Part shown: piece after piece, positions 1 to 38,084 of the stretch
Layout: the number at the start of each line of letters is the position of its first letter
Position numbering within the stretch: the stretch's first letter is position 1
Program-made: the position numbers and the translations under genes
The notes under the pieces: model-generated
Seen by the model: only the letters and a program-made list of their open reading frames with translations
Databases searched by the model: none
Told to the model about the DNA's origin: nothing
From: an uncultured Pseudomonadota bacterium
GTDB lineage: Bacteria; Pseudomonadota; Gammaproteobacteria; Methylococcales; Methylomonadaceae
Direction: 5' to 3'
Assembly: GCA_903875455.1 (NCBI GenBank)
Contig: CAIQWF010000025.1
Coordinates: forward strand, 1 to 38,084
Length of the DNA: 38,084 nucleotides

Positions 1-10
1 AGAGTTGAAA

Positions 11-1321
11 ATGAGTGATCCCCGTGTTGGTTTTATCAGCCTAGGCTGCCCGAAAGCGTTGGTTGATAGTGAACAGATTTTAACCCGTCTGCGTTCTGAA
101 GGTTATCAGGTTTCAGGAACCTATCAGGATGCCGATTTGGTTATCGTCAATACCTGTGGTTTTATTGATGCGGCGGTGGAAGAATCGCTGGACAGCATCG
201 GCGAAGCCTTGGCGAAAAATGGCAAAGTGATTGTCACCGGCTGTCTGGGAGCGCGGGAAGCGGAAATTCGCGCCAAGCATCCGCAAGTGTTAAAAGTCAC
301 CGGCGCACATGCCATGGCGGAAGTGGTTAGTGCTGTGCATGAATATTTACCCGCGCCGCATAATCCGTTTCTGGATTTAGTACCGCCACAAGGAATTAAA
401 TTAACCCCGAAACATTATGCTTATCTGAAAATTTCCGAAGGCTGCAATCATCGCTGCACGTTCTGCATTATTCCATCATTGCGCGGTGATTTGGTCAGCC
501 GTCCGGTAGATGATGTGCTGTTAGAAGCCCAACGTTTAGCCGATGCAGGCGTGAAAGAATTATTGGTGGTGTCTCAGGATACCAGTGCTTACGGCCTGGA
601 TTTGAAATATCAGCCGCGAATCTGGAATGGCTACGAAATCAACAGCCGTTTTTATGATTTGGCCGAAGCATTGGGCGATTTGGGGATTTGGGTCAGAATG
701 CACTATGTTTATCCTTATCCGCATGTGGATGACGTGATTCCATTAATGGCGGAAGGAAAAATTTTGCCTTACCTGGATATTCCGTTTCAACATGCCAATA
801 GCCGGATTTTAAAATTAATGAAACGTCCGGCGGCGGCGGAAAATAATCTGGAACGGATTAAGGCCTGGCGCAAAATCTGTCCTGATTTAACCATACGCAG
901 CACGTTTATTGTCGGTTTTCCCGGCGAAACTGAACAAGAGTTTGAAGAGTTGTTGGAGTTCTTGACTGAGGCACAAATGGACAGAGTCGGCTGTTTTGCT
1001 TATTCACCGGTAAAAGGTGCGGTGGCGAACAATTTACCCGACCAGGTGCTGGAAGAAGTGAAACAGGAACGTTTGGCGCGGTTTATGGAGCATCAGGCGA
1101 AAATCAGTGCCGCACGTTTGCAGCAACGGGTCGGCAAAATCGAAACTGTGCTGATTGATGAAGTAGTGGAAGAAGGTGCGGTAGCTCGCAGCAAAGCCGA
1201 TGCGCCGGAAATCGACGGTCAGGTATTCATTGATGGCGCGACCCATTTACAGGTCGGCGAGTTTGTCGATGTTGAACTGGAAGAAGCAGATGAATATGAC
1301 TTGTGGGGGCGTTTGATTTAA
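11..1321 (+). CDS. rimO: Ribosomal protein S12 methylthiotransferase RimO
   Basis: Radical-SAM enzyme that adds a methylthio group to the conserved aspartate of ribosomal protein S12, acting in the cytoplasm. The N-terminal UPF0004 domain carries three cluster cysteines (SLGC C13, NTCG C49, TGCLG C78). The radical-SAM CxxxCxxC motif (CNHRCTFC) has C145, C149 and C152. The last ~65 residues form a TRAM domain. The 436-residue length matches E. coli RimO (441). I chose the ATG at position 11 over a TTG two codons earlier because the protein then begins [12 protein letters not shown], as usual in the family. The upstream region lies outside the window, so promoter and operon cannot be judged. 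A hairpin terminator follows. MiaB is the main alternative, but the GCPKxLVDSE start and total length favour RimO. Confidence 0.96.
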
Positions 1322-1341
1322 ACAAAGTCCCGGAAACAAAA

Positions 1342-1371
1342 ATGCCCTACTGTTTTTCAACAATAGGGCAT
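1342..1371. terminator. Bidirectional intrinsic terminator between rimO and the cold-shock gene
   Basis: An 11-bp stem with one mismatch (1342-1352 with 1361-1371) and an 8-nt loop. A T-rich run follows on the plus strand (CTTTT). An A-run precedes it, which reads as TTTTTGTTT after the stem on the minus strand. It sits between two convergent genes and can stop both rimO and the cold-shock transcript. Confidence 0.85.
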
Positions 1372-1396
1372 CTTTTAAAAAACTATTGCAGGGCTA

Positions 1397-1606
1397 TTAG
1401 ATAGCTGTAACGTTTTCTGCTTGTGGGCCTTTTTGACCTTGAGTGACTTCCATAGTGACTCTTTGACCTTCGGTCAAAGTTTTACGGCCTGAACCGTTAA
1501 TTGCACTGTGGTGAACGAAAACATCTTTACCGCCTTCTTGCTCAACGAAACCGAAACCTTTTTCGTCATTAAACCACTTAACAGTACCTTCAACTAAATT
1601 TGACAT
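1397..1606 (-). CDS. Cold-shock domain protein (CspA family)
   Basis: A 69-residue single cold-shock domain, the usual length for the family. These proteins bind single-stranded RNA and DNA through a five-strand beta barrel and act as RNA chaperones. Both signature motifs are visible: RNP1 KGFGFV (16-21) and RNP2 VFVHHS (29-34). I start at ATG 1606 ([13 protein letters not shown]). An in-frame extension upstream to 1750 adds 48 residues with no family match and is more likely 5' leader. Which paralogue it is (cspA, cspD, cspG and so on) cannot be told. The gene has its own long leader and a terminator shared with rimO. Confidence 0.96.
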
Positions 1607-1787
1607 ATTCTTTTTTCTCTTACTTAATGTGCCAGTTTTCACTGACGTTATGGATATTACATTTGTTAATAAAGCGGGCACTGGAAAACGATGTACTTTT
1701 TTTCGATCTTTGTCGTCAACATTACGGTTTAAGGCAACACTGGCAAACAACTTTTTTCTTACCTAGCTGTATTGAGATGCCATTCTA
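1607..1787 (-). promoter_or_regulatory. Long 5' leader and candidate -10 box of the cold-shock gene
   Basis: On the minus strand a TAGAAT (plus-strand 1782-1787) matches the sigma-70 -10 consensus at 5 of 6 positions. The -35 region about 17 bp upstream (TTTATT) is poor. A start about 7 nt downstream would give a leader of roughly 170 nt, close to the ~160-nt leader typical of cspA mRNAs, which folds in a temperature-dependent way. The leader role is inferred from family knowledge. I did not find a clear cold-box sequence. Confidence 0.35.
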
Positions 1788-2131
1788 CACGGTAATAGCA
1801 ACAAAATAAATAAAAGAGATTGAATATAGCTGTTAATATATAAAAATGTTTTTTTTAACAGGTTATTTTTTAGTTAATTGGTTGATATGTAAAGGGTAAT
1901 TGGCAAAAAGAACTGTCAAATTTCAAAACTCAGGTATCGGCAAAAACAGCGGTTAAAACAGGATATAGCTTGCTTGAGCGGCCAAAATTGGCGGTATTTT
2001 TTTAGTTGACAGGAGCCAAGGATTAAGTAGAAACTGCCAGTTTTCCAACGACTGAATTATTATCAAGCCTAGAAACCGACGTTTCTTTAGCTTTAACAGA
2101 TGCGAATTTTTAATTATTTAAGGTTTTAATC
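1788..2131. other. Intergenic stretch without a recognisable gene
   Basis: AT-rich divergent spacer between the cold-shock gene and the small exported protein. A perfect TTGACA lies at 2006-2011 on the plus strand but has no convincing -10 at 16-18 bp. A second TTGACA on the minus strand (plus 1914-1919) also lacks a good -10. The next gene has a plausible ribosome binding site (AAGG at about 2120). I see no RNA gene here. Confidence 0.4.
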
Positions 2132-2509
2132 ATGAAAAAACTACTTTATTTGGCTTTAGCTTTAAGTTTCACAGCGCCTTGTCAGGCCAATCCGAGTGCT
2201 GATTTTAAACCCAGTCCAGCCAACCCGAACTTGCAACATAACTCTGCGGTTGTAGTTGACAAAGAAGTTGACGGTGCCGACGCTTTTATAGATATTCCGT
2301 TGCGAATTGCCGGTTTTATTGCCACAGTGGTAGGAACCGGGGTTTTTGTCGGGGTTTCACCGATTGCAGGTTTGATGGCGACTTATCCGCCGCATGATGC
2401 AACCGATAAAATAATTGATTTTTTGATTTTGCAACCTGCCCGCTTTACCTTTGACAGACCGGTCGGCGATTTTAATTTTGATAGCCGTATCGACAAAAAG
2501 AAACAGTAA
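2132..2509 (+). CDS. Small exported protein of unknown function
   Basis: 125 residues with a clear Sec signal peptide: MKK, a hydrophobic core at about 4-15, and a likely cut after CQA near residue 19. The mature part has a hydrophobic glycine-rich segment (about 55-85, IAGFIATVVGTGVFVGVSP) that could be one membrane helix or hairpin, then a PPHDATDK stretch and a charged tail. I do not recognise the family. An AAGG sits about 10 nt before the ATG. It is a single-gene unit, divergent from the cold-shock gene and convergent with cheB. Predicted location is periplasm or inner membrane; function unknown. Confidence 0.75.
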   Translation: MKKLLYLALALSFTAPCQANPSADFKPSPANPNLQHNSAVVVDKEVDGADAFIDIPLRIAGFIATVVGTGVFVGVSPIAGLMATYPPHDATDKIIDFLILQPARFTFDRPVGDFNFDSRIDKKKQ

Positions 2510-2532
2510 CTGTTTTTTAGTCTGAGTGCTCT

Positions 2533-2563
2533 ACTGTGCGGCGTATCATCGGCGGCGCACAGT
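2533..2563. terminator. Hairpin between the exported protein gene and cheB
   Basis: Perfect 8-bp inverted repeat ACTGTGCG/CGCACAGT (2533-2540 and 2556-2563) with a 15-nt loop, in the gap between two convergent genes. There is no T-run next to it, so a termination role is only suggested by position. Confidence 0.35.
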
Positions 2564-2613
2564 GAATCTGAAGTAATAGCAGAGAAAAGCCGAAATAGCC
2601 TAAAGATCTGGCT

Positions 2614-3672
2614 TTAAAAAACGCTGTTCAGATTTTTCTGTTTCCCTTTGGCACAGATTTGTTCTATTAAAAACTGTGCTATCGCTTCCAGCGGCAAAAC
2701 TTTTGAAACGGCATTCAAGGCGATTGCCGCTGCCGGCATTCCAAAGACAATAGAGCTTGCTTCATCCTGGGCGATGGTTAAGCATTGCTGCTCAAACATC
2801 GCCTGCAACCCTTCTGCACCGTCACTGCCCATACCGCTTAAAATAATCCCGATACTTTGTTTGGGGCAAATTGCGGCCGCCGAATTGAACAACGCTGTCA
2901 CTGAGGGTCTGAAACTTTTAACCGGTTCAGTGCGGGACAAAAAAATTTCATATTGATTGCCATTTTTGTTCACCAGGCAGTGGCAATTATCGGGTGCTAA
3001 ATAAACCGTACCTTTTTGCAACGGTTCATTGTTAAGCGCGATTTTGACTTTTAAAGCGGTATTATCATTAAGCCAGCTTGCCAGGCCGTCTATAAATCCG
3101 GTGGAAATATGCTGAACCACGACAATTGGCAACGGGAACGATTTAGGCAATTCAGATAAAATCTGCTTTAAGGCCTGTGGACCACCGGTGGAGCAGCCTA
3201 TTGCCAGCAGTTTATAATCATCCGGCTGCGGTATAGATACTGTGGCAACATAGGGAAAAATACGCCGTTTTACCAGCTTGACTTCAGCCATGGCCCGAAT
3301 GGTGGCAACAATTTCAGCCTGAATCGATTCAAAATCAGGGTCATTAAAACTACAGGGTTTTTCCAGCACCGCCAAAGCACCATGATCTATCGCATTAAAG
3401 CTGATTTGCAATTCATCATCGACATTGGAGCTAATGACCACAATCGGTTTGGGGCGAGTTGCCATAATCTGCGCAATCGCGGTCAAGCCATCCATTACCG
3501 GCATCCGAATATCCATGGTAATTAAATCTGGATTCAAGGTTTGCGCCATTTCAATCGCTTCCTGACCGGTTTTGGCCCGGCCTATCACCTGCAAATCAGC
3601 GGTATTCTGGATAATGCTGGTCAGCAGGAATGCAATAACTTCCGAGTCTTCAACAATTAATACCCGAATCAT
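2614..3672 (-). CDS. cheB: CheB-type protein-glutamate methylesterase (WspF-like)
   Basis: Response-regulator methylesterase that removes methyl groups from chemoreceptor glutamates and so sets adaptation. The receiver domain (about 1-120) has the acidic pair ED at 8-9, phospho-acceptor D54 (TMDIRMP) and conserved K105. After a linker comes the CheB esterase domain (about 155-340), with the catalytic triad visible as S161 in STGG, H188 in VVQH and D284 in GMGSDGAEG. The 352-residue length is normal. It lies 10 bp after the CheA-REC gene and ends the cluster, the position of WspF in Pseudomonas. In Wsp systems this protein restrains output, so with a broken CheA it may have no phosphate donor here. 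Confidence 0.93.
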   Translation of the reverse strand: MIRVLIVEDSEVIAFLLTSIIQNTADLQVIGRAKTGQEAIEMAQTLNPDLITMDIRMPVMDGLTAIAQIMATRPKPIVVISSNVDDELQISFNAIDHGALAVLEKPCSFNDPDFESIQAEIVATIRAMAEVKLVKRRIFPYVATVSIPQPDDYKLLAIGCSTGGPQALKQILSELPKSFPLPIVVVQHISTGFIDGLASWLNDNTALKVKIALNNEPLQKGTVYLAPDNCHCLVNKNGNQYEIFLSRTEPVKSFRPSVTALFNSAAAICPKQSIGIILSGMGSDGAEGLQAMFEQQCLTIAQDEASSIVFGMPAAAIALNAVSKVLPLEAIAQFLIEQICAKGKQKNLNSVF

Positions 3673-3682
3673 GGCTAATTCT

Positions 3683-5971
3683 CTAAAGTAACTGGTTGAT
3701 AATGGTCAATAACAGCTGGCTGTCAAAAGAGTCTTTGCTGATGTAAGCATCCGCGCCGACTTGCACACCCCGGCGCTTATCCTGCTCACTGTTCAGAGAG
3801 CTGACAATGATGGTGGGAATGTCACGGGTGCTGGGAGAGTTTTTGATTTTTTCCACCAGTTCAAAGCCGTTCAGCAGCGGCATTTCCACGTCGGTGATAA
3901 TTAGCTGGTAATGCGGATTTTTTTGCAATTCCTGCCAGGCTTGCAAGCCGTTCATCATTGCGGTGACGACAAAGCCATGCTGCTCCAGAATATTCTTTTC
4001 CAAAGTGCGGGAAGTGGCCGAATCATCAATGACCAGAATTTTTTGTGCTGTCACAGGCTCAGATGTGATTGACTCAGGATTGATTAGCGACTGCTGACTG
4101 ACAAACGCGGCGGCAATCAAATCTCCGGCATGTAATACCGGCACCAGTTCGCCGCTGCCTAAAACGGCCATTCCCACGGCAAAGGGCACGCTTAATAGCG
4201 GATAGGAAAACGGTTTGATAATCAAATCCTGTTCACCGATGATGTGATCGACAATCACGGCAATCTTTCGTTCACCATCGGTAATCAGTGCGGTAGCCAA
4301 GGTTTTTTTCTGGTGCGGAATAGCTTCTGCAAGGCCTAACAGCTGCGACAGATAATAAATGCTGATCGGCTGGGCGTCGGCAGTTGGCAATAAGTTTTTA
4401 CCATTTAAAAAAAGCAGGGTTTCGCTGTCAACGTCCATAACCCGCTCGATGTTGTAACCTTGCAAGGCGAATTTTTTGCCGCTGGCCTGAATCAAGATTC
4501 CAGATTCACTGGTTAGCGCAGCCGGCAAGGTTAAGGTAAATTCGGTGCCGTGTTTAAAAACGGTTTTGACGCTGATTGCGCCTTTGATTTTGCGTAAATT
4601 GGTTCTGACCACATCCAGTCCGACCCCGCGTCCTGAAGTTTCGGTCAGAATCGGCGCCATCGAAAAGCCGGATTTAAAAATAAAATCCAGCGCCGCTTCA
4701 TTGCTCAATGAACTGGCTTCGCTGGCAGACAGCAGTTGCAGCTTAACAATTTTTTGCCGCAGCGCATTCAAATCAATGCCGCTGCCGTCATCAGACAGGG
4801 AAATCATAATATTTGCCGCCACTTTGCTGATTTTCAAACTCAGTAAGGCTTGTTCCGGCTTGCCTTGTGTCAGCCGTTACTGTGGCAATTCGATGCCGTG
4901 ATCGATGGCATTGTTAATTAAATGAACCAGCGGGGCGTGCAGGACTTTGTAAAAATTGCGGTCGATTTTGATTTCTTCGCCTTCAATCACAAACTGGAGC
5001 TTTTTTTGCTGCTGCTGCGACAGGTCACGGACAATCCGCTGCAAAGGCGCTAATAGCAGCGCAAACGGCACCAGCCGCATGGCATTCACTGAAGCGGTTA
5101 GCGATTGCGAACTCTGCTGCAAGTGGTTATTAAGCTGCCTTAAGTTATTAAACGAGTTAATGGCATTGGTGGACAAATGCGTCAAATCAATCAGGGAATG
5201 GCTTAACTTTTCATCGCGCTTATTGCCAGACTGGTAGGAAACCTGTTCACTCAGGCTATTGCTTAATTGATCCAGACTGAAACACAGTTGCTGAAAATCC
5301 AGCAGATGCTTTTTCAGTTGCAGTCGGGCGGTCTGTATCTCATCAGCAATCAAAGAGAGTTGATTCACATCCTGGGCTAACACGGTGTAACTGGTTTGCC
5401 CAGGAGCCTCAGTACTTAACGCCACAGGTTCTTCCTGGGGAAGGAGGGGGGATTGGGGGGAGAGTGTGACGGTTAAAGAGGGCTGTTTTTCAATCGTAAC
5501 TGCCGTTTTTTTAGTAGAGGCTAAAGGTATGTTTAAAGTGTTTGGTTCAGAAAGCGGGGGAGAGGCGCTTTCTGTCTCGTTGCCCAGGCAGTCATCGAGT
5601 TTTTTCAAAAAAGCCTTGAAGGCTTGCAGGTCTGTTTCCGGGGTGTCAGCGAGTTGCCTGATTTTGTCTACTGCCTGCAATGCCGTATCAATCAACGTGC
5701 TGGAACAGGTTAACCGGCCTTTTTTCAGTAAGCTGAAAATTGATTCTAAACGATGGGTTATCTCGGCAATGCTATATTGGCTTACGCCTTTGGCCGCACC
5801 TTTTAAACTGTGAGCGGCACGAAAAATGTTCTCCAGCAGTTCCTGCTGCCGCTCGGCATTTGCAGTTTGTTCCAAAGCCAGCAAGCCATTGGTTAAGGTT
5901 TCCAGATGTTCGGCAAGCTCGGCTTTAAAAACCACCTGCAATTGCTGCATTAATTGAGGGCTGATTTCCAT
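3683..5971 (-). pseudogene. CheA-REC hybrid histidine kinase (WspE-like) with an in-frame stop
   Basis: Chemotaxis kinase fused to a receiver. From ATG 5971: HPt/P1 domain (about 1-110, phospho-His H54 in RAAHSLKGAA), a Pro/Ser-rich linker without an obvious P2, a P3 dimerisation coiled coil (about 195-305), then the HATPase domain, whose N-box (LINNAIDHGIE, 351-361) is followed by TAA at codon 365 (4877-4879). The frame stays open beyond the stop: RLTQGKPEQ, the G1 box DDGSGID (from codon 394), SGRGVGLDVV, a CheW-like P5 domain, and a receiver (about 644-762, D694 in ITDVEMP). Full length would be 762 codons, close to WspE. Since nothing is shifted, one C-to-T change (CAA to TAA) explains the break. 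A downstream TTG (4837) or ATG (4807) could start a C-terminal piece but lacks a good ribosome site. Either a real recent nonsense mutation or a base-call error. Confidence 0.9.
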
Positions 5972-6028
5972 GTCTGTGACTTAGTTAGGTTGATTGTCCA
6001 CGAACAGCCCTTTATAAAAATTCTTTCT

Positions 6029-6048
6029 CCAGTTTGAGACAAAACTGG
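6029..6048. terminator. Hairpin downstream of the FHA-GGDEF gene
   Basis: 7-bp inverted repeat CCAGTTT/AAACTGG with a 6-nt loop, in the 179-bp gap between the FHA-GGDEF gene and cheA. On the minus strand ATTTTTA follows about 9 nt later. It is a weak terminator or attenuator candidate that could separate cheA-cheB from the upstream genes. The rest of the gap shows nothing I recognise. Confidence 0.3.
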
Positions 6049-6150
6049 CGCAATCCCTGATATTGTTTGAACTTGCTGCCAAGGTAAGTTGCTATGGTTG
6101 GTTGAGGGGAGACTGTTTGTTAGCGCAGTGCTGTATGAGATTAGCTCTCT

Positions 6151-7041
6151 TTAATGCAGGTTAGGCTCAAACAGCATGGACTGGTTTTTGCCGTTCTGTT
6201 TAGCCTGGTGCAAGGCTTTTTTGGCCTGGGCAATCAGCAGTTCTTTTGTATACGGCTGTTCCTCCTGTTTCGAGGAATAGTGGCTGATACCAAGACTGAT
6301 GGTTATTTCAATAGCCTGGTCTGCATATCTAATCGGTGTGTTTGCAACAAGAGCGCGGATAGCTTCTGCCAAAGCATAAGCCTGCTGTTTTCCGGTGTGA
6401 GGCGCAACAAGCGCGAAAATTTGCCCGGCATAACGGCATAAACAGTCTGCATCCCTAATGCGGTTTTTGATGGTTTTAACCAGCTGTAGCAGTGCGGTGT
6501 CACCAGCCAAGTCCCCGTGAAGGCCGTTGAACTCCCTGAATTTGTCAACATCAAACAGAATAAGTGCCATTTCAGTGTGGTAACGCCTGGAACAGATAAG
6601 CGCTTCTTCGATTTTTTCCAAAAGATAATGCTGGTTATATACCGGTAGCTGATCGTCCATTTGAGTCTGCCGATAAAGCTCATCATAGTAAGCCTGCTCC
6701 GGGCTGTCACAGGAAACAAACTTTAGTTTTACAGAACCAATCTTAATAATGTCCTGGTCTTGCAATGAGGTTTTTTCTATTTCAACTGAGTTTACCAAGG
6801 TGCCATTGGTGCTGTTTTTGTCAAAGATCAAAAACTCATGTTCATTAAAGCGCTGGATGTAAGCGTGCATTCTCGATACGCCACTTTCGTCCAGATGAAT
6901 GTCGACCTCTTTTTCCCGGCCGATAGTGACAATATCCTTATTCAGTAAAATTCTATTACCTGCACCCTCGCCATTTTGAACAAGCAAAAAAGCAGTCCAA
7001 ATCGAGATTTTAGCTGATTGATTATTGTTATTTTCTCTCAC
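6151..7041 (-). CDS. FHA domain - degenerate GGDEF protein
   Basis: 296 residues. The N-terminal FHA domain (about 20-108) has the phosphothreonine-binding marks GR (41-42), SRMH (56-59) and NSTNGT (76-81). A GGDEF-type domain follows (about 130-290) with a recognisable nucleotide-binding half (FDVDKFREFN, HGDLAGD). The catalytic GG[DE]EF signature reads AGQIF (205-209), so loss of diguanylate cyclase activity is expected. The inhibitory-site motif RxxD (R196-D199) sits at the standard five residues before it, so c-di-GMP may still bind. The start is GTG 7041, with GGAG 8 nt upstream. It takes the place of WspR but has no receiver domain, so the phosphorelay link may run through FHA binding instead. 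Whether it is a c-di-GMP receptor is inference. Confidence 0.88.
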   Translation of the reverse strand: MRENNNNQSAKISIWTAFLLVQNGEGAGNRILLNKDIVTIGREKEVDIHLDESGVSRMHAYIQRFNEHEFLIFDKNSTNGTLVNSVEIEKTSLQDQDIIKIGSVKLKFVSCDSPEQAYYDELYRQTQMDDQLPVYNQHYLLEKIEEALICSRRYHTEMALILFDVDKFREFNGLHGDLAGDTALLQLVKTIKNRIRDADCLCRYAGQIFALVAPHTGKQQAYALAEAIRALVANTPIRYADQAIEITISLGISHYSSKQEEQPYTKELLIAQAKKALHQAKQNGKNQSMLFEPNLH

Positions 7042-7158
7042 CCTTTATTCTCCAGGTATTTTATCCGGCCATTTTCACATTATTTTCTCTGTAGTTTCAA
7101 GCGCTTTGCCAGTCTTTAAAAAATGATAGCGTTTTCAGGAGTTTCTCGTGGCGATTTA

Positions 7159-8697
7159 TCAGTTTTTGTAAACACTGATGCTTTGCTGCAACTGCTTGGA
7201 AATCTCCGCCAAATCTGACGACACGGATTTACTTTGTTCCGCAGCTCCAACAAATTGCGCAGTGACTTTGTTGATTTCATTCATTGCGATGGCAACCTGG
7301 GAAATACCGGCGCCTTCCTGCCGTACCGCAGCGACAATCTGCTGGCTGGCGATGACCGATTCGTTAATCACTTTATTCAGCTTTTCCATAATCACGCCGG
7401 TATTTTTTACCAGCTCTTCGCCATTATCGACGCTTTTTGTGCCTTGTTCGGTTGCCATTACCGCCCGGTCTGTGGCCAGCTGAATATCACGCAGAATTTT
7501 ATGTACCTGCTCGGTGGACTGCTGCGACTGTTCGGCCAAATCACGCACTTCGGCGGCAACCACGGCAAAACCTTTGCCGGCATCTCCGGCTTTGGCCGCT
7601 TCAATCGAAGCATTCAAGGCCAGCATTTTCGACTGTTGGGTCAAATTGGCAATGACGGTGGTAATGTTGGCCACCAGCTGGGTTTTTTCGCTCAGCATCA
7701 GAATGGTTTTGGAAATGGTGTTGACCTGATCCCTGATTTCTCCCATGGAGCGGACAACCTGCTGTACTGCGATAATGCCGTGTTCACCTTCTTTGCGAAT
7801 ATTTTCCGCGACCTGTCCCAAAGCCTGGGCCTTGGTTTGGGTTTGCTGCGAGGTGGCCTTGATTTCCTCCAGCGTGGTGGTCGTTTCATTTACCGCCGAG
7901 GCTTGCTGGCTGGCACCGCTGGACTGGCTGGCAATGGTGCTGTTTAACCGGGTAATGGTTTCGGCAATATTTTGTCCAACATCAGTAATGTGACGGGTAA
8001 TCTGGCTTAAACCATTCACCATGCTGTTGATTTGCTCGCTCAGCGAAGACAGGTCATCATCAGCGGAAATCTCCAGCTGCTGGCTTAAATCGCCCTTGGA
8101 AACTTTGGCAATAAAGGCTTTATAAGTTTCGATTTTATCCTCTATTTCATGTTTGGACAGACTGACTTCCCGCACGTCTTCCAGTAAGGCGAAAGTATAG
8201 GTATCAATCGCCAGTTGCGCATCCATAAAAATAACCTTGTTAAATGCGCCCTGCAACGCCAGTATTTTCGCAGGGCTATACCAATATTTGCGCACGATAA
8301 TCGGGTTAATCAATTGCAGATAAATGCTATAGCCGCCTAAATACCAGCGCGGGGTTAAACCGATTTTTTTATGTACCACTCCGATTTTTAGCTGGTTTTC
8401 AAAATACTGGGCATCAAAGTTGCCATCAAAAATATCGAGTAAATAACGCTTTTGCGTCACTTTCAGACGGTCAATGTTTGAGCCGGCCTGGGCAATGATT
8501 CGGGTTAGTTCAGGATAACGACTGATATGGGTATAAAAATTATCCACAATCCAGTCGGCATGTTTTTCAATCACCGGTTTAAACTGGCGCAACAGTTTAC
8601 AGTCCGCTTCGGTCAAACCGATATAATCCAGGCGTGATGCCCGTTCTTCAACGTCAATTCGTATTATTTCTGCAAGTGATTCTTTTCTATTTAACAT
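7159..8697 (-). CDS. Globin-coupled methyl-accepting chemotaxis protein (HemAT-like, soluble)
   Basis: 512 residues with no membrane segment. The N-terminal protoglobin domain (about 1-180) shows the globin-sensor pattern GVVHKKIGLTPRWYLGGY, where H109 is the likely proximal haem ligand and Y55 a candidate distal residue. A HAMP-like segment (about 190-240) leads into a cytoplasmic signalling helix bundle, with the MCP hairpin tip around GFAVVAAEVRDLAEQS. Such proteins bind O2 (also CO or NO) at haem and signal to CheA through CheW. I start at ATG 8697 (MLNRKESLAE): a 25-residue upstream extension would overlap the CheW gene and has no globin match. GGAAA precedes this ATG, 19 bp after the upstream stop. 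It replaces the membrane receptor WspA of classical Wsp systems. Confidence 0.93.
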   Translation of the reverse strand: MLNRKESLAEIIRIDVEERASRLDYIGLTEADCKLLRQFKPVIEKHADWIVDNFYTHISRYPELTRIIAQAGSNIDRLKVTQKRYLLDIFDGNFDAQYFENQLKIGVVHKKIGLTPRWYLGGYSIYLQLINPIIVRKYWYSPAKILALQGAFNKVIFMDAQLAIDTYTFALLEDVREVSLSKHEIEDKIETYKAFIAKVSKGDLSQQLEISADDDLSSLSEQINSMVNGLSQITRHITDVGQNIAETITRLNSTIASQSSGASQQASAVNETTTTLEEIKATSQQTQTKAQALGQVAENIRKEGEHGIIAVQQVVRSMGEIRDQVNTISKTILMLSEKTQLVANITTVIANLTQQSKMLALNASIEAAKAGDAGKGFAVVAAEVRDLAEQSQQSTEQVHKILRDIQLATDRAVMATEQGTKSVDNGEELVKNTGVIMEKLNKVINESVIASQQIVAAVRQEGAGISQVAIAMNEINKVTAQFVGAAEQSKSVSSDLAEISKQLQQSISVYKN

Positions 8698-8716
8698 TCT
8701 GTTTCCACTAAACGCT

Positions 8717-9280
8717 TTATTGTGGTTGATGATTAATTTTAAGGGCGGGGTCGTTAAAAATGGCTTCCACATTCAAAAAAATAACCGAATAGTCCAGCAA
8801 ACCCAAAAAATAGGCACGGTTGAAGGTGAGCGGATTTTGCAATGAGGTTTTAAGTTGTGAAGGGCTATAACTGACAAAGTTGCACAATTCATTTACCAGC
8901 AAACCGATGGAGCGGCTCTGATGGGTCAGTACGATAATCCGGCTCTGTTCATTGCTGACAGTGGTTTGCTGGGTTGAAAGATAGTTGCCGTCCAAAACCG
9001 TTAAAATCATGCCTTTCCAGGGAATTACACCGCTGACAAAAGCCGGCAGCCAGGCTAGATTCACCAGATGCTGCGGATAAATAACTTCGTTCAGCAAAGA
9101 TTGTTCAATGCCGTACAGGGCGTTATGGTTCAGTTTGAATTGCAGATAATGCAGCTGTTTTTCTGCCCTTGGCCCGGAGCTTTGGTTTTCCGCCAGTTTT
9201 TCCGCCCGAGTGCGAAGCAGCTCCAGTTCCTGCGGCTCTTTGGGCATTAAATCCGCCGCTGTTATCACAGGTGTAGTCAC
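8717..9280 (-). CDS. CheW-like coupling protein (WspD-like)
   Basis: 187 residues. A ~45-residue N-terminal extension precedes one CheW fold (about 45-175: LQFKLNHNALYGIE, then PAFVSGVIPWKGMILTVLD, then RSIGLLVNEL). CheW proteins link receptors to CheA. The start is GTG 9280, overlapping the CheR stop by 4 nt (GTGA), with GGGAG 7 nt upstream. A downstream ATG at 9247 is less well placed. It is the second CheW of the cluster, between CheR-TPR and the receptor. The usual RG motif of the CheW core is poorly kept, which is common in WspD-like proteins. Confidence 0.88.
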   Translation of the reverse strand: MTTPVITAADLMPKEPQELELLRTRAEKLAENQSSGPRAEKQLHYLQFKLNHNALYGIEQSLLNEVIYPQHLVNLAWLPAFVSGVIPWKGMILTVLDGNYLSTQQTTVSNEQSRIIVLTHQSRSIGLLVNELCNFVSYSPSQLKTSLQNPLTFNRAYFLGLLDYSVIFLNVEAIFNDPALKINHQPQ

Positions 9281-10761
9281 TGTTTGACTCCCAAAACGGA
9301 CAATTCATTTTTAATTGCTTCGGCAAAACCTGAATAAGTTAAGGTGATGACGTTATGAACGGGCCTTTGTTTATCGCCCTGTTCGGCAAGATGCAGGGCA
9401 TTTTTAATCGCTTTTATCGCCTGCTTTTGCTGACCTTTGTAAAGCAAAACCTGCCCCAGCTGATAATGCGCTTCCATAAAATCATAGTTTAAAAAAATGG
9501 TTTGCCGGAAAGCTTTTTCCGCTTCGTCGTAAAGATTAAGCTGGAGCAGAATTAATCCGTACAGCAGATAACTGTGCGGGTCTAAATCATTCAGCTTGAT
9601 GCTTTCTTCACAAGCGATTTTGGCCTGATCCAGTAAGCCCAGATTCACCAAAGCTTTGGCCTTAAACTGGGCTAAATCAGGATTGGCCGGATTATTTATC
9701 AGCGCCTGTTCGGACAAAGCCAGCACTTCTTGCCATTGATTATTTGCTAAGGAAGCCAAGATGTTACTCCTTGCGACGGAAAAATCGGCTATTTGCCGGT
9801 TTTGAGGAGAAAGCGGCGGCGGTTGTTCGGCCGCCGGCAAAATAACCGGAGACTCAAGCGCCAGATGATTGTCGGTGGCGCTGTTAAAACCGGCATGTTC
9901 ATCAAGCCGTTCAAAATAAAAAACATCTTTGTGTTGTTTGGCGATTAACAGCGGCGTTGATAAGTTCAGCGGATCAGTGGCGGATAATAGCAGCAGCCCG
10001 CCCGGTCTTAATGCCTGGGCAAATCTAGCGCAGGTTTGTTCAACAATCTGCGGCTGAAGATAAATAAAGACATTGCGGCACAGAATCAAATCAAGATGGC
10101 AGGTTTGGTTCATCAAAGACGGGAAAATATCTTCAGCCAGATTCAGAAAAAAGAATTTTACCTGTTTTTTCAGCGCTTCATTTAACTGATAGCGGCCATT
10201 TTCCAGCGCAGTGAAATAGCTGCTGTTAGAAATTAAATCGTTGTTGCTGCGAATTTCCCATTGGCTATATTCGCCTTTCATCGCCCGTTGCAGCGAGTGA
10301 TGATTAATATCGCTGGCTATTAAATGCAGTTGCCAACTGGAAAAATCGCTTAATAATTCCTGCAACAAAATGGCGATGCTATAGATTTCCTGTCCGGTTG
10401 CGCAACCGGCACTCCAAATCCTGATATGTTTGTCACTCTGTGCTCTTTTTTGGGCAATCAGTCTGGGTAAAAAATCATTTTTTAAAAAATCATGCTGATT
10501 TTCATCCCGAAAAAAATAGCTTTCATCAACGGTAATATGTTGCAGCAACAGCCGCCGTTCAGGGCAAAGGGGATCGGCTTTTAATTTGGCCAGCAACTGC
10601 CCGGGGGCAATTTCTGCAAACGCCTGGCAGGTTTTGTAAATCGCCTGTTTAAATCTGTGCTCCTGATGCGCATAAAGATGTAAACCGTAGTCGGTTGCCA
10701 GAAACTGTTTAAAATCGGCGGCAAGCTCGGCAGTCAAAAAGCTATTCATTTCAGCTGTCAT
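9277..10761 (-). CDS. CheR-type receptor methyltransferase with C-terminal TPRs (WspC-like)
   Basis: SAM-dependent methyltransferase for chemoreceptor glutamates. The CheR all-alpha N-domain (about 10-75) ends in TVDESYFFRD, the family's T-x-E-x-Y-F-F-R signature. The catalytic domain contains the SAM loop SAGCATGQE (about 117-125) and DLILCRNVFIYL. From about residue 345 to 470 there are at least three tetratricopeptide repeats (for example PHSYLLYGLILLQLNLYDEA), as in WspC. I chose ATG 10761, which overlaps the CheW gene by 11 nt and has GAAGAAG upstream. TTG 10776 and ATG 10749 are alternatives. The TPRs probably bind partner proteins. Confidence 0.92.
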   Translation of the reverse strand: MTAEMNSFLTAELAADFKQFLATDYGLHLYAHQEHRFKQAIYKTCQAFAEIAPGQLLAKLKADPLCPERRLLLQHITVDESYFFRDENQHDFLKNDFLPRLIAQKRAQSDKHIRIWSAGCATGQEIYSIAILLQELLSDFSSWQLHLIASDINHHSLQRAMKGEYSQWEIRSNNDLISNSSYFTALENGRYQLNEALKKQVKFFFLNLAEDIFPSLMNQTCHLDLILCRNVFIYLQPQIVEQTCARFAQALRPGGLLLLSATDPLNLSTPLLIAKQHKDVFYFERLDEHAGFNSATDNHLALESPVILPAAEQPPPLSPQNRQIADFSVARSNILASLANNQWQEVLALSEQALINNPANPDLAQFKAKALVNLGLLDQAKIACEESIKLNDLDPHSYLLYGLILLQLNLYDEAEKAFRQTIFLNYDFMEAHYQLGQVLLYKGQQKQAIKAIKNALHLAEQGDKQRPVHNVITLTYSGFAEAIKNELSVLGVKQ

Positions 10762-11302
10762 GGGCTTCTTCGTCAAAATTAAAAAGATTTTGCCGGATCA
10801 TGTTATCAATTTCATCCGGCGACACGCTGTAAAGCTGGGTGAGACTGCTGTTCAGCAGGGCATCGGTGTTTAATAAAAAACAAACCTGTTGCTGTTGCTG
10901 ATAAACACTGGAAAAAGGTAGAGCTTTTCCTGAAAACTGTGGCGCTAAATGCAGCTGATTGTGGCTGAGCTCGATGACATTGCCGACCGAGCTGACAATC
11001 AGGCCCAGAAAAGCTTCATTTTCCAGGGTATTGCATAACACCACCTGGGTGTTGCAGCTGTAGCCTGTGGCTGGTTGTTGCCCTAAACGCAAACTCAAAT
11101 CAAGCACCGGCACAAGGTTGCCATGATAATTGAACACGCCTGCCAGATAGGGCGGAGTTTTCGGCACTGCGGTTAATGCCATCAAGGAAAAAATTTTATT
11201 CACCTGCTGCAAGGGAACACTACAGCAAATCTCCTGTGCCTGTAGTTGTAAATACTGGTTTTTTTGCCGGAAATGCTGCTGAAAACGGTTAAAAAGGGTC
11301 AT
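10751..11302 (-). CDS. CheW-like coupling protein (WspB-like)
   Basis: 183 residues forming one CheW domain (about 18-160): YLQLQAQEICCSVPLQQVNKIFSL, AVPKTPPYLAGVFNYHGNLVPVLDLS and EAFLGLIVSSVGNVIEL match the order of conserved CheW blocks. It couples receptor to kinase. The ATG overlaps the stop of the upstream kinase gene by 1 nt (TAATG) and the end overlaps CheR, so translation is probably coupled. It has the gene position of WspB. Confidence 0.9.
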   Translation of the reverse strand: MTLFNRFQQHFRQKNQYLQLQAQEICCSVPLQQVNKIFSLMALTAVPKTPPYLAGVFNYHGNLVPVLDLSLRLGQQPATGYSCNTQVVLCNTLENEAFLGLIVSSVGNVIELSHNQLHLAPQFSGKALPFSSVYQQQQQVCFLLNTDALLNSSLTQLYSVSPDEIDNMIRQNLFNFDEEAHDS

Positions 11303-13077
11303 TAATCGTCGTCCGTGAGCAATTGCAGGTCAATCCAGAAAGACGAGCCTTTTCCCAAACAGCTGCTGACGCCGATTTTGCCGCCCATTGCCTCAATCAG
11401 TTGTTTGGTAATCGCCAGACCAATGCCGGTACCTTGAACGTGACTGGAGCTTTTAGCCCTGGAAAAGGGTTGGAAAATAGTTTCCAGGTCTTGTTCGCTG
11501 ATGCCCAGGCCGGTATCAATGACGCTAATCCGCAAATAAGCATTATCAAATTTTTCACATTTTAAAACCACGGAGCCTTGCTTGTGATTATATTTAATCG
11601 CATTTGACAGCAGGTTTAGCAATATCTGCTTGATGCGTTTTACATCGATATTGACAAATACCGGCTCTTCATAAGAAAAATTAACCTCGTAGCGGAAATC
11701 AATCTGATGCTGGTTTGCCAAAATCTGGGTCATTTTCTGGCAGGCCGGCAAAAACACGACCGGGGAGGTTTTTTCCATTTCCATATTCAGTTTGCCAGAC
11801 TCAATCGCGGCCAGATCTAAAATTTCATTGACCAAATCCAGCAGGTGTTCACCGGCATGATAGATTTCGCGGACTGAATCGGCGTGATCTGCGGATAATG
11901 GATTGTCGGTGTCGGAGCGCAACAACTGACTGAAGCCCAAAATAGCGTTGAGCGGGGTTCTAAGTTCATGGCTCATGGAGGACAAAAAGTCGGACTTGGC
12001 TTTGTTGGCGCTGTCGGCCTGTTCCTTTGAGAACTTTAAATATTTTTCCGCAATTTTGCGGTCGGTAATGTCGCGGATAATCCCGACCGAGCCGATAAAG
12101 AGGTCTTTGTTGTTTTGAGAGATCTGGTACATGCCGGCACTGCTGACTTCCACGTCCAGATAAGGGTGTTCCAGCGATTCCATGACGCCGTCTACCACGG
12201 CATCGGAATCATTAACTTTTAAGGCGATTTCCAGACCGGTGGTTCTGCGCTCTCCTACCCGACGTTCATCGAACAGCTTGGGTTGTACAGGTTGCACCGT
12301 GTTGCTGATGGTAGGCAATATTTTTTTCCGGCTGATCTGGTCAACCTGATGCGGGGCAATCAGACAGCTGAAATGTTTGCCGACCAGGTCTTCAGGTTTG
12401 TAGCCAAGTTTGCGGATGCTCTGGTTGATAAAGACGATATAGCCGTTTTCATCAATCCGGTAAATAATGTCAGGGGCGGTTTCAACCAGCGACCTGAAGC
12501 GCATTTCAGATTCTTCTAGCTCTTTGGTTCTTTGCTCCAGCTGGTCATTTAAAAGTCGCAGCTTTGCCTGTATGTCAAGCAGCTGCTGATTACGATGAAT
12601 CACGGTTTCGTAAGTAGAGAGCAGGAAACACAAAATTTGCCGCCGGTTTGAGCGAATCGGGTGCGCTTCACCATCAATCAGCACGGACAAAGGTTCTTGG
12701 GTTTCTTCGGGAGTGTTGGAGAGCAGAAAATGAATGCTGGTGACCAGTTCTTCAGGATCGAAAGGCTTGATGATGTAAGAGTCAGCCAAAGATTCCAGCC
12801 CCATAATAATGTCCTTGGTTTCGGACAGGTTTGACAGCAGAATCACCGGAATGCGTTTTAATACAAAGTCATTTTTGATCGACCAGGCCACTTCATAGCC
12901 GTTTACATCGGGCATTTTGATGTCGGTGATAATCAGGTCAGGATTGCATTGCTTGGCGTAAGCTATTCCGTTGCGGCCACTGTCAGCACAAATGACTTCA
13001 AAACCTGCATCTTCCAAAGTCGATTTTAAAAGCAGTTCCTGTGTTTTACTGTCTTCAACAATCAGAATTCTTGTCAT
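11302..13077 (-). CDS. REC-PAS-histidine kinase
   Basis: 591 residues. Receiver domain (1-120, D52 in ITDIKMP, K104), a spacer with a coiled coil (about 160-190), PAS plus PAC (about 190-340, ending in SVGIIRDITDRK), HisKA dimerisation domain (H370 in SMSHELRTPLNA) and HATPase domain (N492 in LLSNAIKYN, DTGLGI 521-526, GTGIGLAI about 549-556). No membrane helix, so a cytoplasmic hybrid kinase. It is the first gene of the cluster and overlaps the next by 1 nt. It is not part of the canonical Wsp set. It could receive phosphate from the CheA-REC hybrid or feed an unlinked regulator, which the sequence does not settle. Confidence 0.93.
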   Translation of the reverse strand: MTRILIVEDSKTQELLLKSTLEDAGFEVICADSGRNGIAYAKQCNPDLIITDIKMPDVNGYEVAWSIKNDFVLKRIPVILLSNLSETKDIIMGLESLADSYIIKPFDPEELVTSIHFLLSNTPEETQEPLSVLIDGEAHPIRSNRRQILCFLLSTYETVIHRNQQLLDIQAKLRLLNDQLEQRTKELEESEMRFRSLVETAPDIIYRIDENGYIVFINQSIRKLGYKPEDLVGKHFSCLIAPHQVDQISRKKILPTISNTVQPVQPKLFDERRVGERRTTGLEIALKVNDSDAVVDGVMESLEHPYLDVEVSSAGMYQISQNNKDLFIGSVGIIRDITDRKIAEKYLKFSKEQADSANKAKSDFLSSMSHELRTPLNAILGFSQLLRSDTDNPLSADHADSVREIYHAGEHLLDLVNEILDLAAIESGKLNMEMEKTSPVVFLPACQKMTQILANQHQIDFRYEVNFSYEEPVFVNIDVKRIKQILLNLLSNAIKYNHKQGSVVLKCEKFDNAYLRISVIDTGLGISEQDLETIFQPFSRAKSSSHVQGTGIGLAITKQLIEAMGGKIGVSSCLGKGSSFWIDLQLLTDDD

Positions 13078-13238
13078 TATGTAAAAGGGATGATAAATGT
13101 TAAGGCATAAGTTTTTTTCAGTATCGGAAGCTATATTTTTAACTAAACGCAGTGAAAAAATAACATCGGGATAAAGCTTAAATTAAAACAGGATAAGTAA
13201 CAGAACAAAAGTTCTTCGGTATTTATTGCTAGGCTGGA

Positions 13239-13260
13239 GTCCCAACTCTTGAGTTGAGAC
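13239..13260. repeat. Inverted repeat in the spacer before the chemosensory cluster
   Basis: 10-bp arms with one mismatch (13239-13248 and 13251-13260, GTCCCAACTC/GAGTTGAGAC) around a 2-nt centre, about 90 bp beyond the end of the orphan membrane gene. There is no T-run. It may be a termination hairpin for that minus-strand gene or a binding site. The surrounding 13078-13351 spacer shows no other feature. Confidence 0.3.
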
Positions 13261-13351
13261 TTCAAAAGACACGGGAAAATTTATGTTGAACCACGTATCG
13301 ATTATGAATCACAAGCTAAAAGCAGATTATAGGCGAGAAAAAACCAATCGC

Positions 13352-13942
13352 TTAAAAACAGCTCATATAATCGAGCATTTTTTCCTGACATTCAAAAAAG
13401 ATATTTGGGTATTCACTGCGAATGAAGATTTTTAGGCCGTATTCAAAAAATACCATAACGGTCATCAGGCGGGCGTAAGCGGCCCAGCGTTTTTGCCGGG
13501 TATTCGCGCTGCTGCGCCACACCGCAATGCTCCAGAAAACGCATGGGAAAAACAGCATAAAGTGTAAATCGTCCCAACTGGAAACGCTGATTTCACCGGT
13601 TTTGGCCTGGTAGTCGGTGATAAAAAGCCCGGCGTTGAGAATCACAAAAAAGGGCCAGAATATCCGCCATAAGCTTAATTGTCCTGCCCAGCCATGCAGA
13701 AAATAGAAGTATAAATATAGCGAGGAACTTAAAGGGATTTCTTCAAATCTTTCATCTGGAAATGGTGCGCTGATGAATAAGGCGACAAACAAAACCAGTA
13801 TTATCGCCAAGAGCTCAAATGGATTGCCGATGCCGGTGTAAGTGAAAAATAGCGGTAGCGAATAAATAAACATAATGAGTTTCAATGCCTCGGACAGTTT
13901 TAAAATGCTACAAAGCCCTGATGTTGAGTCGGCATAAGTCAA
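13352..13942 (-). CDS. Orphan multi-pass membrane protein, unknown
   Basis: Up to 196 residues with about four to five hydrophobic segments (around 20-35, 45-60, 77-87, 93-108, 128-143), Trp/Phe-rich, with a basic patch (RQKRW) before a last amphipathic segment. I do not recognise the family. The start is uncertain. TTG 13942 has GAAG nearby, and ATG 13873 would give 173 residues but has a poor ribosome site. The frame stays open further upstream with protein-like sequence but no start codon, so the N-terminus may be damaged or frameshifted. It stands alone between the chemosensory cluster and the divergent ilv operon. Confidence 0.6.
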   Translation of the reverse strand: MTYADSTSGLCSILKLSEALKLIMFIYSLPLFFTYTGIGNPFELLAIILVLFVALFISAPFPDERFEEIPLSSSLYLYFYFLHGWAGQLSLWRIFWPFFVILNAGLFITDYQAKTGEISVSSWDDLHFMLFFPCVFWSIAVWRSSANTRQKRWAAYARLMTVMVFFEYGLKIFIRSEYPNIFFECQEKMLDYMSCF

Positions 13943-14100
13943 TTCAGCTTCAGGGCAAAGTTGATACCAGATAATAACTACTCCTAAGCAATGTGACCAG
14001 CCTCTGCCGAGTCCAGACTGAAAAAATAATCGCTCAGAAAATAAACAGATTCAAGGTAAGCGTTATTCTCAAGGGCCCAAGCAAAACAGTCGGATATTGC

Positions 14101-14129
14101 TTGACGTGAAAATCTAAAAACAGTATTTT
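14101..14129 (+). promoter_or_regulatory. Candidate sigma-70 promoter of the ilv operon
   Basis: TTGACG (14101-14106), a 17-bp spacer and TATTTT (14124-14129), about 85 bp before the ilvB start. An alternative -10, TATAAA, lies at 14141-14146 but lacks a -35. The resulting leader would be about 80 nt and contains the hairpin at 14160-14184. Confidence 0.5.
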
Positions 14130-14159
14130 AACCTGTTTACTATAAAATTAAGACTCGAA

Positions 14160-14184
14160 AGGATTTTTCTGTGAGTAAAATCCT
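14160..14184 (+). promoter_or_regulatory. Leader hairpin upstream of ilvB
   Basis: Perfect 8-bp inverted repeat AGGATTTT/AAAATCCT (14160-14167 and 14177-14184) with a 9-nt loop, within the predicted ilv leader. It overlaps an AAGGA ribosome-site-like sequence (14158-14162) and a GTG at 14171 that opens a 32-codon reading frame ending at 14269, out of frame with ilvB. It is a candidate attenuation or translational-control element. The function is inference. Confidence 0.3.
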
Positions 14185-14214
14185 AATTTATTGTGTTAAT
14201 CAGAGGGTGTTAGC

Positions 14215-15951
14215 GTGGAACTCAGTGGCGGACAAATCGTTGTCCAATGTCTTAAAGACGAAGGGGTAGAATTTCTTTTTGGTTATCCGGGTGGAGCGGT
14301 TTTACACCTTTATGATGCGCTGTTTCATCAGGAAGATGTCAAACACATTCTGGTCAGACATGAGCAGGCAGCCGTGCATTCAGCCGATGCTTACGCCCGC
14401 GCAACAGGTAAACCAGGGGTTGTTTTAGTCACATCCGGCCCGGGCGCGACCAATGCGGTAACAGGCATCGCCACTGCTTATATGGACTCCATTCCCATGG
14501 TGATTATTTCCGGTCAGGTTTCAACGCCTGTCATCGGTAGTGACGCTTTTCAGGAAGTGGACATGATAGGCATCACCCGCCCTTGTGTGAAGCATAACTT
14601 TCTGGTTAAAAACGTAGCTGACTTGGCCGAAACCCTGAAAAAAGCCTTTCACATTGCCACCACTGGCAGACCCGGCCCGGTTGTAGTCGATATTCCCAAG
14701 GACATTACTGATCCCAAAATCAAGATACCTTACAAATATCCTAAAAAAATCACCATGCGCTCTTATAATCCGGCGGTGAAAGGTCACACCGGGCAAATTA
14801 AAAAAGCGGTGGAATTATTACTTTCCGCGCAGCGCCCGATTATTTATGCCGGGGGCGGGGTGATTTTAGGCGATGGCAATAAAGAGCTGATTAAACTGGC
14901 CCAAACCTTGGGCTATCCGATTACCTTGACCCTGATGGGGTTGGGGGCTTATCCGGCCACGGACAAACAGTTTGTCGGCATGTTGGGGATGCACGGCACT
15001 TACGAAGCGAATATGGCCATGCACGAAAGTGATGTGATTATTGCTATCGGCGCCCGCTTTGATGACCGGGTAACAGGCAGATTAACCGAGTTTTGTCCTT
15101 ACGCAAAAATCATTCACATTGACATTGACCCTGCCTCGATTGCCAAAACCGTAAAAGTGGATATTCCCATCGTCGGGGAAGTGAAATCGGTATTGAAAGA
15201 TATGCTGGAACTAATCAAGGACAGCGAGATTAAAACCAACCCGAAAGCATTGGCAGCGTGGTGGAAACAAATTGCCCAATGGCGTGATGTTCAGTGTCTG
15301 GAATATGACCGCAACAGCGGCCTGATTAAGCCCCAGTACGTTATTGAGCAGTTGTATCAAGTCACCAAAGGCGATGCGATTGTCACCTCAGATGTTGGTC
15401 AACACCAAATGTTTGCCGCGCAATATTATCCATTTGACAAGCCACGGCGCTGGATTAATTCCGGTGGTCTGGGCACGATGGGCTTTGGTTTGCCAGCCGC
15501 GATTGGGGTGAAACTGGCCTACCCTGAGCTGGATGTCGCTTGCGTCACCGGCGAGGCCAGTATCCAAATGTGTATTCAGGAATTGTCCACCGCGCTGCAA
15601 TATAAAACGCCGGTAAAAATTATCAACCTGAATAACCGTTACATGGGGATGGTGCGGCAATGGCAGGAGTTTTCTTACGAAAGCCGTTATTCACACTCTT
15701 ATATGGATACCATTCCTGATTTTGTGAAACTGGCCGAAGCTTATGGTCATGTCGGCATCCGAATTGATAAGCCGGAAGAAGTAAGGTCGGCATTGGAACA
15801 GGCTTTTGCACTGAAAGACCGTACGGTATTTTTAGATATTATCACCGACAGAACCGAAAATGTTTACCCGATGATTGAAGCCGGTAAAGCACATCATGAA
15901 ATGAAACTGCGGGTTGCTCTCGGCACTTCGACTGACAGGGAGTTGGCATAA
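14215..15951 (+). CDS. ilvB: Acetolactate synthase large (catalytic) subunit
   Basis: Thiamine-diphosphate and FAD enzyme that condenses two pyruvates to acetolactate (valine, leucine) or pyruvate with 2-ketobutyrate (isoleucine). It has 578 residues in three domains: N-terminal PYR domain with catalytic Glu E50 in [15 protein letters not shown], central FAD-linked domain ([16 protein letters not shown]), and C-terminal ThDP domain ([23 protein letters not shown]). The ThDP-metal motif reads GEAS (446-449) where most family members have GDGS, an unusual pair of changes. The start is GTG 14215 with AGAGGG about 8 nt upstream. It overlaps ilvH by 1 nt, so the subunits are translationally coupled. 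The symbol could equally be ilvI, the name used for the partner of ilvH. Confidence 0.96.
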
Positions 15952-16442
15952 TGAGACATATTATTTCCATTTTAATAGAAAACGAAGCGGGCGCATTGTC
16001 GCGGGTGGCAGGGTTATTTTCTGCGCGTGGTTACAATATCGAATCCTTAACGGTTGCACCGACTGAAGACCCTAGCCTATCGCGGATGACTTTGGTAACA
16101 CGCGGCAATGATGACATTATTGAGCAAATCACCAAGCAGTTAAACAAGCTGATTGATGTGGTAAAACTGATAGATTTGGTGGAAACCCCGCATGTTGAAC
16201 GCGAGTTAATGCTGGTTAAAATTAAAACTACGCAGGAAACGCGCGAAGAAATCAAGCGTACCACCGATATTTTTCGCGGTAATATTATTGATGTCACCGC
16301 CCACAGCTATGTGGTGGAAATGACCGGCCCTTCCGATAAACTGGATGCTTTTGTCTCAGCCATTGCAGCCGATAATATTATCGAAGTGGTGCGCTCCGGC
16401 ACTACCGGCATTTCGCGCGGGGAGAAAGGATTGCATTTGTAG
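15951..16442 (+). CDS. ilvH: Acetolactate synthase small (regulatory) subunit
   Basis: 163 residues, the standard IlvH length. The N-terminal ACT domain (about 3-76: HIISILIENEAGALSRVAGLF, SARGYNIESLTVAPTED) binds valine and gives feedback inhibition. The C-terminal domain (about 85-160) ends in SGTTGISRGEKGL, typical of IlvH. It activates the catalytic subunit and confers valine sensitivity. The start ATG overlaps the large-subunit stop (TAATG). No terminator follows, so the transcript probably runs into the cassette and ilvC. Confidence 0.97.
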   Translation: MRHIISILIENEAGALSRVAGLFSARGYNIESLTVAPTEDPSLSRMTLVTRGNDDIIEQITKQLNKLIDVVKLIDLVETPHVERELMLVKIKTTQETREEIKRTTDIFRGNIIDVTAHSYVVEMTGPSDKLDAFVSAIAADNIIEVVRSGTTGISRGEKGLHL

Positions 16443-16499
16443 AGTTGATCTTTCAGGCTGTTAAAAGGCGAAAGGTTTATGATGAATGAGGGGATAAAA

Positions 16500-16926
16500 A
16501 TGCAAGTATTGCAAACTGAAAACACACTATCGTTAAATGTTCATGCCCTTGTTAAAACCTCTCAACCTAGCAAAGCCATTAATCTTAACGAACAGCAGTC
16601 TGACAATTCTGTTTACTCTCAAGTGCTATTGCTCGGAAATTATTATACGTTTAAGAAAAATGACGTTAATAATGAGCAAAAAACAATCGGCTTTATTTTA
16701 CTCCAAGACTTAATAAATTTTTTGCTTTGGGTACATCAGCCGATTGTTGATGTTTTCGGAAATGTTGAAAAAAACTTACACATTTCCAAATGCTGGGATG
16801 AAACAGACTATCATTTAGTTTTAACGGTTTACTCTAGTTCAGAAGACATGGATGAATTAACTCGGCTAGAAAAGCAATTATTTGAAAAGTTAAACAGTTA
16901 TCCCGAAATAGACCATGCTTTAAGCC

Positions 16927-16949
<23 letters not shown>
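16500..16949 (+). CDS. Unknown protein paired with a HEPN protein
   Basis: 149 residues from ATG 16500. I chose this start because GAGGGG lies 6 nt upstream; ATGs at 16479 and 16482 have an AAAGG too close or less well placed. There is no signal peptide or membrane segment. The second half (TDYHLVLTVYSSSEDMDELTRLEKQLFEKL) looks like a beta strand followed by a charged helix. I see no nucleotidyltransferase (MNT) motif and recognise no family. It overlaps the downstream HEPN gene by 23 nt, which suggests a functional pair, perhaps partner or antitoxin. By eye it is more AT-rich than the ilv genes around it and interrupts the usual ilvH-ilvC order, so acquisition is likely. Confidence 0.7.
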
Positions 16950-18319
<1,370 letters not shown>

Positions 18320-18332
18320 AATTTTTTAGTTG

Positions 18333-18362
18333 AAAAAAGCCCGTGTAACAGCGGGCTTTTTT
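18333..18362. terminator. Strong bidirectional terminator between ilvC and ppk
   Basis: Perfect 11-bp stem AAAAAAGCCCG/CGGGCTTTTTT (18333-18343 and 18352-18362) with an 8-nt loop. The arms provide T-runs on both strands. It serves the convergent ilvC and ppk transcripts. Confidence 0.93.
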
Positions 18363-18372
18363 GTTTGCGGCC

Positions 18373-20445
18373 TTAGTAACTCAACTCTTTCAACAACTCG
18401 GTTTGGGCCTGAAAACTTTCCTCGCTATCCTTTCTTTCAATTTGTTTATAACTGCCATCACTCTGCAATAGCCAAGCCTGGGCATTGTCTTTCAGATAAC
18501 TGTTTAAGTCATGCAAAATCCGGTCATGCAATTTTTTGTTCTCAATTGGAAAGCAGGTTTCCACGCGCCGGAACATATTGCGGCCCATTAAATCGGCGCT
18601 GGCGCAGTAAACCTCCCATTCGCCGCGATTGGCAAACGCATAAACCCGGGTGTGCTCCAAAAAACGTCCGACAATTGAACGCACTTCGATATTTTCAGAA
18701 ACGCCTTTTATCCCCGGTCTTAAACAGCAGACTCCCCGTACAATCAGCTTTACCTCAACGCCTGCTTGCGAAGCACGGTACAGGGCATGAATAGACTGGT
18801 CTTCTACAATCGCATTCACTTTGATGATGATTTTCGCCGCTTTACCTTCCTTGGCATGTTGAATTTCACGCTCAATTTTTTCGATTAGCCCTTTATGCAA
18901 AGTAAAAGGTGATTGCAACAATTTATGTAGCTGCGGCACTTTGCCTAAACTGGTGAGCTGCACAAAAATCCGCCGTACATCTTCACCCAATTCTTTATTG
19001 CAGGAAAACAGGCCGTAATCGGTATAAATCTGCGCAGTTTTGGGATGATAATTGCCCGTACCCAGATGTACATAATTGAGCAAAACCTTGCCTTCACGCC
19101 GCAAAACCAGACACATTTTGGCATGAGTTTTATAACCGACCACCCCAAATACCACGTGCACTGCGGCTTCCTGCAATTTTGAAGCTAAATCAATATTGTC
19201 TTTTTCATCAAAACGGGCCCGCAATTCAATCACCACTGTCACCGCTTTTCCTGCCAAAGCCGCTTTAATCAAGGCGCTGACAATCGGCGAATTAACCCCG
19301 GTGCGATAAAGCGTTTGTTTAATCGCCAGCACATCAGGGTCTGCGGCGGCCTGACGGATAAACTCAATCACCGGTGAAAAAGACTCAAACGGATGATGCA
19401 GTAAAATATCCTGCTTTCTAATTGCGGCGAATAAGTCTTTGCTGCGGCCTAATTGCGGCGGTGTCGCCGGCTTAAAAGGGGCGAATTTTAAATCGGGTCT
19501 GTCAATCAGGCCATAAATGGATTGAATCCGGTTTAAATTAACCGGGCCGTGTGCCAAAAACAGCCGGTCTCTGGACAAACTGAAATGACTTAATAAAAAA
19601 TCAATGGTTTCATCAGGGCATTTGCCGTCAATTTCCAGCCGCACTTCATCACCGTAATTACGCATGGCCAGTTCGCCTTCAACCGCATGAAGCAAATCAT
19701 CAATGGCATCATCATCGACAAAAAAATCGCTGTTACGGGTAACGCGGAACTGATGGCAGCCTTTAATGCTCATGCCGTTAAATAATTCATTCACAAAACC
19801 ATGAATAATTGAGGACAGGAACACGAAATAATGCCCGTCATCTTTATTGACTTCGCGCGGCAACTGGATGATGCGCGGCAAGGCGCGTGGAGCCTGCAAA
19901 ATAGCCCGGCCACTGTTTCTGCCAAACGCATCTTTGCCGGTCAAGGAAATAATAAAATTCAGACTTTTATTCAGAATGCGCGGAAACGGGTGAGCCGAGT
20001 CAAGCCCGACCGGTGTCAAAATCGGCATTAAGGCTTCGTGAAAATATTCTTCCAGCCATTCGCGCTGCTTGGCAGACCAATGATCGCGGCGCACGAAATG
20101 AATGTTTTCCTTTTCCAGTTGCGGGATTAATAACTCATTCAAAACCTTGTATTGATCTGCCACCAGTTGATGGGCTTTGACATCAATCTGCTCCAGCTGC
20201 TGGGCCGGGGTGAGTCCATCAGAACCGGCAGCATCGGGATCAATATTAGCCATTTGCAGAATACTGGCAACCCGCACTTCAAAGAATTCGTCCAGATTGG
20301 AACAGGAAATACACAAATAATTCAGCCGTTCCAGCAATGGAATATCCTCTTTCTTCGCTTGGGCGAGCACCCGAACATTAAACTCCAACAAGCTCAGTTC
20401 ACGGTTGATATACAATTGCGGTTGATTAAGATCAAGAGTTTCCAT
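18373..20445 (-). CDS. ppk: Polyphosphate kinase 1
   Basis: Reversibly transfers the ATP gamma-phosphate to polyphosphate at the inner membrane face. 690 residues, normal for PPK1. The N-terminal domain starts YINRELSLLEFN and has SCSNLDEFFEVRV. The two HKD-like catalytic domains carry the autophosphorylated histidine H441 (YKTHAKMCL) and the second histidine H598 (GRFLEHTR). Substrate-loop residues are seen in KQTLYRTG and LGTGNYHPKTA. The ATG at 20445 lacks a strong ribosome site. It lies 66 bp after the acyltransferase gene on the same strand. No ppx lies next to it. Confidence 0.97.
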   Translation of the reverse strand: METLDLNQPQLYINRELSLLEFNVRVLAQAKKEDIPLLERLNYLCISCSNLDEFFEVRVASILQMANIDPDAAGSDGLTPAQQLEQIDVKAHQLVADQYKVLNELLIPQLEKENIHFVRRDHWSAKQREWLEEYFHEALMPILTPVGLDSAHPFPRILNKSLNFIISLTGKDAFGRNSGRAILQAPRALPRIIQLPREVNKDDGHYFVFLSSIIHGFVNELFNGMSIKGCHQFRVTRNSDFFVDDDAIDDLLHAVEGELAMRNYGDEVRLEIDGKCPDETIDFLLSHFSLSRDRLFLAHGPVNLNRIQSIYGLIDRPDLKFAPFKPATPPQLGRSKDLFAAIRKQDILLHHPFESFSPVIEFIRQAAADPDVLAIKQTLYRTGVNSPIVSALIKAALAGKAVTVVIELRARFDEKDNIDLASKLQEAAVHVVFGVVGYKTHAKMCLVLRREGKVLLNYVHLGTGNYHPKTAQIYTDYGLFSCNKELGEDVRRIFVQLTSLGKVPQLHKLLQSPFTLHKGLIEKIEREIQHAKEGKAAKIIIKVNAIVEDQSIHALYRASQAGVEVKLIVRGVCCLRPGIKGVSENIEVRSIVGRFLEHTRVYAFANRGEWEVYCASADLMGRNMFRRVETCFPIENKKLHDRILHDLNSYLKDNAQAWLLQSDGSYKQIERKDSEESFQAQTELLKELSY

Positions 20446-20511
20446 GTCGATTGTTATGCTTGAATTAAACGAAATAATAAAAAAGTCTAGTTTTTAGTAT
20501 AGCAGAGTAAG

Positions 20512-21303
20512 TTATTTCTGAATGTTTACCGAGTTAACACTTTTTCTGCGTAACGGATGGGGTTTGGATAATTCTGTCGTATAAAGCTGCTCTAAATGTT
20601 CAGTGAATGCCTGCACAGAATCACCGGCCGCAAACGTAATCGGTTCGCCCACTTCAAAACTGATGTGAATCGGAAACTGCGGCGGCTTGCGATACATCGG
20701 CCAATCTTTCTCATAAAACCGGCTGTTGCAGCGAATGAAAACCGGAAACACCGGCGCGGCGGAGTGTTTGGCTATCAAGCCTACTGCCCCCTGAAAAGGG
20801 TTTAACCATTGAGCATCGGTTTTAGTACGAGTGCCTTCAGGGAACAATAACAGTTTTGCGCCTCTTTTTAACTGGTGCGAAGCCGCCAGTAACATTTGTG
20901 AAGTGGAATCATTAGGGATATAACCAGCCAACCGAGCCCCGCCGCCCAAAAACGGGTTTCTTAAAATGGCGCCTTTCATAATGCAAACGGTTTCAGGAAT
21001 TTTGGCAATAATAAACACCGCATCCCACAGTGAAATATGATTCGGGGCGATAATCATTGGTCCATGCTTATCTGCTAACTGTTGCAACGCGCTATCATCA
21101 AGTTCCAGTAAGCCGGCGACTTTAAAATAGGTAATGAATACTAAAAACGCTTTTTGCAAGATAAAGCGTCCGCAGGGCAGAGAATATTTTTTCGGCAAGA
21201 TAGCATAAAGCAGGCTGCCGACCACTGTGACGGCAAGACCGGCAACGCCCCAGTAGAGCAATCCCAGACCCATTAACAGCGACTGACTGAGTGATTTGAA
21301 CAC
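20512..21303 (-). CDS. 1-acyl-sn-glycerol-3-phosphate acyltransferase-like protein (PlsC family)
   Basis: 263 residues. N-terminal hydrophobic anchor (about 8-36), then the acyltransferase domain with NHISLWD (88-94, the HX4D catalytic pair H89/D94) and FPEGTR (154-159, phosphate binding). PlsC enzymes acylate lysophosphatidate to phosphatidate on the inner membrane. Several paralogues with other acceptors exist, so the exact substrate is not certain. The start is GTG 21303, supported by AAGGA 6 nt upstream. It lies 9 bp downstream of zapE. Confidence 0.9.
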   Translation of the reverse strand: MFKSLSQSLLMGLGLLYWGVAGLAVTVVGSLLYAILPKKYSLPCGRFILQKAFLVFITYFKVAGLLELDDSALQQLADKHGPMIIAPNHISLWDAVFIIAKIPETVCIMKGAILRNPFLGGGARLAGYIPNDSTSQMLLAASHQLKRGAKLLLFPEGTRTKTDAQWLNPFQGAVGLIAKHSAAPVFPVFIRCNSRFYEKDWPMYRKPPQFPIHISFEVGEPITFAAGDSVQAFTEHLEQLYTTELSKPHPLRRKSVNSVNIQK

Positions 21304-21312
21304 GGTTTATCC

Positions 21313-22491
21313 TTAAGAAGGGATAGCGACAGCAGATTTTGTCTCTCTGCCTTGAATATATTTTTCCGACTGCATTTCCATCAGTCGCGACTGGGTGCGT
21401 TTAAATTCAAAGACGCCATCTTCCAAATATAGCTGATTTGCAGGCACAGCGGCAGTGCAGATGATCTTCACTTTTTCCTCATACAACGCATCAATTAAGG
21501 TGACAAACCGCCGCGCCTGGTCGCGGTTCTCTCTGGAAAGCTGCGGAATGTCGGCAATAAAAACGGTATTAAAAACTTGGGCAATTTTAATATAATCTGC
21601 CGCTCCCAAGGCTCGGTGACATAATTCGTCAAATGAACTGTACAAAATATCGCCATGCGCGGCTTTAAAAGGCACTTCGCGTCCTTGTAAATGCAGAACG
21701 GTTTCTTCTGTTTCTGCATCATTGGTGAGGGTAGCAAAAGTTTTTTGCAAGAAGATGTCAGCCTGATTATCTAAGCCAATGTAAAAAGTTTGATTCAAGG
21801 CTTTAAAATGTGCCAGCCGATAATCTTCTTTTGCCACCAGTTCCAACACCTGTGCAGCCTGTTTCAACTGTTTGATGAACGGTAAAAACAGAGCTCGCTG
21901 CAAACCGTTTTGATATAAATCATCAGGATGATAATTGGAGGTGGCGACAAAAATCAGCCCTTGGGCAAACAGATGCTCAAACAAGCGGGTTAAAATCATC
22001 GCATCGGCAATATCGGTGACATTGAACTCATCAAAACATAAGAGCCAAGTGGTTTTTCTGATATGTTTGGCGTAAGCGGCAAACGGGTCGCTGTCGTGAT
22101 GTTGTCGCCACTGATGAATAAAGTCGTGTACTTCCAGCATAAAATTGTGAAAATGCACCCGGCGCTTTCTTTTAATCGGACAGGCCTGAAAGAAAAATTC
22201 CATTAACATGGATTTACCGCGTCCGACGTCGCCAAAAATATAAAGACTTGCACCATTAGCATTGGCTTTGCGCCTGATGTTGGGGAGCCGTAATTTTCGC
22301 AGCGGCGACTGATTTTCCATCTGGTTTAGCAATTGCTGCAAATGTCCTAGCACTTCAACTTGTGCCAAATCATTGTGAAGATGATGTTTCACCACCAGTT
22401 CCTGATAGCGTTTTTCCAAAACTTCAGAATCAAGCGTGGAATGTTTAAATTCTGCGGTGTGTTTGGAGCGCTGAAATAAAGACTTGAACAT
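21313..22491 (-). CDS. zapE: Cell division ATPase ZapE (AFG1/YhcM family)
   Basis: 392 residues, close to E. coli ZapE (375). P-loop Walker A GDVGRGKS (87-94), Walker B LCFDEF (151-156) followed by NVTDIADAMIL, and sensor motif FVATSNYHPDDLY are all present and diagnostic for the AFG1 family. ZapE interacts with FtsZ and affects constriction under stress. It precedes the acyltransferase by 9 bp. The ATG at 22491 has only a weak ribosome site. Confidence 0.95.
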   Translation of the reverse strand: MFKSLFQRSKHTAEFKHSTLDSEVLEKRYQELVVKHHLHNDLAQVEVLGHLQQLLNQMENQSPLRKLRLPNIRRKANANGASLYIFGDVGRGKSMLMEFFFQACPIKRKRRVHFHNFMLEVHDFIHQWRQHHDSDPFAAYAKHIRKTTWLLCFDEFNVTDIADAMILTRLFEHLFAQGLIFVATSNYHPDDLYQNGLQRALFLPFIKQLKQAAQVLELVAKEDYRLAHFKALNQTFYIGLDNQADIFLQKTFATLTNDAETEETVLHLQGREVPFKAAHGDILYSSFDELCHRALGAADYIKIAQVFNTVFIADIPQLSRENRDQARRFVTLIDALYEEKVKIICTAAVPANQLYLEDGVFEFKRTQSRLMEMQSEKYIQGRETKSAVAIPS

Positions 22492-22570
22492 CGGCGATAA
22501 AGAAAGTGATATTTATATCTTGCTGCTCAGCAAATATTATGCCGCTCTTCAAAGAAATCCAGAGGCATAG

Positions 22571-22598
22571 ACCTGTCAGTTTTTAAAGCCTGACAGGT
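22571..22598. terminator. Hairpin downstream of the lipoprotein gene
   Basis: Perfect 9-bp arms ACCTGTCAG/CTGACAGGT around a TTTTTAAAGC loop. No T-run follows on the minus strand. It belongs with similar hairpins at 33113-33144 and 34657-34691. Confidence 0.5.
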
Positions 22599-22614
22599 TT
22601 AAAAGATAAGGGAT

Positions 22615-23007
22615 TTATTTCACAAAACAACTGTTTTCAGCATATTCTTCCGCTTCTTTAATGCGTTTTTTCAGTTTTTTCGCCTGCTCAGGATCACGAA
22701 ATGCCCCGCCTGCTTCACCGGCGGTTTTGCCCATAAAGCCGAAAGTTATCGCATCTTCATATTCCTTGAAGCTGAGCTTTTCGGCGATTTTGTCAATTTT
22801 GCAGCCGCAGGAATATTGATTGACGTAGTTCAAACCGCCGTGTTTTGCCACACAGTTTAAAACATACTCGACGCGGTCACGGGTTGGATATTGGCTAATG
22901 AAGCTGCCGGTCTCAGTGGTTGTGGCGGCGGAGTTGTTGCCGGTTGTCGCGCAACCTGTGATAAAAAGAGCTAAAGCAAAAGTCATTAAAGTGTTTAATT
23001 TTTTCAT
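22615..23007 (-). CDS. Small lipoprotein of unknown function
   Basis: 130 residues with a lipoprotein signal: MKKLNTLMTFALALF followed by lipobox ITGC, so the mature protein would start at C19. Four further cysteines follow (NCVAKHG, YSCGCKID, NSCF), suggesting two disulfides or a metal or haem site, plus a basic helix (KKLKKRIKEAEEY). The family is not recognised. Predicted in the envelope. It lies 63 bp downstream of the unknown 185-residue protein on the same strand. Confidence 0.8.
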   Translation of the reverse strand: MKKLNTLMTFALALFITGCATTGNNSAATTTETGSFISQYPTRDRVEYVLNCVAKHGGLNYVNQYSCGCKIDKIAEKLSFKEYEDAITFGFMGKTAGEAGGAFRDPEQAKKLKKRIKEAEEYAENSCFVK

Positions 23008-23070
23008 AAAGTTTTTTCTAAATTGAGAGATACAAAGCCAGATTCATTCCCGCAAAAGATTATTTCAGGC

Positions 23071-23628
23071 TTAAGGATTTGCCAAACCATATTCCTGCAT
23101 CACAATGTCGTAAATTTCGCTGGCTGTTGCCATAGGATAAAAACTTTCTTCCAGCAATTTCCGGCCTGCCCAGATTGCTTCGATTTCGGCTGCCAAGCGT
23201 TGCGCATTGCTATATTCACTGGAATCTGGATTTTTAGCCAGGCGTTCCAAGTCCAGATAACTCAATTGCCGCTGTTTTTCGGCTTCATCAAACATCCGCA
23301 GTTCCCAGGCTTCTTTTTCGCCGCTGAGATCATACCAGCCTTCATCGGCACAATACTGAATCTGCCTGACCTGTTCGCCATCACGCCAATGCGAGTAAAT
23401 AAAAAAATCTACCGTAGTTTGCACACACATAAAAATCGCCTCGCCAAAACGCTGCGACAATTCTGCCATCCTGCCTTCGGGTGTCTCACCGTCAGATTCG
23501 TTCTTTATGGCACAGGCAAAGTTTAAACCTGTTGGCAAGGTTGCTTGAGCGTTGTATTTCTCTTTCAGCAATGGCAAATCAGTTTCGGGATTATTCAGTT
23601 TCACCCAAACAGAACCATAATGGGACAT
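23071..23628 (-). CDS. Conserved-looking soluble protein of unknown function
   Basis: 185 residues from ATG 23628 (MSHYGSVWVKL), chosen because AGGAG lies 7 nt upstream; an in-frame extension to 23697 has no support. No signal peptide. The middle (FFIYSHWRDGEQVRQIQYCADEGW) is beta-rich, and the second half is charged and helical. I do not recognise a family. It follows the PspA-like gene by 105 bp, with a hairpin between them, and probably belongs to the same transcription unit. Confidence 0.8.
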   Translation of the reverse strand: MSHYGSVWVKLNNPETDLPLLKEKYNAQATLPTGLNFACAIKNESDGETPEGRMAELSQRFGEAIFMCVQTTVDFFIYSHWRDGEQVRQIQYCADEGWYDLSGEKEAWELRMFDEAEKQRQLSYLDLERLAKNPDSSEYSNAQRLAAEIEAIWAGRKLLEESFYPMATASEIYDIVMQEYGLANP

Positions 23629-23685
23629 GACGGCTCTCCTTAAAATCAGCTTTGAAATACAGAAGATCAGGGAAGTTTTCTCAGG

Positions 23686-23720
23686 ACAGGAGTACAAAAC
23701 ACATCGGTTTATACTCCTGT
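23686..23720. terminator. Hairpin between the PspA-like gene and the unknown 185-residue gene
   Basis: Perfect 9-bp arms ACAGGAGTA/TACTCCTGT (23686-23694 and 23712-23720) with a 17-nt loop and no adjacent T-run. It could be a processing or attenuation site that lowers expression of the downstream genes. Confidence 0.4.
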
Positions 23721-23733
23721 AAGATTTGAGTTT

Positions 23734-24492
23734 TTATGCTTTAGCTTTGGCTTTCAGAGCAGCGACACGCTCTGCGGCAGTCATAGTCGGTGTAGTAGAC
23801 TGTTGGGTCTGCGCCATAATCGCGGCCATTTTTTCTTCTTGAGAGACTGGTTTTTGGGCAATTTCACGAACAGTTTTAGCAGCTTCCGCTTCAACTTTGG
23901 CTTTCTGCGCAATTTCCTGCAATTTTCTGACGGCGGTAGATTCAGCACCTAAACCTTTTTTCAAATTGGACAACTCTGCCTGCCGTTCCGCTTTTAATTG
24001 TTCCTTTTCCTTTTGACTTTCAGCCAGTTTTACATCGCGTAAGGCTTTGGAAGTCACTCGATCAAAATCATTCATTTGCTGAGTCAACACTTTTAAAATT
24101 TCTTCCAGTTCATCTTTAACCGCTTTGGCTTCAGCGGCTTCCTCTTCTTCCTGCACCAACTGCGTTTGGGCATCTTCGATACCGGCACAAAAATCATCAA
24201 ATACAGATTGGCTAATCTCCTGTCTTTCCAATTGGCCAACCATCACGTCCAAAGTCGCTAAATATTGATTAATTTGCCCCTGTTTTACCACCACATCATT
24301 TTGTTCTTTGTCATAATCCTGTTTTGCTGCGGCAAATTTTTCCGCGACAGTGCGTATTTTTTCTACTAAAGCATCTCTGTCCACTTCCGTAGCCGTTTCA
24401 GGGTCAAAAGCGACTAACGCACTGACTAAACTATCGCCGGCATTATTGACTTGTGCACCAAACAATCTGCCTAACAATGAAAATGTACCCAT
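23734..24492 (-). CDS. PspA/IM30-like coiled-coil protein
   Basis: 252 residues, predicted almost all helix, with long coiled coils (about 35-75, 95-150, 150-215) rich in Glu, Lys, Gln and Ala. The N-terminus MGTFSLLGRLFGA resembles the amphipathic membrane-binding start of PspA-family proteins. I infer a PspA/YjfJ-type role in membrane stress; the sequence is not a clear match to classical PspA. AGGAG precedes the ATG. It follows the DUF2491-like gene by 18 bp. That pairing is known from the E. coli yjfIJK cluster and supports the assignment. Confidence 0.7.
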   Translation of the reverse strand: MGTFSLLGRLFGAQVNNAGDSLVSALVAFDPETATEVDRDALVEKIRTVAEKFAAAKQDYDKEQNDVVVKQGQINQYLATLDVMVGQLERQEISQSVFDDFCAGIEDAQTQLVQEEEEAAEAKAVKDELEEILKVLTQQMNDFDRVTSKALRDVKLAESQKEKEQLKAERQAELSNLKKGLGAESTAVRKLQEIAQKAKVEAEAAKTVREIAQKPVSQEEKMAAIMAQTQQSTTPTMTAAERVAALKAKAKA

Positions 24493-24510
24493 AATTTATC
24501 TCCTGGTTAA

Positions 24511-25311
24511 TTAAATGACTTTAATATTGCTGTGTTCTAATTTGATGGCAAAAATATATTCTGCCAGCGGCAATTGATCTGCTCTGGCAATGTCTTTTCC
24601 ATCTTTGGAGGTTGTCAGCCAAAAAGCGACGGTAAAAATTTCCTCGGACATGCCGTCGGCTAACAAGCGGCTGTGCGGCATAAAGTTCATAATGTCGACG
24701 CTTTCGCCCGTTGTGCCGTAAGCATCGAAAATGCGGGTTTCGGTACCGGTAATTGCCGGCATAAAATCGATCTCATCTGCGTCAATTCGGGTATATTCCA
24801 GACCTTCGCAATCGGTGCCCAGGCGTTTGTTTAATTCTGCTTCGGGGAGAAAATCAGACAAATCCGTACGGGAAAAACTATAACTTTGCGCTCCTAGCCC
24901 GGAATTATTTTCGCCTGAGAAGAACGCGATATCATCCTCGGTTTCGGCAAACTCGGTAAGGCTGGAGCAGAATAAAATTTCCTCTATCGCCTGGGGATTA
25001 TTGGCATTGGACAGGGTTTGCAAAAACAGTCTTTTTTGGCTGTTGCCGCTGTCAAAATAAAACCGGTGAATTTTTTTATCTTCCATGCCGACTATTTTAA
25101 TGCTGGAAATGGCGCTGACCCGCAACATTTTCAAATTATCGACTGGAACATTCAGCAGGGTGCCGCAAGTGATTGCCGACATAAAAGGATTCACTTCAAA
25201 AGTCACCGTGCTTTTAAAGTTGATTTTTAATGGCAGATTGGCATCTTGCGTTGCAGCATCACCCGCATGTTTTTTATTGAACAAACCGCCAAGATAAGAA
25301 AAAAATTTCAT
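24511..25311 (-). CDS. DUF2491 (YjfK)-like protein
   Basis: 266 residues, soluble, with an N-terminal MKFFSYLGGLFNKK segment that may touch the membrane. The body is beta-rich with many acidic residues, including GLEYTRIDADEIDF and FDAYGTTGESVDIMNFMPHSRLL, and a mid-to-C-terminal layout I associate with the DUF2491/YjfK family. The assignment rests partly on the PspA-like neighbour and needs a profile search. AGGA lies about 8 nt before the ATG. It sits 10 bp after the Ser-rich gene. Confidence 0.6.
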   Translation of the reverse strand: MKFFSYLGGLFNKKHAGDAATQDANLPLKINFKSTVTFEVNPFMSAITCGTLLNVPVDNLKMLRVSAISSIKIVGMEDKKIHRFYFDSGNSQKRLFLQTLSNANNPQAIEEILFCSSLTEFAETEDDIAFFSGENNSGLGAQSYSFSRTDLSDFLPEAELNKRLGTDCEGLEYTRIDADEIDFMPAITGTETRIFDAYGTTGESVDIMNFMPHSRLLADGMSEEIFTVAFWLTTSKDGKDIARADQLPLAEYIFAIKLEHSNIKVI

Positions 25312-25321
25312 AATTCACATC

Positions 25322-26062
25322 CTAAAGTCTGTAATGGGTAACAGGGCCGCTGCCGCTTCTGCGCCAGAGTATCACAATCACTACGCCGATTATAATCAAA
25401 AATATCAGCCCCCATGAGATACCACCGCTGCTGCTGGGTTGGGCGGGTTGAGCTGTATTTGCAGCCACAGGAGCGGTTGCCGCAGCCGGAAGGGTGGAGG
25501 CGCTGCGTGGAAAATTGTTAATCATCGGTTGGGATGATTTGTTGGTCATCACCTGCACTGCGGTTTGAGCTGCTGAAATCATTTGCTGCTGCCTTCTGCT
25601 TTCGGCAATCTGCTGCTCTATTGAAGTTAAGCGTTGGGATAAGCTATTCGATCTGTTGCGGTTTTTTTCGGTTTTGAGTTGATAGCGCAGATCAGACAGC
25701 TGTTTTTCCAGATTGGCTGAATTGTTCTGAGCTGAAGGTGTTGAATGCTGTTCTGTACGTGAGGATACAGCGGCGTCATTTTTCTTTAAATAGTTTTGCC
25801 AGGCACTTTTTGCCTGATTGCTTTTGGCGGCATTAGCAAGCGAAGAGCTGCTTTTTGAAGAGCTTGAACTGTATGAGCTGCTTGAGGATTTTGAATAGGA
25901 GCTTGATTTGTAAGAAGAGCTGGAACGCGACGACGAGCTGGATGATGAACTGCTTTTGGAGCTTGAAGAGGAAGTATCTCCTTTTCGGGCCTCAGCAATC
26001 TGGCTTAGTCCCAGCATAGTCATCATCACCATGATTAGAAATAGGTGAACTGTTTTTTTCAT
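25322..26062 (-). CDS. Ser-rich exported protein with C-terminal membrane helix
   Basis: 246 residues from ATG 26062. Signal peptide (MKKTVHLFLIMVMMTMLGLSQ), then a low-complexity Ser/Lys/Tyr tract (about 33-80), a coiled-coil or Gln-rich region (about 115-175), a Pro/Ala linker, and a C-terminal helix (WGLIFLIIIGVVIVILWRR) followed by a short basic tail. This suggests a periplasmic rod anchored at its end. An ATG five codons earlier (26077) is possible, but the MKK signal start with GGGAA upstream fits better. It is the first gene of the PspA-like/DUF2491-like group. The family is unknown. Confidence 0.75.
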   Translation of the reverse strand: MKKTVHLFLIMVMMTMLGLSQIAEARKGDTSSSSSKSSSSSSSSSRSSSSYKSSSYSKSSSSSYSSSSSKSSSSLANAAKSNQAKSAWQNYLKKNDAAVSSRTEQHSTPSAQNNSANLEKQLSDLRYQLKTEKNRNRSNSLSQRLTSIEQQIAESRRQQQMISAAQTAVQVMTNKSSQPMINNFPRSASTLPAAATAPVAANTAQPAQPSSSGGISWGLIFLIIIGVVIVILWRRSGSGPVTHYRL

Positions 26063-26169
26063 AATGGATTCCCGCATGAGTGCTTATTTAACGTGCAAAT
26101 TCGCTTTAAATGATACAACACTCTCAGATTCCGGTGATAAATTTAATCGCCAAAATTTCGACAGGCAAA

Positions 26170-26199
26170 AAAAAGACCGGATTTAAAGCCGGCCTTTTT
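26170..26199 (-). terminator. Intrinsic terminator of htpG
   Basis: 11-bp stem with one mismatch (26170-26180 and 26189-26199, GGCCGG core) followed on the minus strand by a run of eight T. It starts about 15 bp after the htpG stop. Confidence 0.88.
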
Positions 26200-26214
26200 C
26201 TTTTACCCCTTAGC

Positions 26215-28149
26215 TTAACGCAACAGACTTTGCAACAAGCCGTTTAATTTATGCACGAATGCGGCTGGATCATCGAGTTGGCCGCCTTCACTTAAAATCG
26301 CCTGGTCAAACAGAATGTTGGTGATGTCGGCAAAACGCGCATCATCCTGTTCTTCCTTGATTTTAGTGACTAACGGATGGGTCGGATTGATTTCAAAAAT
26401 CGGTTTTGAACCGCCGCCGAACATGCTGAAATCCTGTCCTGCTTCTTTCATAATCCGTTGCATGTTCAGGCTCATGTCATAAACATCGGTGACCAGACAG
26501 GCCGGGGAATCAGTTAAACGATGGCTCAAACGCACTTCGCTGACTTTTTCACCCAACACTTCCTTAACCTGTTTCAACACAGATTCGAAGTCTTTATTCG
26601 CTTCTTCCAGCTCTTTTTTCTCTTCCTCAGAGTCAAGTTTGTCTAAATCCAGCTCACCTTTTGCCACCGATTGCAGATGCTTACCGTCGAATTCAGTCAG
26701 GCTGGATAACATCCATTCATCCACGCGGTCAGACAGCAATAACACTTCGATGCCTTTTTTGCGGAAAATTTCCAGATGCGGGCTGTTTTTCGCAGCGGCA
26801 AAACTGTCGGCAGTCAAATAATAAATTTTTTCCTGGCCTTCTTTCATCCGGCTGATATACATTTCCAGCGACACATTTTGTGCTTGCGCGTCGCTGTGAG
26901 TGGATGAAAAACGCAGGAGTTTCGCAATCCGTTCTTTGTTTTTGTGATCTTCAATCACGCCCTCTTTCAGGACATTGCCGAAAATTGACCAGAAAGTTGA
27001 ATATTTGCTGCCGTCTTCGGCTTCCGCCATTGATTCCAGCAATGACAGGACTTTTTTCACCGCACCGGCTTTAATTGCGCTGATTTGTTTGCTTTGTTGC
27101 AGAATTTCCCGCGATACGTTCAATGGCAAGGCATCGGCATCAATCACGCCGCGAATAAAACGCAGATAACGCGGCATCAGTTGTTCAGCATCATCGGTGA
27201 TAAACACTTTGCGCACATACAGTTTCACGCCGTGTTTGGCATCTCTGTCCCACATATCAAACGGTGCCCGCGCAGGAACGTATAACAACAGGGTGTATTC
27301 GTTGGTACCTTCGACTTTGCTGTGAGTATGGATGAGCGGGTCTTGATAATCGTGGGAAACGTGTTTGTAAAATTCGTTATACGATTCTTCAGAAATCTCT
27401 TCTTTGGACTTTGCCCACAATGCGGAGGCACTGTTAATGGTTTCTTCTTCAACACGGGCAGGCTCGGTGACATTGCCTTCCTCGTCTTTTTGCTCTGGAA
27501 TGGTTTTGTCCATCACAATCGGCAAAGAGATGTGGTCAGAGAATTTTTTCACGATGGAACGGAGTCTCCATTCGTCTAAAAATTCATCTTCGTCCGCTTT
27601 TAAATGCAGCACAATTTCGGTGCCGCGTGTGGCTTTTTCCACTGATTCCAAAGTGTATTCGCCTTCGCCCGCAGATTCCCAACGTACCCCTTGTTCGCTG
27701 TTTAAGCCGGCTTTGCGGGTGGTCAAAGTGACTTTATCGGCAACGATAAACGCAGAATAAAAACCGACCCCGAACTGGCCGATTAATTCGCTGTCTTTAG
27801 CCTGATTGCCGGTCAAGGATTCAAAAAACTGTTTGGTACCGGATTTGGCGATGGTGCCGATATGTTCCTGCACTTCTTCACGGGTCATGCCGATGCCGTT
27901 ATCAATCACGCTGATGGTGCGGGCTTCTTTGTTGAATTCCAGACGGATTTTCAAATCGCTGTTATGTTCATACAAGTTGCCATTTGATAACGCTTCAAAA
28001 CGCAGTTTATCCGCCGCATCCGAAGCGTTGGAAATCAGCTCACGCAAAAACACTTCTTTATTGCTGTATAAAGAGTGAATCATCAAATGCAATAAATGTT
28101 TGACTTCGGTTTCAAATCCTAAGGTTTCTTTTTTTGCTTCAACAGTCAT
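26215..28149 (-). CDS. htpG: Chaperone HtpG (Hsp90)
   Basis: ATP-dependent cytosolic chaperone. 644 residues from ATG 28149 (E. coli 624). The GHKL ATPase domain shows [15 protein letters not shown] (N-box), DNGIGM and [11 protein letters not shown]. The middle domain has [10 protein letters not shown] with the catalytic arginine, and the C-terminal dimerisation domain follows. I reject the 23-codon upstream extension to 28218 because it would overlap the -35 box of the heat-shock promoter. AGGA lies 11 nt upstream. It is a single-gene unit with its own sigma-32-type promoter and terminator. Confidence 0.98.
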
Positions 28150-28190
28150 CGTGTGGTTTTCCTGTGTTAAAAATAAAGTAGTTGCGCTGA

Positions 28191-28219
28191 AAATGGGGGT
28201 AGGTTTTGTTTTTTTCAAG
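28191..28219 (-). promoter_or_regulatory. Sigma-32 (RpoH) heat-shock promoter of htpG
   Basis: On the minus strand CTTGAAA (plus 28213-28219), a 14-bp spacer and CCCCATTT (plus 28191-28198) match the E. coli sigma-32 consensus CTTGAAA-N13-15-CCCCATnT at every fixed base. The predicted leader is about 35 nt. Confidence 0.88.
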
Positions 28220-28401
28220 TCGCTGGCAGAATCACAACTTTACAGACACAGACAGTTTCTTATTGGCAATCGATGAGAATCAGTGTTTTGCAGCTCAAAG
28301 GAAAGGCGAAATGCAGTATTTGCAGGAAGGGAGGGATAGGGAAGGCTTTGGCATTCAGTTAAGCTGAATTTGTCTTGCCGCAATTTACCGGCGGTTTCCG
28401 G

Positions 28402-28677
28402 CTAAGAAAATTTTGCTCGCAAACAATCGGCACAAAAATCAATCTCGTATGCCTGCCAGATAATTGAGCGGCCTTTTTTGCCTATTTGAACCTGCTTAAA
28501 ATTTTCGGGATTTTTTAGCAAAATCATTAAACCTTTTTCGATGAGATCTTTAAAAGAAGCGGTAATAATAACGTTATCACTATAAGTTATTTTAATGCTG
28601 TAATTATCAGAGTCAGGTTTGATCGCTTTAATGGTGTGGCGCACGGCATCATCCCAGAGCGTTAGTTTTTGTTGCAA
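28402..28677 (-). CDS. DUF2442-like small protein
   Basis: 91 residues. The pattern IKAIKPDSDNYSIKITYSDN..FKDLIEKG..LLKNPENFKQVQIGKKGRSIIW..EIDFCADCL follows the DUF2442 fold, where a W-x-G-x-D-L-C-P-D-x-L end is usual. DUF2442 proteins often sit beside DUF4160 as toxin-antitoxin-like pairs, but no partner is seen here. The start is TTG 28677, directly after a stop codon; a GTG at codon 12 is possible. The ribosome site is weak. It stands alone between the flavoprotein and htpG. Confidence 0.7.
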   Translation of the reverse strand: MQQKLTLWDDAVRHTIKAIKPDSDNYSIKITYSDNVIITASFKDLIEKGLMILLKNPENFKQVQIGKKGRSIIWQAYEIDFCADCLRAKFS

Positions 28678-28782
28678 AAGCTACTGGCAATCCCAAAAAC
28701 TGGCTGTTATAGATAGCTTTAAGTTTGTTGTTTTAACAACTTAAAATTTATCAATAACCCGATAAAATAGCAAACAAATTCG

Positions 28783-30006
28783 CTAATGGTCACGCAACCA
28801 CGCCAGTGCTCCCAGTCCTGCTGCTTTTCCGCTGGCAAAGCAGGCCGTGAGTAAATAGCCGCCGGTTGGCGCTTCCCAGTCTAGCATTTCCCCGGCACAA
28901 AATACCCCCGGCATGGTTTTCAGCATTAATCGTGCATCCAGCGATTCAAAACAAACGCCTCCGGCGGTACTAATCGCTTCATCTATGGGGCGAGGGGCAA
29001 TTAATGTTATCGGCACGGCTTTAATTGCGCCTGCCAGCTGTTCTGGATTAGCAAATTCTGCGGCTGATAAAAACTCCCGCAATAAACCGGCTTTCGCCCC
29101 ATCAATGCCAACCCGACTGCGCAAATGATTTGCCATCGATTTCGAGCCGCGCGGTTTTGAAAGTTCTTTAATCAGTCGAGCTAAATCTCTATCAGGAGCT
29201 AAATCAAGATAAATAGTCACCGAACCATTGGCATTAATGGTGTCGCGCAGTGGAGCGGAAAAAGCATAAATCAGGCTGCCTTCCATGCCTGTTGCGGCGA
29301 GCATTAATTCGCCGGGCTTTTGATATTTTTTTCCGTTGGCATCGGTGAATGATAAAACGATAGATTTTAACGGCTGCGCGGTAAAACGAGTGCGAAAATA
29401 ATCAGTCCAGACTACGTCAAAGCCGCAATTGGCAGGCTGTAACGGGGCGATAGTAACGCCTTTTTCCGCTAATAATGGCAGCCATTTTCCATCCGAACCC
29501 AGTTTTGCCCAACTGCCGCCGCCTAACGCTAAAATCACCGCATCAGCATGAACTGTTTTTTCGCCGTCAGGTGTTATAAACCGCAAAGCTTGATTTTCAT
29601 CCCAGCCACACCAGCGGTGGCGAGTGTGGAAAACCAGACCGGCAGCACGCAGCCGCCGTAACCATGAGCGCAATAACGGCGCTGCTTTCATCTCCAATGG
29701 AAATACTCGTTGTGATGAGCCGACAAAGGTTTCAATCCCTAAATCAGCCGCCCAGTTGCGCAACATTTGTGGAGTAAACTGATTCAATAACAGTTCGATT
29801 TCTGTTTGTCGTGAGCCGTAACGCGAAACAAAATCCCCAAACGGTTCAGCATGAGTTAAATTCAAGCCGCCAATGCCCGCCAGTAAAAACTTGCGACCGA
29901 CTGAGGGCATGGTATCGTAAAGAGCAACTTTTAAACCGGCCTGGCTTAAAACTTCCGCAGCCATTAATCCCGCCGGGCCGCCGCCCACAATCGCAATAAC
30001 TGTCAT
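28783..30006 (-). CDS. FAD-dependent oxidoreductase, HI0933/PP_4765 family
   Basis: 407 residues. N-terminal FAD Rossmann motif GGGPAG (8-13), then GRKFLLAGIGGLNLTHAEP typical of the HI0933-like flavoproteins (TIGR03862 type), and a C-terminal FAD motif PGVFCAGEMLDWEAPTGGYLL. The substrate is not established for the family as far as I know. It starts 5 bp after the homospermidine synthase stop, so it is probably co-transcribed, though no functional link is evident. Confidence 0.9.
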   Translation of the reverse strand: MTVIAIVGGGPAGLMAAEVLSQAGLKVALYDTMPSVGRKFLLAGIGGLNLTHAEPFGDFVSRYGSRQTEIELLLNQFTPQMLRNWAADLGIETFVGSSQRVFPLEMKAAPLLRSWLRRLRAAGLVFHTRHRWCGWDENQALRFITPDGEKTVHADAVILALGGGSWAKLGSDGKWLPLLAEKGVTIAPLQPANCGFDVVWTDYFRTRFTAQPLKSIVLSFTDANGKKYQKPGELMLAATGMEGSLIYAFSAPLRDTINANGSVTIYLDLAPDRDLARLIKELSKPRGSKSMANHLRSRVGIDGAKAGLLREFLSAAEFANPEQLAGAIKAVPITLIAPRPIDEAISTAGGVCFESLDARLMLKTMPGVFCAGEMLDWEAPTGGYLLTACFASGKAAGLGALAWLRDH

Positions 30007-30011
30007 ATTGG

Positions 30012-31457
30012 TTATGAAACCAGAAAGGAATTAAATTGCCACTCATCTTCCAAAATTGGTTTGGTGGTTCTATATCGCTCATAAAAATCCACCCGATTTT
30101 GCAGCGGTGTCCAGTCCACAGGTTGTGAAACAAACTGCCCCAGATAAGGTTTGGCAAATTCAAGAATTTCATCTTCTGGCAAATCATCCGGCAAACACAC
30201 GCCCTGATTGGGATTTTTCATCGCCCATATAATGGCCGCTACAACAGAACACGCCACTTGTACGGTGCTGGCATTTTGATGCGGAACCCGTTCCCGCGCT
30301 TCATCAATCGCCAGAATGCTGCCCACCCACCAGGCTTTAAAATCGTGTCCCATCAACAAAGCTCCAAACTCATTGCGACCGGCAATAATTTCATCGGTCA
30401 TAATGCGTTGCGCAGGTTGCAGATTAAACTGGCGCATTTCCAGTTCGTGCAAAGAGTTGATAGCACTGTCACACAAGCAATAAGCATAGTGAACTGTCGG
30501 TCTATACACCGGTTTATCCTGTTCCCAAACCGTCAGCCGCTCGGAAATAGTAAATGATTCGCCATGCCTAATCACCAGGCCGGTAATTTCTCCACACGGA
30601 ACCCAGGATCTGACCCAGGTTTTAATTCCCATTTGTGCCAGACAAATCTGGTTTTTCGGGCCGATTTGATGGTGATGGGTATTTTCAGGCAACTGTTTTT
30701 CATGTGTTCCCCAACCCATTTCTACCGGAGCAGTGCCTTCTTCATACAAGCCTTGAATACTCCAGGTATTGACAAACTCATTCACTTTTTTAGGTTGGTT
30801 GGTAATTTGCGAATCGCGTTCGCTGACGTGAATGACTTTAACGCCTGACAATTGCGCCAGTTTGGCAAAGTTTTTTTCAGCTAAGGCCTGTTTTAAGAGT
30901 GGAGCCCGTTCATCGTTTGGTTTTTCGGCAATAATTTTATTCGCAATATCTTTCAGGCCGGCTTTAGTGAAATGCGAAGCCAATCCCGGATTCGCGCCAT
31001 GATCCAGCACCGCAGTTGTGCCGAGTTTATTCTGCCATTGCGCCATCATGGCTCTGACTTTCATGTGCCGCGCATACAAAGTTTTGGCGGTTAAAGGATC
31101 ATTTTCGGCAGTGGTGTAAGGATCCCATAATTGCACCGAAGTATTCAGATACATCACTTCATGGTCGTGACACCATTGCAGAATTTCACAGCAATCGATA
31201 TTGCAGGCCAAATCAACCACAAAATCGCCTTTTGCAACAAACTCAGCCAGAGTCGCCTGCATATTTTCCTGAACTATTTTCACAATCCGATAATTAACAC
31301 CTTTTTCGATTGCTTCCTTAATCGCGTGGCTATGATCAGCCATATCCAGAACGGTGATTTGATTCGCCGGGATTTTAATGTGCTTTAAAATCAGCGGAAG
31401 GGTGCAGCGCGATACAAAACCGCAGCCGATAATCAAGATTTTTCCTGAAAATTCCAT
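30012..31457 (-). CDS. hss: Homospermidine synthase
   Basis: NAD-dependent enzyme joining two putrescines (or spermidine and putrescine) to homospermidine. 481 residues, as in bacterial Hss (about 477). N-terminal Rossmann fold KILIIGCGFVSRCTLP (6-21), FVVDLACNIDCCEILQWC, YLNTSVQLWDPY and AVLDHGANPGLASHF are characteristic of the saccharopine-dehydrogenase-like Hss group. The C-terminal GRNEFGALLMGHDFKAWWVGSIL is also typical. It lies downstream of the ornithine-decarboxylase-like gene, which supplies putrescine. A short inverted repeat (TAAAAG/CTTTTA) covers the presumed ribosome site just before the ATG. Confidence 0.93.
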   Translation of the reverse strand: MEFSGKILIIGCGFVSRCTLPLILKHIKIPANQITVLDMADHSHAIKEAIEKGVNYRIVKIVQENMQATLAEFVAKGDFVVDLACNIDCCEILQWCHDHEVMYLNTSVQLWDPYTTAENDPLTAKTLYARHMKVRAMMAQWQNKLGTTAVLDHGANPGLASHFTKAGLKDIANKIIAEKPNDERAPLLKQALAEKNFAKLAQLSGVKVIHVSERDSQITNQPKKVNEFVNTWSIQGLYEEGTAPVEMGWGTHEKQLPENTHHHQIGPKNQICLAQMGIKTWVRSWVPCGEITGLVIRHGESFTISERLTVWEQDKPVYRPTVHYAYCLCDSAINSLHELEMRQFNLQPAQRIMTDEIIAGRNEFGALLMGHDFKAWWVGSILAIDEARERVPHQNASTVQVACSVVAAIIWAMKNPNQGVCLPDDLPEDEILEFAKPYLGQFVSQPVDWTPLQNRVDFYERYRTTKPILEDEWQFNSFLVS

Positions 31458-31561
31458 AATTAAAAGACTCTTTTAGTTGTTATTAGAGGATGGAGAAATT
31501 ACGAGCAGGGAAAGTATAAGACGTGAATTTAGAATAACGCTAGAGGGAAATCCAAATCCGG

Positions 31562-31591
31562 TTCAGACTGCCAAAGATTAGGCAGCCTGAA
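31562..31591 (-). terminator. Hairpin downstream of the ornithine decarboxylase gene
   Basis: 11-bp arms with one mismatch (31562-31572 and 31581-31591, CTGCC/GGCAG core) and an 8-nt loop, 10 bp after the decarboxylase stop. There is no T-run. It may partly uncouple the decarboxylase from hss. Confidence 0.5.
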
Positions 31592-31601
31592 GGAGTAAAG
31601 G

Positions 31602-32771
31602 TTAAACGTAATAGTCTTTTAAAGGCGGGAAACCGTTGAATTCCACCGCGCTGTAAGTGGTGGTGTAGGCACCGGTAGAAAACCAGTACAGCCTGTCACC
31701 GATAGCCAGGTTTAGCGGCAGACCGTATTTGTAGTCTTCGTACATAATATCAGCGCTGTCACAGGTCGGGCCGGCAATCACCACTTCTTCCAGCTCACCG
31801 GTTTTTTCAACATAAATCGGATATTTAATCGACTCGTCCAGAGTTTCAATTAAACCGGAAAACTTGCCCACATCGGTATATACCCAGCGATGTAAAGAAG
31901 TGCGGGCTTTACGGGAAATCAGCACTACTTCGCTGACCAGAATCCCGGCATTGGAAATTAATGAGCGACCGGGTTCCAGAATAATTTCCGGGAAATCATC
32001 ACCAAAATCTTCCTGAATAAAACGGGTAATTTCCTGTGCGTAAGTTTCCAAATCATTGGTTTTGGTAATGTAGTTGGCCGGAAAACCGCCGCCTAAATTA
32101 ATCATTTTCAGTTCGATATTGTCTTCTTCTTTCAGACGCTCAAAAATCACCTTAACTTTACCGATTGCGCCGTCCCAGCTATCAATATCGCGTTGTTGTG
32201 AGCCGACGTGAAAAGAAAGACCGTAAGGAGTCAGTCCTAAATCGCGGGCCAGAATCAACAAGTCCATCGCCATATCGTTTTGGCAACCAAATTTGCGTGA
32301 TAACGGCCAGTCAGCGGTGTAAGAGCCTTCAGTCAAAATTCGCACATAAATTTTTGAGCCGGGGGCCGCTTTGGCGATATTGCGTAAATCCGCTTCAGAG
32401 TCGGTAGCAAACATCCGCACGCCTTTTTCATAAAAATAGCGGATGTCTTTGCTTTTTTTAATGGTGTTGCCGTAACTGCAACGATCTGCGGAAACCCCCA
32501 GCTTTAATACTTTGTCGAGTTCGTAAATTGAAGCAATATCAAAATTTGAACCTTTATTAGCTAACAAGCTGAGAATTTCAGGCGCCGGATTAGCTTTTAC
32601 CGCGTAATAAATGCTGGCAAAAGGGAAGTTCCGCGTTAGCTCATCGTAATTATGGTCAACAGTTGCAGTATCAATCACTACAAACGGGGTTTCTTTGGTA
32701 TCAGCTAAAGCCTTAATACGGCTAAAGGTTGCCTGATCATAGTAATCTTCCACTTTAATAGACTTATTCAT
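31602..32771 (-). CDS. Ornithine (or lysine/ornithine) decarboxylase, PLP fold III
   Basis: 389 residues. Eukaryotic-type ODC fold: PLP lysine K59 in YAVKANP, HVGSQQRD, the glycine-rich phosphate loop NLGGGFP, EPGRSLIS, and catalytic cysteine C337 in GPTCDSADI, with WFSTGAYTT near the end. It makes putrescine from ornithine (some members also take lysine). Its neighbour hss uses putrescine. The strong AAGGAG lies 12 nt from the ATG, longer than usual. No antizyme or AdoMet decarboxylase gene is nearby. Confidence 0.92.
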   Translation of the reverse strand: MNKSIKVEDYYDQATFSRIKALADTKETPFVVIDTATVDHNYDELTRNFPFASIYYAVKANPAPEILSLLANKGSNFDIASIYELDKVLKLGVSADRCSYGNTIKKSKDIRYFYEKGVRMFATDSEADLRNIAKAAPGSKIYVRILTEGSYTADWPLSRKFGCQNDMAMDLLILARDLGLTPYGLSFHVGSQQRDIDSWDGAIGKVKVIFERLKEEDNIELKMINLGGGFPANYITKTNDLETYAQEITRFIQEDFGDDFPEIILEPGRSLISNAGILVSEVVLISRKARTSLHRWVYTDVGKFSGLIETLDESIKYPIYVEKTGELEEVVIAGPTCDSADIMYEDYKYGLPLNLAIGDRLYWFSTGAYTTTYSAVEFNGFPPLKDYYV

Positions 32772-33154
32772 TAGCAGGGGGAACTCCTTAACGATAAAAT
32801 ATTTAACAAAACTTTTTTAAGCGTCAACTTTAAAGTGATGATCCTAAAAAGCCGCGTATTTTAGCAGAACTTGAAATCTACGATAACAGTATTCGTGCTA
32901 CAGAGAAAAATTCTTTGTTCTTTGGCGACAGCTCTTGTTTTTAGCGAAAAATATGACGGTTTTATGACAAAACCGTTACTTTCGCAAAGTGTTTAGCTCA
33001 TGCTTTTCTTTGATAAAGGCCAACAGTTGCGCAGCCCAAATATGTTTCAATGAAAGGTGATAAGGTGAAAATCGATGATTGAGGCTGAAGGGATTAAAGA
33101 CTGATTCAGGCCAAGACTGGCAGTTTTTAAGGACTGCCAGTCTTAAGTCAAGGG
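32772..33154. other. Intergenic stretch with decarboxylase promoter region and a structured element
   Basis: 383 bp without a gene. On the minus strand TTGACG (plus 32822-32827) with TAAATA 16 bp downstream is a weak promoter candidate for the decarboxylase. A nested inverted repeat lies at 32944-32985: outer arms GCGAAA/TTTCGC and an inner perfect 8-bp pair ACGGTTTT/AAAACCGT (32956-32963, 32969-32976). The degP terminator hairpin lies at 33113-33144. Confidence 0.4.
33113..33144 (-). terminator. Hairpin downstream of the DegP-type protease gene
   Basis: Perfect 11-bp arms AAGACTGGCAG/CTGCCAGTCTT with a 10-nt loop containing TTTTTAA, 10 bp after the protease stop. No T-run follows. The arrangement matches the hairpins at 22571-22598 and 34657-34691. 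Confidence 0.6.
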
Positions 33155-34513
33155 TTAGCGGATGGCTATGTAGAATATTCTGCCGTTGCGGTTAATCTGC
33201 AACAGCATTTCCTTGTTAGAACGTCCTAAAGCGGCGTTTAAGTCGCGCAGATTATCAACCTGTATTCTGTTGGCGCCAATGATAATGTCCCCCGGACGCA
33301 AACCACTGAAAGCTGCGGCAGAATTTGGCACCAGCTTGGTAATTACCACACCTTCGCCATCGCCGTTATTTTCAAACTGCACGCCTTCCAGCAGTTTGTG
33401 CTTTGTAGCTAATGCCGCCGCCTGACGTGGTTTTTCGATTTCAACGTTAAACTGCTTTTTCTCATCTTCACGCAGCACCGTGACTTTAATATTGTCGCCA
33501 ATCGCTTTCATGCCAATTTGAGTGCGTAACTGTCCGGCAGAAGTGGTCGGCACATCATCGACAGCAATAATCAGGTCTCCTGCTTTAATCCCGGCTTTTT
33601 TCGCCGGTGCGCCGTCAACCACACCGGCGACTAACGCACCTTGCTGGCCGTTTTTCAAATTAAACGCCTGTTTTAGTGCCGGAGTTACATCCTGAATATT
33701 CACCCCGATTTGGCCGCGTCTTACTTCGCCATGATCGAGAATTTGCGCCATGCTGCCTTTAATCATGTTTACCGGAATCGCAAAGCCGATACCGATATTG
33801 CCCCCGGTAGGACCGATGATGGCGGTGTTAATTCCCACCAGTTTGCCGGTCAGATTAACCAGTGCGCCGCCGGAATTGCCCGGATTGATGGAAGCATCGG
33901 TTTGGATGAAGTTTTCATAGCCTTCAATTCCCAGGCCGGTACGACCCAAGGCACTGACAATCCCGGTGGTCACGGTTTGGCCCAAGCCAAACGGGTTGCC
34001 GATTGCCACCACAAAATCCCCTACTTCCAACTGGCTTGAGTCGGAGAAATCAATTTCGTTCAGATTAGTTGCCGGAATTTTCAAAACCGCAATATCCAGT
34101 TCTGAATCGAAACCAACCACTTTCGCAGGAAAATCACGCCCGTCAATTAAACCGACATGCACTTCGTCAGCACCTTTAATCACATGATAATTGGTGATGA
34201 CTACGCCCTTATCTTTATCAACGATCACCCCGGAGCCGGCGCTTTGCTGTTGCCGCTGCTGCTTGGGCTGTTGCGGCATTTGGTCTGGAATCTGGAAAAA
34301 GTGCCTGAAAAACGGGTCGTTCAACAAGGGGTTGTAAACCTCCTGGGTTGAAAAAGTAGAAATGTTCACCACTGCCGAATTGACTTTCTTCAGCATTGGC
34401 GACAGCGACGTTAAAGGTTTGCCGCTGGCATCATTGGCAGGCAAGGCGGCGTGTACAGAAAAGCTGAGTGCTAATGCCAAAATGCTCAAATAAGCTTTAT
34501 ATTTAGGAAACAT
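33155..34513 (-). CDS. Periplasmic serine endoprotease, DegP/MucD type
   Basis: 452 residues from ATG 34513 (MFPKYKAYLS), supported by GGAG 6 nt upstream; an in-frame extension to 34552 is unlikely since it would precede the signal peptide. Sec signal about 1-22 (VHA cut). Trypsin-like domain with triad H110 (TNYH), D140 (SELD) and S214 (GNSGGA), then two PDZ domains (about 250-345 and 360-450). It degrades or refolds misfolded envelope proteins. A Gln-rich insert (PQQPKQQRQQQ) sits before the protease core, in place of the longer LA loop of E. coli DegP, so MucD or DegQ naming is equally fair. Confidence 0.94.
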   Translation of the reverse strand: MFPKYKAYLSILALALSFSVHAALPANDASGKPLTSLSPMLKKVNSAVVNISTFSTQEVYNPLLNDPFFRHFFQIPDQMPQQPKQQRQQQSAGSGVIVDKDKGVVITNYHVIKGADEVHVGLIDGRDFPAKVVGFDSELDIAVLKIPATNLNEIDFSDSSQLEVGDFVVAIGNPFGLGQTVTTGIVSALGRTGLGIEGYENFIQTDASINPGNSGGALVNLTGKLVGINTAIIGPTGGNIGIGFAIPVNMIKGSMAQILDHGEVRRGQIGVNIQDVTPALKQAFNLKNGQQGALVAGVVDGAPAKKAGIKAGDLIIAVDDVPTTSAGQLRTQIGMKAIGDNIKVTVLREDEKKQFNVEIEKPRQAAALATKHKLLEGVQFENNGDGEGVVITKLVPNSAAAFSGLRPGDIIIGANRIQVDNLRDLNAALGRSNKEMLLQINRNGRIFYIAIR

Positions 34514-34621
34514 GATTTCTCCACAGTTGTTTAGTTTTCGCGCTGTTTGCAACAGTTTTTTTATGTCCTGATTTTTCTGACGATAAGATTTTCAGTTTGT
34601 GCGTTCTGAGATTGCCTCAAA

Positions 34622-34649
34622 AATATAGGTATAGAAAAAATGATTTCAA
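34622..34649 (-). promoter_or_regulatory. Candidate promoter of the DegP-type gene
   Basis: On the minus strand TTGAAA (plus 34644-34649), a 16-bp spacer and TATATT (plus 34622-34627). It gives a leader of about 100 nt. It is sigma-70-like; I see no clear sigma-E (GAACTT/TCTGA) motif. Confidence 0.4.
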
Positions 34650-34656
34650 GGGATGA

Positions 34657-34691
34657 AAGACCTGAACGGTTTTAAAAAACGCTCAGGTCTT
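34657..34691 (-). terminator. Hairpin between kup and the protease gene
   Basis: 12-bp arms with one mismatch (AAGACCTGAACG/CGCTCAGGTCTT) around an A/T loop GTTTTAAAAAA. It lies about 155 bp after the kup stop. The remaining spacer (34692-34846) shows nothing I recognise. Confidence 0.5.
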
Positions 34692-34846
34692 GGCTAAGCC
34701 GGGCTTTTAATAACCACCAACAAGCTGGTCTTAGCCTAAACGCAGATAATGATGACAAGTTGTTATGAATGCTGACTTAACAAAGCGATAGCCGGGAGGC
34801 TTAGTTTGAGACGGGATGGTTTGATTACAATTTAATCGCAACCAGG

Positions 34847-36793
34847 CTAAACGCTAATCTGTTCGCCGACCTCAATCACCCGTTGTGGCGGAATATTAAA
34901 AAATGCTACCGGATTACTGGCGTTGCGAAATAAAAAGGTAAAAATCTGTGCCTGCCAACTGCTCATGCCTAAATCTTTGGTCAGCAAGGTTTCTTTGCTT
35001 AAGAAAAATGAAGTCTCGTTGACGTTGTAGTCAAAATCCAGATATTTTTCTGCCACATCCAGCAGCCGTTTTATATCGGGATGCTGTTGAAAACCGTAAG
35101 AAATTACGATTTGATAGCAGTTTTCCGACAGCGGTGTGATTTCGATCCGTTTCAATTCATCCTGGATAAACGGCACATCTTCAACCCGGCCGGTTAAAAA
35201 AATCACCCGCTCATGTAAAACTTTATTGTGTTTGAGATTGTTTACCAAAGCCTGAGGAATGCCGGCGTTAAAGCTTGAAGTCAGAAACACGGCGGTGCCT
35301 TCAATCCGCTCCGGCATGATTGACTGGTTGTCAATGACAATGGCTTTTCCGGTTGTCATTTTGTGGGCAAACTCTTCAAGAGAACAATAGCGTTTGATTT
35401 TTTGATGCAGATTTTGTTGGCCGGTTTTCCAGGTCCACATCACCGAGAAAATAAGGGCGGCAAATAAAATCGGGAACCAGCCGCCTTTGGAGATTTTCTC
35501 GAAATTCGCCATTAACAGGGTGTTGTCTATGACGAAGAAAAACACCATCACCGCAATGCCTTTGTGCCAGCTTATCCGCCAGCGATAATGAATCACGAAC
35601 AACGCCAATATCGTTGTAATCAGCATGGTGCCAAGTACGGCAATACCATAAGCAGAAGCCAGACGACTACTGGAGTGTAGTATGACAACCAGCACCAAAA
35701 TGGCAATCATCAAGCCCCAGTTCACCACAGGAATATAAATCTGTCCTTCATTGCCGGAGGTATAAAGACAGCGCAATCTGGGTAAATAGCCCATTTGAAT
35801 GGCTTGGTGAGTCATGGAGAACGCCCCGGAGATAATCGCCTGCGAAGCAATCACCGTGGCACAGGTGGCCAGCAGCACCAGCGGATATAAGGCCCAGTGC
35901 GGAGCCAGCAGATAAAAGGGATTGGTGACGGCGGCAGGGTTATGCAGAATTAATGCGCCCTGGCCAAAATAATTGAGTGTTAATGCCGGCATCACCAGAC
36001 TAAACCATGCCACCTGAATCGGATGCCTGCCAAAATGCCCCATATCAGCATACAAAGCTTCCGCTCCGGTCAGTACCAAAGCGACCGCGCCTAATGCCAA
36101 AAAAGTCGCGGCAAAATGGGCAGTTAAAAAATGCCAGGCATACAGCGGGTTTAACGCATATAAAATGCTTGGGTTTTTAGCGATATTGATAATGCCCAAG
36201 ACTGCCAGAGACAAAAACCACAGGCTCATAATCGGCCCGAACATGAAACCGACTTTTTTGGTGCCTTTGTGCTGGATGGAAAACAGTTTGATGAGGATGA
36301 TAACCGATAGCGGCACGACTAGGTTTTTCAGAGGAAGGTATTGTTCGTATTCATCGGGGATGACTTTTAAGCCTTCTACCGCACTCAGGATTGAAATGGC
36401 GGGGGTGATAATGCCGTCACCATAAAACAATGCCGTGCCAAACAAGCCCAGTCCTATCATCAGCCGACGTGACATTGTACCTACCGAGGCTCGCAACGCT
36501 AAAGCCAGCAATGCCATGATCCCGCCTTCGCCATCATTATTGGCCCGCATAATCAGCGAGATATATTTGTAGGAAATCACCAGATTCAGCAGCCAGAAAA
36601 TTAGCGACAAAATGCCGAACACGTTGTCTTCGGTGACGGGAATGGGGTGTGAACCGTGAAAAATTTCCCTGATGGCATAAAGTGGGCTGGTGCCGATATC
36701 GCCAAAAACCACGCCTAATGATCCTAAAACAACGGGGAAAAGAGTTTGCGCTTGCGAGAATGGCGGCTTCTTTGTGGGATTTTGCATATACAT
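34847..36793 (-). CDS. kup: Low-affinity K+ transporter Kup
   Basis: 648 residues. About 12 membrane helices in the first ~450 residues, starting with GSLGVVFGDIGTSPLYAIREIF (24-45), the Kup family hallmark. A soluble C-terminal domain follows with GTAVFLTSSFNAGIPQALVNNLKHNKVLHERVIFLTG. It imports K+ with H+ across the inner membrane. ATG 36793 and ATG 36787 are both possible, and neither has a clear ribosome site. It is transcribed alone; the 210-bp upstream gap holds no recognisable gene. Confidence 0.96.
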   Translation of the reverse strand: MYMQNPTKKPPFSQAQTLFPVVLGSLGVVFGDIGTSPLYAIREIFHGSHPIPVTEDNVFGILSLIFWLLNLVISYKYISLIMRANNDGEGGIMALLALALRASVGTMSRRLMIGLGLFGTALFYGDGIITPAISILSAVEGLKVIPDEYEQYLPLKNLVVPLSVIILIKLFSIQHKGTKKVGFMFGPIMSLWFLSLAVLGIINIAKNPSILYALNPLYAWHFLTAHFAATFLALGAVALVLTGAEALYADMGHFGRHPIQVAWFSLVMPALTLNYFGQGALILHNPAAVTNPFYLLAPHWALYPLVLLATCATVIASQAIISGAFSMTHQAIQMGYLPRLRCLYTSGNEGQIYIPVVNWGLMIAILVLVVILHSSSRLASAYGIAVLGTMLITTILALFVIHYRWRISWHKGIAVMVFFFVIDNTLLMANFEKISKGGWFPILFAALIFSVMWTWKTGQQNLHQKIKRYCSLEEFAHKMTTGKAIVIDNQSIMPERIEGTAVFLTSSFNAGIPQALVNNLKHNKVLHERVIFLTGRVEDVPFIQDELKRIEITPLSENCYQIVISYGFQQHPDIKRLLDVAEKYLDFDYNVNETSFFLSKETLLTKDLGMSSWQAQIFTFLFRNASNPVAFFNIPPQRVIEVGEQISV

Positions 36794-37003
36794 AGATGGA
36801 ATAATGCTGACTGACTTAGATGGGATTGGGCTTGCTTGTCAGTTTATTGAGTGGGTATGACAATTTTACCGGAAATGCTAAAGCGCTTGAATAAAACTTG
36901 CTTATCGCAACAATTCAAAAAGCTTTTATTAGCCTAACGCACCATGAACGGCAATCAATTTAGAGTGCATTAGTCATAGATAAGAATCTGGTCTGAAAAA
37001 CCG

Positions 37004-37819
37004 TCAGTCAAAGCGTTTTGCATCAACCGGCAATTTGTCAAAAATCGGGTGTTTATCAATGCCGTAATGCTCAGGATAATAAACTCCGGCCAGATGCAGG
37101 CCAAACGGCGGCGCAGTGACTCCGCCTTGGCTGCGGTCTTTAATTTCCAGCAAATCTTGCGTCCATTCCACCGGCTTTTTACCGGCGCCAATTTCCATCA
37201 ATACGCCGGCGATATTGCGCACCATGTGATGTAAAAAGGCGTTGGCGGAAATGTCAATAATCACTTGCTGGCCTTGGCGTTGGACATCGACAAAATACAT
37301 AAACCGTTGCGGACTTTTTGACTGGCAACCTTGGGCGCGAAATGAAGAAAAATCATGATTGCCAACCAATGTTTGTGCGGCGAGGTGCATTTTTTCAGCA
37401 TTCAAAGGATAGGAGTACCAGGTGGCCTGCTCCCGCAATAACGCCGATTTCATCGGTCGGTTCAAAATGATATAGCGATAAAACCGGGCAATGGCACTGT
37501 AACGGGCGTGAAAATCGTCGAGTGCCGGTTTTGCCCAGATAATCCGCACATCATCAGGCAAGTTGCGATTGCCGCCCATCATCCAGGCGTGTAAATCCCG
37601 CTGTACTTCGGTATCAAAATGCACCACCTGCTCAAAAGCATGGACACCGGCATCAGTGCGTCCGGCGCAAATCACGGTTATTGGTTGATTGGCGACTTTT
37701 GATAATGCCTGCTCCAGCACACTTTGAATGGTGCGTTTGCCGGTTTGCCATTGCCAGCCGGCAAACTGGCTGCCGTCATATTCAATTCCTAAAACAATGC
37801 GGTTGGTGTTTTGATTCAT
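37004..37819 (-). CDS. truA: tRNA pseudouridine synthase A
   Basis: Makes pseudouridine at positions 38-40 of tRNA anticodon stems. 271 residues, normal length. Catalytic aspartate D56 in CAGRTDAGVHA; GIEYDGSQFAGWQWQ near the start, FRAQGCQSKSPQR and ANAFLHHMVRNIAG complete the TruA pattern. It starts 35 bp after the 42-codon ORF on the same strand. The ribosome site is weak. Confidence 0.97.
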   Translation of the reverse strand: MNQNTNRIVLGIEYDGSQFAGWQWQTGKRTIQSVLEQALSKVANQPITVICAGRTDAGVHAFEQVVHFDTEVQRDLHAWMMGGNRNLPDDVRIIWAKPALDDFHARYSAIARFYRYIILNRPMKSALLREQATWYSYPLNAEKMHLAAQTLVGNHDFSSFRAQGCQSKSPQRFMYFVDVQRQGQQVIIDISANAFLHHMVRNIAGVLMEIGAGKKPVEWTQDLLEIKDRSQGGVTAPPFGLHLAGVYYPEHYGIDKHPIFDKLPVDAKRFD

Positions 37820-37854
37820 TACTGATTAAAGATGTTACAAAATGTAAGGTCGGG

Positions 37855-37983
37855 CTACTTGCTTATTTCTTCCTGAATAATTTTTTTGAGTTCTTTATCC
37901 AAAATATTTTCTCTATCGCTTTTTGAATACATCATCACCAAAATAATAGGAAATGACTCTAAAGCCCACACGATTACCCACAT
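37855..37983 (-). CDS. Predicted 42-residue small membrane protein
   Basis: Open frame from ATG 37983 to TAG 37855. The first half is a hydrophobic helix (MWVIVWALESFPIILVMMYS), the second a charged amphipathic helix (DRENILDKELKKIIQEEISK). This is the layout of a small single-span membrane protein. It lies 6 nt after the stop of the upstream partial gene and 35 bp before truA. The ribosome site is weak. The family is not recognised. Confidence 0.45.
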   Translation of the reverse strand: MWVIVWALESFPIILVMMYSKSDRENILDKELKKIIQEEISK

Positions 37984-37989
37984 CTCACA

Positions 37990-38084
37990 TCAAGGCGCAT
38001 AAACCGCCCTCCCGACTTCAATCCCAACCGCATAATGGCGAATTTTCTCCAATCCCTCCCAGATAGCTTTAGGACCGGGAACAC
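37990..38084 (-). CDS. C-terminal end of a gene cut by the window edge
   Basis: The last ~31 codons of a minus-strand frame ending with TGA at 37990, reading PGPKAIWEGLEKIRHYAVG near the end. The IWxGL-x-R pattern is faintly like the C-terminus of some IS4-type transposases, but this is too short to assign. The gene continues beyond the window. Confidence 0.5.
   Translation of the reverse strand, partial: VPGPKAIWEGLEKIRHYAVGIEVGRAVYAP

Follow-up and report, generated by a model that had tools for sequence, protein, structure and literature searches.

The textbook example of a pathway from surface sensing to c-di-GMP is the Wsp system of Pseudomonas (WspA-F and WspR), in which, to our knowledge, the signal sensed by WspA is not settled. 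WspA is a membrane receptor with a periplasmic 4-helix bundle, encoded by the first gene of the operon. Variants of this scheme use another type of output. In Burkholderia, a REC-kinase encoded 5' of the wsp operon, WspH, replaces WspR, and c-di-GMP is unchanged (PMC8552884). In the Che3 system of Rhodospirillum centenum, the CheA-REC hybrid CheA3 phosphorylates a REC domain of the kinase CheS3 (PMC3868531). Protoglobins are found as the input domain of soluble chemoreceptors of the HemAT type, and the proximal ligand and distal network residues of HemAT have been reviewed (PMC13401364).

The window analysed here is a stretch of 38,084 nucleotides from an uncultured, methane-oxidising gammaproteobacterium (contig CAIQWF010000025.1). 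Eight genes follow one another on its minus strand from 13077 to 2614. As predicted from the sequence beforehand, the operon is led by a REC-PAS-kinase, in which Pfam recognises Response_reg, PAS, HisKA and HATPase domains (13077-11302). It is followed by CheW1 in a WspB-like position (11302-10751; CheW, E 1.7e-22), where relatives also have a CheW, by a WspC-like CheR methyltransferase with C-terminal TPRs (10776-9277; CheR, E 3.3e-41, and TPR models) and by CheW2 in a WspD-like position (9280-8717; CheW, E 7.8e-14). The next two genes encode the protoglobin-MCP receptor (8697-7159) and an FHA-GGDEF protein (7041-6151). The last two encode a WspE-like CheA-REC with Hpt, ATPase, CheW-like and REC domains (5971-3683) and a WspF-like CheB with REC and methylesterase domains (3672-2614; CheB_methylest, E 3.2e-61; Response_reg, E 3.1e-21; NF009206 above cut-off). 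The span of 6151-13077 originally assigned to the pathway is thus too short, since CheA and CheB lie outside it. Neighbouring genes overlap or are a few tens of bases apart, except around the FHA-GGDEF gene. Promoter and terminator scans gave results at chance level. The Wsp core of cheW, cheR-TPR, cheW, cheA-REC and cheB is present, together with features of the ACF systems: a CheR-TPR, a CheA with a C-terminal REC, a multidomain regulator and no flagellar partners. The Pfam domain scan detected neither a cheY nor a cheZ partner in the cluster. The proposed match to Wsp/ACF systems therefore holds for the gene set, all parts of which were found, but not for the gene order, which in Wsp letters is B-C-D-A-E-F versus A-B-C-D-E-F-R.

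The receptor gene (7159-8697) starts at the ATG at 8697 and not at the open reading frame start at 8772: the relatives align from this ATG, and the listed 537-aa frame runs into cheW2. The receptor thus has 512 residues and the numbering of H109 used in the original prediction is right. Its description as a cytoplasmic protoglobin-MCP was borne out by strong matches to Protoglobin (E 4.8e-43) and MCPsignal (E 2.1e-33) and by the absence of any transmembrane-like stretch (19-residue hydropathy maximum, KD19, of 1.13). The HAMP domain expected with them gave only a weak match of 23.7 bits, just below the cut-off of 25, which two relatives exceed. Alignment to Bacillus subtilis HemAT matches H109, the proposed haem ligand, to His123, and Y55 and T81 to Tyr70 and Thr95. 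HemAT is also the closest solved structure to the globin domain, and the predicted domain superimposes on HemAT structures with a TM-score of 0.86 (target length) and an rmsd of 1.5 Å over 148 columns. The AlphaFold model of the whole receptor, built from three sequences, had a mean pLDDT of 58 and was poor beyond the globin domain, so only the globin part was used. The protein thus combines the features of a HemAT-type receptor: a Protoglobin domain with the proximal His, an MCP domain and no transmembrane segment. From the presence of the His123, Tyr70 and Thr95 equivalents we infer that it would bind haem and a diatomic gas. Its signalling region has about 14 residues more per arm than E. 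coli Tsr, which would make it close to class 40H, by our reading of the alignment and not by a formal class call.

A contig scan using the globin alignment returned four loci only, and a search across genomes found more. Full-length relatives of the receptor occur in two other metagenome-assembled genomes of Methylococcaceae, gammaproteobacterial methanotrophs that carry the nearest clusters. Six more families of the class and phylum also have full-length relatives, which are 43-54% identical. Together with the window, this makes sixteen full-length receptors from seven Pseudomonadota families. The survey of synteny proposed with the original prediction revealed a common core order, cheW-cheR-cheW-globinMCP-cheA-cheB, at all 16 loci as far as the contigs extend. 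One of them, L143, has an additional receptor gene; soluble globin and membrane receptors occur together in this cluster. The equivalents of His123 and Tyr70 are kept in 16 of 16 aligned receptors; that of Thr95 is Thr in seven, and Ala, Val or Lys in the other nine. All 16 globin receptors are predicted to be soluble: their 19-residue hydropathy peaks at 1.23 or lower, with no transmembrane-like stretch in any of them, and the eight membrane-type receptors of similar clusters that we checked all reached values of 2.18-2.79.

In a tree of CheA, 15 of 15 globin clusters fall into one clade (support 96/97). Five membrane-receptor clusters are nested within it, so that the globin clusters are not strictly monophyletic. 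Four clusters, L105 to L108, fall outside the clade; the receptors of L105 and L106 are of the 4HB type. The window groups with other Wsp-like clusters in this tree, which contains no named ACF or WspE reference. The nested position of the membrane-receptor clusters suggests a single ancestral globin cluster in which the input was exchanged later. A repeated gain of the globin cluster is possible, and the globin-domain tree is compatible with a single origin and with several.

The first gene of the Methylococcaceae clusters encodes the REC-PAS-kinase (11302-13077 in the window). Full-length orthologues that are 74% and 60% identical occur in this family. Others, 47-52% identical over their full length, lead the globin cluster L143 and the membrane-receptor clusters L148 and L149; this identity spans an unusual insertion in the PAS region, and these three kinases bear an additional C-terminal REC. 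The REC Asp and the HisKA motif are conserved in L143, L148 and L149 and in the two nearest clusters, L034 and L035. The kinase is likely to be the output of the window's cluster, and WspH (PMC8552884) and CheS3 (PMC3868531) would fit, by analogy, as experimental precedents for such a hybrid-kinase output. The relatives offer a second type of output. A GGDEF or EAL gene lies inside the cluster or at most 5 kb away in ten of the 16 globin clusters, window included, where the density of GGDEF genes in the window's genome, which has some 34 candidates, would lead one to expect about one in 16, taken as a rough yardstick. Counted by family, the co-occurrence is five out of seven, one of these solely through a degenerate insertion in the window. 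In three relatives (L101, L144 and L145) the gene about 60 bp after cheB encodes a REC-REC-GGDEF protein whose GGEEF motif is intact. L139 and L140 also have a REC-linked GGDEF protein, and such proteins were seen in relatives only. There is no REC-GGDEF output resembling WspR within the window and no c-di-GMP gene near the L034 and L035 clusters. The link to c-di-GMP originally proposed thus finds support in the relatives but is weak in the window, where the inserted protein, degenerate in its active site, is the sole local one with a GGDEF domain.

Two features of the locus had been passed over by the original prediction: the FHA-GGDEF gene (7041-6151) and an in-frame TAA in CheA at 4877-4879. 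Since the former lies within the cluster on the same strand, and c-di-GMP genes adjoin nine of the 15 other globin clusters, its product could be taken for the WspR equivalent of a c-di-GMP pathway that functions here. The protein keeps the I-site RxxD, as RDAD, and might therefore bind c-di-GMP, a possible role judged from the motif. However, the Pfam scan found no REC domain that could accept phosphate, and the A-site is a degenerate AGQIF without the catalytic acidic residue, where ten homologues keep GG(E/D)EF; the protein is probably inactive as a diguanylate cyclase. The gap between receptor and CheA that holds the gene measures 1187 bp in the window; in the relatives, which lack the gene at this spot, both nearest clusters included, it ranges from -17 to 237 bp. 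Among 61 genomes of the family the best match to the protein reaches 32% identity, and among 369 of the class 35%; no repeats were found as flanking traces of insertion, and base composition shows no sharp break around the gene. The missing REC, the AGQIF motif and the absence from the two nearest clusters led us to set the protein aside as a WspR-like output, and with CheA interrupted as well, a functional c-di-GMP pathway through this protein is very improbable. The TAA falls at codon 365 of CheA (3683-5971), within the ATPase region (...GIELPQ-stop-RLTQGKP...). Apart from it the frame is open for 762 codons, and CheA is uninterrupted in both nearest relatives, L034 and L035 (762 and 760 aa). 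We rejected a split but functional CheA, since the stop interrupts the ATPase domain itself. As CheA carries this premature stop, the window's copy of the pathway is probably non-functional, and, barring an error in the assembly at this site, the pathway would probably be disabled in this genome. The locus could then be a decaying relic of a system that is intact in relatives and was lost here through the stop and the degenerate inserted gene. We give this possibility slightly less than an even chance. It accords with the finding that neither of two congeners searched has a full-length relative of the receptor. Against it, the cluster's other reading frames are all intact and that of CheA is open to either side of the stop, so any loss must be recent, and a single-base error in the metagenome assembly would look identical; the stop thus reflects either a recent loss in this lineage or such an error. 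A relic in this lineage agrees with our best explanation for the family. It is in the family that the interest lies, the window copy being probably non-functional if the stop is real.

Orphan receptors of the HemAT type are able to signal to a flagellar system, which counts against a dedicated Wsp-type pathway. The locus could accordingly serve ordinary aerotaxis, with a HemAT-like receptor acting on motility through flagella or type IV pili. The structural proximity to HemAT is in line with this, as is the presence in the same genome of a Pil-Chp cluster whose ChpA has 2044 aa. This genome, a 3.49-Mb draft in 265 contigs, has a further Che cluster, whose CheA has 997 aa. Yet the receptor has a CheA/CheW/CheR/CheB set of its own, in which CheR bears TPRs and CheA a REC, and no flagellin was found in the genome, while the search detected flagellin in four control genomes. 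The absence of flagellin is likely and not proven, because the draft is 94% complete. Flagellar aerotaxis was set aside for want of flagellin and of cheY/cheZ. Annotated globin-MCPs on two alphaproteobacterial plasmids, about 30% identical overall, also speak against aerotaxis: no che genes adjoin them, and therefore globin receptors do not as a rule lie in a Che cluster of their own. The plasmid search further matched a Legionella anisa membrane MCP whose signalling half is 45% identical, with no che cluster adjoining. Ordinary aerotaxis appears quite improbable on this evidence. A sensor of redox state or of NO or CO instead of O2 is unlikely. Globin-coupled sensors bind several ligands, and the replacement of the Thr95 equivalent in nine of the receptors would agree with another ligand, but the Tyr70 equivalent is invariant, the window copy keeps the Thr, and characterised globin-MCPs mediate aerotaxis (PMC13401364).

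We consider it fairly probable that the cluster represents a Wsp-like (ACF) pathway lineage with a diatomic gas, most likely O2, as its input and an exchangeable output module. It is also probable that this forms a distinct Wsp-type lineage, present in at least seven Pseudomonadota families, in which a soluble protoglobin receptor takes O2 and not surface contact as input, and diguanylate cyclases or a WspH/CheS3-like kinase serve as output. The broken CheA and degenerate GGDEF of the window, the variable Thr95 equivalent and the lack of a c-di-GMP gene near L034 and L035 were also weighed against this reading. We infer the direction of signalling, the phosphotransfer partners and the phenotype as follows. 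Binding of O2 or another diatomic gas to the haem of the protoglobin domain would reach the MCP hairpin by way of the HAMP-like linker. Together with the two CheW proteins, the hairpin would set the activity of CheA-REC, while CheR-TPR and CheB would adapt the receptor. CheA would phosphorylate its own REC and CheB and, in Methylococcaceae, also the leading kinase at its N-terminal REC; the activity of that kinase would then be the output, in the manner of WspH or CheS3. The relatives would have a c-di-GMP enzyme in this place, such as a REC-linked diguanylate cyclase, and the family may therefore couple gas level to sessile or surface behaviour and not to flagella. If so, the Wsp-type core could be studied with a known ligand in a sister lineage whose receptor lacks a membrane segment and has a haem input that can be read by spectroscopy, and an adapting receptor array would provide a route from gas to c-di-GMP or to a hybrid kinase. 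For methanotrophs, which live where methane meets oxygen, the cluster is a candidate for a switch, set by O2, between a sessile and a free way of life.

The original observation is thus confirmed and its interpretation partly supported; the protoglobin match is strong, and the cluster does not resemble a flagellar one with cheY or cheZ partners. The original prediction also noted that the arrangement was not known to it as a described system. We found no description of a protoglobin-MCP within a Wsp/ACF operon in the open-access literature, though an earlier account in subscription papers is possible, and a survey of Wsp evolution does not mention globin (PMC8552884). A globin-receptor Wsp-like operon seems so far undescribed. 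The nearest published arrangement is the single-species cluster Cc-5 of Corallococcus coralloides (PMC6194562), where a cytoplasmic globin MCP likewise lies in its own CheA-CheW-CheB-CheR cluster without CheY; it differs by a PAS plus Bac_globin receptor, a single CheW, another gene order and ABC1/ABM genes. Cluster 2 of Halomonas (PMC5907407) is Wsp-like, with a 40H receptor, CheR-TPR, CheA-REC and a REC-linked diguanylate cyclase, but globin is not mentioned, and it has an additional CheY-like protein, a third CheW and another order. R. centenum Che3 (PMC3868531) shares CheA-REC, a REC-PAS histidine kinase, two CheW, an MCP, CheR and CheB, and there phosphate goes from CheA3 to a CheS3 REC; in contrast to the window, CheS3 combines two RECs with an HWE kinase, the cluster includes a CheY3, and the receptor is not reported as a globin. 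The Burkholderia variant (PMC8552884) likewise encodes a hybrid REC-kinase 5' of the operon in place of WspR, but has a membrane WspA, and the PAS domain belongs to the kinase of the window. With the Wsp system of Pseudomonas the cluster shares two CheW, CheR-TPR, CheA-REC, CheB, a single dedicated receptor and the lack of CheY, as well as a c-di-GMP output in several relatives; it departs from it by a soluble globin receptor, encoded by the fifth gene, and by a hybrid kinase in the place of WspR. HemAT-type chemoreceptors are, like the receptor described here, soluble Protoglobin-MCPs with the proximal His and distal Tyr kept, but HemAT feeds a flagellar CheA, whereas the window receptor sits in a dedicated ACF-like cluster.

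In the window, the product of the FHA-GGDEF gene (6151-7041) has a degenerate A-site (AGQIF) and an intact I-site. Judged from its sequence, this protein is a possible c-di-GMP receptor bearing a phosphothreonine-binding domain. The cheA-REC gene contains an in-frame TAA at 4877-4879, a single lesion in a frame that is open elsewhere; a mistake in the consensus of the draft assembly may account for it.

Related clusters lie in other genomes. At L143:8719-12615, in an operon whose first gene encodes a REC-PAS-kinase-REC, a 733-aa membrane receptor adjoins the soluble globin receptor, an arrangement that would give one CheA two inputs. Of the L102 and L104 clusters, one has a globin receptor and the other a PAS receptor. 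In both, a CheY-like REC, a CheC/CheX-like phosphatase and a PAS-GGDEF cyclase are added 3' of cheB (L102:3589-6004, L104:3560-5500). At L103:4807-6123, cheB is adjoined by a REC-adenylate/guanylate cyclase (Guanylate_cyc), a third type of second-messenger output among these clusters.

The window's own draft genome carries a second Che cluster (L157:3429-15095, contig C215), encoding a 769-aa REC-containing protein, two CheB-like proteins, a 1061-aa MCP, CheW, a CheY-like protein and a 997-aa CheA. On contig C209 (L159:652-3399), an RsbR-like, stressosome-type globin-STAS gene, with close homologues in several Methylococcaceae, is followed by small genes resembling the RsbS/RsbT partners; among the PDB's globin matches, the solved globin anti-anti-sigma factor 7o0i ranked second.
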